Of a DNA stretch of 52,422 bases, positions 1 to 52,422 are shown one piece after another. A program made the position numbers and the translations under genes. The DNA comes from Alphaproteobacteria bacterium (GTDB lineage Bacteria > Pseudomonadota > Alphaproteobacteria > Rs-D84): NCBI GenBank assembly GCA_009783855.1, contig WRCO01000005.1:1-52422 (forward strand), read 5' to 3'. The stretch's first letter is position 1. Each line of letters starts with the position of its first letter. The notes under the pieces were generated by a model, which was not told the origin of the DNA, made no database searches, and worked only from the letters and a program-made list of their open reading frames with translations.

Positions 1-151
1 CGAAGTGCCATTATAGCAAAATTCAGATAACGGCACTTTCGCGCCGCATACGATGGGCCTTAGAAACCCCGAAGCCACAATCCCTTGTGGATTCGATCAC
101 AGTATACAACAGTTTGCAAAATAGTGCAAGCAGAAGGATTTCATTTCACTA

Positions 152-180
152 TTGACTTCCTGAAAAAAATCAACTATATT
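152..180 (+). promoter_or_regulatory. Sigma70-type promoter of the SRP RNA
   Basis: TTGACT at 152-157 and TATATT at 175-180 are separated by 17 bases. Predicted transcription start is near 187, exactly where the SRP RNA fold begins. Confidence 0.75.
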
Positions 181-186
181 TCCCGC

Positions 187-262
187 CGGGTGGACGACAG
201 TCGATGCCAGCGGGTCAGAGGGAAACCAGCAGCCCAGCATAGGACATCGGGTCACCCATTTT
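187..262 (+). ncRNA. ffs: Signal recognition particle RNA (small 4.5S type)
   Basis: SRP RNA binds the M domain of Ffh and targets nascent membrane and secreted proteins to the translocon. The conserved domain IV is at 212-233: GGTCAG on the 5' side, a short GG/CC helix capped by GAAA, then AGCAGCC on the 3' side. This matches the Ffh-binding symmetric and asymmetric loops of bacterial 4.5S RNA. The outer arms pair (GGGTG near 188-192 with CACCC near 253-257), and a T-run at 259-264 marks the likely 3' end. A strong promoter lies directly upstream. The tetraloop is GAAA rather than the commoner GGAA. Ends are estimated to within a few bases. Confidence 0.85.
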
Positions 263-266
263 TTAT

Positions 267-296
267 TTGCTTTTCCAATCCAAGACATATTATAAT
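267..296 (+). promoter_or_regulatory. Promoter of the structured RNA downstream of ffs
   Basis: TTGCTT at 267-272 and TATAAT at 291-296 are 18 bases apart. The predicted start is near 303, at the 5' edge of a long foldable region. Confidence 0.65.
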
Positions 297-302
297 GCCT
301 GC

Positions 303-514
303 GAACTCAAAGGGATTTGGGTTCGGGTTTTCAAAGCCCATCATGTGTGCGGTGCGAGAGTGCCGTTATCCTTGCATAAGTGGTGTTTTTGCACCGTTAT
401 TGCCTGGCCCAATGGTCGGGTATCCGTGGTTATAAAACAGGTTCGCCGAAACCCGCGGAGTCTTCACATGATGATTTTGAAAGTACCCGACCGTCAATTC
501 CTTGGCGGTTTTTT
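303..514 (+). ncRNA. Structured RNA of unknown family, about 210 nt (6S-like architecture or leader)
   Basis: The 5' and 3' parts form a long imperfect closing stem: 320-347 pairs with 465-492, including a perfect 9-bp block CATCATGTG (339-347) with CACATGATG (465-473). The enclosed 115 nt contain several small hairpins (for example GGTG/CACC near 383-396 and GGTT/AACC near 440-453). An intrinsic terminator follows at 491-514. The closed-stem layout with a central open region resembles 6S RNA, but I do not recognise family-specific bases. Because the terminator ends 20 bases before the next start codon, and its first two bases also belong to the closing stem, a regulatory leader of the gene at 535 is the alternative. 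Confidence 0.6.
491..514 (+). terminator. Intrinsic terminator of the structured RNA
   Basis: CCGTC (491-495) pairs with GGCGG (504-508) and is followed by six T. The first two bases are also used by the long closing stem, so the two structures may compete. Confidence 0.65.
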
Positions 515-534
515 GTCGTTCCGGGGAAAGAATT

Positions 535-1191
535 ATGAAATTTTTATTTATCATCTTGTCGCTGGTGCTGTCGGGCATGCTTTCGGCGCATGCCCAGGCC
601 AAGAGTCTGCGCCTGGGCAATGGTATGGTCGTGCATCTGACCGCAGACAAAAAATCTTCCCCGGCGCTGCATGTGCTGGTTGACGGCACGATATGGTACG
701 GATTCTTGACCGCGGGCACGGCGACGGGCAGGCTGACTTTGCGAATGCCATCGGGTGATATTTACAGCTTGATTGCAGGGACAAGCCATACTTTCAGCAC
801 AATTTGGGACGACCACCCGCAAGTTTGGACTTGGTATCAGCCATTCCAGAACGCCAATCCGAGATATAACGGAGCTGTGGTTATTTTCAACGCCAGCTGG
901 GATGGCCTGACCCGCATTGGCGTATGGCCGGATTATCATCTGCAAACGATGTGCAGCAATAACACAGGCACGTACGCGCAACCAGGCAATCCTGTTTATG
1001 CTGTCAACGGGCTTCGTTGCTGGTGTCGCCTGAAACGGCGCAGCGATGGCGCGAACGGTGGCTGGCTATTCGTTTGGACCACCACGACAGCCGCCTATTG
1101 CGCGGTCAACTGTACCCAGGACTGCGCCGGCCATACCGTGGAGGTTCCCATCTTTCGTTCCGCGCTGTTCAATGCGTTCGCGAATCCCTGA
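535..1191 (+). CDS. Secreted cysteine-containing protein of unknown function
   Basis: The protein has 218 residues and begins with a clear signal peptide (about residues 1-23, ending in AHA before QAKS). I chose the ATG at 535 because GGGGAAAG lies just upstream and the longer reading lacks a ribosome site. The mature part has no enzyme motif that I recognise. Its C-terminal third holds a cysteine- and tryptophan-rich module with the order CWCRL, GGWLFVW, then AYCAVNCTQDC. This spacing looks like a small disulfide domain. It is probably periplasmic or surface exposed. It stands alone between the structured RNA and aroK. Confidence 0.7.
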   Translation: MKFLFIILSLVLSGMLSAHAQAKSLRLGNGMVVHLTADKKSSPALHVLVDGTIWYGFLTAGTATGRLTLRMPSGDIYSLIAGTSHTFSTIWDDHPQVWTWYQPFQNANPRYNGAVVIFNASWDGLTRIGVWPDYHLQTMCSNNTGTYAQPGNPVYAVNGLRCWCRLKRRSDGANGGWLFVWTTTTAAYCAVNCTQDCAGHTVEVPIFRSALFNAFANP

Positions 1192-1279
1192 ACTGATAAA
1201 AATAAAAGTTGATAGTTTGCGGTTGATGGTTAATAATATACCAATCATCACCCATTAACCGCCAATTATAAAGTATTCC

Positions 1280-1825
1280 GTGAACGAAAAATTAAATTTT
1301 AACCTTGACCGGCCCATCGTTATGGTGGGGCTTATGGGCGCGGGAAAGACTTCTATCGGCCGCATGCTTGCGCGGAAACTTGACATCCCGTTCGTCGATT
1401 CGGACAAAGAAATCGAAGCCGCCGCCGGATGCAGCGTCGTCGATATTTTCTCGCTTTATGGCGAAACGGAATTCCGCCGCGTTGAAGAACGCGTGCTTGA
1501 ACGTCTTCTTACATCGCCGCCTTATTTGAAAGTAATCTCGACGGGAGAGGGCGCATTTATCACACCCGCCGTTCGCAAACTTGTGCTTAACAAAGCGCTT
1601 TCCGTATGGTTGAAAGCCGACCTTGACCTTCTTGTAAAGCGCACGAATTTCCGCGACACGCGGCCGCAATTGCTGAATTCGGACAGCAAGAAAATCCTTT
1701 CGGCTTTAATCAACGAAAGATACAAAATATATGGCGAGGCAAACATCACCGTGGAAACAGCGGACGAAAACCTTAACCGCACGTTGTCAAAAGTGATGAG
1801 CGCCATAAAAAAGAAAATTAATTAA
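1280..1825 (+). CDS. aroK: Shikimate kinase
   Basis: Shikimate kinase phosphorylates shikimate with ATP in the chorismate pathway. The 181-residue length is typical. The Walker A loop GLMGAGKTS lies near residues 17-25, the DSDKEIE magnesium and shikimate site near 41-47, and the lid arginine motif TRPQLL near 129-134. The usual GGGA shikimate-binding stretch reads GEGA here, an unusual change. The start is GTG at 1280; no Shine-Dalgarno site is visible, and a TATAAA box ends 7 bases upstream, so the mRNA may be leaderless. The usual partner aroB is not next to it. The gene is preceded by an 11-bp hairpin around 1219-1259. Confidence 0.93.
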   Translation: MNEKLNFNLDRPIVMVGLMGAGKTSIGRMLARKLDIPFVDSDKEIEAAAGCSVVDIFSLYGETEFRRVEERVLERLLTSPPYLKVISTGEGAFITPAVRKLVLNKALSVWLKADLDLLVKRTNFRDTRPQLLNSDSKKILSALINERYKIYGEANITVETADENLNRTLSKVMSAIKKKIN

Positions 1826-1875
1826 CGGCCGGCGCCGCCACTTTTCATCATTCATTTTTCATTGCTCATTACCAG

Positions 1876-1904
1876 TTGACACCCGCCTTTCTATCCTCTA
1901 AAAT
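1876..1904 (+). promoter_or_regulatory. Strong promoter giving a near-leaderless M23 peptidase mRNA
   Basis: TTGACA (1876-1881), 17 bases, TAAAAT (1899-1904). The expected start at about 1911 is only 2 bases before the ATG at 1913. Confidence 0.7.
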
Positions 1905-1912
1905 GCGCGGGC

Positions 1913-3235
1913 ATGTTACACTTCATAACGCGTTATTACTCGTCTCTTGCGTCCCTTTTGTGGGCGCCTTTCCGCGGATTCTGGCGGCTTGTGCGCCGGC
2001 TTTTGCCGGACCAGGATGTCACCGCCATATCGTCCGGCGGCAATCTTGACTATTATCACATCTCCACATTTTACCGATTTTTCAAACTTTGTGCGAAAAT
2101 CGCCCTTGTAACATGGGCCGCTTGGTCGACTTATGTCTTTGTATATCACCGCCCGATGCTTGACCGACGCACGCGCCAATTGGCCGAAGCGCGCGCACAG
2201 CACGCCCAACACATGTCCGATTTGAAAGTATTCTTTTCGCGGTATTCCGAATTGCATCGCGAAATGAACTCTATCGACGACCAGATGATAAACAACGCGA
2301 ACCTTTCCAAAAACGACCAAGAAGGCCTGCTTCGCCGCCGCGTAAATACATGGTCGCAAATCGAAATGCTTGCGACGCGCCTTAACAACATGTTTACGAA
2401 TGACAACTATCTTCCTGAATTCACGAAACATTCCGATTTGGCGATTGAATACGAATTAACCCGTGAAGAAAACCGGCAACTGCGCGCCGCCAACCGCACT
2501 CTGGAAGAAACCATGCTTATCATCGCGGATGCGAACAACCAGATTGTTGAACGCGTGACAAACCTTGCGACAACGAACACAAACGATTTAAGACAAAATA
2601 TGCGAAGGATAAGTTCGTCGCTCACATCGCTTGGATTATCGGAACAGGCGCTTGCCACGCGGGCGTTAAGGTTCAGCGATTCCGTCGTAGGCGCCGCGAT
2701 AAATCCATTGGTATTCGATGCCAAAGCCGACCCGAAATATCGCGAATTGGCGGAAAAAATCGACCTTTGGCAGGGATTGGCCCGCGCGCGCGCAATACTT
2801 CCCATCGGCGCGCCGGTGCAGAACGCCCGGATTACAAGCCCGTACGGAAGTCGCACTCATCCGATTGACGGCGAACCGGCGATGCACCGCGGTATAGATT
2901 TCGCGGGCGCAATCGGAACGCCTCTGCTTGCAGTGTCGCCCGGCCGGGTCGTATTCACCGGCGAAAGGACCGGATACGGCAAGACTGTGGAACTTGACCA
3001 CGGACTTGGGTTCACCACGCTTTACGCACACCTTTCGCGCATCAGTGTAGAGCGGGGCGAAAACGTCAAAGCGCGTCAGGTCGTGGGACTTGCCGGGAAT
3101 ACCGGCCGGTCGACGGCGCCGCACCTTCATTACGAAATAAGATTCAACGGCCGACCGTTCAACCCGTATAACTTTGTAATGGGCGTGCCACCGATGCCGG
3201 CCGCAACCACCGCACCCGCAACCCCGCAACGATAA
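1913..3235 (+). CDS. M23 (LytM) family peptidoglycan endopeptidase, membrane anchored
   Basis: The 440-residue protein has a cytoplasmic N-terminus, one transmembrane segment near residues 60-80, a long charged coiled-coil region (about 90-230), and a C-terminal LytM domain (about 300-425). The zinc site is complete: HRGIDF near 324, YAHLS near 370 and HLHYE near 403. It should therefore be an active D,D- or L,D-endopeptidase that cuts cross-linked peptidoglycan in the periplasm. A bactofilin gene follows after 10 bases. In Caulobacter and Helicobacter such pairs act together in cell-shape control, where the bactofilin scaffold positions the peptidase, so this one probably does too. Confidence 0.92.
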   Translation: MLHFITRYYSSLASLLWAPFRGFWRLVRRLLPDQDVTAISSGGNLDYYHISTFYRFFKLCAKIALVTWAAWSTYVFVYHRPMLDRRTRQLAEARAQHAQHMSDLKVFFSRYSELHREMNSIDDQMINNANLSKNDQEGLLRRRVNTWSQIEMLATRLNNMFTNDNYLPEFTKHSDLAIEYELTREENRQLRAANRTLEETMLIIADANNQIVERVTNLATTNTNDLRQNMRRISSSLTSLGLSEQALATRALRFSDSVVGAAINPLVFDAKADPKYRELAEKIDLWQGLARARAILPIGAPVQNARITSPYGSRTHPIDGEPAMHRGIDFAGAIGTPLLAVSPGRVVFTGERTGYGKTVELDHGLGFTTLYAHLSRISVERGENVKARQVVGLAGNTGRSTAPHLHYEIRFNGRPFNPYNFVMGVPPMPAATTAPATPQR

Positions 3236-3245
3236 GGAAACAATC

Positions 3246-3596
3246 ATGTTCGCATTTACCAATTCTGCAGAAAAAATAAGCCCGACAGTCGTTGGCGCGG
3301 GCACGCGTTTCGTCGGCGATATAAAGACCGACGGCATTGTACAGGTCCACGGATTGGTACAGGGAACCGTCACCGGCGACACCGTGATAATCGCGCGCGG
3401 CGGGCGGATACTTGGCCGCGTTAATGCAAAGACTTTGTTCCTTCACGGCACTATGGACGGTCCGGCGACAGTTGATGTCGCGAATGTTTTCGCCGACGCG
3501 GATATGAGCGGCACACTGTCGTACATAACGCTCAACATCAATAATAACAACGGTCTTGAATGCAAACTTGTATGCCGGAAGAATGGGAACAGGTAA
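3246..3596 (+). CDS. Bactofilin
   Basis: This 116-residue protein carries the bactofilin beta-helix (DUF583), with repeating valine-glycine turns from about residue 15 to 105 (GDIKTDGIVQVHG, GTVTGDTVIIARGG, GRVNAKTLFLHG). Bactofilins polymerise without nucleotides into membrane-associated filaments that localise cell-wall enzymes. The short disordered N-terminus before the core is typical. It is translated just downstream of the LytM peptidase and has a ribosome site (AAGGAAAC). It is in the same operon as that peptidase, which is the expected partner. Confidence 0.93.
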   Translation: MFAFTNSAEKISPTVVGAGTRFVGDIKTDGIVQVHGLVQGTVTGDTVIIARGGRILGRVNAKTLFLHGTMDGPATVDVANVFADADMSGTLSYITLNINNNNGLECKLVCRKNGNR

Positions 3597-3631
3597 GAGT
3601 GCAGATGGCGGCATGCGAACGGAGTTGAGCA

Positions 3632-4078
3632 ATGAACAAATCAATCTCTAAAATCTATATAAGCGCGGACCACCGCGGAATAGGGCTTAAACTATACCTT
3701 ATCGAAATGCTTTCAACCGTGGGTTATCAAGTTGTCAATATGGGCACGGACGACCCGACGACAATGGTCGATTTCCCAGAAGTAACACAGCGCGTAACGG
3801 ATGGAATGCTTAACGATGCCGCTTCGCGCGGCATTGTAATATGCGGATTCGGGGGCGGGGCGCAAATCGCCGCCAACCGGTTTCGGCATATACGGTGCAC
3901 CCGTTGCGACAATCCGGACCAAGCGCGCCACGACCGGTTTCATGACGATATAAACGTCCTTTCATTTGCATCCGAAGACATAGATATGGAGGTCGCGATG
4001 ATGACCGCGACCGCATTTCTTGAATCTCCGTTCGAAGCAATTGAACGCCGCATCCGCCGGATAAAAGCCATTTCTTAA
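3632..4078 (+). CDS. rpiB: RpiB/LacA-family sugar-phosphate isomerase
   Basis: RpiB interconverts ribose 5-phosphate and ribulose 5-phosphate in the pentose phosphate pathway. The 148-residue length fits. The DHRG phosphate motif is at residues 13-16 (usually DHAG), and the catalytic cysteine is in VICGFGGG near residue 71. ANR and the HDDINVLSF segment match the family's ANK and HNDANVL. The usual GTGIG loop reads GFGGG and the GIRA stretch reads HIRC, so it is a divergent member and substrate specificity is uncertain. It sits 35 bases after the bactofilin gene and is probably co-transcribed. Confidence 0.82.
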   Translation: MNKSISKIYISADHRGIGLKLYLIEMLSTVGYQVVNMGTDDPTTMVDFPEVTQRVTDGMLNDAASRGIVICGFGGGAQIAANRFRHIRCTRCDNPDQARHDRFHDDINVLSFASEDIDMEVAMMTATAFLESPFEAIERRIRRIKAIS

Positions 4079-4093
4079 AGGCAAGGGCATGAC

Positions 4094-4441
4094 ATGCGTT
4101 TTGGTCTTTTCGAACTTTTGATTATTCTTGCGCTGATTGCGCTGTGGATTGTTATAATCCGGATTCCCATTATTATCGCCAAAAATCGTGGCATTACGGA
4201 CAGCAACCTGACCACAATCGCAGTTTTGTCGTGGTTTGGGCTGTTTTTTGGCATAACTTGGGTCATAGCGCTTGTGCTATCATTGGTCTGGCAGGGCAAT
4301 CTTGTGGAAAATACAGGTCAGGGCGATACAGGCAACACAAGCAACAATATGGCCAGGATTGCCGAACTGCACAAATTAAAGAAAAGCGGCGCGATTACAC
4401 AAAAAGAATTCGAAACCGCAAAAAAGAAATGGCTTAAATAA
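4094..4441 (+). CDS. Superinfection-immunity-like membrane protein with SHOCT tail
   Basis: The 115-residue protein has two hydrophobic segments (about residues 5-30 and 42-68). The second ends in a WVIALVLSLVW stretch, like the Imm_superinfect family. A short SHOCT domain follows (about 85-115), with the characteristic LKKSGAITQKEFETAKKKWL pattern. SHOCT domains are found at the ends of many membrane and secreted proteins and are thought to mediate oligomerisation. Phage exclusion is known only for the T4 prototype and should not be assumed here. It is 15 bases after rpiB and probably ends that operon. Confidence 0.75.
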   Translation: MRFGLFELLIILALIALWIVIIRIPIIIAKNRGITDSNLTTIAVLSWFGLFFGITWVIALVLSLVWQGNLVENTGQGDTGNTSNNMARIAELHKLKKSGAITQKEFETAKKKWLK

Positions 4442-4490
4442 AAGTTTTTTATTTTTACCGCGCCAAAAAATCCCAAAGTCTGTTGTGAAG

Positions 4491-4601
4491 TATATTATGC
4501 GACGTTCAAACTAATTAAGCCCCCGAAATCCATCGTCGGGGCTCTGGCCCCCTCCGTACGCCTCGGGGGTGCAATTTAGTACACATAATATATATTATGC
4601 G
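4491..4601 (+). repeat. MITE-like element with imperfect inverted ends inside an 11-bp direct repeat
   Basis: TATATTATGCG occurs at 4491-4501 and again at 4591-4601. Between them, the segment 4510-4526 (ACTAATTAAGCCCCCGA) and the segment 4563-4580 (TCGGGGGTGCAATTTAGT) are imperfect inverted repeats. The interior has further CCCCGA/TCGGGG and GGCCCC pairings. There is no coding capacity. It could be a small non-autonomous mobile element or a structured RNA. Confidence 0.5.
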
Positions 4602-4663
4602 CCTTTGTGGTTTGATGGAAATCGTATATTTCCCCGGATTTCCGCCTGTGTTTATTTTTTAAC

Positions 4664-4692
4664 TTGTAATTTTCGCCCGGGGTTCATATACT
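4664..4692 (+). promoter_or_regulatory. Promoter of the XRE regulator gene
   Basis: TTGTAA (4664-4669), 17 bases, TATACT (4687-4692). The ribosome site GGGAGGAG precedes the ATG at 4715. Confidence 0.65.
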
Positions 4693-4714
4693 GCACCCCA
4701 GATGGGAGGAGCAC

Positions 4715-5185
4715 ATGAAAAAACACAAAGAAGTTGCAACAAGCGCCATCGATGAACATATCGGCCGCCGCATCGTCCTGCGCCGCCAAATGCTTGGCAT
4801 GACCCAAAAAGCGCTTGCCGAAAAATGCGGCATCACATTCCAACAAATGCAGAAATACGAAAAAGCGGCCAACCGCATATCCGCGTCGCGCCTGTTCCAG
4901 ATTGGCATCGCGCTTGATTCGCCGGCGGCGTTCTTTTACACCGGCCTGCCCATGCAGCCCGTTGACAAGTTCATGTTCCAAAAGACCCCAAATATTGATA
5001 TGAACCGGCTTAAACAGCGCGTGGCCGAACCGACCGACGGCGACCCCCTTGCCCGTAATGACACTTTGCGGCTTATAAACCGGTTTTGGTCTCTGCCCGA
5101 TGACAAGACCCGCGAAACGGTCATGAATTTAATCGAAGCGCTGAACAGTGCGAGTCCCGTGTCCGCAAAATCGGACAATCCTTAA
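4715..5185 (+). CDS. XRE-family transcriptional regulator
   Basis: The 156-residue protein has an N-terminal helix-turn-helix of the XRE/HTH_3 type (about residues 15-72). It contains [23 protein letters not shown] and [18 protein letters not shown], which supply the two DNA-recognition helices. The C-terminal half is predicted helical ([12 protein letters not shown] onward) and resembles the tail of alphaproteobacterial stand-alone regulators. Its targets cannot be read from the sequence. It has a good ribosome site (GGGAGGAG). Its last codons overlap the end of prfA, which runs the opposite way, by 4 bases. Confidence 0.88.
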
Positions 5186-6243
5186 CTCATATTCGCCAAT
5201 TGCTCCAATTGGTCCGCCGCGTTAAGCGCGTCTATGATTTCATCCAACGCGTGCCCGCCGACAAGAATATCGTCCAATTTATGCAAAGTAAGCTTTATGC
5301 GATGGTCCGTCACACGCTGTTCCGGGAAATTATACGTGCGAATCTTTTCGGAACGGTCGCCCGACCCCACCATGGACCGTCTTGAACTGTCGCGCGAAGA
5401 TTGTTGCGCAAGCCTTTGCTTTTCATAGAGTTTTGCGCGAAGCATTTTCATGCAATTTTCCCGATTTTGGATTTGAGAGCGCTCGGACTGGCATGATACA
5501 ACCTGGCCTGTGGGGATATGAGTGATGCGCACGGCGGAATCGGTTTTATTCACATGCTGGCCGCCTGCTCCCTGGGCGCGGAAAGTATCAACCCGCAAAT
5601 CCTTGTCGTCGATTACGATGTCGATGTCTTCGGCTTCGGGCATGACGGCGACCGATGCGGCGGACGTGTGAATCCGGCCAGAAGCCTCGGTTTCCGGGAC
5701 GCGTTGGACCCGGTGGATGCCGGGTTCGTATTTAAGGCGGGCGAACGCGCCCTGCCCGTCCACGCGGAAAATAATTTCTTTAAGCCCGCGAAGGCTTGTC
5801 GCGTTTTCTTCAATGATTTCGATTTTCCATCCGCGGCGCAAGGCAAAGGATTTATACTGATTAAAAAGGTCGAAAGCGAACAAAGCGGACTCTTCGCCGC
5901 CCACGCCGGCGCGGATTTCCATTATGACGCTGTTGTCATCGGCTTCGTCCCGCGGCAATAATGCCAGTTGCAGTTTTTGTTCAACTTCGGGCAACAGTTT
6001 TTTGAATTCAGTCAATTGTTCTGACGCCATGTCTTTCAATTCCGCATCGCGCAAAGCATCAGAGGCATCGCGGATTCCGTTCTGCGCGGCGAAATATTCG
6101 TTAATGATGGGGATAATTTCATTAAGCCGCGAATACTCTTTGGACAGGCGGGTTAATTCCGCGCCGGAAATCGCCCCGGAATTCATCTGGGCTTCGACTT
6201 CCGCCGCGCGGTCCAAAATTTCCTTTAATTTCTTATCAAACAT
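5182..6243 (-). CDS. prfA: Peptide chain release factor 1
   Basis: RF1 recognises UAA and UAG in the ribosomal A site and triggers peptide release. The 353-residue length is standard. The catalytic GGQ motif sits in [10 protein letters not shown] near residues 225-234, and the stop-codon recognition region contains [14 protein letters not shown]. The start overlaps the end of hisS by 8 bases, so the two are probably translationally coupled. In related alphaproteobacteria prmC, the GGQ methyltransferase, follows prfA. Here it does not, and a convergent regulator gene is found instead. Confidence 0.96.
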
Positions 6244-7540
6244 TGCTTTGTATTGCCTTTATCGCTTCTTTTACGGTCATTTTCGACTGTTCGCCGCTTG
6301 TCATATTCTTGATTGTGACAGCCTGCTCTTTTACTTCATCTTCACCAATTATTATACTGAATCTGCTTTTTATTTTATCGGCGAATTCCATTTGGTTTTT
6401 GAATTTTTTATCGGTGTCAAGGTACGGCACGGCGACAATATTCGCATCGCGCAGCGCGTTCAATGCGGACATGGCGTACGCTGTCTGCGCCTGCCCCATT
6501 ACAAGCACGGCAGCATCGATATTCGATTCAAACGGCAAAAGGTCGATTTTGTTGTCTTCCAAAAGCGGCACAAGTATCCGCGAAGGCCCAAAAGCCGCGC
6601 CAACGCCGATTATTTTGGTTTTCGAGAACTTCCCGACAAGGTTTTCATACCGGCCGCCGCCGCCAAGGTGCGTTACTACGCCGTCCTTGCCCTTGAAATA
6701 GAATTCGAAAACTATGCCCGTATAGTACCCATGCCCGCGCACAATCGACAGGTCCACAACCGCATCGACGCCCAATGCCGTCACGCGTTCATAAAACGCT
6801 TCAAGTTCGTTTATCGCCGCATCAAGGGCTTTATTTTTGTTTAACAATGCTTTATACCCGTCGGAAAATACTGTAATTATTTCAATTGCGACTTTTTCGC
6901 CAAGCATGCCGGCAAGTGCCGCCTTGAACTCTTCCGGCTCCATTTTTTCCCGCTTGTCGACAAGGACAAGCGCCGCGCGCTGTGCATCTTCGCCCTCTAT
7001 TCCAAAGTATTCGAACGCCGCGTTCCAGAACGGCCGGCTGCCCACCCTTACAAAAGTGTCGCCGATATATTCGCGGATTGAATCAAGCGTCTTGCCCATT
7101 GTCGCAACAATTTCAACATCGTAATTGGTGGACAGGGTTTCAATGCCAAGGATATCAAGGTCGATTTGATAAAATTCACGATACCTGCCCTTTTGAGGAC
7201 GCTCGGCCCTGTAATTCTTCGCAAACTGGTAAGTGCGGAACGGGAAAGCCAGGTCGCTGAGATGACCGGCGACATACCGCGCAAGTCCGACGGTGCCATC
7301 ATAACGAAGCCCCATTTTCGTATCGCCCTTTTGGAACAGATACATTTCCGTCGCAATATCGTCAAAGTCGTCCTTGTCCGTCAAGACTTCGAAACGTTCG
7401 ACCGCCGGCAAATCAAGGCGCGCGAACCCCGCCGTTTTCAGGACTTCCTGCATCCGGCGCGCGCATTCGTCGAACCAACGCTGTTGTGCGGGCAAAAGTT
7501 CGATGAACCCCGATAATGGTTTTGTTGGTTTAAGATTCAT
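6236..7540 (-). CDS. hisS: Histidyl-tRNA synthetase, atypical subtype
   Basis: HisRS charges tRNA-His. The 434-residue class II enzyme has motif 2 in [16 protein letters not shown], the GGGGRYENL glycine loop, motif 3 in GPSRIL, and a C-terminal anticodon-binding domain from about residue 335. Several signatures differ from the common bacterial enzyme. [13 protein letters not shown] replaces [19 protein letters not shown] replaces RQFHQ, and RGHGYYTG replaces RGLDYYTG. LRYD..V..ARYV and REFYQ.D.DI resemble the archaeal/eukaryotic form, consistent with the unusual HisRS types known in some alphaproteobacteria. A ribosome site (AAAAGGAT) precedes the ATG. Confidence 0.93.
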
Positions 7541-7738
7541 GGTTTTATCCTTTTTATTTCCTTATATTATAGCATACATGGCCGCAAATTGCGGGGACGA
7601 TTTTTGGGGTTATAAATAGCTAATAGTTGCCCGAACGGGCATGGTGGAAGAAATAAAAAGATACGGACGTCTTCGTCATACCGGAATCATATAACACGAA
7701 CCCGGGGATTTCAACAAAAAAGCGGCACCGGGCGTATT

Positions 7739-7942
7739 TCAGGCGGCCCTTTGCGGTCCGCGCGCGGAATCGGCGGCCTTGCGTTGCATTCCTTGTCTTA
7801 AAAGATTGCACATTTTCAACCGCTCGCTCAACGCAGAGGGCGATATAGTCCCCTCTTGCACCATGGCCTCTGTTTCGTCAAGATACTTTATGTATGTGAC
7901 AAGAACGTCAACATCATCCGGGATGTCTGGCATTTGTGTCAT
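7739..7942 (-). CDS. Small protein of unknown function (67 aa)
   Basis: I chose the ATG at 7942 because AAGAGAGAG lies just upstream and the longer form lacks a site. The protein is acidic at its N-terminus (DIPDDVDVLVTYIKYLDE) and basic at its C-terminus. It is predicted largely helical and has no signal peptide. A promoter reading leftward (TTGCGA, 17 bases, TATTAT) lies in the region shared with the divergent gene at 8062. I do not recognise the family. Confidence 0.5.
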   Translation of the reverse strand: MTQMPDIPDDVDVLVTYIKYLDETEAMVQEGTISPSALSERLKMCNLLRQGMQRKAADSARGPQRAA

Positions 7943-8022
7943 TTTTCTCTCTCTTGTTGGGCACATCAATAATATCACAGAAATGGCCGATTCGCAAATT
8001 CGGCGAATTCAAAATTATCGTC

Positions 8023-8052
8023 TTGTTATTTTTTTTCGGATTTTGCTAGAAT
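8023..8052 (+). promoter_or_regulatory. Promoter of the secreted CMD-domain protein
   Basis: TTGTTA (8023-8028), 18 bases, TAGAAT (8047-8052). The predicted start near 8059 is 3 bases before the ATG, and there is no ribosome site. Confidence 0.6.
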
Positions 8053-8061
8053 GACAGCAGA

Positions 8062-9159
8062 ATGAAGAAAATCATCTTTGCTTTATGTCTTGCGCCTTTT
8101 GCCCTGTCCGCGTACGCGTCGGTGATGGCGGCACCGCGCGGCACTCCGGTTGCGGCGATGGCCGGCGATGTTCCCGGCAATCCGGCGGATTTTATGACGC
8201 CTGTTTCGTTTAATATGATGGCGCCGTTTATGACCCAGGATATGCGGGAGAGGCTTCATCCCGGAGACACGACCCGCGCGCCCAATCCGACCGGCGCATT
8301 CGGACGCGCCGCGGCCGGCGCCGGCGTAACCCCGGCAAGCGCGTTCACCCCGGCAATATCCGGCACAGGCCGCGCCGCGCGAAGCGCGCACAATCCACAG
8401 CCCGCGATACCGGTCGCCAATAATCAACAACCGCGCCGCGTCGTACAGCGCCCCGGCGCACAAGCGGCGGGCGCAAACACCGCACGAAGCGCGACCCCGG
8501 CGCACGCCGGCGTGCAGCCGTCGATTGCGCGAAGCGCGACAACGCCGCCCGAAGCGCCGCAGACGCGAAGGGTGGTCGCGCGAAGCGGCCGCGTTGATGC
8601 ATCAAGGTCCGGACAGCCGCCACCGGGCGACCGTTCGTTCATACCGAACATGACCGCCGAAGAATGCCTTGCCGGGTATATGGCGTGCATGGACGGATAT
8701 TGCGCGCGACCGAATATGGCGTTCAACAGATGTTTTTGCAGCGTGCGCCTGTCACAAATCGACAGCCAATACCGACCGGCGATTGACGCGGCGCTTCGCA
8801 AGGTTGTGATTTTGGAAAACGGCGGCTCGCTTTCGGATAACCTGACGGATACAGAGCTTGAGTTGATGTGGAACAACACATTTGCCGGCGTCGGTCATCA
8901 AAGCGATTCAATAAGCAATCTTAACGCGGCGCTGTCCGGTATAGATTTTGCAGATTTCGAAAGCCGCGTGCGCGGCCAGAATGCCTTTGCGGCCGGACAT
9001 GAATTCTGCATACAGCATCTTCCCGCATGCTTTTACGCCGGAACAAATATGATTGGCGTTTATCGAAGCGTCATCGCCCGCGACTGTAACGCTTATGAAC
9101 GGCGGCTTCGCGCGGTGCTTACTCTTGCGGAAAATACGGTGGCGACGCTTTCGCGATAG
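8062..9159 (+). CDS. Secreted protein with low-complexity region and CMDxxCA cysteine domain
   Basis: The protein has 365 residues: a signal peptide (about 1-24), an Ala/Pro/Arg-rich low-complexity stretch (about 25-190) with repeated ARSAT-like units, and a cysteine domain. The domain begins near residue 200 with ECLAGYMACMDGYCA and RCFCSVR. A second cysteine block near 314-345 reads FCIQHLPAC then ARDCNAYERRL. The same two blocks occur in the large secreted protein at 47587 (ACRDAFFHCMDELCA, RCACSAR, then EQDCNAVSRAF), so the two are paralogues. I know no named family. It is probably periplasmic or surface located. The DNA of the linker repeats the word GCGCGAAGCGCG. Confidence 0.75.
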   Translation: MKKIIFALCLAPFALSAYASVMAAPRGTPVAAMAGDVPGNPADFMTPVSFNMMAPFMTQDMRERLHPGDTTRAPNPTGAFGRAAAGAGVTPASAFTPAISGTGRAARSAHNPQPAIPVANNQQPRRVVQRPGAQAAGANTARSATPAHAGVQPSIARSATTPPEAPQTRRVVARSGRVDASRSGQPPPGDRSFIPNMTAEECLAGYMACMDGYCARPNMAFNRCFCSVRLSQIDSQYRPAIDAALRKVVILENGGSLSDNLTDTELELMWNNTFAGVGHQSDSISNLNAALSGIDFADFESRVRGQNAFAAGHEFCIQHLPACFYAGTNMIGVYRSVIARDCNAYERRLRAVLTLAENTVATLSR

Positions 9160-9214
9160 ATTATCGTTCGTGCGATTATATCTGCATATATCCCCAATCC
9201 GCCACCCGTCGATT

Positions 9215-10972
9215 TTACTCTTGTATAAAACCGCCGCTTTGCATCTTCCAAAGTTTTGCAAAGATGCCGCCTTTTTTAAGAAGCGCGGCATGACTGCCCT
9301 GTTCCGCGATGCGACCCTTTTCCATGACTACGATACGGTCCATTTTCCGCAAAGTCGAAAGCCGGTGCGCGATTACCACGGTCGTGCGCCCGCGCATAAG
9401 AACGTCGAACGATTTTTGTATCGTCGCCTCTGTTTCGGAATCAAGTGCGGCCGTCGCTTCGTCAAGAATCAAAATCGGCGCGTCTTTCAATATTGCGCGC
9501 GCGATTGCGATGCGCTGTTTCTGGCCGCCGGACAGTATGATTCCGCGATTGCCGGCGATTGTGTCGTACCCGTTTTCGGTCGACATTATAAAGTCGTGAA
9601 CATCGGCAAGTTTCGCCGCACGCTGAATTTCATCAAGCGTTGCCCCCGGTTTTGCGTATCCGATATTTTCACGCAGAGTGCGGTTGAACAACGCCGGGTC
9701 TTGCGGGACGAACGCGACTTGTTTACGCAATGAGTCCTGTGAAACATTTTTAATGTTCTGGCCGTCGACATATATCCCGCCGCGCTGCACGTCAAACAGG
9801 CGCAAAAGCAAATGCGACAACGTAGTCTTGCCCGCGCCGGATAATCCGACAAGTCCGATTTTTTCACCCGGTTTGACTTTCAGCGACAGGTCCTTTATGA
9901 CGTCACTTTTATCATTATACCGGAACGAAATGCCGCGCAAATCCATCGCGCCGCGCTTTACCAAAAGCGCTTTCGCATTCGGTTTGTCGGCAACGGCCTG
10001 TGGCGCCATGATGTCGCTCCACGCCTGTGCGGCGCCGGCGTACGCTTCGATTGTTCCGTTATACATGTGGCCAAGGCTGCCCAGATTTCTTGTCAGCACA
10101 AAGAACGCCGCAAGTATGAACGATGCTTCGGTGACGCTCATCGCGCCGGCGGCAAAACGCATCACCAAAAGATACATTACAAATATGCCGATGGCGTCGT
10201 TAACAAAACCTATGGCCTCTTGATTAAAGAAATTAAATTTGACCCAGCGCCAGTTTGTCGACAACAATTCGGCGCGCTCTTTCTGCATATATTCGCCTTC
10301 GAAAAACCTGGTCGCAAATATTTTCACCGTCGCAAAATTCGATATGCTGTCGGATACAATCCCGTTGTTACTGGCGTTCAGTTTCGACAACTCTTTTTCA
10401 TAGTTCGCGCTTGTCTTGGAATACAAGACAACCCACGCAAGCCGCGCAACCCCCCAGCCGCCGATAATCGCCATGATGGTCGTATCAAGATTCATCATCA
10501 TCCCGGTCAAAGCGACAAAGCCCAATATAATTCCTGCGAAATCCGTCACGACCTGTGTCGTCAATTGGTTGAATTTTTCGCTTATCGTTCCGACTTGGGA
10601 TTGGATGGTGCCGACATTCTTGTCAAGAAAGAATCTGTAATCATGCGAATATATGAACCCAAGCAACAGGTCGCGAATCGCATGCCGATTCCGCGGCCGC
10701 CAATAATTCCCGTACGTGCGATTGATGCTCAGCAACGGAAGTTCGGCATTCATCCAAAATATAATCATTGCGAACGCGCCGATGACATAGCCCCGAAAGT
10801 CCGGCCCGGAATATTCGAACATGGATATAAAGTACCGCATGACAAGCGGCCACGAAATCATGGCAATCGTGATTTGCAAGGTACCGGCTATTGTGACGAT
10901 AATCGCGAACCATTTGAATTTTTTAAGCATCATCCAATAAAAACCGATAAGAGTTTTTGGAAATTTTTGCAT
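9215..10972 (-). CDS. ABC-type exporter, fused permease-ATPase half transporter
   Basis: The 585-residue protein has an N-terminal six-helix type IV permease domain (about 20-310) and a C-terminal nucleotide-binding domain (about 340-580). Walker A is GLVGLSGAGKTTLSH, the signature is LSGGQKQRIAIARAI, Walker B is ILILDEATAALD, and the H-loop is VIAHRLST. It should act as a homodimer or heterodimer exporting a lipid, peptide or drug; the substrate cannot be deduced. I set the start at 10972 because AAGGAGGG lies 6 bases upstream. The gene is monocistronic, with a candidate sRNA and rho upstream. Confidence 0.9.
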   Translation of the reverse strand: MQKFPKTLIGFYWMMLKKFKWFAIIVTIAGTLQITIAMISWPLVMRYFISMFEYSGPDFRGYVIGAFAMIIFWMNAELPLLSINRTYGNYWRPRNRHAIRDLLLGFIYSHDYRFFLDKNVGTIQSQVGTISEKFNQLTTQVVTDFAGIILGFVALTGMMMNLDTTIMAIIGGWGVARLAWVVLYSKTSANYEKELSKLNASNNGIVSDSISNFATVKIFATRFFEGEYMQKERAELLSTNWRWVKFNFFNQEAIGFVNDAIGIFVMYLLVMRFAAGAMSVTEASFILAAFFVLTRNLGSLGHMYNGTIEAYAGAAQAWSDIMAPQAVADKPNAKALLVKRGAMDLRGISFRYNDKSDVIKDLSLKVKPGEKIGLVGLSGAGKTTLSHLLLRLFDVQRGGIYVDGQNIKNVSQDSLRKQVAFVPQDPALFNRTLRENIGYAKPGATLDEIQRAAKLADVHDFIMSTENGYDTIAGNRGIILSGGQKQRIAIARAILKDAPILILDEATAALDSETEATIQKSFDVLMRGRTTVVIAHRLSTLRKMDRIVVMEKGRIAEQGSHAALLKKGGIFAKLWKMQSGGFIQE

Positions 10973-11097
10973 GCGGCCCTCCTTGGCTTTGTTGCCCGCC
11001 GCCACCTTTTTGGTTTTGGCGCGACTATGCCCGCCTTATATAGATTTATCAAGGGATTATTTCCATAAATATATCGTGTTTTTTGCAAATAAATGGC

Positions 11098-11125
11098 TTG
11101 ACAAATTATTGACACCGTGTAATAC
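11098..11125 (+). promoter_or_regulatory. Promoter of a candidate small RNA
   Basis: TTGACA (11098-11103), 16 bases, TAATAC (11120-11125). It points into a short terminated region that has no ORF. Confidence 0.6.
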
Positions 11126-11131
11126 TAGAGT

Positions 11132-11193
11132 ATCAACCACGACGGAACCGATTCGGTTTCGTCACCATCCCCGTGCTTGCATGGGGACTTTTT
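11132..11193 (+). ncRNA. Candidate small RNA (about 62 nt) between the ABC exporter and rho
   Basis: Downstream of a TTGACA/TAATAC promoter lies a 9-bp hairpin, GACGGAACC (11141-11149) with GGTTTCGTC (11155-11163). An intrinsic terminator follows: CCCCGTG (11169-11175), loop CTTG, CATGGGG (11180-11186), then ACTTTTT. Both neighbouring genes are transcribed on the opposite strand, so the terminator is not explained by either. No family recognised. Confidence 0.55.
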
Positions 11194-11216
11194 GTCATTC
11201 CGGAATTTTTGCATCC

Positions 11217-12485
11217 CTACCCGTTCATAGCACTGAAAAAATCTGCATTGGTTTTGGTGGTGCGCATTTTGTCGAGTAAGAATTCCATCGCTTCAAGCGT
11301 TCCCATCGGATTGATAATCCGGCGAAGAACCCACATTTTCGAAAGGGTTTCTTTCGACACCAAAAGGTCTTCTTTGCGCGTGCCGGATTTCGTAATGTCG
11401 ATTGCGGGATAGACGCGCTTGTCGGACAGCTTGCGGTCAAGGATGATTTCGCTGTTGCCGGTTCCCTTAAACTCTTCGAAAATAATTTCGTCCATTTTGG
11501 ACCCGGTTTCAACAAGCGCGGTCGCAATGATGGTAAGGCTTCCGCCCTCTTCTATATTTCTTGCGGCGCCAAAAAATCTTTTCGGGCGTTGAAGCGCCTG
11601 GGCGTCCACGCCGCCGGTCAAAACTTTTCCGGATGACGGCATGACCGTATTGTATGCGCGCGCAAGCCTTGTAATAGAATCAAGAAGAATCACAACGTCT
11701 TCGCCGCCTTCGACATAGCGTTTTGCCTTTTCGATTACCATTTCGGCGACCTGGATATGCCGCGCGGCGGGTTCGTCAAATGTGGACGATACCACTTCGC
11801 CCTTTACCGACCGCTTCATATCCGTGACTTCTTCCGGGCGTTCGTCGACAAGAAGAACTATTAATTTAGCCCCCGGATAATTGGTCGCGACGGAATGCGC
11901 GATATTTTGAAGCATCACCGTCTTACCCGTACGCGGCGGCGCGACAATCAGCGAACGCTGACCTTTGCCCGTCGGAGAAATCAAATCGATAACACGCGCG
12001 GACAGCGCCCGGCCTTTGTTTGTATCGTCTTCGACTTCCATCCTTAATATCTTGTCGGGATACAGCGGCGTCATATCGTCGAACGACACGCGGTGGCGAA
12101 TGCGTTCGGTATCGCCGCCGTTGACTTTTTCAATTGTGGCAAGCGCGAAATATCTTTCCTGGTCATTGGACGGCGCTTGAATCACGCCTTCGACATAGTC
12201 GCCGGTTTTCAATCCGTATTTTTTTATGAGTGTCGGCGATACGTACAAATCGTCCGGCCCGGCAAGATAATTGGATTCCGGCGCGCGAAGGAATCCGAAT
12301 CCGTCCTGTATCCGTTCAAGCACTCCGTCGCCGATAAGCGTGGTTTTTTTATCCGCAGCGATAACGCGCAGAACGGCGAACCGCATCTGCTGTACATTAA
12401 GCTGTGACGGGTTTTCAATGCCCAATTCTTCCGCCATTTTAAGCAATTGCGGCGCGGATTTTGATTTAAGTTCATTTACGTGCAT
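11217..12485 (-). CDS. rho: Transcription termination factor Rho
   Basis: Rho is a hexameric RNA helicase that terminates untranslated transcripts. The 422-residue protein has a Rho_N domain (about 1-45, [20 protein letters not shown]), a cold-shock-like RNA-binding domain, and an ATPase core. The core holds the P-loop [12 protein letters not shown]-loop residues in VKGEVVSST, Walker B in [13 protein letters not shown] and the R-loop KGTGNSEI. I chose the ATG at 12485, since the longer reading only translates a repeat-rich leader. A promoter (TTGACT, 17 bases, TACAGT, reading leftward near 12560-12590) lies between two arms of an inverted repeat. Confidence 0.95.
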
Positions 12486-12504
12486 GATAAAACCCTTTGG
12501 TTTT

Positions 12505-12641
12505 AATGTTGAATTTTGAATTATGAATGTTGAATTGGAAAAGTCGAGAACGAACGTTCTTGCCGACACTGTATATAAAACCGGCGGAAAAGTCAAGAAA
12601 AATCCACCAGATTCAATATTCATAATTCAAAATTCAACATT
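12505..12641. repeat. Long inverted pair of iterated GAATTTTGAATT-like words flanking the rho promoter
   Basis: The segment 12505-12535 is the reverse complement of 12611-12641 with 30 of 31 bases matching. Each arm is built of degenerate iterations of the word ATTCAAAATTCA. The 75-bp interior holds the leftward rho promoter, so one arm falls in the rho 5' leader. Confidence 0.85.
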
Positions 12642-12662
12642 TCGGAACAATAAATTTTCCTC

Positions 12663-12692
12663 TTGCTCCATCTTGTATTTTTGTCCTATAAT
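12663..12692 (+). promoter_or_regulatory. Promoter of the OmpA-type lipoprotein gene
   Basis: TTGCTC (12663-12668), 18 bases, TATAAT (12687-12692). The ribosome site AAAAGGAAGGG follows, before the ATG at 12714. Confidence 0.7.
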
Positions 12693-12713
12693 CAGTTAAA
12701 AGGAAGGGTTTTT

Positions 12714-14156
12714 ATGAAAAAGATTTATGCGCTTTCCGCTTTGTTTCTGGCCGCATGCGCCGGCGGCATGGACCGTTTCGACGACCATCATCATCACGCA
12801 TCGTTCACGCCCAACGTGGATTTTGTGGCGAACCTTGACGTATGGGCCGCGCCGCATCGGGATTCGTTTCTTAACCAGCTTGCCATGAATTACCGGTCTT
12901 ACGCCATGTGGAACGCGCGCGAAATCGGCGATTTCGCAACGGGCGAATTATTCGCAAACAAAGCGATTGCCGCATTCGCCGGCGACACGCCGATGCCCGA
13001 GGCCGTCGGGAATTGGCCCATTCACGACCATAATATGCAATTCGAATTGAATCAGGGGCTTGACGCGCTTATCGCCGCGCTTAAAAACGACGCCGCGGAC
13101 AAGTGTCCGAAAATCGCCGCCGAGGCACAGGCTAAATTCGACTGTTGGGTATCGGCGACAGCAATGGGGCAATCGCGCACCGCGGGCGAATGCCGCGACC
13201 GGTTCGGCCGCGCGATGGCCGTCTTGCGCAGTCCGTCCGGATGCGATAACAGAATAGTCCGCGCAAGCGACCGCACACCAACAGACCGCGGCGCGCCCAC
13301 ACGCGACCAGGTCGACCCGATATTCTATCCCGACACCGGCAACCTTTCGTCCGTAGCAAATGCAAGCCGCGCGCGCGATTCGGTCGTCATCGTGAACAAT
13401 GTCAATATTCCGGACCGCCTTATTAACCCATCGCCGGTAATGTTCACCCAGAATATATTCGGTGACAGCGGCGGCATTGTGAATTGCGTCGACGATGAAG
13501 AATGCGACGACACACCCGCCGTTGCGGCGCAAATCACGGAACGTCCGGCGGAACGGGGCGCGGCGGCGCTTGGCGAACAGGGGGTGTCGCGCGACGAATT
13601 CATCAATATGATGATGGCGATGCGTCAAGAACTTGCGGCTATACACCAACGGCTTGACGGCATGCCCGTCGACGGCGACAAGACGATGATAAAAGTTCAA
13701 CAGATACCGCTTGAACCGCAACAGCATATAATGGAAGAAATATTCGAAATCCGTTTCGACTTCGACAGGTATGAAATCAAACCGGAATACCGGCAGATAA
13801 TCCGAAACCTTGTCGATACCGCGAACCGGCACAAGAATGTAAAGATTTCGGTCGTCGGGCACACGGATACCGTGGGCTCTCCCAATTATAACTTTGCGCT
13901 TGGCGGACGTCGGGCCGAAGCGGTGCGAAACGAACTTATCAAATCCGGCATCCCGGCAAGCCAGATTATCGCCCTGTCAAGCGGCATGAATAACCTTCGC
14001 GTGCCGACCGGTCCGGGCGTAAAGAATGCCGAAAATCGCCGCGTGCGCGTGGTGCGGGAAACGCATTGGACGGATAACCCGTCGCCCAATGCCATGACAG
14101 TAACGTTGGAAGACCCCGACAACGTGATGGAATTATACGGGGAATTCAGGGAATAA
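12714..14156 (+). CDS. OmpA/Pal-domain outer-membrane lipoprotein
   Basis: The 480-residue protein starts with a lipoprotein signal (lipobox LAAC, cysteine near residue 15) followed by a His/Asp-rich stretch. The middle (about 30-330) has no recognised domain but contains several cysteines. The C-terminus (about 340-455) is an OmpA-like peptidoglycan-binding domain: FEIRFDFDRYEIKPEY, VVGHTDTVGS, and NRRVRV with the conserved Asp and Arg that contact diaminopimelate. It should tether the outer membrane to the cell wall. I chose the ATG at 12714 for its ribosome site and lipobox. It is not next to tol genes, so it is not simply Pal. Confidence 0.88.
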   Translation: MKKIYALSALFLAACAGGMDRFDDHHHHASFTPNVDFVANLDVWAAPHRDSFLNQLAMNYRSYAMWNAREIGDFATGELFANKAIAAFAGDTPMPEAVGNWPIHDHNMQFELNQGLDALIAALKNDAADKCPKIAAEAQAKFDCWVSATAMGQSRTAGECRDRFGRAMAVLRSPSGCDNRIVRASDRTPTDRGAPTRDQVDPIFYPDTGNLSSVANASRARDSVVIVNNVNIPDRLINPSPVMFTQNIFGDSGGIVNCVDDEECDDTPAVAAQITERPAERGAAALGEQGVSRDEFINMMMAMRQELAAIHQRLDGMPVDGDKTMIKVQQIPLEPQQHIMEEIFEIRFDFDRYEIKPEYRQIIRNLVDTANRHKNVKISVVGHTDTVGSPNYNFALGGRRAEAVRNELIKSGIPASQIIALSSGMNNLRVPTGPGVKNAENRRVRVVRETHWTDNPSPNAMTVTLEDPDNVMELYGEFRE

Positions 14157-14168
14157 ATTAACAAAAGC

Positions 14169-14197
14169 TTGACAAAACTGTTTTGTTGGTATAATAT
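14169..14197 (+). promoter_or_regulatory. Promoter of the small basic protein gene
   Basis: TTGACA (14169-14174). TAATAT (14192-14197) is 17 bases downstream; an overlapping TATAAT at 14190-14195 has 15-base spacing. Confidence 0.6.
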
Positions 14198-14246
14198 ATC
14201 GACAGAATGTAGTTTATGTGAAAGCAAAACTATAAAGGTGGACATA

Positions 14247-14468
14247 ATGGTAAAAACAGTCCTGGATAAGAATCAAATTGAAACTGTGGGCAAAGGCAAA
14301 AAATTCGTCGCCGCAAAAAAATCCGTGACGATAAAAGAAGGGACCTATAAAGTTCAAGCGGTAAAGCGCGGTCGCGACCATCACGCCGGCAGAGTGGCGG
14401 TGGATGTCGGCGCAAAACTTGGGCTGAGCGCCGAACAAATGCGGCAAGCATCGCAAAAGGTCGCATAA
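14247..14468 (+). CDS. Small basic protein of unknown function (73 aa)
   Basis: The protein is lysine- and arginine-rich. A first half of alternating polar and hydrophobic residues is probably a small beta domain (KKFVAAKKSVTIKEGTYKVQAVKRGR). A short helix follows (GLSAEQMRQASQKVA). The ribosome site AAAGGTGG precedes the ATG, and the gene has its own promoter and a perfect terminator, so it is expressed as a single unit. Nucleic-acid binding would fit the charge but is only a guess. I do not recognise the family. Confidence 0.65.
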   Translation: MVKTVLDKNQIETVGKGKKFVAAKKSVTIKEGTYKVQAVKRGRDHHAGRVAVDVGAKLGLSAEQMRQASQKVA

Positions 14469-14480
14469 ACAGACTTCACA

Positions 14481-14506
14481 AATCCGCCGTTCGGCGGATT
14501 TCTTTT
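14481..14506 (+). terminator. Intrinsic terminator
   Basis: AATCCGCCG (14481-14489) pairs perfectly with CGGCGGATT (14492-14500) and is followed by TCTTTT. Confidence 0.85.
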
Positions 14507-14534
14507 CGGCGACAATTTATGATATAATCATCTT

Positions 14535-16076
14535 ATGAAAAAAACTCTTGTGCTTTGCATTCTGGACGGTGTCGGCATTGCCGCGCCCGGGCCGCATAAC
14601 GCGGTATCGAACGCGCGTATGCCTTTTTACAAATCGCTGTTTGAAAAATATCCGCATACCGAATTAAAGGCAAGCGGCCCGGCCGTCGGGCTGTTGCCGG
14701 GCACTATGGGCAATTCCGAAGTCGGGCACATAACAATCGGGTCCGGGCGCGTCGTCGACCAATTCCTTCGCCGGTTCAAAATTGAAAAAGAATCCGGGCG
14801 CATCGCAAGCAATCCGCATCTTGAAAGATTTATCGCCGAACTGAACAAGACGGGCGGCGCGGCGCATATACTTGGCCTGTCGTCCGGCGGATGCGTTCAT
14901 TCGGATATTAATCAGGCGATTTACATCGCAAAAATCATTTGCGCCGCGAATATTCCGATAGTGTGGCATTTCGTATCCGACGGCCGCGACACGCCGCCGC
15001 AAAGCGCATTGAAATATATCAGAAAACTGGAACGCGAATTCCGCGCGGAAATTAAAAGCGGGCAATTCCGTTTCGGCACCTTGTGCGGGCGATATTACGC
15101 GATGGACAGAAACAATAATTGGGGGCGCACTAAACTTGCGCTTGACGCCGTGATGCGCGCGCGCGCGCCCTGTTCCGCAAAAAGCATCAAGTCCGCGCTG
15201 TCCGCCGCGTACGCGCGCGGCGAATCGGATGAATTCATAAAGCCTGTAATCATTGGGGCGCCCGCGCCGTTCTGTGCAAAAGACGGTTTGCTGTTTACAA
15301 ATTATCGCGACGACCGCGCGCGCCAGATTTTGAAAATGTTCGCGCGCTTGCACGGCATGAATAATTCGCGTGTCGGAAATGTCCTTTGCTTTTCGGAATA
15401 CGGCGAAGGATTGAACAAATATTTCCCGGCGCTTTTGTCCGACGTGAAGATACGGAATACTTTTGGCGATATAGTGGCGGCGGCGGGCCTGTCGCAATTG
15501 CGCGTGGCGGAAACGACAAAATATAATCACGCGACTTATTTTTTCGACGCGGAACGCACGATGAATTACCCGCGCGGAAAAAAGATTCTGATACCGTCGC
15601 CGAACGTCGCGACATTCGACATGGCGCCGGAAATGTCCGCCGAAAAAATCACTGACGCGCTGATTCCGCTGCTTTCCGAATTTGATGTGATAATTTTGAA
15701 TTACGCAAACGGCGACGAAGTCGGGCATACCGGAAACATGCCGGCGGCGGTCAAAGCGTTGGAAATTCTTGACGCGTGCATGGCGCGGTTTGTGCCCGCG
15801 GTTTTGGATTTGGGCGGATGCGTGCTGATTACCGCCGACCATGGCAATGCGGAAGAAATGTGGGATGAAAAAAACGACACTTTCAAGACATCGCACACGA
15901 CGAACAAAGTGCCGTTTATTATTGTCCGCGGCGACCTGCCCGACAAAGCCTGCTCTTCGGTCCGCAAAGCGGGACGGATGGCGAAGACGGGGGGGCTTTC
16001 CGACATCGCGCCGACAATGTTGAAAATTTTGGGGCTGCCGAAACCGAAAGAAATGACGGGGAAGAGTTTAATCTAG
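14535..16076 (+). CDS. gpmI: 2,3-bisphosphoglycerate-independent phosphoglycerate mutase
   Basis: This enzyme interconverts 3- and 2-phosphoglycerate in glycolysis using two manganese ions and a phosphoserine. The 513-residue length is typical. The nucleophile serine lies in GNSEVGH near residues 57-63, and metal ligands are seen in DGVG at the start, in GDEVGHTG near 395 and in ADHGNAEEM near 437. A TATAAT box ends at 14528, exactly 7 bases before the ATG, and no ribosome site is present, so the mRNA appears leaderless. Its end overlaps the convergent tadA by 4 bases. Confidence 0.95.
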   Translation: MKKTLVLCILDGVGIAAPGPHNAVSNARMPFYKSLFEKYPHTELKASGPAVGLLPGTMGNSEVGHITIGSGRVVDQFLRRFKIEKESGRIASNPHLERFIAELNKTGGAAHILGLSSGGCVHSDINQAIYIAKIICAANIPIVWHFVSDGRDTPPQSALKYIRKLEREFRAEIKSGQFRFGTLCGRYYAMDRNNNWGRTKLALDAVMRARAPCSAKSIKSALSAAYARGESDEFIKPVIIGAPAPFCAKDGLLFTNYRDDRARQILKMFARLHGMNNSRVGNVLCFSEYGEGLNKYFPALLSDVKIRNTFGDIVAAAGLSQLRVAETTKYNHATYFFDAERTMNYPRGKKILIPSPNVATFDMAPEMSAEKITDALIPLLSEFDVIILNYANGDEVGHTGNMPAAVKALEILDACMARFVPAVLDLGGCVLITADHGNAEEMWDEKNDTFKTSHTTNKVPFIIVRGDLPDKACSSVRKAGRMAKTGGLSDIAPTMLKILGLPKPKEMTGKSLI

Positions 16077-16564
16077 CCGCGTTTCGATTTGAAAAATTCT
16101 TTTAACATCGCCGCCGATTCGTTTTCGAATTCCGGCATCTGTTCAACGGAAGGTTTCCAAAGGTGCTTTGCGGTTTCATATACGCGCGCGCCGTGCATAA
16201 TTCCGCCGCCTTTTTCATCGCAAGCCGCGAAAAATATTTTTTTTATCCGCGCGAACGAAATCGCGGTCGCGCACATCGCGCACGGTTCAAGCGTTACATA
16301 GATTTCGCAACCATCCAAAAATTTGGCGCAAAGTTTCTTTGACGCGGCGCGCAAAGCCACGATTTCCGCATGCATCGTCGCATCGCGGTTTTTTTGAACC
16401 CGGTTGCATCCGCGGGCGATTATCCGCCCGCCTTGCGCAATCACCGCGCCGATTGGAACGTCGTCGTGCGTCGATGCTTTATGCGCCAGGGCCATGGCTT
16501 GCGCCATGAAGTCGGCGGCGGTGACCGGTGACCGGTGGTTCGTAATTTGATTTTTGGCTTTCAT
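16073..16564 (-). CDS. tadA: tRNA(adenine-34) deaminase
   Basis: TadA deaminates A34 to inosine in the anticodon of tRNA-Arg(ACG). The 163-residue protein has the zinc ligands HAE (in MHAEIVAL) and PCAMC, with the catalytic glutamate in HAE. I prefer the ATG at 16564 over the upstream one at 16591, which would overlap the divergent rsmD start. The true start could also be at 16507, because the first 19 codons (NQITNHRSPVTA) are encoded by a short iterated repeat that resembles intergenic copies elsewhere in the window. The gene diverges from rsmD by 17 bases. Confidence 0.9.
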   Translation of the reverse strand: MKAKNQITNHRSPVTAADFMAQAMALAHKASTHDDVPIGAVIAQGGRIIARGCNRVQKNRDATMHAEIVALRAASKKLCAKFLDGCEIYVTLEPCAMCATAISFARIKKIFFAACDEKGGGIMHGARVYETAKHLWKPSVEQMPEFENESAAMLKEFFKSKRG

Positions 16565-16581
16565 AGTGATAATCTTAATCC

Positions 16582-17205
16582 ATGAATTCACATTTGCAAA
16601 TTATTTCGGGGAAATTCAAGGGACGGAAATTGTCTATTCCGCCGAACGCCCGCCCGACACAAAATCGCGCCCGAATCGCATTATTTAACATGCTTGCCGG
16701 TATTTTACGAACCGCCAATCACCAGCCACCGGCCACCATTTGGGACGCCTTTGCGGGAAGCGGCGCGTTTGGGATTGAATTCTTATCAAGAAACTGGGCC
16801 GCGCATGCTATATTCACGGATAACGACGCCGGCGCGGTGAAAGCAATCGAACGCAATCTTGCCGGATTCGGTGGGAATACATTCACAATCCGGAAAACGA
16901 ACGCGACCGCCGCCGCCCGTGAATTTGCGCCCGCCGCGGATGTCGTATTCGTCGATGCGCCGTACGATGCGCCGGACACGGGGGAAATTTTTATCGCCGA
17001 ATTCGCCGCACACGCGCGGCCCGGCGCGATGGTTGCGTGGGAGATGGAAGACGGTATTCGGTATTCGGATACGGCATTCGAAGGCTTTGAAGTCTTAAAA
17101 GATAAAAAATATGGACGCGCACGATTCTTGATAATGCAAAAAATAATTCCGGATACCGTATCCGAATACCGACGGAGTAAAAATGCTTCAACCGAAACTT
17201 TATAA
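16582..17205 (+). CDS. rsmD: 16S rRNA (guanine-966-N2) methyltransferase RsmD
   Basis: RsmD methylates G966 of 16S rRNA. The 207-residue protein has the family start IISGKFKGRKLSIP, RPTQNRARIALFNML, the SAM loop DAFAGSGAFGIE (about residues 54-65), and VFVDAPYDAP in place of the usual DPPY motif. Two segments are encoded by repeat-like DNA: RTANHQPPATI near residues 43-53, and the C-terminal GIRYSDTAF / PDTVSEYRR stretches, which contain a perfect 16-bp inverted pair (17059-17074 with 17156-17171). The 3' end overlaps the next gene by 23 bases. Confidence 0.9.
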   Translation: MNSHLQIISGKFKGRKLSIPPNARPTQNRARIALFNMLAGILRTANHQPPATIWDAFAGSGAFGIEFLSRNWAAHAIFTDNDAGAVKAIERNLAGFGGNTFTIRKTNATAAAREFAPAADVVFVDAPYDAPDTGEIFIAEFAAHARPGAMVAWEMEDGIRYSDTAFEGFEVLKDKKYGRARFLIMQKIIPDTVSEYRRSKNASTETL

Positions 17206-18457
17206 TTTATCAAACGGCATTCCGGTGATTATCGACTTGATGCCCGCATCCGAATCGCTGTCCGTCGGAGTGTATATAAAAAGCGGAAGCCGAAACGAAT
17301 CGGACCCTGCGGATTTCGGCATATCGCACCTGCTTGAACACATGGCGTTAAAAGGTACAAAAACGCGAAACGCCATAGAAATCACCGTGCCAATCGAAAA
17401 TGTCGGCGGCAACATCAACGCCTATACCGGATTCGCCCAGACGTCGTACCATGCGACCGTGCCCGCGCGCTATCTTGAATTGATTGTCGGCATCCTTGCG
17501 GATGTTGTGCAGAACCCTTCGTTTCCGGCGGACGAATTCGAACGGGAAAAATCCGTCGTCGTCCAAGAGCTTCGCGCGTACGAAGACATTCCCGACGCGG
17601 TGTTGGAAAACCACATGTGCGACGCGATATTCCGCGGCGGGATGCGGCATGATATCGGCGGTTCAATCGATTCGGTGACGGCGATGACGCGGGACCAGAT
17701 GGCGGATTTTTATCACGCGCGTTACGGCGCGGGAAACAGCGTCATTGTCCTGTCCGGCGGCGGGCTTGAAAAACACGACGCGGTTTTGCATGAACTTGAA
17801 AAACATTTCGGCGCGTGGCACCTCGGAAGCGCACGTCAATACGAACCGTCGGAATATGTTCCCGCGCTTCGCCATACGCAAAGGCCGGAGCTTTCGCACA
17901 CTTATTTCAAAATAATCTGGCCGTCGCGCCCGGCCACCCGCCGCAACGAATTGATGGCGCAGAATCTATTCCTTGGCATTCTTGGGTCCGGGTTCGGGTC
18001 GCGCCTGTTCCAAGAAATCCGCGAAAAACGCGGACTGGTATACGGCATCGGCACGGGCGGAATGTTCTTTGAAGACATCGGCATCGCAACAATAGAGGCG
18101 CAAACGGAAAAAGCGAAAATGCCGGAAACAATCCAAGCCGTCGCCGAAATTATCCGAAAAATAAAAAACGACGAAGCGCCGCTTACCGCCGAAGAACTTG
18201 TCCGCGCCAAAGAGCGGGTCAAGGGCGGATTGCTTATCGGGCTTGAAACATCCATGCGCCGCGCGGATTATTTCGCGTCGCGCTGTATCCATTACGGCGG
18301 CATAGATAATATGAAAGAAAATATCAAGGCGATTGAAAACGTGACACTGGAACAAGTCGCGGCGGCGGCGAAAGAATTGCTTTCAAAAAAACCGTCGATA
18401 ATCACATTGGGAATCGAACACGAATTGCCGCTTTCAGAATGGAGAGAGTGGTTTTAG
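17183..18457 (+). CDS. M16-family (pitrilysin/mitochondrial processing peptidase-like) zinc peptidase
   Basis: The 424-residue protein has the inverted zinc motif HLLEHM (about residues 49-54), with the distal glutamate in EREKSVVVQELRAYED near 119-130. The C-terminal half carries the family's R/Y segment (GFGSRLFQEIREKRGLVYGI). It is closely similar in layout to the alphaproteobacterial peptidase related to the beta subunit of mitochondrial processing peptidase, though its substrate in bacteria is unknown. No signal peptide is visible, so it is probably cytoplasmic. Ribosome site GGAG lies upstream, inside rsmD, which suggests coupling. Confidence 0.92.
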   Translation: MLQPKLYNLSNGIPVIIDLMPASESLSVGVYIKSGSRNESDPADFGISHLLEHMALKGTKTRNAIEITVPIENVGGNINAYTGFAQTSYHATVPARYLELIVGILADVVQNPSFPADEFEREKSVVVQELRAYEDIPDAVLENHMCDAIFRGGMRHDIGGSIDSVTAMTRDQMADFYHARYGAGNSVIVLSGGGLEKHDAVLHELEKHFGAWHLGSARQYEPSEYVPALRHTQRPELSHTYFKIIWPSRPATRRNELMAQNLFLGILGSGFGSRLFQEIREKRGLVYGIGTGGMFFEDIGIATIEAQTEKAKMPETIQAVAEIIRKIKNDEAPLTAEELVRAKERVKGGLLIGLETSMRRADYFASRCIHYGGIDNMKENIKAIENVTLEQVAAAAKELLSKKPSIITLGIEHELPLSEWREWF

Positions 18458-18515
18458 GTGGCCGGTGACCCGTGGCTATATACCAACCACCGGCACGAGC
18501 CATCAGCCAATAAAA
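18457..18515. repeat. Iterated-word hairpin between two convergent genes
   Basis: GGTGGCCGGTGACCCGTGGCT near 18458-18478 and an inverted relative (ACCAACCACCGGCACGAGCC near 18482-18506) form an imperfect hairpin. The words match repeats at 16512, 16715, 37640 and 47506. Confidence 0.6.
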
Positions 18516-18535
18516 TCCGGTGTACGCCGGACTTT

Positions 18536-19360
18536 TTATTGCATTCCGCCCATAAGCATCATACCCGCAAGCGGCGCAATCGCGCCAAGCGGACTTGCCG
18601 CCGCGCCCTGCATCAAAAGTTCCATCGTATTCGCCTGGACCGTCGCCGCGTCTTGTCTTTGGCCAAGCTGTGCCACGGTGCCCATTGCAAAATTGGCGAC
18701 AAGCTGTTGTTGCCGCGCCCTTACCTGTTCCGGCGCGCATCTTTCGAATTTCTGCCGAAAAGCGGCGACCCTTGTCGCTTCGCCGGATAGTAAATCTTCG
18801 TCGGAAAAACCTATAAGCCCGAATATATCGTATATATTGGATTTGCGTTCCTGGTCACCCGGCCGGCAGGCATTGGTTCCGGTGCACTCTTGGGTCGCGT
18901 TGCCCCTGCAATGGCATCCGACATCCGCCCGTGGGAATCCGCCCCATATAAGATCGGCGGCGGCGTCCGCGAATCGTCTGTGGCACATTTGACCGGTGCG
19001 GTCTCGAAGATGTCGGCTGAACACCGCGTCGCTTGCATCGTCGCCGCAATGGGGGATTTCCGACGGCATTGTCATTACCCCGCCTGCCATGGCGTATGCC
19101 CGGACAAGGTCGTTCACCAATGTTATATCGCTGCTTGTCGGGACGCATTCGGTGGCAAGCGCCCGGCGTTCCTGGGTCATTTGCATGACGCCGCCCACAA
19201 TATTAAGCGCCGTGGGCAAAAGATTCGCCTGTTGAGTTTCCGCCCGCGCCGGCGCAGCCTGGTCAAGACCTGCGCGACGTATCTGCGGCGCGGCGTGCGC
19301 CGATGCACACAGGACGCAAAGCATAGAGCATAAAGCAAAGATGCGGTGTCTGGTTTTCAT
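18536..19360 (-). CDS. Secreted cysteine-containing protein of unknown function
   Basis: The 274-residue protein has a signal peptide ending in AHA near residue 23. The mature region contains scattered cysteines (ATECVP, PHCGDD, MCHRRF, GCHCRGN) and an Ala/Gln-rich C-terminus ending in AGMMLMGGMQ. No catalytic motif is recognised. The ribosome site GAACGAGAG precedes the ATG. The hydrophobic core of the signal peptide (FALCSMLCVLCAS) is encoded by iterations of an AAAGCATAGAGCA-like word also seen at 45680-45778. Confidence 0.65.
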   Translation of the reverse strand: MKTRHRIFALCSMLCVLCASAHAAPQIRRAGLDQAAPARAETQQANLLPTALNIVGGVMQMTQERRALATECVPTSSDITLVNDLVRAYAMAGGVMTMPSEIPHCGDDASDAVFSRHLRDRTGQMCHRRFADAAADLIWGGFPRADVGCHCRGNATQECTGTNACRPGDQERKSNIYDIFGLIGFSDEDLLSGEATRVAAFRQKFERCAPEQVRARQQQLVANFAMGTVAQLGQRQDAATVQANTMELLMQGAAASPLGAIAPLAGMMLMGGMQ

Positions 19361-19393
19361 ATTCTCTCGTTCCTAATTTTATCAGAAATCGGG

Positions 19394-19422
19394 TTGCAAA
19401 GCAAACATTTCTGTAATAAAAT
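19394..19422 (+). promoter_or_regulatory. Promoter of lptC
   Basis: TTGCAA (19394-19399), 17 bases, TAAAAT (19417-19422). Expected start at 19429, 3 bases before the ATG. Confidence 0.65.
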
Positions 19423-19431
19423 CAAAAGGCA

Positions 19432-19908
19432 ATGGCACGCAAGCGACATCTTCTTATATCCAAACGGCACCAAAGGCTTCAACGCCTGTGGCAGTTTTTC
19501 TTCACCGGATGGGGTCTTGTCATGCTTTGCGCTCTTATTGCGGGCGCGATTCTTAATCAAAATCTGCTTTGGACGCCCATCCGGTCGATTAATATGGACG
19601 ACATAGCCCAAAACCAATTCAGAATGGAAAACTTGTCGTTTGCCGGAATCGACAAAGACGGCCACCCGTTCGTGCTTAATGCGCGACATGCGCGGCAAGA
19701 ATACGATACTCCGGACCAGATTTTCATGGACGACGTTTCCGGCCGCACCGTGCGCGTGATGGACGGGCGGAGAATAACAGACGATATAATCGCGGATACG
19801 GGGGTATTCGACCGCGTGGAACAAACGGCGACCCTGTCGGGCAATGTGCGCGTCGATTCCGACAACGGCGACAGGTTAAGGGCCAATGAATTGGTGATAC
19901 GACTTTAG
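19432..19908 (+). CDS. lptC: LptC-like lipopolysaccharide transport protein
   Basis: LptC is a bitopic inner-membrane protein that passes LPS from the LptBFG exporter to the periplasmic bridge. The 158-residue protein has one transmembrane helix (about 24-44) and a periplasmic beta-jellyroll with the family pattern MENLSFAGIDKDGHPFVLNARHARQ and ATLSGNVRVDSDNGDRL near the end. lptB lies downstream but the usual lptA between them is missing. Their place is taken by a 120-bp repeat-rich gap. The predicted mRNA leader is only 3 bases. Confidence 0.82.
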   Translation: MARKRHLLISKRHQRLQRLWQFFFTGWGLVMLCALIAGAILNQNLLWTPIRSINMDDIAQNQFRMENLSFAGIDKDGHPFVLNARHARQEYDTPDQIFMDDVSGRTVRVMDGRRITDDIIADTGVFDRVEQTATLSGNVRVDSDNGDRLRANELVIRL

Positions 19909-20016
19909 GCTGACAACTAACAGCTGACAAGTAACAACTGAAAGGATACGAGCAACGAATAAAAATAATTGCGAGCGAAGCGAACGCAACAATTGTTAGA
20001 TGTCAGTTGTTAGTTG
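19909..20016. repeat. Inverted pair of iterated CAACTAACAACTG-like words between lptC and lptB
   Basis: Words in 19909-19939 (CTGACAACTAACAGCTGACA and following) recur inverted at 19990-20016 (CAATTGTTAGATGTCAGTTG). The interior carries the word GCGAGCGAAGCGAACGC. The lptB leader includes the right arm. Confidence 0.7.
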
Positions 20017-20031
20017 AAAACGGAGTTTTTT

Positions 20032-20760
20032 ATGAAAAGTTCGGTATTAAAAATAGAGCATTTATCCAAAAGCTATGGCAAAAAGGTCGTGCTTCGCGAT
20101 ATAAGCCTGTCGGTAAAACAAGGCGAATCGGTCGGGCTTCTTGGGCCCAACGGCGCGGGCAAGACAACCGCGTTTTATTGCATCACCGGACAGATAAAAT
20201 CGGGCAAAGGCCGCATCTTCCTTAGTTCCCAAGACATCACGCGCCTTCCTTTTTACCAGCGCGCGCGGCTTGGCATCGGATACCTGCCCCAAGAGAATTC
20301 CGTATTCCGCGGGCTTTCGGTCGAACAGAATATCATGGCGATTTTGGAAGTGGTCGAAGAAAGCAGGCTTGCGCGGATTCAAAAATTAAACAACCTTCTT
20401 TCCGAATTCTCCATATCGCACCTTCGCGACGCGTCCGCGACCGCGCTGTCGGGCGGAGAGCGCCGCCGCGTGGAAATTGCGCGCGCGCTTGCGACGAATC
20501 CGAAATTCATCCTTCTTGACGAACCGTTTGCCGGAATCGACCCGATTGCCGTAAACGACATCCGCGAATTGGTGTCGCAATTAAAGGGACGCGGGCTTGG
20601 CGTTATTATTACCGACCACAATGTTCGCGAAACTCTTGGTGTTACGGACCGCTCGTACGTCTTGCACGACGGGATGATTTTGAAACACGGAACCACGCCC
20701 GACATTGTGAACGACCCGATGGTCCGCAAAGTCTATCTTGGCGAAGATTTTAATATGTAA
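20032..20760 (+). CDS. lptB: LPS export ABC transporter ATPase LptB
   Basis: LptB powers extraction of LPS from the inner membrane with LptF and LptG. The 242-residue protein has Walker [14 protein letters not shown] (about 38-50), the Q-loop in YLPQENSVF, signature [15 protein letters not shown], and Walker [16 protein letters not shown], which is characteristic of LptB. I chose the ATG at 20032 because CGGAG lies 9 bases upstream; the longer form would begin at TTG. Eleven bases separate it from eno, so the two are probably co-transcribed. Confidence 0.94.
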
Positions 20761-20771
20761 GGAGCGCGCTT

Positions 20772-22034
20772 ATGTTTGACATCGTAAAAATCCACGCGCG
20801 GCAAGTTCTTGACAGCCGCGGAAACCCCACAGTCGAAGCGGACGTAACATTATCCGGCGGCGCCGCCGGCCGCGCGATTGTGCCGTCGGGCGCGTCGACC
20901 GGAACGTTCGAAGCGCTTGAGATGCGCGACGGCGGCAAAGACTTTGGCGGCAAGGGTGTCACGAAGGCAATCGCGAACGTCAATGAAATCATCGCGCCCG
21001 CCGTCACGGGAATGAACGCGCGGGACCAATTGGCGATTGATAACAAGATGACAGAGCTTGACGGGACGCCGAACAAATCGCGTCTTGGCGCGAATGCGAT
21101 TCTGGCGGTATCGCTTGCGGCCGCGCACGCGGCGGCGAATGCAAGAAATGTTCCGCTGTATGCGCACATACGCTCTCTGTTGCCGTATCCGGATACCGAA
21201 TACCGGCTGCCGATACCCATGATTAACATTATCAACGGCGGCGCGCACGCGGACAATAAACTTGACGCCCAAGAATTTATGATTATGCCCACAGGCGCCG
21301 CGTCCGAATCCGAAGCGATAAAAATGGGCGCCGAGGTTTTTCACGCCCTTAAATCCGTATTAATAAAAGCGGGACAGCCGACAAACGTCGGCGACGAAGG
21401 CGGATTCGCACCGAATTTCGATAATTCAAGGCAAGCGTTGGATGTTATAATTCAGGCCATAAAAAACGCAGGGTATCGGGCGGGCAAGGATGTTGCAATC
21501 GCGCTTGACCCCGCCGCATCGGAATTTTACAAAAACGACGCCTATGAATTCGAAGGACAAAAATTATCGTCCGAACAGATGGTCGGCTTTTACGAAAAAC
21601 TTGCCGCCGAATATCCAATCGTTTCAATCGAAGACGGATTGGCCGAAGAAGACTGGGCCGGGTGGAAGCTTTTGACCGACCGGATGGGAGGCAGGATTAA
21701 AATCATCGGCGACGATTTATTCGCGACAAATCCGGAAAGATTACAGCGCGGAATCGACGAAAAAACCACTAACGCGATTCTTGTCAAAGTTAATCAAATC
21801 GGAACGCTTTCCGAAACCCTTGCCGTGATAAAAATGGCGCAGGACGCCGGATTCGAAGTTGTGGTTTCGCACCGGTCGGGCGAGACCGAGGACACAACGA
21901 TTGCGGACCTTGCGGTCGCAACGAACGTCGGACTTATAAAAACCGGCTCTATGTCGCGCAGCGACCGCACGGCGAAATATAACCGATTGCTGCGCATCGA
22001 AGAACAATTGGGCGTGAGCGCGAAATATGCTTGA
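20772..22034 (+). CDS. eno: Enolase
   Basis: Enolase converts 2-phosphoglycerate to phosphoenolpyruvate. The 420-residue protein has the substrate loop ([16 protein letters not shown]), the metal and acid-base residues in [11 protein letters not shown] and DDLFATN, and the catalytic lysine region in [14 protein letters not shown], followed by [17 protein letters not shown]. Near residues 136-148, where other enolases read roughly GGxNAHVLPVPMMN, this one has [17 protein letters not shown]. The DNA there (21181-21222) is the same CCGGATACCGAATACCGG repeat word as at the end of rsmD, so a repeat seems to have replaced or extended a surface loop. Ribosome site GGAG. Confidence 0.96.
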
Positions 22035-22233
22035 ACCCGAAATTATCATTTTGGTTGCGAAAAATATACTTGCCGTCATGGTCGTCTGGTGCGTATGGAT
22101 GTTTCCGGCGTATCTTGCGCGCCAAAACGGCATAGACGAATTGGACATGGCGCGGGTTCGGATTGCAAGCTGGCTTTTCGGATGGACCGTCCTTGGCTGG
22201 TTTGCCGCCCTTTGGTGGGCGATGAAAAAATAA
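22027..22233 (+). CDS. Small two-helix membrane protein (superinfection-immunity-like)
   Basis: The 68-residue protein has two hydrophobic segments (about 6-30 and 44-66). The second, [18 protein letters not shown], matches the LFLGWTxxGW pattern of the Imm_superinfect family and resembles the second segment of the protein at 4094. Its start overlaps the end of eno by 8 bases, so translation is probably coupled. The function is unknown; a role in phage exclusion is known only for the T4 prototype. Confidence 0.7.
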
Positions 22234-22246
22234 CAGGCGGACCGTA

Positions 22247-23176
22247 ATGAAATATTATATGACAAGATTGATTCGTTTGCTTCCGCCGTTTTTGCGGCGC
22301 AATATATTGCTGCGGCGCGAACAGGAAAAGCATCCGTGCAAAAACTTTTTATCCGTATGCGCGATTGTGAAAAACGAAGGCCCGTATTTCAAAGAATGGA
22401 TTGAATACCACAAACTTCTTGGCGTGGATAAGTTCTATGTGTACGACAACGAATCGACGGACGAAACGTTTGAAGTTTTGAAACCGTATATCGAAAAAGG
22501 CGTCGTGGAATATTCTTTTTGGCCGGGCAAGCTTCAACAAAAACCGGCGTATAAAGATTGCATAAACAGGTTCAAAAACGATTCGGAATGGATTGCCTTT
22601 ACCGACCTTGATGAATTTATCGTGCCGATGCGCCCGCCCTTGCCCGGCGGCTTTGGCGCGGCAAGCTGTGAAAGTATTCCGGATTTCTTGCGTAAACTTC
22701 CGCGCGCGGCGACCCAGTTGTGCATAGGCTGGACCAATTATGCAAGCAGCGGCCATGAAACAAAGCCCGCCGGGCTTGTCATCGAAAATTTCCGGCATAC
22801 AACCGGAGGCCTGCCGGTATACGGAAAATCCATCGTCAATCCGCGCGACGTCGCCCGCGCAAGCGTTCATAAACACAAGATGACATGGGGCGACAGCGTC
22901 GATGAAAACGGCGATGTAATCGAATGGTATGAATTCAGCACCGGCGGAAAATTAAGACGCGGATTCCAAACCGACAAGATAAGGGTAAATCATTACCGGA
23001 TAAAATCTTGGGAAGAATACAACGCGAAATACGCCCGCGGCGGCAACGCGGCGACGCCCGGAGAACCCAAATATACGCGCGCGCGGTTTGACCGATATAA
23101 TATTAACAAGCATCTGGACGAAACGATGGACAAATACGTTGCGAAGTTAAAGCAGATTACAGGGGGGGGCGGATAA
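22247..23176 (+). CDS. GT92-like/family 2 glycosyltransferase
   Basis: The 309-residue protein carries the family pattern FLSVCAIVKNEGPYFKEWIEYHKLLGVDKFYVYDNESTDET (split here into its known blocks AIVKNE, EWIEYH and DNESTD). The metal-binding DxD equivalent is DLDEF near residue 124. The C-terminal half contains HKHKMTWG and NHYRIKSWEEYNAKYARG. It probably adds a sugar to a surface polysaccharide or glycolipid. No membrane anchor is evident. The gene ends in a run of eight G (23162-23169) encoding GGGG, a tract that could slip. Confidence 0.85.
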   Translation: MKYYMTRLIRLLPPFLRRNILLRREQEKHPCKNFLSVCAIVKNEGPYFKEWIEYHKLLGVDKFYVYDNESTDETFEVLKPYIEKGVVEYSFWPGKLQQKPAYKDCINRFKNDSEWIAFTDLDEFIVPMRPPLPGGFGAASCESIPDFLRKLPRAATQLCIGWTNYASSGHETKPAGLVIENFRHTTGGLPVYGKSIVNPRDVARASVHKHKMTWGDSVDENGDVIEWYEFSTGGKLRRGFQTDKIRVNHYRIKSWEEYNAKYARGGNAATPGEPKYTRARFDRYNINKHLDETMDKYVAKLKQITGGGG

Positions 23177-23182
23177 TCCGCA

Positions 23183-23216
23183 AAGCAAGACGGACTTTGT
23201 CCGTTTTTTCTTGCTT
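23183..23216 (+). terminator. Intrinsic terminator after the glycosyltransferase gene
   Basis: ACGGAC (23190-23195), loop TTT, GTCCGT (23199-23204), then a T-run. Outer flanks AAGCAAG and CTTGCTT extend the stem around it. Confidence 0.85.
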
Positions 23217-23270
23217 TCCTCTATTTTTCTGCTCTAATCAAAACACGAAACCAAACCGAAAGGAAAGAAA

Positions 23271-23732
23271 ATGGCTGGAAGCGTAAACAAAGTGTGTCTG
23301 CTTGGCAATTTGGGTCAAGACCCGGTTGTGCGCAGCGGGCAAAACGGCAAAATCGTGAATTTTTCGTTGGCTACATCCGAAACCTGGAAGGATAAAAATA
23401 CGGGCGAACGGCGCGAACAGACCGAATGGCATCGCGTTGTGATATTCAACCCCAACCTTGCCGAAGTCGCGGAACGCTTCCTGCAAAAAGGTTCAAAGGT
23501 TTATATCGAAGGAACGCTTCGCACGCGCAAATGGCAAAATCAACAGGGTCAGGATGTCTGGACGACCGAAGTTGTTTTGCAAAACATGGGCGGCGCCCAG
23601 ATGATATTGCTTGGCGGAACGAAATCCGACGGCGGCGGCGGATACGGCGGACCGGCACCCGTCGAGGGCGGCGCGCCCGCACCGCGCGAAGAAATTTCTA
23701 TTGAACAAATCGGCGACGACATTCCATTTTAA
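23271..23732 (+). CDS. ssb: Single-stranded DNA-binding protein
   Basis: SSB coats single-stranded DNA in replication and repair. The 153-residue protein has the OB fold (about 4-110; [46 protein letters not shown]) and a short Gly/Pro linker. It ends in the acidic tip DDIPF, which binds partner proteins such as exonuclease I and PriA. The ribosome site AAAGGAAAG precedes the ATG, and a terminator follows, so the gene is monocistronic. Confidence 0.97.
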
Positions 23733-23752
23733 TGTGATTCCGCGCAAATTAT

Positions 23753-23794
23753 AAAACCCGCAAAGGCAATACCGATGCGGGTTTTGTGTTTTTT
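23753..23794 (+). terminator. Intrinsic terminator of ssb
   Basis: AAAACCCGC (23753-23761) pairs with GCGGGTTTT (23777-23785), followed by GTGTTTTTT. Confidence 0.8.
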
Positions 23795-23805
23795 GAAACT
23801 ATTTT

Positions 23806-26109
23806 CTATCTCCATGCCGGGGGAATTTCGATGGGTGTCCTGCTGATTTCTACGCCATGGTCGTCATAGATAATGTTGAAAATAGTGGTGGGCGGAAAAT
23901 CTTCTATGTTGCTTGAATTCTGGTACGTCCTCATGTTACTGCCGCCAAGCGACCATTTTTGATAAAGGAACTGCCTTTTACTGTCGATTTGTTCTTGGGT
24001 GTCCCCTGGAAGGACGGGATTATCAGGATTTCTTAAAGTCCGCGCCGATTGGGTTGTAATGTTGGGGCAATTCGCGAACGTCCTGTTGAACGCGCCGTTG
24101 AAGCCGTTTGCGTTGTTGACGGCGATGGGGATGCCGTGAATCCTGTCGAACAGTCCGTCGCCTATGCTGACCAGACTGCTGTTGTCTGCAAATGTCTCTT
24201 CAAATATACCTGCGCGCGGCTGGCCGGATATTCCGGAGAACAGGGCCCCGGGGACGCTGGTTATATTGGTATTTTGGAATGTGCCGGCAAACATCCAATC
24301 GGCCGTGGGACCAATGATGCTGGAAAATAAGCCCGACGGGATGCTTGTTATATTGGTGTCTCGGAATGTTTCACGAAACATGTCTCTGTTTGGCGGACCG
24401 GTGATGCCGCTGAACAAACCTGACGGGATGCTTGTTATATTTGTACCCATGAATGTTCCCATGAACATTCTGTCGCCCGCCGGGCCGGTGATTCCAGAGA
24501 ATAATCCCGTCGGGATGCTTGTTATATTAGTGCCCCAAAATGTTCGGAAAAACATTTCATATTGCGGTGCGCCGACGATTCCGTCGAACAGGCCCGACGG
24601 TATACTGCTCAGATTAGTGTCATAAAATGTTGCGCTGAACATACCTACGGCCGGCGGACCGCTTATTCCGGAAAACAGTCCGGCGGGTATGCTTGTCAGA
24701 CTGCTGTCGGAGAATGTGCCGTTGAACATATGTCGCGCCGGCGGACCGTTTATTCCGGAAAACAGTCCCGACGGCACGGTTAATAAAGGCGTCTCGTTGA
24801 ATGTATACAAAAACATTCTTTCCGCCGGCGGACCGTTTATCCCGGAAAACAGTCCTCCGGGTATGCTTGTTATACTCGTGCGACGGAATGTATCTTCGAA
24901 CATGCCTTCGGCCGGCGGACCGCTTATCCCGGAGAACAGGGTCACTGGAACCGGGCCGGTTAAACCAGGGTTGGTCCGGAATGTGCCAAGAAACATCCAG
25001 TCCGCCGGCGCGCCACTTATCCCGGAAAACAGACCGCCCGGGACGCTTGTTAGATTGGTGCGAAAGAATGTATGGGAAAACATACCTTCGGCCGGCGGGC
25101 CTTGGATTCCGGAAAACAGAGTCTCCGGGACGCTTGTTATATTGGTGTCGGCAAACGTCTCGTCGAACATCCAGGGCGCCGGCGCGCCGTTAATCCCATA
25201 GAACAGATTTCCCGGAATGCTTGTTATATTAGTGTTTCGGAATGTGCTGGCAAACAGCCACTCTGTCGGCGCTCCCTGTATGCGGGCAAACAGGTCTGCC
25301 GGAATGCTTGTTATATTGGTGTTTCGGAATGCACTTTCAAACATGTTGTCTACGGGTGCGCCCGTCATACTCTTGAAAAAAGTATTCGGGATGTATGTAA
25401 TGGGACTGTTTTCGAACAAACTGTTAAACCGGGGCGTATTCGCAAAACCGCCGCCGAAACGTATTGGAAATATTGCCGAGGGGTCGCCGCCGGTTTCGAC
25501 TATCCTGCGGCGCGTGCACAGCGTGGAATTCCAATGCCCCCCAAGGCCGATGGCTGCGGTGCCCCACGACCCTTCGTCTGAAGCATAACTTGTCGCGACG
25601 CCGCCAAATCCGATAACATAAGTTCCCGCCTGTTCATAAACGTGCGAATAGGTTACATTATTCGTGTTGTTCTTCAGATGCCGTACAATCAACCCATCGC
25701 CCCAGTCGATGATAAAAGCCCCGTATGCGGAAATTTCTATGTTGGCCTGAAACCCGGCGGGCACGGTCACCCTTATCCAGAATAGCGGTTCAAATCTTAT
25801 CCGGCTCAACGCCTCCAACACGCCAACAGTGTCTATCGCCTGTGTCGTGGCCAATTCATGTTCGCAATATTCCGATGTGGGCCTGTCGTTTAATACCTCG
25901 TTCGCCCTGTCTATCGCGCACAGCATGTATTTCACATTCGCCGCACGCGTCGGTTCGGCCCCGTCCGGCATCGGCAGAGACAGGTGCAGTCCCTCTAACT
26001 GTTTATTTATCGCCATATGTATGAATTCGACATTAGCAATCTGACCGGTGGCATCCGCGCCGCCGGCCAAAAAGATTACGGAAAATAAAGCGATGAATAT
26101 TCTTTTCAT
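23806..26109 (-). CDS. Secreted BspA-like protein with 15 tandem repeats of about 32 residues
   Basis: The 767-residue protein has a signal peptide (about 1-20). An N-terminal region near residues 125-175 (IDWGDG ... YSHVYEQAGTY) resembles the PKD-like domain seen in DUF285/BspA surface proteins. From about residue 220 to 670 come 15 repeats of the form NTNITSIPSGLFSGIxGPPAxxMFxxTF, a leucine-rich-like DUF285 unit. A short unique C-terminus follows. Such proteins bind host or bacterial surfaces in gut anaerobes and trichomonads. The repeats make the DNA repetitive at about 96 bp. It lies 14 bases after the collagen-like gene. Confidence 0.85.
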   Translation of the reverse strand: MKRIFIALFSVIFLAGGADATGQIANVEFIHMAINKQLEGLHLSLPMPDGAEPTRAANVKYMLCAIDRANEVLNDRPTSEYCEHELATTQAIDTVGVLEALSRIRFEPLFWIRVTVPAGFQANIEISAYGAFIIDWGDGLIVRHLKNNTNNVTYSHVYEQAGTYVIGFGGVATSYASDEGSWGTAAIGLGGHWNSTLCTRRRIVETGGDPSAIFPIRFGGGFANTPRFNSLFENSPITYIPNTFFKSMTGAPVDNMFESAFRNTNITSIPADLFARIQGAPTEWLFASTFRNTNITSIPGNLFYGINGAPAPWMFDETFADTNITSVPETLFSGIQGPPAEGMFSHTFFRTNLTSVPGGLFSGISGAPADWMFLGTFRTNPGLTGPVPVTLFSGISGPPAEGMFEDTFRRTSITSIPGGLFSGINGPPAERMFLYTFNETPLLTVPSGLFSGINGPPARHMFNGTFSDSSLTSIPAGLFSGISGPPAVGMFSATFYDTNLSSIPSGLFDGIVGAPQYEMFFRTFWGTNITSIPTGLFSGITGPAGDRMFMGTFMGTNITSIPSGLFSGITGPPNRDMFRETFRDTNITSIPSGLFSSIIGPTADWMFAGTFQNTNITSVPGALFSGISGQPRAGIFEETFADNSSLVSIGDGLFDRIHGIPIAVNNANGFNGAFNRTFANCPNITTQSARTLRNPDNPVLPGDTQEQIDSKRQFLYQKWSLGGSNMRTYQNSSNIEDFPPTTIFNIIYDDHGVEISRTPIEIPPAWR

Positions 26110-26123
26110 ATCACTCCAAAGCC

Positions 26124-27692
26124 TTACGGTAATGGCGGTGTCGAAACATGCAGGACGCCTCCAAAGTGATACGCCGTGGTGAAATTGCCAAGGTTTGACC
26201 CGGCGCCCGCGTTCAGCGGCGGCCTGTTCCTTATAAAGTCAAGTTCCGTGGTGTCCGCCTGGGTCCAATTCGGTTGTATGGACGGCCCCTGTGGCCCTTC
26301 GGGTCCCATTAAATCTTCAAGCAAGACTATGCTCTGCCATTCGGAATCCGAATCGGCGTACCGCCATTCTATGCTCTCGTCACCTGCTCGAATTTCTACC
26401 TCTCTGCCGTCTTCTCCGACAGACCCGACCACACACGGTCCCCATCCGGGTGTCCCGCCTTCGGTTATCCAGGCCTGGAAACCAGACAGCTCGTTATATT
26501 CGCAGGGTTGAATTCTTGCAGATTCACCCGCCGCACCTTGTTCGCCCGGCTCACCCGGTTCGCCCGACTCTCCCTGAGGACCTTGCGGGCCTTGCGGACC
26601 TGTTATGTCTGCAATAGAAATTATAGGATATGACTCTGTCCCTCCGGCATACCGCCATTCTATATAGTATTCGCTTGTGTGGATTTCCACCTCTCTGCCG
26701 TCAAGCCCTGCCGGACCTGCGGGCCCTTCGGGGCCTTGTGGACCTTCCGTGCCATCAGCACCCGCCGGACCTGCCGGGCCGTCGGCGCCATCTTCCCCGC
26801 GAACCGCTGTCAAACAGGGGCCCCATCCGGGCGTGCCGCCTTCGCTTATCCAAATCTGGACGCCTGACTGTCCTTCATGGGTACATACATTGGTTCTTGC
26901 CGCTTCGCCTGCGTCACCTTGTGGGCCAGCGGGACCTTCCGGACCTGCCGGGCCTTGTGGGCCATCCGCGCCTGCTGGGCCTGCCGGACCCGCTGGACCT
27001 GCCGGGCCATCTGCGCCTGCTGGACCTGCCGGGCCCGCTGGACCTGCCGGGCCTTCGGGACCTTGCGGCCCCTCTGCGCCTGCTGGGCCTGCCGGGCCTT
27101 CGGGACCTATCGGACCCTGTGGGCCATCAGCGCCTGCTGGGCCTGCCGGACCCGCCGGACCTTGTGAGCCTTCCCCGCCATCAGCCCCCGCCGGACCTGC
27201 CGGACCTTGTGGACCTTCCGCACCTGCTGGCCCCGCCGGGCCTGTCGGACCTGTCGGACCTATTGGACCCGCCGGGCCTGCCGGACCCGCTGGACCTGCC
27301 GGACCTGCCGAGCCTGCCGGGCCTTGCACACAGTCTGTATCAGTTATGCATACACGACTGCCGTCACCCTGCGCACGCAGATAATCATAAACCGAAGAAC
27401 GGCGGGCCTCTGGCGATATCGCCCGCGACGGTGGCGCCACAGACCGCGGTGCCGATGTCGCGGCGCGCGCCGCACCCGGCTGAACCGCAGAGGAACGAAC
27501 CGCCGATTGCGCGCCGGCGGACGCCGCGCGCGTCATCGCGGGGGACACCGTGTCGGATGGCGTTCGGGTTGCAGTGCCGGCCGGTACGCTTGCGCTGCCC
27601 ACGCGCATCGCTGCCATTGATGCGTCCGCGCTTTGCATGCCTGCGAACACAGACATACAGACCATTATCTTGAAAAAAGTTCCGCTTTTCAT
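26124..27692 (-). CDS. Secreted collagen-like protein
   Basis: The 522-residue protein has a signal peptide (about 1-24), an Ala/Arg/Ser-rich stretch, and a long Gly-X-Y collagen-like region (about 125-250, mainly GPAGPAG and GPQGPAG). Two copies of a 24-residue module with [12 protein letters not shown] or [12 protein letters not shown] follow, interleaved with more Gly-X-Y and two EVEI-type modules ([17 protein letters not shown] and [17 protein letters not shown]). The C-terminus is short and unique. Triple-helical stalks like this project adhesins from the cell. I chose the ATG at 27692 for its GGGAGAGAG site. It follows the two beta-barrel genes in the same direction. Confidence 0.88.
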
Positions 27693-27720
27693 TCTCTCTC
27701 CCTTTCTTATTTGCTGTCCA

Positions 27721-28737
27721 TCAGAATGCGTGCACCAATCCAAGGCTTATGGAATGGTTCATGACCCAACCAATATTGTTGGTGAAAGTCTGCACCTCTC
27801 CGGCGATGGGAACATATTGCGTATATTTCATTTCGCCCGCGTTGAACAAGCTGAACCTGTATCCGATGTCAAGGAACAGTTCTCCCGTAACACGGGTCCT
27901 ATACCCGGCCATAATCGACGGCATCACCGACAAGTTTACATTATGCTGTTTGGTATCGGGAAAGCCTTCGACCCAGACGCGCGGCACCGCAAATCCGATC
28001 CCGGCGCCGGCATAAAGCCATCCCCAATCCCACGCGTCGGTATTGTACACAGCGCTTGCCAAAATAAACGGCGCATTAAGCCCAAGGTTGTAACAATCGC
28101 CTTGGTCGCAATTCCTGTAATTGTATTCAAGCAGGTATCCGACTTCCACTTCGGCCGACCAGTTTGGGTTCAATATATGTCCGACGAAACCGGATACGCC
28201 CATGTGGTGCGCGCCGCTGTGGCTTATGGTGTCGCAAGTGCTGTACCCGCCGACTATTTCACAATCAAGCCCCATGTCATGACGCTCTTTGAAGAACGCA
28301 AAATTCTGTGTAAAACGCATACCCATATACCAATTGAAAACCTGCGGCGGCCCCGGGTCAAAACGCGGTTCCAAGAAAACGGGCGGAGGTGGCGGCGGCG
28401 GCGCTTCGGGCACCGGCGGCGGCGGACACGGTTGTGCCGGCGGGCACGGCGGTGGTGGTGGTGGTGGTGGCGGCGGGCACGGCGGCGGCGGTGGTGGCGG
28501 CGGCGGAGGTGGCGGCGCCTGTTCCACAATCGTGACCGGGGTGACATTCACCACGCAATTTGGGCACGGCACAGTGCGTTCCCGAGCAACCGATATATTC
28601 TGGACGAAATTCGTGCTGTGCTGTGAATTTATTTGCGGCTGGCCAAGGTGGTTCACCCGGACAGACGCCGCCGCGGGCGTATCGAGAAACAAAAGCGCAC
28701 CCGGCACCCCAAGTATTAATTTAACGAATTTATTCAT
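27721..28737 (-). CDS. Outer-membrane beta-barrel protein with polyproline region, copy 2
   Basis: The 338-residue protein has a signal peptide (about 1-23), a short conserved segment with [18 protein letters not shown], and a polyproline run with cysteines (about 75-125). An OmpA-like beta-barrel of about 200 residues follows and ends in LGLVHAF, the terminal phenylalanine being the Bam recognition signal. It is a tandem paralogue of the protein at 28857, with matching barrels and N-termini. The ribosome site AGGAGTG lies 8 bases before the ATG and is identical in both copies. A polyproline rod between signal and barrel is unusual; it may cross the periplasm or the cell wall. Confidence 0.82.
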
Positions 28738-28856
28738 GCCATTCACTCCTGTGCTTAATAGGAACATTATACTATAAATCAAAACCCAATAAAAGTAAAA
28801 ATCGCATAACTGGATTAAAAATAGGTTTCGTTAAATCATTTTCGGAAAACTATTTT

Positions 28857-29993
28857 CTAAAACGCGTACACCAGTCCAAGGCTTATGGAATGATTCATCA
28901 CCCAACCGATTTTGTTGGAAAATGTTTCCATATTCCCGGCGACTTCGGCATTATGCCGCATTTCGTCGACGTTGAACAGGCCAAGCCTGTATCCGAAATC
29001 AAAAAACCATGCGTCTGAAATTCTGGTCCGGTATCCGGCCATAACAGACGGCATCAACGACAGGTTGGTGTTGGACCGCGTGCCGTCCGGAAAGTCTTTG
29101 ACCGAAAGCTCTGGCGCTGCGACCCCGATTCCGGCGCCAAAGTAAAGCCATCCCCAATCCCGCGCGTTGGTGTTGTATACCGCGCTTGCCACCGCAAACG
29201 GCGTCGCAAGCCCGATGGTATAGCAACCGCCATGACTGCAATTTCTGTGACTGTATTCAAACAGGTGTCCGATTTCCATCTCGACGGACCAGTTCGGGGT
29301 CAAAATGTGCCCGATAAAACCGGAAGCACCCAATTGATACCCGCCGGTGTGGTCTGTGGCGGAACATGTGGCACATCCGGTCCCCGCGTCATGACGCTCT
29401 TTGAAGAATGTGAAATTCTGAACAAAGCGCGCGCCGGCATACCAACGAAAATACGAACGCTCTCCGTCAAATTTTGGCTCCCTTGCAACCGACGGCGGTG
29501 GTGGCGGGCATGGTTTCGCTTTCGGGCATTTTGGCGCCGGTGAAGGCGGCGGGCAAACGGTCTGGGGCGGGCAATCGGGTACGGGCGGCGGTGGCGGGCA
29601 AACGGTCTGGGGCGGACAATCGGGTACAGGCGGAGGCGGAGGACACTGCGGCGCCGGCGGACATGGCGGAGGCGGCGGGCAGATTGTTTGCGGCGGACAG
29701 ACCGGCGGCGGCGGACACGGCGGTGCGGACGGACATGCCACCGGCTGTGGCGCGGGCGGCGAAGGCGGCGGCGGCGCCTGTTCTACAATCGTTACCGGAG
29801 TGACATTCACCACACAATCGGGACAAGGCGCCGCACGCTCTCGATTAATCGAAATACTCTTTACGAAATTTGTGCTGTGCTGTGAATTTATTTGCACCTG
29901 GCCGGGATCCACCCGGACAGAAGCCGTGGCGTGGACGCCTGAAACCAAAAGCATGCTTGACAAACCAAGCATTAATGCAATGAATCTTTTCAT
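28857..29993 (-). CDS. Outer-membrane beta-barrel protein with polyproline region, copy 1
   Basis: The 378-residue paralogue of the downstream gene has a signal peptide, [18 protein letters not shown], a longer Pro/Cys-rich region (about 75-165) of repeated CPPPPPVPDCPPQTV units, and a barrel ending in LGLVYAF. I used the ATG at 29993; the GTG three codons upstream lies too close to AGGAG. A good promoter (TTGTCT, 17 bases, TATAAT, reading leftward near 30011-30040) precedes it. The repeated CPPQTV units suggest recent expansion by slippage or unequal exchange. Confidence 0.82.
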   Translation of the reverse strand: MKRFIALMLGLSSMLLVSGVHATASVRVDPGQVQINSQHSTNFVKSISINRERAAPCPDCVVNVTPVTIVEQAPPPPSPPAPQPVACPSAPPCPPPPVCPPQTICPPPPPCPPAPQCPPPPPVPDCPPQTVCPPPPPVPDCPPQTVCPPPSPAPKCPKAKPCPPPPPSVAREPKFDGERSYFRWYAGARFVQNFTFFKERHDAGTGCATCSATDHTGGYQLGASGFIGHILTPNWSVEMEIGHLFEYSHRNCSHGGCYTIGLATPFAVASAVYNTNARDWGWLYFGAGIGVAAPELSVKDFPDGTRSNTNLSLMPSVMAGYRTRISDAWFFDFGYRLGLFNVDEMRHNAEVAGNMETFSNKIGWVMNHSISLGLVYAF

Positions 29994-30060
29994 ACCATTC
30001 ACTCCTGTACGATTATATACAGGAAATTATATTTTAAGACAAGGGGATAATCAGCAAACA

Positions 30061-30085
30061 AAAACCGGGCGGTCGCCCGGTTTTT
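30061..30085 (-). terminator. Intrinsic terminator of carD
   Basis: AAAACCGGGCG and CGCCCGGTTTTT form a long perfect stem directly after the carD stop codon. The A-run and T-run make it potentially bidirectional. Confidence 0.85.
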
Positions 30086-30647
30086 ATTTTTCTTCTTCGA
30101 CTTCGACTTCTTCCGGCCCGTCTTCTTCGGCCGCGTTAAGGTCGATTTCTTTCGGCACGCCAAGTATGTTTTCGATTTTATCAACCGCATCGTCAAGTTC
30201 GATTTTATGAAGCACCGCAAATTCCTGCGCCATGCGTTCAAGCGCGCGCATATAAAGCCCGCGGCCGGAAAAGGTCATGGTGTCGGACGCCGACCGGCGT
30301 TGCAAATCGCGGACGACTTCGGCCAATTTCATCGGGTCGCCGGAATTGATATTTTCTTCGTAAACCGCGGCGCGGCGTGCCCAGATAAGGCGTTTCGCAC
30401 CCGCGGCGCGTTTCGCGCTTTCGATGGCTTCGTCCATTTTTTTCGCGGTGACAAGCGGGCGAAGGCCGGATATTTCCGCACGGTCAAGCGGCACGCGCAA
30501 AGTCATGTTGTTCTGTTCGAAATTGATGACAATCATCTGTATTTTTTGTCCCGCGATTACCTGTTCTTCGACGCGCGCGACCTTTCCGACGCCCTGGGTC
30601 GGATATACGACGAACTGTCCGTTCTTGAACTCAAGTTTTTTTGGCAC
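30084..30647 (-). CDS. carD: CarD/CdnL-family RNA polymerase-binding regulator
   Basis: CarD proteins bind the beta subunit of RNA polymerase and stabilise open complexes, notably at rRNA promoters. The 187-residue protein has the N-terminal Tudor-like RNAP-interaction domain (FKNGQFVVYPTQGVGKVARVEE, LRVPLDRAEISGLRPLV). A helical C-terminal DNA-binding domain follows (WARRAAVYEENINSGDPMKLAEVVRDL), then a short acidic tail. I set the start at the GTG at 30647, 6 bases after AAAGGGG; a TTG two codons upstream is too close to that site. A TATAAT box precedes it. Confidence 0.93.
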   Translation of the reverse strand: MPKKLEFKNGQFVVYPTQGVGKVARVEEQVIAGQKIQMIVINFEQNNMTLRVPLDRAEISGLRPLVTAKKMDEAIESAKRAAGAKRLIWARRAAVYEENINSGDPMKLAEVVRDLQRRSASDTMTFSGRGLYMRALERMAQEFAVLHKIELDDAVDKIENILGVPKEIDLNAAEEDGPEEVEVEEEK

Positions 30648-30728
30648 GACCAACCCCTTTCGATTCGTCTCTCTCGATATTTCGGATTATATCATAAAAA
30701 GAGCGATTTTCAACTTTTCGGCTGATTT

Positions 30729-31196
30729 TTATTGTCCGAGTCCGGCGGGCGTAAACCGCCCCACGTTGTTTATAAGCTCTTGCAGCATATTAAGTTCGAT
30801 TTCCGCCGGTATCGGCGTCGAGCCGGCGGCGATTCGCGCGTCGGGCAAATCTTCATCGCGAAGGATTCGTGTTTTTGTGACCCTGCCGCCACTTGCCGCG
30901 CCGGAGGCGCCGGGCGAAGGCGGGTCTATCCATGCAAGCAAGACCGTGCGGTTATCCCATGTCAGCGGAAGCGGCCCGCGAAGATTTTCCGTCGCGCCGT
31001 AATATATCCAGACCAAGGGCCCGTGTACCGTTCTTGCCTGTGGGCTTCCGAATCGCTCTTCAAGGTCGGCGACCGTCCGAACCTTTGCAATCTGTTCTTC
31101 CAAATCGTGCGGAAAAACGTATCCGCGTTGCCGGGTTTGAAAAGTGCACGCGGCAAGCGCGGCGGCGGCGATAAAAATGACAAGTATGTTTTTCAT
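30729..31196 (-). CDS. BamE/SmpA-OmlA-like outer-membrane lipoprotein
   Basis: The 155-residue protein has a lipoprotein signal with lipobox LAAC (cysteine near residue 17). A SmpA/OmlA domain follows: GYVFPHDLEEQIAKVRTVADLEERFGSP then VWIYYGATE. BamE helps the BAM complex insert beta-barrel proteins. The C-terminal 60 residues are not typical of BamE and are Gly/Ala/Ser-rich. A TAGAAT box ends 7 bases before the ATG and no ribosome site is visible, so the mRNA may be leaderless. Confidence 0.78.
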   Translation of the reverse strand: MKNILVIFIAAAALAACTFQTRQRGYVFPHDLEEQIAKVRTVADLEERFGSPQARTVHGPLVWIYYGATENLRGPLPLTWDNRTVLLAWIDPPSPGASGAASGGRVTKTRILRDEDLPDARIAAGSTPIPAEIELNMLQELINNVGRFTPAGLGQ

Positions 31197-31246
31197 GCCG
31201 GGATTCTATACGCATTTTCCGGCAAAAGAAAGAAGATTTTATCGTC

Positions 31247-31651
31247 TTATTTAATGTTCTGATTTTTTATGTCCGCCGCATATTTGAACGGAGCCGGAAC
31301 AACCTCGTTTTGCGGACGCCACAGATGAAGGCAATATTCTTGAATATTCACATACTTTGATTTCGGAGGATGGTATTGGATTGCTATTTCTTCTTCGGTG
31401 AAAAACAAATCTTTTACAAAACACATTTCTTCCCAAGTCGGACAGCGGGGCGCATCGCCGTCGCTTGTATTGACCGTGACGGACAGGTGGTCCCAGCCGT
31501 TGTTTTCATCAACTATTACGGTAAGCGTCACCGACGACGATTTCACAGGAATCCGATACGCGGATATCCCCAACGAATTCATGGCGGGCATAACCGCACT
31601 GACTGAACGATTCAGTTTGTATTTATTTACGTAAGTATTATCTTTTTTCAT
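31247..31651 (-). CDS. DUF7694-like protein, phage-associated family
   Basis: The 134-residue protein contains a run of conserved blocks: GWDHLSVTV, APRCPTWEEMCFVKDLFF, HPPKSKYVN and YCLHLWRP. I associate these with a small uncharacterised family frequent in phages and mobile elements (DUF7694, recalled from memory and unverified). No signal peptide is present. It has its own promoter and a short hairpin (CGCCCA/TGGGCG) just before the ATG that could restrict translation. No phage structural genes are nearby. Confidence 0.6.
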   Translation of the reverse strand: MKKDNTYVNKYKLNRSVSAVMPAMNSLGISAYRIPVKSSSVTLTVIVDENNGWDHLSVTVNTSDGDAPRCPTWEEMCFVKDLFFTEEEIAIQYHPPKSKYVNIQEYCLHLWRPQNEVVPAPFKYAADIKNQNIK

Positions 31652-31678
31652 ATTCGCCCATGTTTATTTCTTGGGCGC

Positions 31679-31706
31679 ATTATAGTACAAAAACACAGAT
31701 TGTCAA
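31679..31706 (-). promoter_or_regulatory. Promoter of the DUF7694-like gene
   Basis: On the minus strand, TTGACA (31706-31701), 16 bases, TATAAT (31684-31679). Confidence 0.7.
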
Positions 31707-31726
31707 GCGTGTAAATCGCCCCCGCT

Positions 31727-32416
31727 TTATCTATAGCGATAGCCTCGGCGGCTTTCCCAACGCGCCTGTGCGGCGGTAAGCAGCGCTTCGCGATGTTTCG
31801 GGGAAATGACATACGTCACCGTTTCTATGCCCACAAGTCTTGTAAAGTCTTTTTGAAAGTCATAACTTTTGTCTTCTTCCGCCTTTCTTTGCGATTCCGA
31901 AAGATTCGGCCGGCCGTTGATAAACCAATCTATGTCTTCCGGCGCGAATCCGTAAATCACACCGTAAAGAAAGCCAAGTATGTTATCAATCTTTACATCA
32001 ATGTCCGCCAATTCAAGATTCAGTTTTTTTATCTTCCCCGCTTCCGCTTTTAATTTTCTTTTTACCGCCGGCGCTTTGCGCAAAATTATTCTTTCTATCG
32101 CTGCTTTTTCAATGCCGTATAAATCCTTGTACTCTGGCATGTTTTTCGTACTTTCCGGGAACACGTGGTAAAAAGTCAATTCATGGATTGGCCTTTCGTA
32201 ATCCTGCGGCGCCATATTTTTCGGCAATTTGTAATCGTAATGCAATTTTATGGGCAATTCGACGCCGATGCCGACAAGATAATCGGAAAGCATTTTGGAC
32301 GACGAATAGAATCCGGATACGGGATACCACATATAATCGCAAGCCCCCCTGTTCCGACGGTAATCAAAAGAATCATTGATTAATTTATTTATGATTGAAA
32401 GCGGTTCTTTGCTCAT
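31727..32416 (-). CDS. Protein of unknown function at the end of the nifJ operon
   Basis: The 229-residue protein is soluble, rich in charged residues and mostly helical. A coiled-coil-like stretch (KRKLKAEAGKIKKLNLELADIDVKID, near 118-145) is followed by IDWFINGRPNLSESQRKAEEDKSYDF. It starts 3 bases after the stop codon of the nifJ C-terminal gene, which suggests translational coupling. No ribosome site outside that gene is needed. I recognise no family. The coupling is the only clue to its role. Confidence 0.7.
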   Translation of the reverse strand: MSKEPLSIINKLINDSFDYRRNRGACDYMWYPVSGFYSSSKMLSDYLVGIGVELPIKLHYDYKLPKNMAPQDYERPIHELTFYHVFPESTKNMPEYKDLYGIEKAAIERIILRKAPAVKRKLKAEAGKIKKLNLELADIDVKIDNILGFLYGVIYGFAPEDIDWFINGRPNLSESQRKAEEDKSYDFQKDFTRLVGIETVTYVISPKHREALLTAAQARWESRRGYRYR

Positions 32417-32419
32417 ACC

Positions 32420-34876
32420 CTATTCCTGGTTTGTCTTTGGCGATTTACGAAGCAGCGCGAACGACGCGATATGCTTTTTTAATTCAAGCCTGTATTCATT
32501 GTTGTCTTCCGCGCGTTCGACAAGTTTTGCGAACCTTGTCGGGTTCATCGCCTGGGCGGTATTGAACCGGCCTTCGGTTTTCAAATAATCCGCAAGCACG
32601 GGCAGCGCCGCATCATGGTCGTATTTCGAATCCATCATAAGCGGATTTTGGCCCTGCTCTATCAGCATCGGATTAAAGCGGAACAGCGGCCAAACCCCTG
32701 AATCCACCAGCGCGCGCTGATGCGCCGGGCCGTTCGACAAATCGTATCCGTGCGAAATACAGGGACTGTACGCCATGATTAAGGACGGACCTGGGAATGC
32801 CTCGGCCTCGCGAATCGCTTTGATTGCCTGATGCGGGTCGGCGCCCATTGCGATTTGCGCGACGTACGCGCCGGACATTATCGCGATTAATCCCAAATCT
32901 TTTTTCTGGCTGTCCTTGCCGCCGACCGCGAATTTCATCGACGCGCCGAACGGCGTCGCCTTTGATTGCTGACCGCCCGTATTGGAATACCCTTCGGTAT
33001 CAAGCACAAGGATATTCACATTTTGACCGCTGTGCAAAACGTGGTCCAGTCCGCCGAATCCGATGTCGTACGCCCACCCGTCGCCTCCGACAAGCCATAC
33101 GGATTTATCGACAAGCGCGTCGGCAAGCGACGCCGCCTCAAGCGCGCGGGAATTTTTCGATTTGGCAAGCCATGCGCGCACATCCGATTCGTTTTTGCGC
33201 ATGATTTCGACGTTTTTTTCATGGAACAGTTTTTCCGGCGCCGGATATTCCAATTCAAACAACAGATTTTTCAACGCATGCTGTTTTTGATTAAGCGCAA
33301 GCCGCATCCCAAGTCCGTATTCCGCATTGTCTTCGAACAAAGAATTCGACCACGCGGGTCCGCGTCCGCACGCGTTCGTCGTGTACGGAGTCGTCGGCAG
33401 ATTGCCGCCGTATATGGACGAACACCCGGTCGCGTTCGCGATGACCATCCGGTCGCCGAACAGCTGCGTGATAAGTTTTATATATGGCGTTTCGCCGCAG
33501 CCCGCGCACGCGCCGGGAAATTCGAACAAGTGTTCGCACAGCTCTATGTGCTTTGGCAAATCAAGATTTAATTTGCATCGCGGCACAGGCGGCAACTTTA
33601 CGGCCGCATCGAACGCCGCCTGGTCCGCGTCGGCAATCGGAATCATCTTAAGCGCTTTGACCGGACAGTTTTTTACGCACACCTGGCACCCGGTGCAATC
33701 GGCCGGAGATATGGCAAGCGTGAATGCCAAATCGTTGCCAAGTTCCGTTGTCTTCATCGGAACAAATTTTACGGGCGACTTGCTTGCCGCTTTTTTCGGG
33801 CATACGCCCATGCGGATTGCGGCGTGCGGGCACAGCATGGAACACTTTCCGCACTGTATGCACGCATCCAAATCAACACATGCGACGCGTTCCGAAATGC
33901 GGCGTTTTTCATATTTGGATGTGCCCGTGGGAAATTCGCCGAAATTTTTGAACGCGGAAACCGGCAAATCGTTTCCGCGCATGGCCGCGATTTCGCCAAG
34001 CGTTCCGGCAATCGCCGCGGGCGCGTCATGCGTCATCGCAGGCACCCAGTCGGGCGCAAACCCGGACGGACTGGACGGCAATGTGAATTCGGTCAAGAAT
34101 TCCGCGGCCCTGTCCACCGCCGCAATATTCGCCGCGACGATTTCGTCGCCTTTCTTTTTATACGTTTTCTCAATCGCGGATTTTGCATCCTGTGCCGCGA
34201 TTTTCGGGTCGATGATATTCGTCAGGTTGAAAAAATTCAACATGATGAAAGTATTGATGCGATTGCCAAGACCAAAATCATGCGCCGCGCGGCCTGCATC
34301 AAGAAAATAAACCTTTGCGCGCATGCGTATCAAATGCTCTTGCACGTCGCGCGGCAGATTCGCGAACGCTTCGTCCGGCGCAAGGTGCGTATTTATCATC
34401 ACGGTGCCGCCGGGGCGCAGCCCCTTGAACACATTGAATCTTTGCGCAATCATGAAATTCGACACGGAAATAAAATCCGCATATTCGACCAAATATTGCG
34501 ACCGTATCGGCGTCGGCGCAAAGCGCAAATGCGACGCGGTAAGTCCGCCGGATTTTTTTGAATCGTAAACGGCATAAGATTGCGGATACAAATCTGAATT
34601 GTCGCCGACGATTTTGACAATATTCTTCACCGCGCCGACCGTGCCGTCCGACCCGATGCCGTACAGTATCGCGGACTTGTACCCTTCGTCGTCGTTGGCG
34701 AATGCCGGGTCCGTTTTCAGCGACAGCCCCGTCACATCGTCCGTAATTCCGACGGTGAAATTATGGCGAAGCGTTCCCGTCATCATATTCAGGACGATGG
34801 CCTTTACATCGCGCGGTTTGAATTCTTTGGACCCAAGTCCGTACCGCCCGCCGAAAATTTTTATACTTTTTTGCAT
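32420..34876 (-). CDS. nifJ: Pyruvate:ferredoxin (flavodoxin) oxidoreductase, C-terminal gamma-delta-beta part
   Basis: The 818-residue protein corresponds to the later domains of NifJ. Residues 1-230 form the gamma-type domain, opening with FGGRYGLGSKEF and HNFTVGITDDVT. Two 4Fe-4S clusters follow, CIQCGKCSMLCP near 337-350 and CTGCQVCVKNCP near 392-403. The thiamine diphosphate domain contains CAGCGETPYI near 455, GCSSIYGGNLPTTPY, and GGDGWAYDIGFGG near 595. The enzyme oxidises pyruvate to acetyl-CoA and CO2 and reduces ferredoxin or flavodoxin. NifJ is normally one chain of about 1170-1200 residues. Here the first 354 residues are encoded separately, and a membrane-protein gene lies between. 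Its start overlaps that gene by 16 bases. Confidence 0.93.
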   Translation of the reverse strand: MQKSIKIFGGRYGLGSKEFKPRDVKAIVLNMMTGTLRHNFTVGITDDVTGLSLKTDPAFANDDEGYKSAILYGIGSDGTVGAVKNIVKIVGDNSDLYPQSYAVYDSKKSGGLTASHLRFAPTPIRSQYLVEYADFISVSNFMIAQRFNVFKGLRPGGTVMINTHLAPDEAFANLPRDVQEHLIRMRAKVYFLDAGRAAHDFGLGNRINTFIMLNFFNLTNIIDPKIAAQDAKSAIEKTYKKKGDEIVAANIAAVDRAAEFLTEFTLPSSPSGFAPDWVPAMTHDAPAAIAGTLGEIAAMRGNDLPVSAFKNFGEFPTGTSKYEKRRISERVACVDLDACIQCGKCSMLCPHAAIRMGVCPKKAASKSPVKFVPMKTTELGNDLAFTLAISPADCTGCQVCVKNCPVKALKMIPIADADQAAFDAAVKLPPVPRCKLNLDLPKHIELCEHLFEFPGACAGCGETPYIKLITQLFGDRMVIANATGCSSIYGGNLPTTPYTTNACGRGPAWSNSLFEDNAEYGLGMRLALNQKQHALKNLLFELEYPAPEKLFHEKNVEIMRKNESDVRAWLAKSKNSRALEAASLADALVDKSVWLVGGDGWAYDIGFGGLDHVLHSGQNVNILVLDTEGYSNTGGQQSKATPFGASMKFAVGGKDSQKKDLGLIAIMSGAYVAQIAMGADPHQAIKAIREAEAFPGPSLIMAYSPCISHGYDLSNGPAHQRALVDSGVWPLFRFNPMLIEQGQNPLMMDSKYDHDAALPVLADYLKTEGRFNTAQAMNPTRFAKLVERAEDNNEYRLELKKHIASFALLRKSPKTNQE

Positions 34877-35133
34877 TTTTTATCTTCGCTCTTTTTACGA
34901 AACCAGAAATTATAAACGCCGATTGCATACGAATACGTGAATATGAAGTTGCCCAAAAATATGCCCCACGCCATATCCGTAATCGCGCTGTAGAACCAGA
35001 ACGGCTGGCCAAGCAAGCCGATTGCCACGCCGTACTTGCTGTATTTATCGTTCCGCGAAAGAAGATAAATCGCGCTTGCCCCGCATATGAAAATCATCGC
35101 TTGCGATACCGCGTACATTGTGTCGTGGCTCAT
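34861..35133 (-). CDS. Small membrane protein inserted between the two nifJ genes
   Basis: The 90-residue protein has three predicted transmembrane segments (about 5-25, 32-52 and 54-76) and a basic tail (FRKKSEDKKCKKV). GQPFWFYSAITDMAWGIFLG and YSYAIGVYNFW recall small PnuC-like membrane proteins seen in phages; this resemblance is from memory. It starts 2 bases after the stop of the nifJ N-terminal gene and overlaps the start of the nifJ C-terminal gene by 16 bases, so all three should be translated together. A link to the redox enzyme, or an insertion that split nifJ, are both possible. Confidence 0.75.
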   Translation of the reverse strand: MSHDTMYAVSQAMIFICGASAIYLLSRNDKYSKYGVAIGLLGQPFWFYSAITDMAWGIFLGNFIFTYSYAIGVYNFWFRKKSEDKKCKKV

Positions 35134-35135
35134 GA

Positions 35136-36206
<1,071 letters not shown>

Positions 36207-36211
36207 TTATT

Positions 36212-36240
36212 CAACTAGCAACCTTAGTTGCCAGTTGTTG
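36212..36240. repeat. Hairpin of iterated CAACTAGCAAC words between ctpA and nifJ
   Basis: CAACTAGCAACC pairs with the inverted words in GTTGCCAGTTG on either side of a TTA loop. The right part encodes the last residues of ctpA (ETTTGN). Confidence 0.65.
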
Positions 36241-37582
36241 TTTCACGCGGCGGGGTAAGCCTGTACAGCGCAAGCACCATGTCTATGGCGCGGTTAAGCT
36301 GGTAATCGCGGCGCGCGCGCTCTTCATCCGACAGCGGCCCTTCGTCTTCATCGGCATCCGCCGCGCGTTGATTCCTGTCCCTGTTTCGATTCGACCGGTT
36401 TTCCAAAGCGCCGATAAGCGTCGATTCGGCAAATATATCGCGGCGGCGTTCAAGAACTTCGACCCGGGAATGCAGAACTTCGACGTCCGGGATAATTCCT
36501 TCGGATTGGATTTCGCGGCCCGACGGAGTAAAATACCGCGCGACCGTTATATGAATCGCGGTGCCGTCCGCGAACGGTTTTTGTTGCTGTACGCTGCCTT
36601 TGCCGTATGTGCGGCTTCCCATCACTATGCCGCGGCGGTTGTCTTGTATCGCGCCGGCAACGATTTCAGAAGCGGACGCAGACCCGTGGTTCACAAGCAC
36701 GACGACCGGTTTGGCGTTCGCCATGTCGCCGGGCCGCGCGCGCGCGATGTCCATTTCCCGGCCGCCGCGACCGCGCGTAGACACTATGTCGCCGCCGTCA
36801 AGGAACGCATCCGCAACGTTGACCGCCGCGGTAAGGTAGCCGCCCGGATTGTTGCGTACGTCGATTATGTATCCCTTTACATTCTTCTTTTCCAAAGCGG
36901 TTATGGCGTCGCGCAATTCCCGCGTAGTCCGCGCGCCGAAATCCGAAATGCGGATATAGCCGACATCGTTGTTTTCGCCCTTTGTTTCGAACCGGACTGA
37001 CTTGACCCTTATAATCGCGCGGGTAAGTGTAATGGTGCGCGGCGCGCGGCCGTCCTGGATGATGGTAAGGCGGATGGTCGTGCCGGGGCGTCCCTTCATT
37101 TGCCGGACGGCCTGGCTTAACGTAAGGCCGCTTACCTGTTCGCCGTTGATGTGGGTGATAAGGTCGCCGGCCTGAATCCCTGCGCGTGCGGCGGGCGTGT
37201 CGTCAATCGGAGAAATCACGCGAATCACGCCGCGGTCGGCCGTGACTTGGATGCCAAGGCCGCCGAACGAGCCGGACGTCCTGTCCGAAAAATCCCGCAT
37301 ATCGTCGGCGTTGAGATAAGACGAATGCGGGTCAAGCGCCGCAAGCATGCCGTTCATCGCGGCTTCCAGAATTTTTCTTTCATCGACTTCTTCGACGAAA
37401 TTCGCGCGCGCGGCTTCGAACACGGCGGCGAATTTTTTAAGTTCGGCATAAATCTGTTCATCGGTAAGTCTTGTGACAGGCTCTCTGTTTCTTGCCGATG
37501 CCCTTGTCGACCCGAACGCGTCGAAAACAACAAATCCGGACACAAGAATAACAGCGGACACGAACAACATCATCTTTTTCAT
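36224..37582 (-). CDS. ctpA: C-terminal processing peptidase (S41 family)
   Basis: CtpA-type peptidases degrade periplasmic and cell-wall proteins. The 452-residue protein has a signal or anchor segment (about 5-25), a PDZ domain (about 90-170; GGLGIQVTADRGVIRV, GDLITHINGEQV), and the S41 core. The catalytic serine is in VNHGSASASEIVAG and the lysine in YGKGSVQ. I chose the ATG at 37582 (AAGGATTCTTT upstream); the longer reading translates repeat DNA. It lies downstream of envC, the usual alphaproteobacterial order, though a 160-bp repeat-containing gap separates them. Confidence 0.93.
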   Translation of the reverse strand: MKKMMLFVSAVILVSGFVVFDAFGSTRASARNREPVTRLTDEQIYAELKKFAAVFEAARANFVEEVDERKILEAAMNGMLAALDPHSSYLNADDMRDFSDRTSGSFGGLGIQVTADRGVIRVISPIDDTPAARAGIQAGDLITHINGEQVSGLTLSQAVRQMKGRPGTTIRLTIIQDGRAPRTITLTRAIIRVKSVRFETKGENNDVGYIRISDFGARTTRELRDAITALEKKNVKGYIIDVRNNPGGYLTAAVNVADAFLDGGDIVSTRGRGGREMDIARARPGDMANAKPVVVLVNHGSASASEIVAGAIQDNRRGIVMGSRTYGKGSVQQQKPFADGTAIHITVARYFTPSGREIQSEGIIPDVEVLHSRVEVLERRRDIFAESTLIGALENRSNRNRDRNQRAADADEDEGPLSDEERARRDYQLNRAIDMVLALYRLTPPRETTTGN

Positions 37583-37639
37583 AAAGAATCCTTTTTTGCC
37601 AGAAAAATATAGCGGAAAAAACGACAGGTTGCAAGGTGG

Positions 37640-37738
37640 AATGTTCGTGGCTCGTGCCGATGGCTTGTGGTTCGTGGTTGGGATAAGATGCCCGCCATAA
37701 CAGACAACCACAAGCCACCAGCACAAGCCACGAACCAC
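37640..37738. repeat. Inverted pair of iterated GTGGCTTGTGGTTCGTGG-like words between envC and ctpA
   Basis: The left arm (37643-37680) and right arm (37705-37738) are imperfect reverse complements made of degenerate repeats of GTGGCTTGTGGTTCG. The 24-bp interior is unique. The same words occur at 16512, 16715, 18457 and 47506. Confidence 0.75.
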
Positions 37739-37741
37739 CGG

Positions 37742-38839
37742 TTATCTTGGTTCCGTGAAAATCCTTGCCGGGTCGATGGTGCGGTTTCCGCGGCGCATTT
37801 CAAGGTACATCTCCGCCTGACCCTCGGGCATTCTGCCGATTGGTTCGCCGGCAAGCACGTCTTGCCCAATCATGACATCCGTCGTCGCCATGCCGGTCAA
37901 AACGGAATAGTATGAATTCTTGTGCGCGATGATAAGGACGCGGCCGTATCCGCGGAAACTGTCCGCGAATTCAACGCGGCCGTCCGCCGGCGCGGTGACA
38001 AGCGCCGACGCGCGCGTACGCACGCGCCATCCGGTTGACGTTATGCCAAGCGCCGACCGCTCGCCGTACCGCATTACAAGGCGGCCCGATACCGGCGGGC
38101 GAAGGCGTCGCGTCGCGAACGATGAATCCACGGAAACCGCGGCGCCGGAAATCCCGACGGTAAGTTCGGACAGGTTGCGCGCGCGCGCGGAAAGGCCGCG
38201 AAGCGTTCGCTGCATTTCATTCTGCTGTGCGCGAAGCCTTTCGTTCTGGGCCGTGCGCGTGCGAAGAAGCCGGTCAAGTTCCGCCCGCTGCGCCGCATAC
38301 CGCGCCGCGGTTCGGTCAAGCCGCGCCTGCTCTGCGCGGCGCTGTTGCTGGACGCGTTCAAGTTCTCTGGCCTGCTCTGCCGCGCGGCGCATTTCGGCAT
38401 CGAAACTGTCCGCAATTCCGGCAAGCAGAATAGTCGACAGAATATATTCGCGCGCATCGTCTGTCGCCGTCACGGGCGCCATCGCCATCATCAGAATCGC
38501 CGCCGCCGCTTCGGAAATCCGCACCCGGTTTTCGGCGATGGATTGGGTGAGCGCTTCGCGCCGCACGTCAAGTTCCGCGATATTGTTTTGTATTGTCGCG
38601 CGTTCCGCTTCGATGCCGTCCACCCGCGTCGCAATGCGGACAAGGTCGCGGCGCGTCCGGTCGACGGTGGCATCGGATTGCTGAACCTGTGCGTCAAGCT
38701 GTCTTTGCTGTGCTTCGACCTGTCTTATCTGCGCGCGCACGGTGGCAAGTTCGCTTGCATACACGGGGTGACCGGTAACCAGTGACCAGTAGCCAGTTGT
38801 AACAATCAACGCATATAAAAATTTTTGTTTGCATAACAT
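37742..38839 (-). CDS. envC: EnvC-like murein hydrolase activator with degenerate LytM domain
   Basis: The 365-residue protein has an N-terminal signal segment (about 1-28), a long coiled coil (about 30-225; EAQQRQLDAQVQQSD, repeated Arg/Ala/Glu), and a C-terminal LytM-like domain. The zinc residues are lost: where active enzymes have HxGxD and HxH, this has STGWRVRTRAS and AEMYLEMR. Such proteins activate amidases at the division site rather than cut peptidoglycan. The signal segment is unusual: TTGYWSLVTGHPVYA is encoded by iterations of the word AACCAGTGACCAGT, part of a repeat array at 38765-38860. Confidence 0.88.
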   Translation of the reverse strand: MLCKQKFLYALIVTTGYWSLVTGHPVYASELATVRAQIRQVEAQQRQLDAQVQQSDATVDRTRRDLVRIATRVDGIEAERATIQNNIAELDVRREALTQSIAENRVRISEAAAAILMMAMAPVTATDDAREYILSTILLAGIADSFDAEMRRAAEQARELERVQQQRRAEQARLDRTAARYAAQRAELDRLLRTRTAQNERLRAQQNEMQRTLRGLSARARNLSELTVGISGAAVSVDSSFATRRLRPPVSGRLVMRYGERSALGITSTGWRVRTRASALVTAPADGRVEFADSFRGYGRVLIIAHKNSYYSVLTGMATTDVMIGQDVLAGEPIGRMPEGQAEMYLEMRRGNRTIDPARIFTEPR

Positions 38840-38860
38840 TTAACTGGTCACTTAACAATC
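38765..38860. repeat. Iterated ACTGGTCACT words across the end of tyrS and the start of envC
   Basis: The words in 38770-38800 (GTAACCAGTGACCAGTAGCC) recur inverted at 38838-38856 (TTAACTGGTCACTTAAC). They encode the start of EnvC and the stop region of TyrRS. Confidence 0.6.
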
Positions 38861-40053
38861 ACTTTCAAAAACGTTTTCTTTCCTTTTTGCAGCATGACGG
38901 TTTCGGCGGGCGTGATGGTCGCTTTTACATCCGTGATTTTTTCACCCGCGACAATCAGTCCGCCCTGTTCTATCAAACGACGCGCTTCGGCCTTTGACGA
39001 CACCAATCCCGCATCGACTATGAAATCGACAACCGCTAACTGCTTGCCACCAACCGCTAACTGCGCGGTGGGCACGGCCTCTGCGTTTGTCCCGCCCGCG
39101 AAAAGCGCCGCCGCCGCATCCGCCGCGGCTTTCGCCGCCTTGGCGCCATGAATCATCTTTGTCGCTTCGAACGCCAGTATCTTTTTCGCTTCGTTTATTT
39201 TTTCGGATTGCAACGCCGATAATTTCGCAATTTCGGAAAGCGGAAGTTCCGTATAAATCTTCAAAAACTTATCGACATCACTGTCGGCGACATTGCGGAA
39301 AGCCTGGTAATATTCGTACGGCGAAGTTCTGTCTTCGTTAATCCATACGGCGTTGCCGGCGGATTTTCCGACCTTTGCGCCGCTTGAATCCAGAATAAGC
39401 GGCACCGATAGCACGAACACTTCCTTCTGTAATTTTTTACGAATCAATTCGATGCCCATGATGGAATTGCCCCATTGGTCCGAACCGCATATTTGCAAAA
39501 CGCAATTATGCTTTTTATAAAGTTCGTAAAAATCGACCGCCTGAATAGTCATATAATTGAATTCCAAAAACGTCATCCCGTGTTCAAGGCGGCGCTTAAC
39601 GGATTCCATAGACAGCATGTGCGCAACGGTGAACGACGTTCCGAATTCCTCCAAGAAACCGATATGGCTGTATTTTTTATTCCAATCGTAATTGTCGACC
39701 ATAAGGAATTTGTTATTGCCCAAAACTTTTTTGTAAGACCGTCGCAACCCGGCAAGATTGCGCTTCAACTGTTCTTCGGTAAGCATCGGACGACCGGTAT
39801 CGCGTTCCGACGGGTCGCCGATACGTCCCGTCGCGCCACCGACAAGCATGATTAATTGATGCCCGAATTTCTGAAACCACCGCGCAAGCAATATCGGAAC
39901 AATGTGCCCGTAATGAAGCGAATCCGCCGTCGGGTCGGCGCCGTAATACAGCGTGATGGGACCGGCGTTCAAAGCGGCGGCAAGCCCGTCAAGATTCGAA
40001 CACTGATATATAAATCCGCGCTGTTGTAATTCGTGCAAAAGTTCGTTCTTCAT
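38848..40053 (-). CDS. tyrS: Tyrosyl-tRNA synthetase
   Basis: TyrRS charges tRNA-Tyr. The 401-residue class I enzyme has the HIGH-like loop HYGHIVP (about residues 47-53), the KMSKS-like loop as KVGKSAGN near 230, and a C-terminal S4 RNA-binding domain (about 340-400, SKAEARRLIEQGG). Near residues 326-345 the linker AEAVPTAQLAVGGKQLAVVDF is encoded by two copies of the word CCGCTAACTGC (39020-39075). This is a repeat inserted in a variable linker. Ribosome site AAGGGG and TATAAT box upstream. Confidence 0.95.
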   Translation of the reverse strand: MKNELLHELQQRGFIYQCSNLDGLAAALNAGPITLYYGADPTADSLHYGHIVPILLARWFQKFGHQLIMLVGGATGRIGDPSERDTGRPMLTEEQLKRNLAGLRRSYKKVLGNNKFLMVDNYDWNKKYSHIGFLEEFGTSFTVAHMLSMESVKRRLEHGMTFLEFNYMTIQAVDFYELYKKHNCVLQICGSDQWGNSIMGIELIRKKLQKEVFVLSVPLILDSSGAKVGKSAGNAVWINEDRTSPYEYYQAFRNVADSDVDKFLKIYTELPLSEIAKLSALQSEKINEAKKILAFEATKMIHGAKAAKAAADAAAALFAGGTNAEAVPTAQLAVGGKQLAVVDFIVDAGLVSSKAEARRLIEQGGLIVAGEKITDVKATITPAETVMLQKGKKTFLKVIVK

Positions 40054-40094
40054 ATCTGACCCCTTATATTAAATTATATCATAAAAATTCCGCT

Positions 40095-40946
40095 CTATTC
40101 TTCGTCGATTCTGTCCAACATAAATTGCGGAAGGGCAAAGCAGGCCTTGTGAATACCGCCGTTATAATATCGGGTTTTTATATCAAATTCCGGCTTTTTT
40201 TGGTCGGCAATCGGGTCGTATTTTTTGGACCCCATGACAAACGAAAACAAGCCGCCCGGAAACGTCGGAACGGTTGCGATATAGACCTTTGTGATGGGAA
40301 AATATTTCGCCATATTTTTCCTTATCACCGCGTAATCAATATCGCCGTATTTATAGAACGGCATATATGCGTCCGTCTGGCAAATGCCGTCGTCCGACAA
40401 GCGCGCACGGCACAGTTCGTAATACTCGTCCACGAAAAGCGGATTCGACAGCCCAAGCGGGTCCGTCGGCGTTATGAAAATCGCGTCGTAAATTTCGGAT
40501 GTAGAGCGCAGGTATTCAAGACCGTCTTGCGATATAAGGCGCACGCGCGGGTCGTCGAAACACTTCGTCTGCTTTGGATAATATTTTCTGCATATATCGA
40601 CGAATTCGGTGTCTATATCAATGACGTCGATTTTTTCTATATGGCCGTACTTCAATAATTCCGTGGTTGTGAAGCCTTCGCCGCCGCCGACCACAAGCAC
40701 TTTTTTCTTTACCGTCCCGGTAAGCATGACGGGATGGACAATCATTTCGTTGATTATGTGTCCGTCGTTTTCGGTCTTCATCAACAGATTATCAAGAAAC
40801 AGAATCTGTCCCCATGTTGGCGTGCGGACGATATCCACCTGTTGATATTTTGTTTTTTGGGAAACAATCATTTCGGACGGTTTGAATACAAGCGCGACGT
40901 CATCCGCATATTGTTCGCCGACACAGTCTTTTGGGATAATTGACAT
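40095..40946 (-). CDS. speE: Spermidine synthase (polyamine aminopropyltransferase)
   Basis: SpeE transfers an aminopropyl group from decarboxylated S-adenosylmethionine to putrescine. The 283-residue protein has an N-terminal beta-domain and the Rossmann fold with VVGGGEGFTTTEL (the family's GGGDG has Glu here). Further blocks are DVIDIDTEFVDICRKYYP, DDPRVRLISQDGLEYL, and TPTDPLGLSNPLF in place of the more usual DSSDPxGPA catalytic loop. The changed loop raises a question about activity or substrate. Ribosome site AAGGAG and TATAAT box upstream. Confidence 0.88.
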   Translation of the reverse strand: MSIIPKDCVGEQYADDVALVFKPSEMIVSQKTKYQQVDIVRTPTWGQILFLDNLLMKTENDGHIINEMIVHPVMLTGTVKKKVLVVGGGEGFTTTELLKYGHIEKIDVIDIDTEFVDICRKYYPKQTKCFDDPRVRLISQDGLEYLRSTSEIYDAIFITPTDPLGLSNPLFVDEYYELCRARLSDDGICQTDAYMPFYKYGDIDYAVIRKNMAKYFPITKVYIATVPTFPGGLFSFVMGSKKYDPIADQKKPEFDIKTRYYNGGIHKACFALPQFMLDRIDEE

Positions 40947-40993
40947 TTTACAGTCTCCTTTTTCGCATTATACAATATCGTATTGTAAAAATC

Positions 40994-41021
40994 AAAAAAT
41001 CCCGCTTTCGCGGGATTTTTT
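40994..41021 (-). terminator. Intrinsic terminator of the rpsB-tsf operon
   Basis: CCCGC (41001-41005), loop TTTC, GCGGG (41010-41014) with flanking A and T runs, directly after the tsf stop codon. Confidence 0.9.
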
Positions 41022-41896
41022 TAGCCAAGCATTTTGGCGACTTCGTCCGCGAGGTTGTCCTCTTTCCTTTGAATGCCTTCACCAAGCAAATAGTACGCAA
41101 AACCCGCCAAAGTCAACCCGGCGGCGGCAAGCACCGCACCGACTGTTTTATCCGGGTCCATGACGAACGGCTGTTCGTTCAAAACGGATTCGCCATAGTA
41201 TTTCTTAATCCGGCCTTCGACCATTTTTTCGACAACCTGTTCCGGTTTGCCCGCGGTCGCGCCGCTTTCGATGAACACTTTCTTTTCGCGTTCGACTGAA
41301 TTCGGGTCGACTTGGTCAATTGTCGCAAATTCCGGTTTGCTTGCGGCGATATGCATTGCAATTTTCGGCCCGATTTCCGCGGATTGTGCCGTATCTCCAT
41401 TTATCGCGACCACCACGCCAATCTGTCCCATGCCCGGAACAAGCGCGTTGTGAACATAGGTATAAACAGCGTCGCCCGTAACGGATGCGATGCGGCGCAG
41501 AGTCATGTTTTCGCCGATTGTCGAAATAGTGTTTTTAATGTCGTCGGAAGTGGCGCCGGCAACCGCGTCAAAATCACCCTTTAATTCAAGCGCTTTGGCG
41601 GTGGTGTCCGCGACAAGTTTCTGGAACATTTCATTCTTGGCCACAAAGTCCGTTTCCGCGTTCAATTCGACAATAACGCCGAATGCGCCGTCGTCGGATT
41701 TCGCCGCCGCGACAAGGCCGGACGCCGCAACGCGGTCGGCTTTTTTCGCCGCTTTTACGATGCCCTTTTGGCGAAGCCAGTCCGCCGCCGCTTCAATATC
41801 GCCGTTATTTTCGGTAAGCGCCGCCTTGCAATCCATCATGCCCGCGGCGGTTTTTTCGCGCAGTTCTTGAATCAGCGCTGCTGTAATATTTGCCAT
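41021..41896 (-). CDS. tsf: Elongation factor Ts
   Basis: EF-Ts exchanges GDP for GTP on EF-Tu. The 291-residue protein has the N-terminal UBA-like helices (ALIQELREKTAAGMMDCKAAL) and the two core subdomains. The conserved TDFVAKN lies near residues 80-86. I set the start at 41896 because GGAGAG lies upstream; the longer reading overlaps the preceding small gene. In most bacteria tsf follows rpsB directly. Here two small genes intervene. Confidence 0.96.
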   Translation of the reverse strand: MANITAALIQELREKTAAGMMDCKAALTENNGDIEAAADWLRQKGIVKAAKKADRVAASGLVAAAKSDDGAFGVIVELNAETDFVAKNEMFQKLVADTTAKALELKGDFDAVAGATSDDIKNTISTIGENMTLRRIASVTGDAVYTYVHNALVPGMGQIGVVVAINGDTAQSAEIGPKIAMHIAASKPEFATIDQVDPNSVEREKKVFIESGATAGKPEQVVEKMVEGRIKKYYGESVLNEQPFVMDPDKTVGAVLAAAGLTLAGFAYYLLGEGIQRKEDNLADEVAKMLG

Positions 41897-41910
41897 TTCT
41901 GCTCTCCTTT

Positions 41911-42195
41911 TTATCTTTTCAGCGCATTCGCCCGTCTCAATCTGGACTGATATACATTTTTCGCCTGTAGAAACGCATTGCCGGGCGTAGTGCACGCGGG
42001 ACCGAACGTGCCCACATCGTCCATTTCCATTTTGTATTGCGCTATGTACGTGCCCGAAGGCGTTTCGTAAATTTTTGTGTGTTCGTTATGGACAAGATTA
42101 TATTTGTCCCGCGAAAGGGCGAACAGCGTGCCGAATTCCGTTCCGGCGCTGCTTGTGACAATGCTCATTTGGTTTCCGATGATTTTTTTGCTCAT
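41911..42195 (-). CDS. Small paralogous protein B in the rpsB-tsf operon
   Basis: The 94-residue protein shares features with the gene just upstream: QMSIVTSSAGTEF near the start, VHNEHTKIYETPSG in the middle, and DVGTFGPAC before a helical end (NAFLQAKNVYQSRLRRANALKR). It starts one base after that gene's stop (TAAAATG), with GGAG upstream, and ends 14 bases before tsf. It has no signal peptide or membrane segment. I recognise no family. Confidence 0.75.
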   Translation of the reverse strand: MSKKIIGNQMSIVTSSAGTEFGTLFALSRDKYNLVHNEHTKIYETPSGTYIAQYKMEMDDVGTFGPACTTPGNAFLQAKNVYQSRLRRANALKR

Positions 42196-42196
42196 T

Positions 42197-42454
42197 TTAT
42201 TTCTCCATCTTTTTTTGTTTTTTGATTTCATTGCGGCGGGTTATCGCAAGTTTCGTGGCAAGGTTAATCGCGCTTGCAATACTTTCGCACCAAGGACCGA
42301 CGGTATCGCAATCGACATGTTTTGCCGCGTGAACCTGTCGCCCCGATTCCGAGAACGCTTCATAAACCGTAACGGTCGACGTTTCCGAAATCATGATTGC
42401 CATACAGGATATCCCGGTGCTGCTTGTAACCATTTGCGGTTGTTGTACCATCAT
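42197..42454 (-). CDS. Small paralogous protein A in the rpsB-tsf operon
   Basis: The 85-residue protein has QMVTSSTGISCM, TVTVYEAFSESGRQVHAAKH and DTVGPWCESIASAINLATKLAITRR. The TSSxG, VYE, VGPxC and terminal basic helix order matches protein B, so the two look like an ancient tandem duplication. Its start codon overlaps the rpsB stop, which implies translational coupling to ribosomal protein S2. It is probably a cytoplasmic small beta domain with a C-terminal helix. Confidence 0.75.
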   Translation of the reverse strand: MMVQQPQMVTSSTGISCMAIMISETSTVTVYEAFSESGRQVHAAKHVDCDTVGPWCESIASAINLATKLAITRRNEIKKQKKMEK

Positions 42455-43326
42455 TCCGCCACCTCTTCTTCCTGTTTTTCTTCGAATTTATGTTCCATTT
42501 TTTCGCGGCGGATTTCACGCGCTTCGGACGTTTTGGATTTTTCTTTTGCGAATTTTTCTTTTTCGTGCTCTTCGAATTTTTCGGCGTCGGTCATTTTTAT
42601 TTCGCTTGATACCTTTTTGCCCTGATTCCCGCCAAGACGTTTTTCAAGCCCCGAAAGAATCGCATCGACGAACAGGTCGCAGTAAAGCTGAATCGCGCGC
42701 GCCGCGTCGTCGTTGCCTGGAATCGGATAATCGATAAGTTCCGGATTCGCGTTGGTATCGCATACCGCAACGATAGGCATGTCAAGGTTTTTGGCTTCGC
42801 GCACCGCGTTGTATTCGCGCGGCACGTCGATGATTATCGCCGCCTGTGGCACGCCGTGCATGTCAAGGATTCCGCCGAACACGCCGCGAAGTTTTTCCGC
42901 GCTGCGCGTCATGTTAAGGACTTCTTTTTTGGTAAGCCCCAATTTGTCGGCGTTTTCGATGTCCGCTTCCAATTTTTTCAAACGGCGGATGGATTGCGAC
43001 ACGGTGGACCAGTTGGTCATCATTCCGCCAAGCCAGCGGTTGTTGACGTAAAATTGTCCGCTTCGCACGGCGGCGTCTTTTACGATTTCCTTTGCCTGAT
43101 GCTTGGTCGCGACGAACAGTATTTTTCCGCCGGCGGCCGCGATGGCTTCAACCGCGGTAAGCGCGTTATGCAACAGCGGCGCGGTTTTGTTAAGGTTGAT
43201 GATGTGGATTTTGTCTTTGATACCGTAAACGTACGGTGTCATAAGGGGGTTCCAGCGGCGAGTATGGTGACCGAAATGAACGCCGGCCTCCATCAATTGC
43301 TTCATGGAAAATTTAGGCAGTGCCAT
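42451..43326 (-). CDS. rpsB: 30S ribosomal protein S2
   Basis: S2 binds the head-body junction of the 30S subunit. The 291-residue protein opens with MKQLMEAGVHFGHHTRRWNP and contains the family blocks FVATKHQAKEIV, NNRWLGGMMTNW and PIVAVCDTNANP. The C-terminal 45 residues are a charged Lys/Glu tail typical of alphaproteobacterial S2. It is preceded by a 164-nt leader with its own promoter and followed without a gap by two small genes and tsf. Confidence 0.97.
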   Translation of the reverse strand: MALPKFSMKQLMEAGVHFGHHTRRWNPLMTPYVYGIKDKIHIINLNKTAPLLHNALTAVEAIAAAGGKILFVATKHQAKEIVKDAAVRSGQFYVNNRWLGGMMTNWSTVSQSIRRLKKLEADIENADKLGLTKKEVLNMTRSAEKLRGVFGGILDMHGVPQAAIIIDVPREYNAVREAKNLDMPIVAVCDTNANPELIDYPIPGNDDAARAIQLYCDLFVDAILSGLEKRLGGNQGKKVSSEIKMTDAEKFEEHEKEKFAKEKSKTSEAREIRREKMEHKFEEKQEEEVAE

Positions 43327-43490
43327 TGTTTTGCTCCTTGTATAAAGGACGCGCCGTAATTCGTCGGGGAATTAATCGCGCCGTAGCGGCAACGAAGGCG
43401 GAGCGTTTCTGTTTATCCTCGTCGTTTTCCGGACAGACCCCGTGGGGGACAGAAACTTGGAAAACAACTGTGTTATTCGCCCAAAGGCGT
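43327..43490 (-). promoter_or_regulatory. Structured 5' leader of rpsB, possible S2 autoregulation site
   Basis: The transcript predicted to start near 43490 carries at least one long hairpin (GTTTTCC...GGAAAAC around 43430-43470, with CCCCACGGGG inside) and a GC-rich pairing (GCGCG/CGCGC near 43345-43385) before the AAGGAG site. S2 is known to repress its own operon in other bacteria; the role of this leader is inference. Confidence 0.5.
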
Positions 43491-43496
43491 GCGGGG

Positions 43497-43525
43497 ATTA
43501 TACCCCCGCAGTTTGTTAAATGCAA
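43497..43525 (-). promoter_or_regulatory. Promoter of the rpsB-tsf operon
   Basis: On the minus strand, TTGCAT (43525-43520), 17 bases, TATAAT (43502-43497), with a GC-rich spacer. Confidence 0.8.
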
Positions 43526-43550
43526 GAAAAATATGATAAATTGTCGGTAA

Positions 43551-43868
43551 TCAGCCGGCAAAAACGCGGTCGTTGCGGCTGTGGATTATACAGTTTATGA
43601 AATCGCGCTTTTCGGCGACGGGTCCTTTCAAATCGCTTTGCACGAACATTGACAGTCCCTCTTTCGCATCTTGAATCAAGAACGCGGCACAGGCGGCGTC
43701 TTTGACGCTCTCTGCTTTTTGGACGCGCATAAAGTACCAGTTTATAACGCCCTGTAATTTTTTATCCTGACGCCACGCCACGTATTTGTGACGCGAATCC
43801 CGTGCTGCAGCATTTTCATCCGGGACCCGTTTTTTTGCAATATTTGCATAACGCTGTAAGAATTTCAT
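43551..43868 (-). CDS. Small cytoplasmic protein of unknown function (105 aa)
   Basis: The protein is basic and mostly helical, with two aromatic blocks (KYVAWRQDKKLQGVINWYFMRV) and a C-terminal ISRN-like IHSRNDRVFAG. It has no signal peptide. The ribosome site GAGGAG and a promoter (TTGCGA, 16 bases, TATAAT reading leftward) lie upstream. It stands between rpsB and a secreted protein gene and is probably monocistronic. No family recognised. Confidence 0.6.
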   Translation of the reverse strand: MKFLQRYANIAKKRVPDENAAARDSRHKYVAWRQDKKLQGVINWYFMRVQKAESVKDAACAAFLIQDAKEGLSMFVQSDLKGPVAEKRDFINCIIHSRNDRVFAG

Positions 43869-44012
43869 TCTGTCTCCTCTCTTGAAATTACAAAGGAATT
43901 ATACCCTAAAATTTCCGAATCGCAAGAAACGCGGCAAAAATTATTGTGGCGCTGAATCTGATTTTGTCAAGAGTTTGCAAATATGGCACACAGGCACAAT
44001 AATTCAACACTT

Positions 44013-44040
44013 AAAAATCCCGCCTTTCGGCGGGATTTTT
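44013..44040 (-). terminator. Intrinsic terminator of the Asp/Trp-rich secreted protein gene
   Basis: AAAAATCCCGCC and GGCGGGATTTTT form a perfect stem with loop TTTC, at the gene's stop codon. It could act in both directions. Confidence 0.85.
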
Positions 44041-45073
44041 ATATACAATCAAAAGTTGATGTTCGTCTGTCGCGCCTGTCTATGACTGTCCAGACTTCGC
44101 GGCGATTGGATTCGCGGCGGTCGCTTCCACAAAAACGTCCCACTGTGCATTGGCTCCAATATCCGTTTTCACAGAATTGCTGTGCCTGTCCGCCCGATAC
44201 CAGCCGAAGGTCGCATACCCTCATCTCGCCGTCGTTCGTGCATCTTCCGGTTCGCGCGCCGACGGGGATACAGTGTTTGAATTCCATGCCGGATGCGGAC
44301 GTGCGGTTGTTGACCGAAACAAATCCGCTGTCGCATTCAATCTTGTCGCCGCTTCCGCATACGCCGTAATCGTTACCTGTCCATGCGCGCGTTGCGGTTC
44401 CACCCCATATAGTGCATGCCTGCAAGCATTGCGGATTATCGGTGCCTTTGCCGTACAATACGAAATCGCCAAGTTCCGCGCATTCTTTTATCTTGCATGC
44501 GTCTTTATCTTCCCAGATTACAAATGGATTATCCCGGTCGGTGCAAGTTGTCCGGGTCGGCGCGGCCCTTGCCACCCCGATGGCGCCTTCGGCGGTTCTG
44601 GCAACGACATGGCCGGGCATCATGCCGATGCGCGCGGCCGTAGCAGCACCGTCTGCGCGGGTCGGCCCGACGCGGCGGCGCGGCGTTTCGTCATTCGTGT
44701 CCACGCGGGACGCAAGACCACGAGTGCGCTCTGCGGCGGCAACGGGCGCGCCGGATTCGGCGGATTCGACGGACGCAGCCGGTTCGGCAACGGGCGTCGC
44801 AACGGTTACAGCTGCGACTGTTTCTGCGGGAGCTTCATATTCATCGCCCCACCAGTCGTCCCAATCCTCGTCTTCCCAAACTTCTTCGGTCCAAGAATCG
44901 TCATCCCAATCGTCCCAGGCATCCCATTCGTCCGCGCGAACGGCGGATGTAAACAGAAACACAGAAGACATCGCGATTATCGCAAGACGCGAAACATAAG
45001 GAGTAAGACGCAACGCATAAGGCGCGACTTGCGTGCGACTTATTGTCATTAAAATTGTTCCGATAAGCCTCAT
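44039..45073 (-). CDS. Secreted Asp/Trp-rich and cysteine-rich protein of unknown function
   Basis: The 344-residue protein has a long signal region (about 1-47), then an acidic tryptophan-rich segment (DEWDAWDDWDDDSWTEEVW and EDWDDWWGDEYEAP). An Ala/Thr/Arg-rich linker follows, then a cysteine-rich domain (about 190-325) with about 14 cysteines in C-x2-7-C spacing. I chose the ATG at 45073 for its GGGAGGGAG site. Residues 9-31 (YALRLTPYVSRLA) are encoded by iterations of an ACGCATAAGG-like word (44985-45050), so the signal region was lengthened by a repeat. Confidence 0.72.
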   Translation of the reverse strand: MRLIGTILMTISRTQVAPYALRLTPYVSRLAIIAMSSVFLFTSAVRADEWDAWDDWDDDSWTEEVWEDEDWDDWWGDEYEAPAETVAAVTVATPVAEPAASVESAESGAPVAAAERTRGLASRVDTNDETPRRRVGPTRADGAATAARIGMMPGHVVARTAEGAIGVARAAPTRTTCTDRDNPFVIWEDKDACKIKECAELGDFVLYGKGTDNPQCLQACTIWGGTATRAWTGNDYGVCGSGDKIECDSGFVSVNNRTSASGMEFKHCIPVGARTGRCTNDGEMRVCDLRLVSGGQAQQFCENGYWSQCTVGRFCGSDRRESNRREVWTVIDRRDRRTSTFDCI

Positions 45074-45093
45074 GTCTTTCTCCCTCCCGGTAC

Positions 45094-45759
45094 TTATTTG
45101 CTTGCCCAAAGGACTCCTTCGCGCTCTTGCACCGTCCAGCCGGCGCTGCGCATTGATGTTACGAATGCGGCGCGGCGACCGGGGCGTATTGTCGCGGATA
45201 TTCGCGGTCCCCATATGCTTGAAATCCTTACATCCAAATCGGACCATGCGCCGGCTTCGTTAAGGTCGCGGACAAGGTCCATCCAATTGCGAAGTCCGCC
45301 GGATGCGTTGAACACCACGTTCGTCCGCAATCCGCGGTCGTCTTGAATTTCAAGCCGGTTCGATATATTGTGTTCCGCCAAAAGCCGTGCGGACGCGGCG
45401 CGGTCAAGCGTGATTGTTATTGTCGCGGAATAAGCCGTCGCGGCCTGTCTTTCGTCCGCAATGGACATAGTTCCGACAAGGTTCAGTATATCCGAATCGC
45501 GCGTTTCCGCGGAAAGGCGTTCGATTTCGGGCCATGCGGCATACCGGACAAGCACGTTTTCAAACGCGGCGCGGCGTGCCTGGATATGCGCGGCGGTTCG
45601 CGCGGCGGACGCGGACGCGGCTTCGGTCTTTACCGATACCGTGTGCGACATGTTTGGCGATGCGTTTGCGGCAAAGCCGCAAACAAAGAGCACAGAGCAC
45701 AGAGCATAAAGCACAGATGCTTTTTTAATATCCGTAAAATATCTTTTTAATCTCAGCAT
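45094..45759 (-). CDS. DUF2066-like periplasmic protein
   Basis: The 221-residue protein has a signal peptide (about 14-33; ASVLYALCSVLFVCGFAANA). The mature region carries the DUF2066 features: a helical RAAFENVLVRYA segment, ADERQAATAYSATITITLDRAA, and a C-terminal beta domain. DUF2066 proteins are widespread in proteobacteria but their role is unknown. The gene ends 20 bases before the ATG of the downstream cysteine-rich protein gene, so they probably share a transcript. The signal peptide is encoded by an iterated AGAGCACAGAGCA-like word. Confidence 0.72.
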   Translation of the reverse strand: MLRLKRYFTDIKKASVLYALCSVLFVCGFAANASPNMSHTVSVKTEAASASAARTAAHIQARRAAFENVLVRYAAWPEIERLSAETRDSDILNLVGTMSIADERQAATAYSATITITLDRAASARLLAEHNISNRLEIQDDRGLRTNVVFNASGGLRNWMDLVRDLNEAGAWSDLDVRISSIWGPRISATIRPGRRAAFVTSMRSAGWTVQEREGVLWASK

Positions 45760-45778
45760 TTATCTGTGCTCTTTGCTC
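45680..45778. repeat. Inverted pair of iterated AGAGCACAGAGCA words spanning the DUF2066 signal peptide
   Basis: The words AAGAGCACAGAGCACAGAGC (45686-45705) and following recur inverted in CTGTGCTCTTTGCTCTA (45763-45779). The segment between encodes the first 12 codons of the DUF2066 gene. Confidence 0.7.
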
Positions 45779-45796
45779 TATTTTCGCGCGCAAAAA

Positions 45797-47227
45797 TTAA
45801 AACCTTGCCGCCAAGCCTATGCGTATTCCCATCGACCGGTACACGGAATCAATTTCGTTCTTGTCCTTGCATATCCAATTCGGGCAATCCGCGAACAATC
45901 CGGCGATACTGCTTGCTTCGGATGTCGGGTCGTTAAGCGCCGCTGTTTCGCTTCCATCGAAATTCTTGTTTATGTCGGCCCAATACCGCGCTTCCCAGAA
46001 CGCCCCGTTAAGCGAAAGCTTTGCTTCGGCGCCGCTTACCGAATAATGGTCAAGCGAGAATCCGAACGTAAGCATGATATTGTCCGAAACCGCAGTCATC
46101 CAATTCGCGCCAAGTCCGATATGAAACGCCGATCCGATTCCGGCGGAATCCCGTATCGGATTGCTTGTCGCCCAGTCTATGCGATACGGTTGATTTCCAA
46201 TCGCCGAATATCCCGGAAGCCCGATTTCAAGACGACCCGTCATAATATTGTTCGGATTAACTTCATATTCCAATTCAAGCGCGACAAAGGGCCCCGCCCA
46301 TTCGATTTTATAATCGTGGCTTGTCCCCGATTGGTTGTATGAATAATTGTTTCCGATGTATACGTTTCCGTTTACAAGCTGTCCCTCTTCCGTAATAATC
46401 GCCCAATTATCGCCGCCGGTATTTACCAATATGACGGGGATGCATTGAAGCTCCTGTGTTCCGGGAACGACAAAGCATGTGGTCGCGGACCCTTCCGTGG
46501 CAATCGACATCGCCATGCCTTTGTTGCGGTCCGTTTTAAGATTGTACGAAAGATGGCGCCATCCGATGCCGGGGTTTACGCGCACTCTGCCGAACTGGAA
46601 CTGGTCGGCAAGCGTGATGCCGACACTATACCCCAACATAGAACCGCCGGTCGAACGTCCGACCGAAAGCGCCTGCCCCACAAGGTACCCAAGAAATTCT
46701 TCCGTGTCCGGGTCGTACAGAAAGTCATACACGGTTCCGCCGTTGGTAACGTCGTCGTCAACCATTGTGGAGTTGCCCATCTGCGTCCCGTACCGAAGTC
46801 CCCCGTCAAGGCGAAGCATCACGTCGCCGGTGCGGAATCCGTACCGAATTCCGGCATCAAACACGTTCCACGTAATATTGTCATAATGAAGCTTTGACCC
46901 GATGGTCTTCATATCAAATCCCCACATCGCGTATTGATGCGACAATCCCGCGCTTAATGAAAAACCTTCTGCGGACGACGCCTGTTGTTGCGGCGGCATT
47001 ACTTGCTGTGGCCGCTGGTGCATGGTGTGGGTTTGCATACCCGGGTGCCGTTGCTGCGGCGCCGGAGACCATTGGTTATGCTGTGCCGTTCGCGTCATCG
47101 GCGACGCGCCCGTCGGAGTGTACCGGAATTGCGGACTGTGCGACGTTTGCCCGGTATAGAACGTTGCGGCGGATGCCGGCACAGCCAAAAGCAGTGCACA
47201 AGGCACCATTGTCAGGAACTTTTTCAT
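45797..47227 (-). CDS. Outer-membrane beta-barrel protein
   Basis: The 476-residue protein has a signal peptide (about 1-20), a Gln/His/Met/Pro-rich linker (about 25-85), and a large beta-barrel ending in IGLAARF. The terminal aromatic residue is the usual Bam signal. The barrel shows alternating strands with conserved aromatic girdles (GFSLSAGLSHQYAMWGFDM, GYSVGITLADQFQFGRVRV). It is probably a porin- or omptin-like protein; no omptin catalytic set is visible to me. Ribosome site TAGGAG and a TATAAT box upstream. Confidence 0.8.
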   Translation of the reverse strand: MKKFLTMVPCALLLAVPASAATFYTGQTSHSPQFRYTPTGASPMTRTAQHNQWSPAPQQRHPGMQTHTMHQRPQQVMPPQQQASSAEGFSLSAGLSHQYAMWGFDMKTIGSKLHYDNITWNVFDAGIRYGFRTGDVMLRLDGGLRYGTQMGNSTMVDDDVTNGGTVYDFLYDPDTEEFLGYLVGQALSVGRSTGGSMLGYSVGITLADQFQFGRVRVNPGIGWRHLSYNLKTDRNKGMAMSIATEGSATTCFVVPGTQELQCIPVILVNTGGDNWAIITEEGQLVNGNVYIGNNYSYNQSGTSHDYKIEWAGPFVALELEYEVNPNNIMTGRLEIGLPGYSAIGNQPYRIDWATSNPIRDSAGIGSAFHIGLGANWMTAVSDNIMLTFGFSLDHYSVSGAEAKLSLNGAFWEARYWADINKNFDGSETAALNDPTSEASSIAGLFADCPNWICKDKNEIDSVYRSMGIRIGLAARF

Positions 47228-47312
47228 GGTTTCTCCTATTTATATCTCGGTTGATTATATCATAAAAACGACTTGAAAAAAAATAATTCTTATAGTAACC
47301 TCTAAAAACTTT

Positions 47313-47397
47313 GGGCATATGGCGGAATTGGTAGACGCGCAACGTTGAGGTCGTTGTGAAGAAATTCGTGGAGGTTCAAGTCCTCTTATGCCCACCA
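47313..47397 (+). tRNA. tRNA-Leu (anticodon GAG)
   Basis: An 85-nt tRNA with acceptor arms GGGCATA (47313-47319) and TATGCCC (47387-47393), discriminator A and encoded CCA (47395-47397). The D-arm holds AATTGGTAGAC. The anticodon stem-loop is CAACG TTGAGGT CGTTG with GAG in positions 34-36. The long variable arm (GTGAAGAAATTCGTG) is typical of leucine tRNAs. The T-arm is GGAGG TTCAAGT CCTCT. It reads CTC and CTT leucine codons. Confidence 0.96.
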
Positions 47398-47540
47398 CCC
47401 TTCGCCAAGGCTTCTGGTGGCTTCGCCGCCCGAAATGATAAGCAGTATAAGGCGAAGGAGTGCCACCCGTAGCTTTAGCATAGGGGTGCAGTGAAGACCC
47501 CACAACCACCGGCACCAACCACCAGCCACCATATATTTTC
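47398..47540. repeat. Repeat-rich region after tRNA-Leu
   Basis: The stretch holds CCTTCGCCAAGGCTTC (47400-47415), the reverse complement of a word encoded twice in the following gene (GCCTTGGCGAAGG). It also has AAGGCGAAGGAGTGCCACCC and, near 47506-47540, iterated CCACCAGCCACC words. No ORF is credible here. A promoter for the next gene is at 47544-47573 (TTGCCC, 18 bases, TTTAAT). Confidence 0.6.
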
Positions 47541-47586
47541 CCCTTGCCCTGCCCCGTTCAAATCTGCTTTAATTCTTTATAAGGAA

Positions 47587-50500
47587 ATGAAAAAAGCCAC
47601 TGCATTTTTCGCGATTGTTTTTGTCGCGTCCGGTCTTGCGCATGCAGACGTGTCGTCGCCTGCCGCCCGTAGCCTTGGCGAAGGGGGGCGCCCCGATGCG
47701 CTTGATTATGACGCAGCGCGCGCAGCCACGCGCGCGGCGCCCGCGGGCGCGGCCACGCAAAGCGCGCAAGCACAGCCAAGAGACCAACGCACCGCGCCAT
47801 CCGCGGCGCCCGTATCCGCGCCGACCGGCCGCGGAGGGGGGGTCGGCGAACGAACCGCCCCCGCCCAAGCGCCCCAGGCGGGACAGACCGCGCGCGCCAC
47901 AATCCAAGCGCCTGCCGCCCGAAGCCTTGGCGAAGGGGGGCGCACCATCGCGGCAAGAAGCGCCGTCGACCCATCTGTGCGCAGCACAGCCGAGACAGGC
48001 ATCCCACGCGCCGCCGCCACCCCCGTCGCACAGCCGCGCACCGCCGTACCCGCACCCGCGGCGCGAAGCGCAATTCCGCAAACGGCCGTTCGCGGCGCAA
48101 TGACGCCTGTACGCGGGACTGCGGTCCCCGGCGCCACCGCCGCCCGCACTGCGCGCGCCGCGCCCACGCGCACCGCCATCGCCCGGTCGGCGGCAACCGC
48201 CGACACAGGCGCAACCGTCGCCGGCGGCGGATACCGCGCGTGCCGCGATGCTTTCTTTCACTGTATGGACGAACTTTGCGCGAACAAGGACACTCAATTG
48301 AAACGCTGCGCGTGTTCGGCGCGCACGCGCGAATTCGACGGCATGCGAAGACAGCTTGACGAATTCAACGACCGGATTCAAGATTTTAACGCAAACCTTT
48401 TGACCGTCGCGATGGACCGCGAAGACGCCGAAGCGATAATGCGCGCGACCGAAGGCGAAGAAGCGTTCCACGGCATGCTTGATTTGTCCGAATCGGCGCA
48501 CCTGCTTAACAGCATTATGGAAAGCCTTCGCAATACCACGGAGAGTCAGGTGATTGAAAGGTCGCTTGCCGCGATAAATATTTCCATGGATTTCACCGAC
48601 CCGTTCGATTCGATTGACATGCGGGCGGGCGCGGACATGACTATGCTTGAGGGTGAGGCCCTTCACCGCGCCGCGCTTCCCGTATGCCGTGAAATCGCGG
48701 CCGAAGTCTGCGCGCCGGGCGACATTCCGATTGTGGAATCCGCGTACCAGATGGCGATTGAACAAGATTGCAACGCCGTGTCGCGGGCGTTCGCCGGGCT
48801 TTTCGAACGCGCGCGCGAAAGGGTTAACGAAGGCCACGCATTGCTTGACATCGCGCGTTTGCAGAATTTCCAAACCCGCAATGCGGACGATATTCTTACA
48901 TGCCGCCGGCGTATGATTACGATGCTTTCCGATGCGGCGGTGTGCGGAGCGGGGCTTGACCGGTGTCTTGACCCGACGGGGATATTCATCGACCCGGGAA
49001 CCGGTAATCCGATATTGACGGGAGAGCTTTTCCGACTTGGCTTCAGCGGCACGGTCACCCGTGGCGGCAATAGTGTAGTCGGCGCCGGCGTGGCGCGTCC
49101 CATCGTCGGTCAGACTTGGGCGCGCGCCAATACTCCGTTTGTTCAGTTTCTTCATTCCAAACGCAAATATATCGAACCGGCGATGGCCGGGTGCGAACAG
49201 ATTGCGGACCACGCGTGGATGATGTTCCTGGAAGACGCGATTCCCCAAATCCGTGTTCAACAGGGCCGCAAATTGGAAGACATGCGACAGGCGTGCACGG
49301 GCATCGTTGCCCAATGCATAAGCGGCACGGCGCAATCTTTCCAAGACTTTGACGCACGTTCGGTGTCGATTTTCGGCCTTGCCGCGGACCGTGCGGTAAA
49401 CGCGATATGCGCAGATGTTCAAACGGCCTGTACGGCGCTTATGGTAAGCCCGCATCAAGACAGCGGAAGCGGTCAAGCGGCGGGCGAAGGCTGGGCGGAT
49501 GGCATGACTATGATTGCGACGCGCCGGACATTCGACCAGATTATGCAGACATGCCGCCTTGTCGGCGAAAACTGCATCGTCCGGAATTGCAGCAATATAT
49601 CCGGAAAATTCGGATTGTGCATGACCCCGACCCAGCGCCAGCGCAGAAACATCATGAACCGTTCGCTTTGCTGGAGCGAGGTTTATCGTTGTGTTAACGA
49701 GGCAGGTCCCGCGACTCTTACGCTAATCATGGACTCTGAATTTTTCGCACCAATACCTTTGGGAAGCAGCGGCCGATATTCCAACTGTCAGAACGATGTC
49801 GGCCCGGATCAGAATCAGAGACCGCAACGTTGGAGCAACCGCGATGCTTGTCAGATAGCAGAGCACATCTGGGGCAATTGCGACAAGCGTCCCGATGTCG
49901 AAAGCAACAACCCTCTCATACTGCACACAAATGAATTTGAGAACACCCTTCTTGCCTGGATAAGGGCCAATACGGGAAGTGGTGAAGGCAGTAGTGACAG
50001 CTGTTACGGCTTTGAATGCCCGACTGGCACCGCGCTATCACGCCCGGATGACGACGATGCCCCCGAATGCGTATCTGGTGAAGACCTGACCAATGACGGT
50101 TGGTATTGTCCGGCGAACATAACCCAGAAACCTGACGATTGGCCCAGGCGCCGATTTAATGTTACGAACACAATAACCAATTGCTGTATCGGCGGGGCAT
50201 TGGACGGCTTTAATAATGACCCAAACAGCAATTGCTGCATTGAAGTTGACAGACAGAGACTTACGACACAGATATTGAGAGCCAACAACAATAGCCTGTT
50301 CTACTATAACGACGACGAACTACGAACCTCGATGGGTGCCCCCAATGCGAATCATCCCACAATATGCCTGCACGCCCAGGCAAGGCTTGTCGCCCATTTT
50401 GACAACGGATTCCTGTTCTGTGTGAACGGAAACCTTACCCAGGCTGGCAAAACCAACCACAACAATGATGACCGCGTTAATTGCGCTGGCCAACTTGTGT

Positions 50501-50691
50501 TTGTCGACCGCGACACGCGTATATACAGAAGACCGGCTCAAGGCACCGTAGTACCCAACGACGTTATTAACAGGGGCGTGCAAATGGAGTTCAATTCAAA
50601 TGCTGATACCGTCTGCAGTTTCAATGCCTCTAGTCATTCATGGGGCTGTAGCCGCCCAGACCGCGCGCGTATAACAAGGACCGGGCCGTAA
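47587..50691 (+). CDS. Large secreted protein with low-complexity N-terminus and CMDxxCA cysteine domain
   Basis: The 1034-residue protein has a signal peptide (about 1-20), an Ala/Pro/Arg/Thr low-complexity region (about 25-210), and a cysteine domain starting near residue 217 (ACRDAFFHCMDELCA, RCACSAR). A second block near 364-395 ends in EQDCNAVSRAF. Both blocks match the protein at 8062, which is shorter. The C-terminal half (about 430-1034) has over 25 more cysteines. Two copies of PAARSLGEGGR (near residues 25 and 108) come from a repeat also found beside the tRNA. It starts at 47587 (ribosome site AAGGAA). No enzyme signature seen. Confidence 0.78.
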   Translation: MKKATAFFAIVFVASGLAHADVSSPAARSLGEGGRPDALDYDAARAATRAAPAGAATQSAQAQPRDQRTAPSAAPVSAPTGRGGGVGERTAPAQAPQAGQTARATIQAPAARSLGEGGRTIAARSAVDPSVRSTAETGIPRAAATPVAQPRTAVPAPAARSAIPQTAVRGAMTPVRGTAVPGATAARTARAAPTRTAIARSAATADTGATVAGGGYRACRDAFFHCMDELCANKDTQLKRCACSARTREFDGMRRQLDEFNDRIQDFNANLLTVAMDREDAEAIMRATEGEEAFHGMLDLSESAHLLNSIMESLRNTTESQVIERSLAAINISMDFTDPFDSIDMRAGADMTMLEGEALHRAALPVCREIAAEVCAPGDIPIVESAYQMAIEQDCNAVSRAFAGLFERARERVNEGHALLDIARLQNFQTRNADDILTCRRRMITMLSDAAVCGAGLDRCLDPTGIFIDPGTGNPILTGELFRLGFSGTVTRGGNSVVGAGVARPIVGQTWARANTPFVQFLHSKRKYIEPAMAGCEQIADHAWMMFLEDAIPQIRVQQGRKLEDMRQACTGIVAQCISGTAQSFQDFDARSVSIFGLAADRAVNAICADVQTACTALMVSPHQDSGSGQAAGEGWADGMTMIATRRTFDQIMQTCRLVGENCIVRNCSNISGKFGLCMTPTQRQRRNIMNRSLCWSEVYRCVNEAGPATLTLIMDSEFFAPIPLGSSGRYSNCQNDVGPDQNQRPQRWSNRDACQIAEHIWGNCDKRPDVESNNPLILHTNEFENTLLAWIRANTGSGEGSSDSCYGFECPTGTALSRPDDDDAPECVSGEDLTNDGWYCPANITQKPDDWPRRRFNVTNTITNCCIGGALDGFNNDPNSNCCIEVDRQRLTTQILRANNNSLFYYNDDELRTSMGAPNANHPTICLHAQARLVAHFDNGFLFCVNGNLTQAGKTNHNNDDRVNCAGQLVFVDRDTRIYRRPAQGTVVPNDVINRGVQMEFNSNADTVCSFNASSHSWGCSRPDRARITRTGP

Positions 50692-50696
50692 AAACC

Positions 50697-50724
50697 TTGA
50701 CAACCGGGAGAAGTATGGTAGAAT
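50697..50724 (+). promoter_or_regulatory. Promoter of the lipoprotein-like gene
   Basis: TTGACA (50697-50702), 16 bases, TAGAAT (50719-50724). It starts inside a 125-bp intergenic gap. Confidence 0.65.
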
Positions 50725-50740
50725 TTAAGTACAAAATAAT

Positions 50741-50798
50741 GCAGGGGGCGAATATTTTCAACCCGGCAACATGTAGGGGCAAATATCATTTGCCCGAC
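50741..50798. repeat. GTAGGGGCAAATAT-type hairpin in the leader of the lipoprotein-like gene
   Basis: GCAGGGGGCGAATATT (50741-50756) and GTAGGGGCAAATATC (50773-50787) are related words. The latter forms a hairpin with ATTTGCCC (50788-50795). Confidence 0.55.
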
Positions 50799-50816
50799 AA
50801 CCAAAAGGAGCATGTT

Positions 50817-51377
50817 ATGAAAAGCATAGTACCTTATAACATAAACAAATCCCTTATCGACCCGATGAAGAAAATCGGGGCGGATTTGAAGGGCAAATTT
50901 GCCAAGGCCGCAAAAACACCCAAAGCGCCAAAATGGACCACGCCGGCATGGGGTAAACGCGCCGCGGTGGCGACGATTATCATCGTCTTCCTCCTTCTGC
51001 CATCCCTTACCGGATGCGGTAAAGCGGGCAATACAACGGGACCGGTTGTGCCACCGAAACAAAGGACAGCAATAATCCCAATCACTTGGCAAGACATGAG
51101 AAACTGGACATTACCGGCAACAAAACAAGCGGTCAGCGACAGCTTGGCAAAAAGAGATGTCAACAAAGTTATTTTACAATCCAACGGAGGATGGGAAATT
51201 GTATGTGGCGGCAGTATGATTTCTTTTACCGGCGCTTTCAAGGAGGTGTTTGTGATTGATTATGAAAACGTCTGGGGCGATGGACTTATAGACCCAATGC
51301 ATATACGTGATGAAGATAAGATATATCTGACTGACCGCGGGTTTACGGTTATACCGATCTACGGACACACCAGATAG
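50817..51377 (+). CDS. Lipoprotein-like or membrane-anchored protein of unknown function
   Basis: The 186-residue protein has an unusually long basic N-terminus (about 1-48), then a hydrophobic segment ending in LTGC, which fits a lipobox with cysteine near residue 68. A periplasmic domain of about 118 residues follows. It has no cysteine pair and no recognised motif (ILQSNGGWEIVCGGSMISF, RDEDKIYLTDRGFTVIPIYG). A 48-residue cytoplasmic extension is long for a lipoprotein, so a simple membrane anchor is the alternative. The ribosome site AAAAGGAG precedes the ATG. The next gene starts 27 bases downstream and is probably in the same operon. Confidence 0.65.
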   Translation: MKSIVPYNINKSLIDPMKKIGADLKGKFAKAAKTPKAPKWTTPAWGKRAAVATIIIVFLLLPSLTGCGKAGNTTGPVVPPKQRTAIIPITWQDMRNWTLPATKQAVSDSLAKRDVNKVILQSNGGWEIVCGGSMISFTGAFKEVFVIDYENVWGDGLIDPMHIRDEDKIYLTDRGFTVIPIYGHTR

Positions 51378-51404
51378 GCGAATAAAGCGAGAGAGGTTCA
51401 AAAA

Positions 51405-52422
51405 TTGTTAAAACTTTTTCTTTCAACCGTGGCATGTCTTTTTATCATGATTAATAAAGGGATGGCCGAAGCCCTCTGTAATCAGGGGGCGGCATGCCCC
51501 GAGGGGCAGTTTTGTGACTTACAGAGCGGACAACTTAGAGAATGTGAAGGAGATTTTTACTGCCCCGGGAGTTCGTGTAAAGCAGAACCGTGCCCCGAAG
51601 GCTATCGGAATTCCCCCCCAGGGGCCAGTGCGATAACTCAGTGCTTCGCACATTGCGATGCCGGTCAGTGGGTTCAAACAGCACAGGCTGGATGCGCGCC
51701 CATACCTGCTGGCACCGGCGACAATGCGCGGTGGAGTAGTGCGCACAATGTCAACTGGGGCACAATATCATCCATAAACCTGTGCCCCGCAAACTATCGG
51801 AATACCAACCCAGGAGCCAATGCGATAACTCAGTGCTTTGCAAGCTGCTCTGCCGGTCAGTGGGTTCAAACAATACACAGCCCTTGCATAAATATAGTCC
51901 CTGGCGACGGCACCAACACCGGCAATAATGCGCGGTGGAGTGCTCAACACAACGTGAATTATGGCAATACATCAACAAACGAGCAAGCACCCCTATGCCC
52001 CGAAAATTATCAGAATATACGATCCCCGGCAGATGCCCAGAACAGATGCTTCACACAATGCACTGCAGGTCAGTGGGTTCAACCAGCACAGGCTGCATGC
52101 GCAGATATACCAGCTGGCACCGGCGACAATGCGCGGTGGAGTAATGCGCACAATGTCAACTGGAGTCAGACATCTGTCGAGAACCACCTATGCGACTGGA
52201 ACAATACAACTTGTGCGGGCATACGCCCCTGTCCCGCAAACTATCTGAATACCCCCGCGCCCACTTCCTCATTGTTCAATGATAAACAAGAACGATGTTT
52301 TACACGTTGCGCGGCGAATTTCCACGTTGCAACGGCCAATGCCGCATGTGTGGAATGCGTTGTCGGACGCTTCAGCGAACAACACGACGTGAATTTTGGC
52401 AGTACCAGTGTCAACGAATGTA
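51405..52422 (+). CDS. Cysteine-rich tandem-repeat surface protein, 3' end outside window
   Basis: An open frame runs from TTG at 51405 to the window edge (339 residues seen). The ribosome site AGAGAGG at 51390-51396 and a good signal peptide (LKLFLSTVACLFIMINKGMAEA) support the TTG start; the first in-frame ATG at 51447 would cut the signal peptide. After LCNQGAACPEGQFCD come three long repeats of about 80 residues: CPxNYRNTxPGA, AITQCFAxCxAGQWVQT, IPAGTGDNARWS, AHNVNWGxTS. A fourth, diverged repeat begins at the edge. Cysteine-rich stalks like this usually sit on the cell surface. No name can be given. Confidence 0.75.
   Translation, partial: MLKLFLSTVACLFIMINKGMAEALCNQGAACPEGQFCDLQSGQLRECEGDFYCPGSSCKAEPCPEGYRNSPPGASAITQCFAHCDAGQWVQTAQAGCAPIPAGTGDNARWSSAHNVNWGTISSINLCPANYRNTNPGANAITQCFASCSAGQWVQTIHSPCINIVPGDGTNTGNNARWSAQHNVNYGNTSTNEQAPLCPENYQNIRSPADAQNRCFTQCTAGQWVQPAQAACADIPAGTGDNARWSNAHNVNWSQTSVENHLCDWNNTTCAGIRPCPANYLNTPAPTSSLFNDKQERCFTRCAANFHVATANAACVECVVGRFSEQHDVNFGSTSVNEC

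Follow-up and report, generated by a model that had tools for sequence, protein, structure and literature searches.

Heptanucleotide and palindromic repeats in other systems

Heptanucleotide simple-sequence repeats: The STRR of cyanobacteria belong to this class of repeats. Other members are the TAACTGA repeat of Beggiatoaceae, with one inverted case (PMC4679880), the GGACCGG repeat of Geobacter metallireducens, which occurs in genes as well as between them (PMC2700814), and the GGGNATC repeat of Xanthomonas and Nostoc, which is under-represented in coding regions (PMC4692102). The arrays described here resemble them in the 7-bp unit, the tandem arrangement, the dispersal over the genome, and the lack of a known mobile enzyme. 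In contrast, they comprise many words per genome, lie in open reading frames in about 65% of cases and in many housekeeping genes, form inverted pairs with fixed polarity, and differ between species in the word found at the same site.

Nostoc trnL intron: In the group I intron of Nostoc trnL, the P6b stem-loop consists of Class I (TDNGATT) or Class II (NNTGAGT) repeats (PMC4476775). The likeness lies in a stem of seven-nucleotide repeats that ensures pairing, and in alternative classes occupying one site in different lineages. P6b is a single locus in an intron RNA, whereas the present arrays are genome-wide and in protein-coding genes.

Rickettsia palindromic elements (RPE): As summarised in PMC10969869, these are units of about 150 bp encoding a conserved peptide. 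In both cases repeats are scattered, in frame, through protein genes that are unrelated, in an alphaproteobacterium with a reduced genome. The present arrays differ in having short heptamer arms on either side of native sequence, much of which they replace. A MITE has terminal inverted repeats around a repeated core, and no such core was found in the loops here.

Nematomorph mitochondrial genes: Coding palindromes without known function occur in these genes, and template switching has been proposed for them too (PMC6649704). Together with the template-switch hairpins of PMC8794818, they resemble the present pairs as inverted repeats within genes that are gained or lost between species. The nematomorph arms encode conserved regions, whereas the arms here are mostly in tolerant loops. 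Heptamer periodicity and words common to several loci are features of the present arrays, in contrast to the excerpts of PMC6649704 and PMC8794818, where neither appears.

Heptanucleotide repeats are an already known bacterial class, and the present arrays are best read as a variant of it and not as RPE, which they resemble in invading protein genes. No account of in-gene paired heptamer arrays was found in searches of an open-access library, a scope outside which most subscription journals fall, and the text of a paper on the reduced-genome order Rs-D84 and Ca. Enterousia does not contain the word 'repeat' (PMC12306168). The enolase neighbours and the genome size make this order the probable lineage of the source genome.

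Heptamer arrays in rsmD and eno

The window, that is, the whole stretch of 52,422 nt that was analysed, contains a heptamer pair in rsmD and a related single arm in eno. The features are as follows.

16582..17205, plus strand: rsmD, encoding the 16S rRNA m2G966 methyltransferase, with three heptamer arrays (open reading frame, Pfam PF03602, family alignment)
17046..17076, plus strand: 5' arm of the RsmD pair, word W (CGGTATT/CGGATA/CGGCATT), read as GIRYSDTAF in a variable loop
17150..17172, plus strand: 3' arm of the RsmD pair, complement of W, read as PDTVSEYRR in the C-terminal tail
17048..17176, plus strand: predicted hairpin whose loop is a native conserved RsmD segment (-40.8 kcal/mol, z -4.3)
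20772..22034, plus strand: eno, encoding enolase (open reading frame, PF00113/PF03952)
21181..21211, minus strand: single arm of W in eno, residues 138-147, read as PYPDTEYRL

The initial annotation had claimed a perfect 16-bp inverted repeat within rsmD, recurring in eno and read in frame in both genes, and these observations hold. The word CGGTATTCGGATACGG at 17059-17074 on the plus strand is perfectly complementary to 17156-17171, and the match reaches 17 bp when extended (17058-17074 and 17156-17172). In eno the word recurs on the minus strand at 21183-21198 in a 1-mismatch version, CGGTATCCGGATACGG. This version is part of a stretch of 31 nt (21181-21211) showing 90% complementarity to 17046-17076 of rsmD. 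The reading is in frame throughout, giving GIRYSDTAF and PDTVSEYRR in RsmD and PYPDTEYRL in enolase. At up to 3 mismatches, CGGTATTCGGATACGG has 5 matches in the window, where dinucleotide shuffles give an expectation of 0.81. At up to 2 mismatches it has 28 matches across the 901-kb assembly, while the reversed pattern has 0, and in sixty relatives 0-7 matches each, mostly close to their own control level, so the expanded W word is specific to the source genome. Its copies are strings of smaller units (CGGTATT, CGGATA, CGGCATT) and often form inverted pairs in which the CGG-type arm comes first.

The annotation had further proposed that the enolase copy falls where homologues have a different loop, and that alignment would reveal insertions exactly at the repeats. 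The enolase site does differ from that of homologues, as the loop sequence is dissimilar in twelve alphaproteobacterial relatives, where it is 1 residue shorter. The repeat is no clean insertion there, adding only 1 aa relative to orthologues. Equally long and similar sequence in orthologues without the repeat had been named as evidence against the proposal; half of this is found in enolase, where the length is nearly equal but the sequence is not similar. The corresponding loop in structure 1iyx, the enolase of Enterococcus hirae, is five residues shorter than in the source enolase. The predicted enolase structure (mean pLDDT 92.5) places the copy, residues 138-147, in a loop leading from helix 129-135 to strand 148-155, in agreement with the proposed loop position.

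In RsmD, a variable loop holds arm 1, with a length difference of about +2 aa, and the C-terminal tail that holds arm 2 is missing in most relatives. The third RsmD array, RTANHQPPAT, occupies another variable loop (loop 1), and other species have different heptamer arrays there: GCGACTA in G008, CCAGCCA in G012, and an AATCACG-type array in G006. The suggested resemblance to Rickettsia palindromic elements stands for a dispersed, partly palindromic repeat in frame in unrelated protein genes and falls for the element type. A unit of about 150 bp is lacking; each arm is an array of 16-35 nt made of 6-7-bp units, and the pair encloses native gene sequence. An Rfam scan of the window found one tRNA and nothing else.

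Other heptamer pairs occur in the window, one of which reaches from the divergent tadA gene into loop 1 of RsmD.

16517..16545, plus strand: 5' arm of this second pair, GGTGACC heptamers, at the 5' end (N-terminal extension) of the divergent tadA
16705..16738, plus strand: 3' arm of the second pair, CCAATCA, CCAGCCA and CCGGCCA, read as RTANHQPPAT in RsmD loop 1
12505..12641, plus strand: inverted pair of TTGAATG/TTGAATT heptamers (12505-12535 and 12611-12641)
19914..20016, plus strand: intergenic inverted pair of AACTAAC-type heptamers (19914-19937 and 19993-20016)
37643..37735, plus strand: inverted pair, GTGGCT/CGTGC-type, of uncertain coding status (37643-37672 and 37706-37735)
45682..45779, minus strand: AGAGCAC array forming the signal-peptide core VLYALCSVLFV (45682-45717); the partner arm is in the 5' UTR (45763-45779)

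Genome-wide class of period 7

Heptamer arrays form a genome-wide class in a family of uncultured gut Alphaproteobacteria with reduced genomes. Self-comparison at fixed lags was applied to 20 stretches (400 kb) plus the window, in total about half of the genome. Lag 7 gave 46 arrays in the 400 kb of the source genome, whereas lags 4-6 and 8-12 gave 0-3; the lag 7 and 14 signal was strong, lags 13 and 14 being harmonics of period 7. The word families are many and include GGCATAA, AGAGCAY, AACTRAC, GAGTTKA, TTGAATD, GGCACTG, GTGGCTY, and CGGTATT, among others. One word may be present at about 10-15 loci, and clusters reach 15 pairs per word family.

Array density per 100 kb is 35 in G001 and 25 in G008, against 0.6 in distant controls, and no arrays were found in any of the sampled genomes of genus g11 or in other families of the order. 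Density is also patchy within genera: per 100 kb, the wider sample gave 50 in G017 against 2.3 in G005, and 25 in G008 against 0 in G020. Most or all genomes are draft assemblies and all comparisons are between species, the closest array-bearing pairs compared having about 60-70% RsmD identity.

At a looser threshold, 86 arrays were counted in 452 kb. By a simple home-made gene caller, and in a sample with a coding fraction of about 0.86, 56 of the 86 (65%) lie wholly in open reading frames, 23 between genes and 7 at edges, in contrast to the mainly intergenic location expected of STRR-type repeats. Words with stops on both strands were inside open reading frames in 3 of 20 cases, against 53 of 66 for the others (Fisher p 2e-7), a rarity that is as expected if protein tolerance filters the arrays.

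Inverted pairs and their polarity

The sampled genomes contain 104 heptameric inverted pairs with spacers of 5-161 bp (median 44). The polarity of each word is nearly fixed, with 121 links among word-sharing pairs in the same and 4 in the opposite orientation (58 of 63 degrees of freedom), where word clusters were built by single linkage and an AT-rich cluster is the main one mixing orientations; a first-pass count had given 107 to 1. In 84 of the 104 pairs, G outnumbers C in the 5' arm. Identity between the arms of a pair exceeded that to the best other pair in 22 of 31 cases, by a measure biased by the definition of the arms and therefore given no weight. The loops are native promoters or conserved gene segments, mostly unrelated to one another, and no repeated core was found in them; only an operator-like TTGTCC...GGACAA motif and the word GCCGACGCCACA recur, each in a few loops. 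The operator-like palindrome (TTGTCC-N-GGACAA or a close variant) was seen in loops of several heptamer pairs from two genera, at L206:13951, 15630 and 16765, and at L178:2137.

MurG: Two loops flanking VVYTGLPVRKDF hold complementary arms in four species, with four different words: CGGTATT in the source genome (G000), GGATGAT in G008, GGCAAAA in G016, and GTAGACA in G003. Both arms have thus changed jointly, in the same place, to unrelated words. G001 has two arrays in MurG that are mutually non-complementary, and no comparable heptameric pair was found in the other relatives examined, among them G020, a congener of G008. The predicted hairpins have z values of -6.7, -7.5, -7.4, and -3.3 in the four pair-bearing species, against -1.4 (G020), 0.0 (G014), and 0.1 in pair-less controls; strong hairpins are predicted only where pairs exist. 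The many words, the strict polarity, and the differing words at the same sites were not visible to the initial annotation.

Host proteins and signal peptides

The array-carrying proteins include MurG, FtsY, RuvB, Era, MnmE, MnmG, PrmC, ObgE, MutL, KsgA, RlmE, and UvrA. Ten proteins, RsmD and enolase among them, were checked against Pfam, and the remaining ones are named from their sequences. RuvB and FtsY have clean insertions of 7 aa (21 bp) and 5 aa, respectively, relative to solved structures, and Era gains about 4 residues. On the other hand, arm 2 of MurG is a replacement (about 0 to +2 aa), as is the enolase copy. The 22 arrays with at least two relatives have a mean length of 9.2 aa and a mean net gain of 2.1 aa, and their identity to relatives is 0.19 inside the arrays against 0.57 in the flanks, figures that are blurred because relatives may have their own arrays at the same sites. 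From these alignments, the arrays appear largely to overwrite native sequence and not to lengthen the protein.

In about a dozen cases the hydrophobic core of a signal peptide is made by an array (for example MLYALCSM and LMPYALCL), and for several of these the 5' UTR holds the partner arm. Signal peptides can be built from simple DNA repeats. An N-terminus RYFTDIKKAS is common to several genes for secreted proteins or lipoproteins, which continue with a signal peptide encoded by heptamers, have a partner arm in their 5' UTR (window 45640-45830, minus strand; L171:1-130; L172:1850-2000; L175:3980-4120), and look as if the entire signal-peptide cassette was duplicated.

Search for candidate enzymes

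Candidate enzymes were sought in 40 family genomes that are 54-100% complete, a range in which single gene absences are not proof. SbcD was found in 0 of the 40, controls being detected in 13 of 14, and its absence across all 25 good genomes is strong evidence. The loss of SbcD is permissive at most, since it is family-wide and includes the array-free g11. The reverse transcriptase domain (RVT_1, PF00078) was not found in G000, array-rich G001, or G003, the genomes of G001 and G000 being 88 and 94% complete, and a reverse-transcriptase-driven origin was rejected on this absence. The Y1 transposase PF01797 was absent in G000-G006, with matches in just 4 of the 40 family genomes, and a RAYT/REP origin was rejected likewise. 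Loss of mismatch repair was set aside as MutS is present in most array-rich genomes, and loss of exonuclease VII as the enzyme is present in 39 of 40. A Y-family DNA polymerase was missing from 36 of the 40 genomes and present in four, which all belong to genus g11, where no arrays were found.

Origin of the arrays

With somewhat better than even confidence, template switching and slippage during replication are considered to spread the heptamer repeats and to pair them, with protein tolerance as a filter, and the repeats are not considered to be Rickettsia palindromic elements. Arrays would grow through 7-nt slippage, and a nascent strand may then fold back, copy one arm at the position of the other, and return to its template, by which a pair would be made or homogenised. 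Such fold-back copying would overwrite native sequence, often with little net change in length, and words may move between loci by similar short template jumps. Selection would remove only the copies that break the protein or add stops, so that the survivors gather in tolerant loops, C-terminal tails, and signal-peptide cores. The family-wide loss of the hairpin nuclease SbcCD (SbcD was not found) may permit array formation and would not suffice for it.

The hallmark of template switching, reverse-complement arms tens of bases apart with native sequence overwritten, is present here. The arm spacing, the overwriting, and the joint replacement of arms are the products expected of replication template switching. 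Template switching is documented in PMC8794818 as able to create and homogenise inverted arms or stems, and intrastrand switching is argued there to keep the 5' base, favouring G-C. Plain template switching alone does not set polarity, though polarity is nearly fixed per word, and it leaves the unit length of 7 and the spread of one word to about 10-15 loci unaccounted for. The clean insertions in RuvB (+7 aa) and FtsY (+5 aa) also count against it.

It is possible, though unlikely, that a dedicated or strongly biased cellular process in this family writes complementary heptamer arms, almost always of the same polarity, around short native segments and so keeps rewriting loops and signal peptides of essential proteins. 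If true, such an arm-writing process would amount to a new kind of parasite-like DNA, spreading without a transposase.

A mobile palindromic element of the RPE, MITE, or REP/BIME type, inserted by a transposase and with each pair as the terminal inverted repeats of one element, is distinctly unlikely. Dispersal in frame through unrelated genes, the fixed polarity, which fits terminal inverted repeats, and the clean insertions in RuvB and FtsY would all suit it. But the arms of a pair enclose native sequence, conserved gene or promoter, that bears no relation to the interior of other pairs, and much native sequence is overwritten and not displaced. Single arms also occur, as in eno, each genome has many unrelated words, and the genomes searched lacked the Y1 transposase (G000-G006) and RVT_1 (G000, G001, and G003).

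Ordinary heptanucleotide simple-sequence repeats, slipping independently at each site with inverted pairs as a by-product, would account for the strong lag 7 and 14 signal, and a report cited in PMC4679880 makes heptanucleotides the commonest long-unit class in most bacterial genomes. As independent slippage predicts neither frequent inverted pairs (104), nor the joint complementary replacement of words at the MurG loops, nor words common to many loci, this origin is quite improbable.

Selection for RNA structure, with the hairpins serving mRNA stability, translation control, or promoter insulation, is highly doubtful. Hairpins are missing from the same genes in relatives (G020, G014, g11), the MurG arrays of G001 are non-complementary, the affected genes are unrelated, and the tadA-rsmD pair spans divergent genes that probably have no common transcript. 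These points stand against the strong predicted hairpins (z down to -7.5), the covarying MurG arms, the arms that flank the start region of signal-peptide genes, and the promoter-like loops.

In another model, similar to interstitial telomeres, a polymerase adds heptamers to 3' ends at staggered nicks. Addition of W onto both recessed 3' ends of a break with 5' overhangs would give W, native sequence, and W' with fixed polarity, and would explain the G-richer 3'-extended strand (84 of 104) and the native single-copy loops. No reverse transcriptase domain was found in array-rich G001 or in G000 at the completeness stated above, many words would require many templates, and overwriting of native sequence is not predicted, which leaves this model very improbable. 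Chance or assembly artefact is scarcely credible: most or all genomes are fragmented drafts of uncultured bacteria, but there are 28 matches against 0 in the control, lag 7 is specific in several independent genomes, and reading frames are intact in essential genes.

The arrays are a natural experiment: unrelated seven-base words have repeatedly rewritten the same loops of proteins, with the hairpin arms changing together. They make directly testable the origin of long complementary stems, the bacterial preference for 7-nt units, and how far essential proteins tolerate random sequence. They also carry a warning that covarying mRNA stems need not imply RNA function.

Other repeats in the window

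Positions 23600-31000 contain a run of repeat proteins. Collagen-like Gly-X-Y repeats with a 9-bp unit lie at about 26690-27330, a repeat of 87 bp is found at 24180-25331, and paralogous segments rich in glycine occur at 27725-29903. At the contig end, 51581-52253, there are three to four tandem copies of a cysteine-containing repeat of roughly 200 bp. A tRNA-Leu(GAG) in 47313-47940 is followed by dispersed palindromic words CCCTTCGCCAAGGCTTC (47395, 47662, and 47914), and a related word is found downstream of rsmD in the stretch L143.
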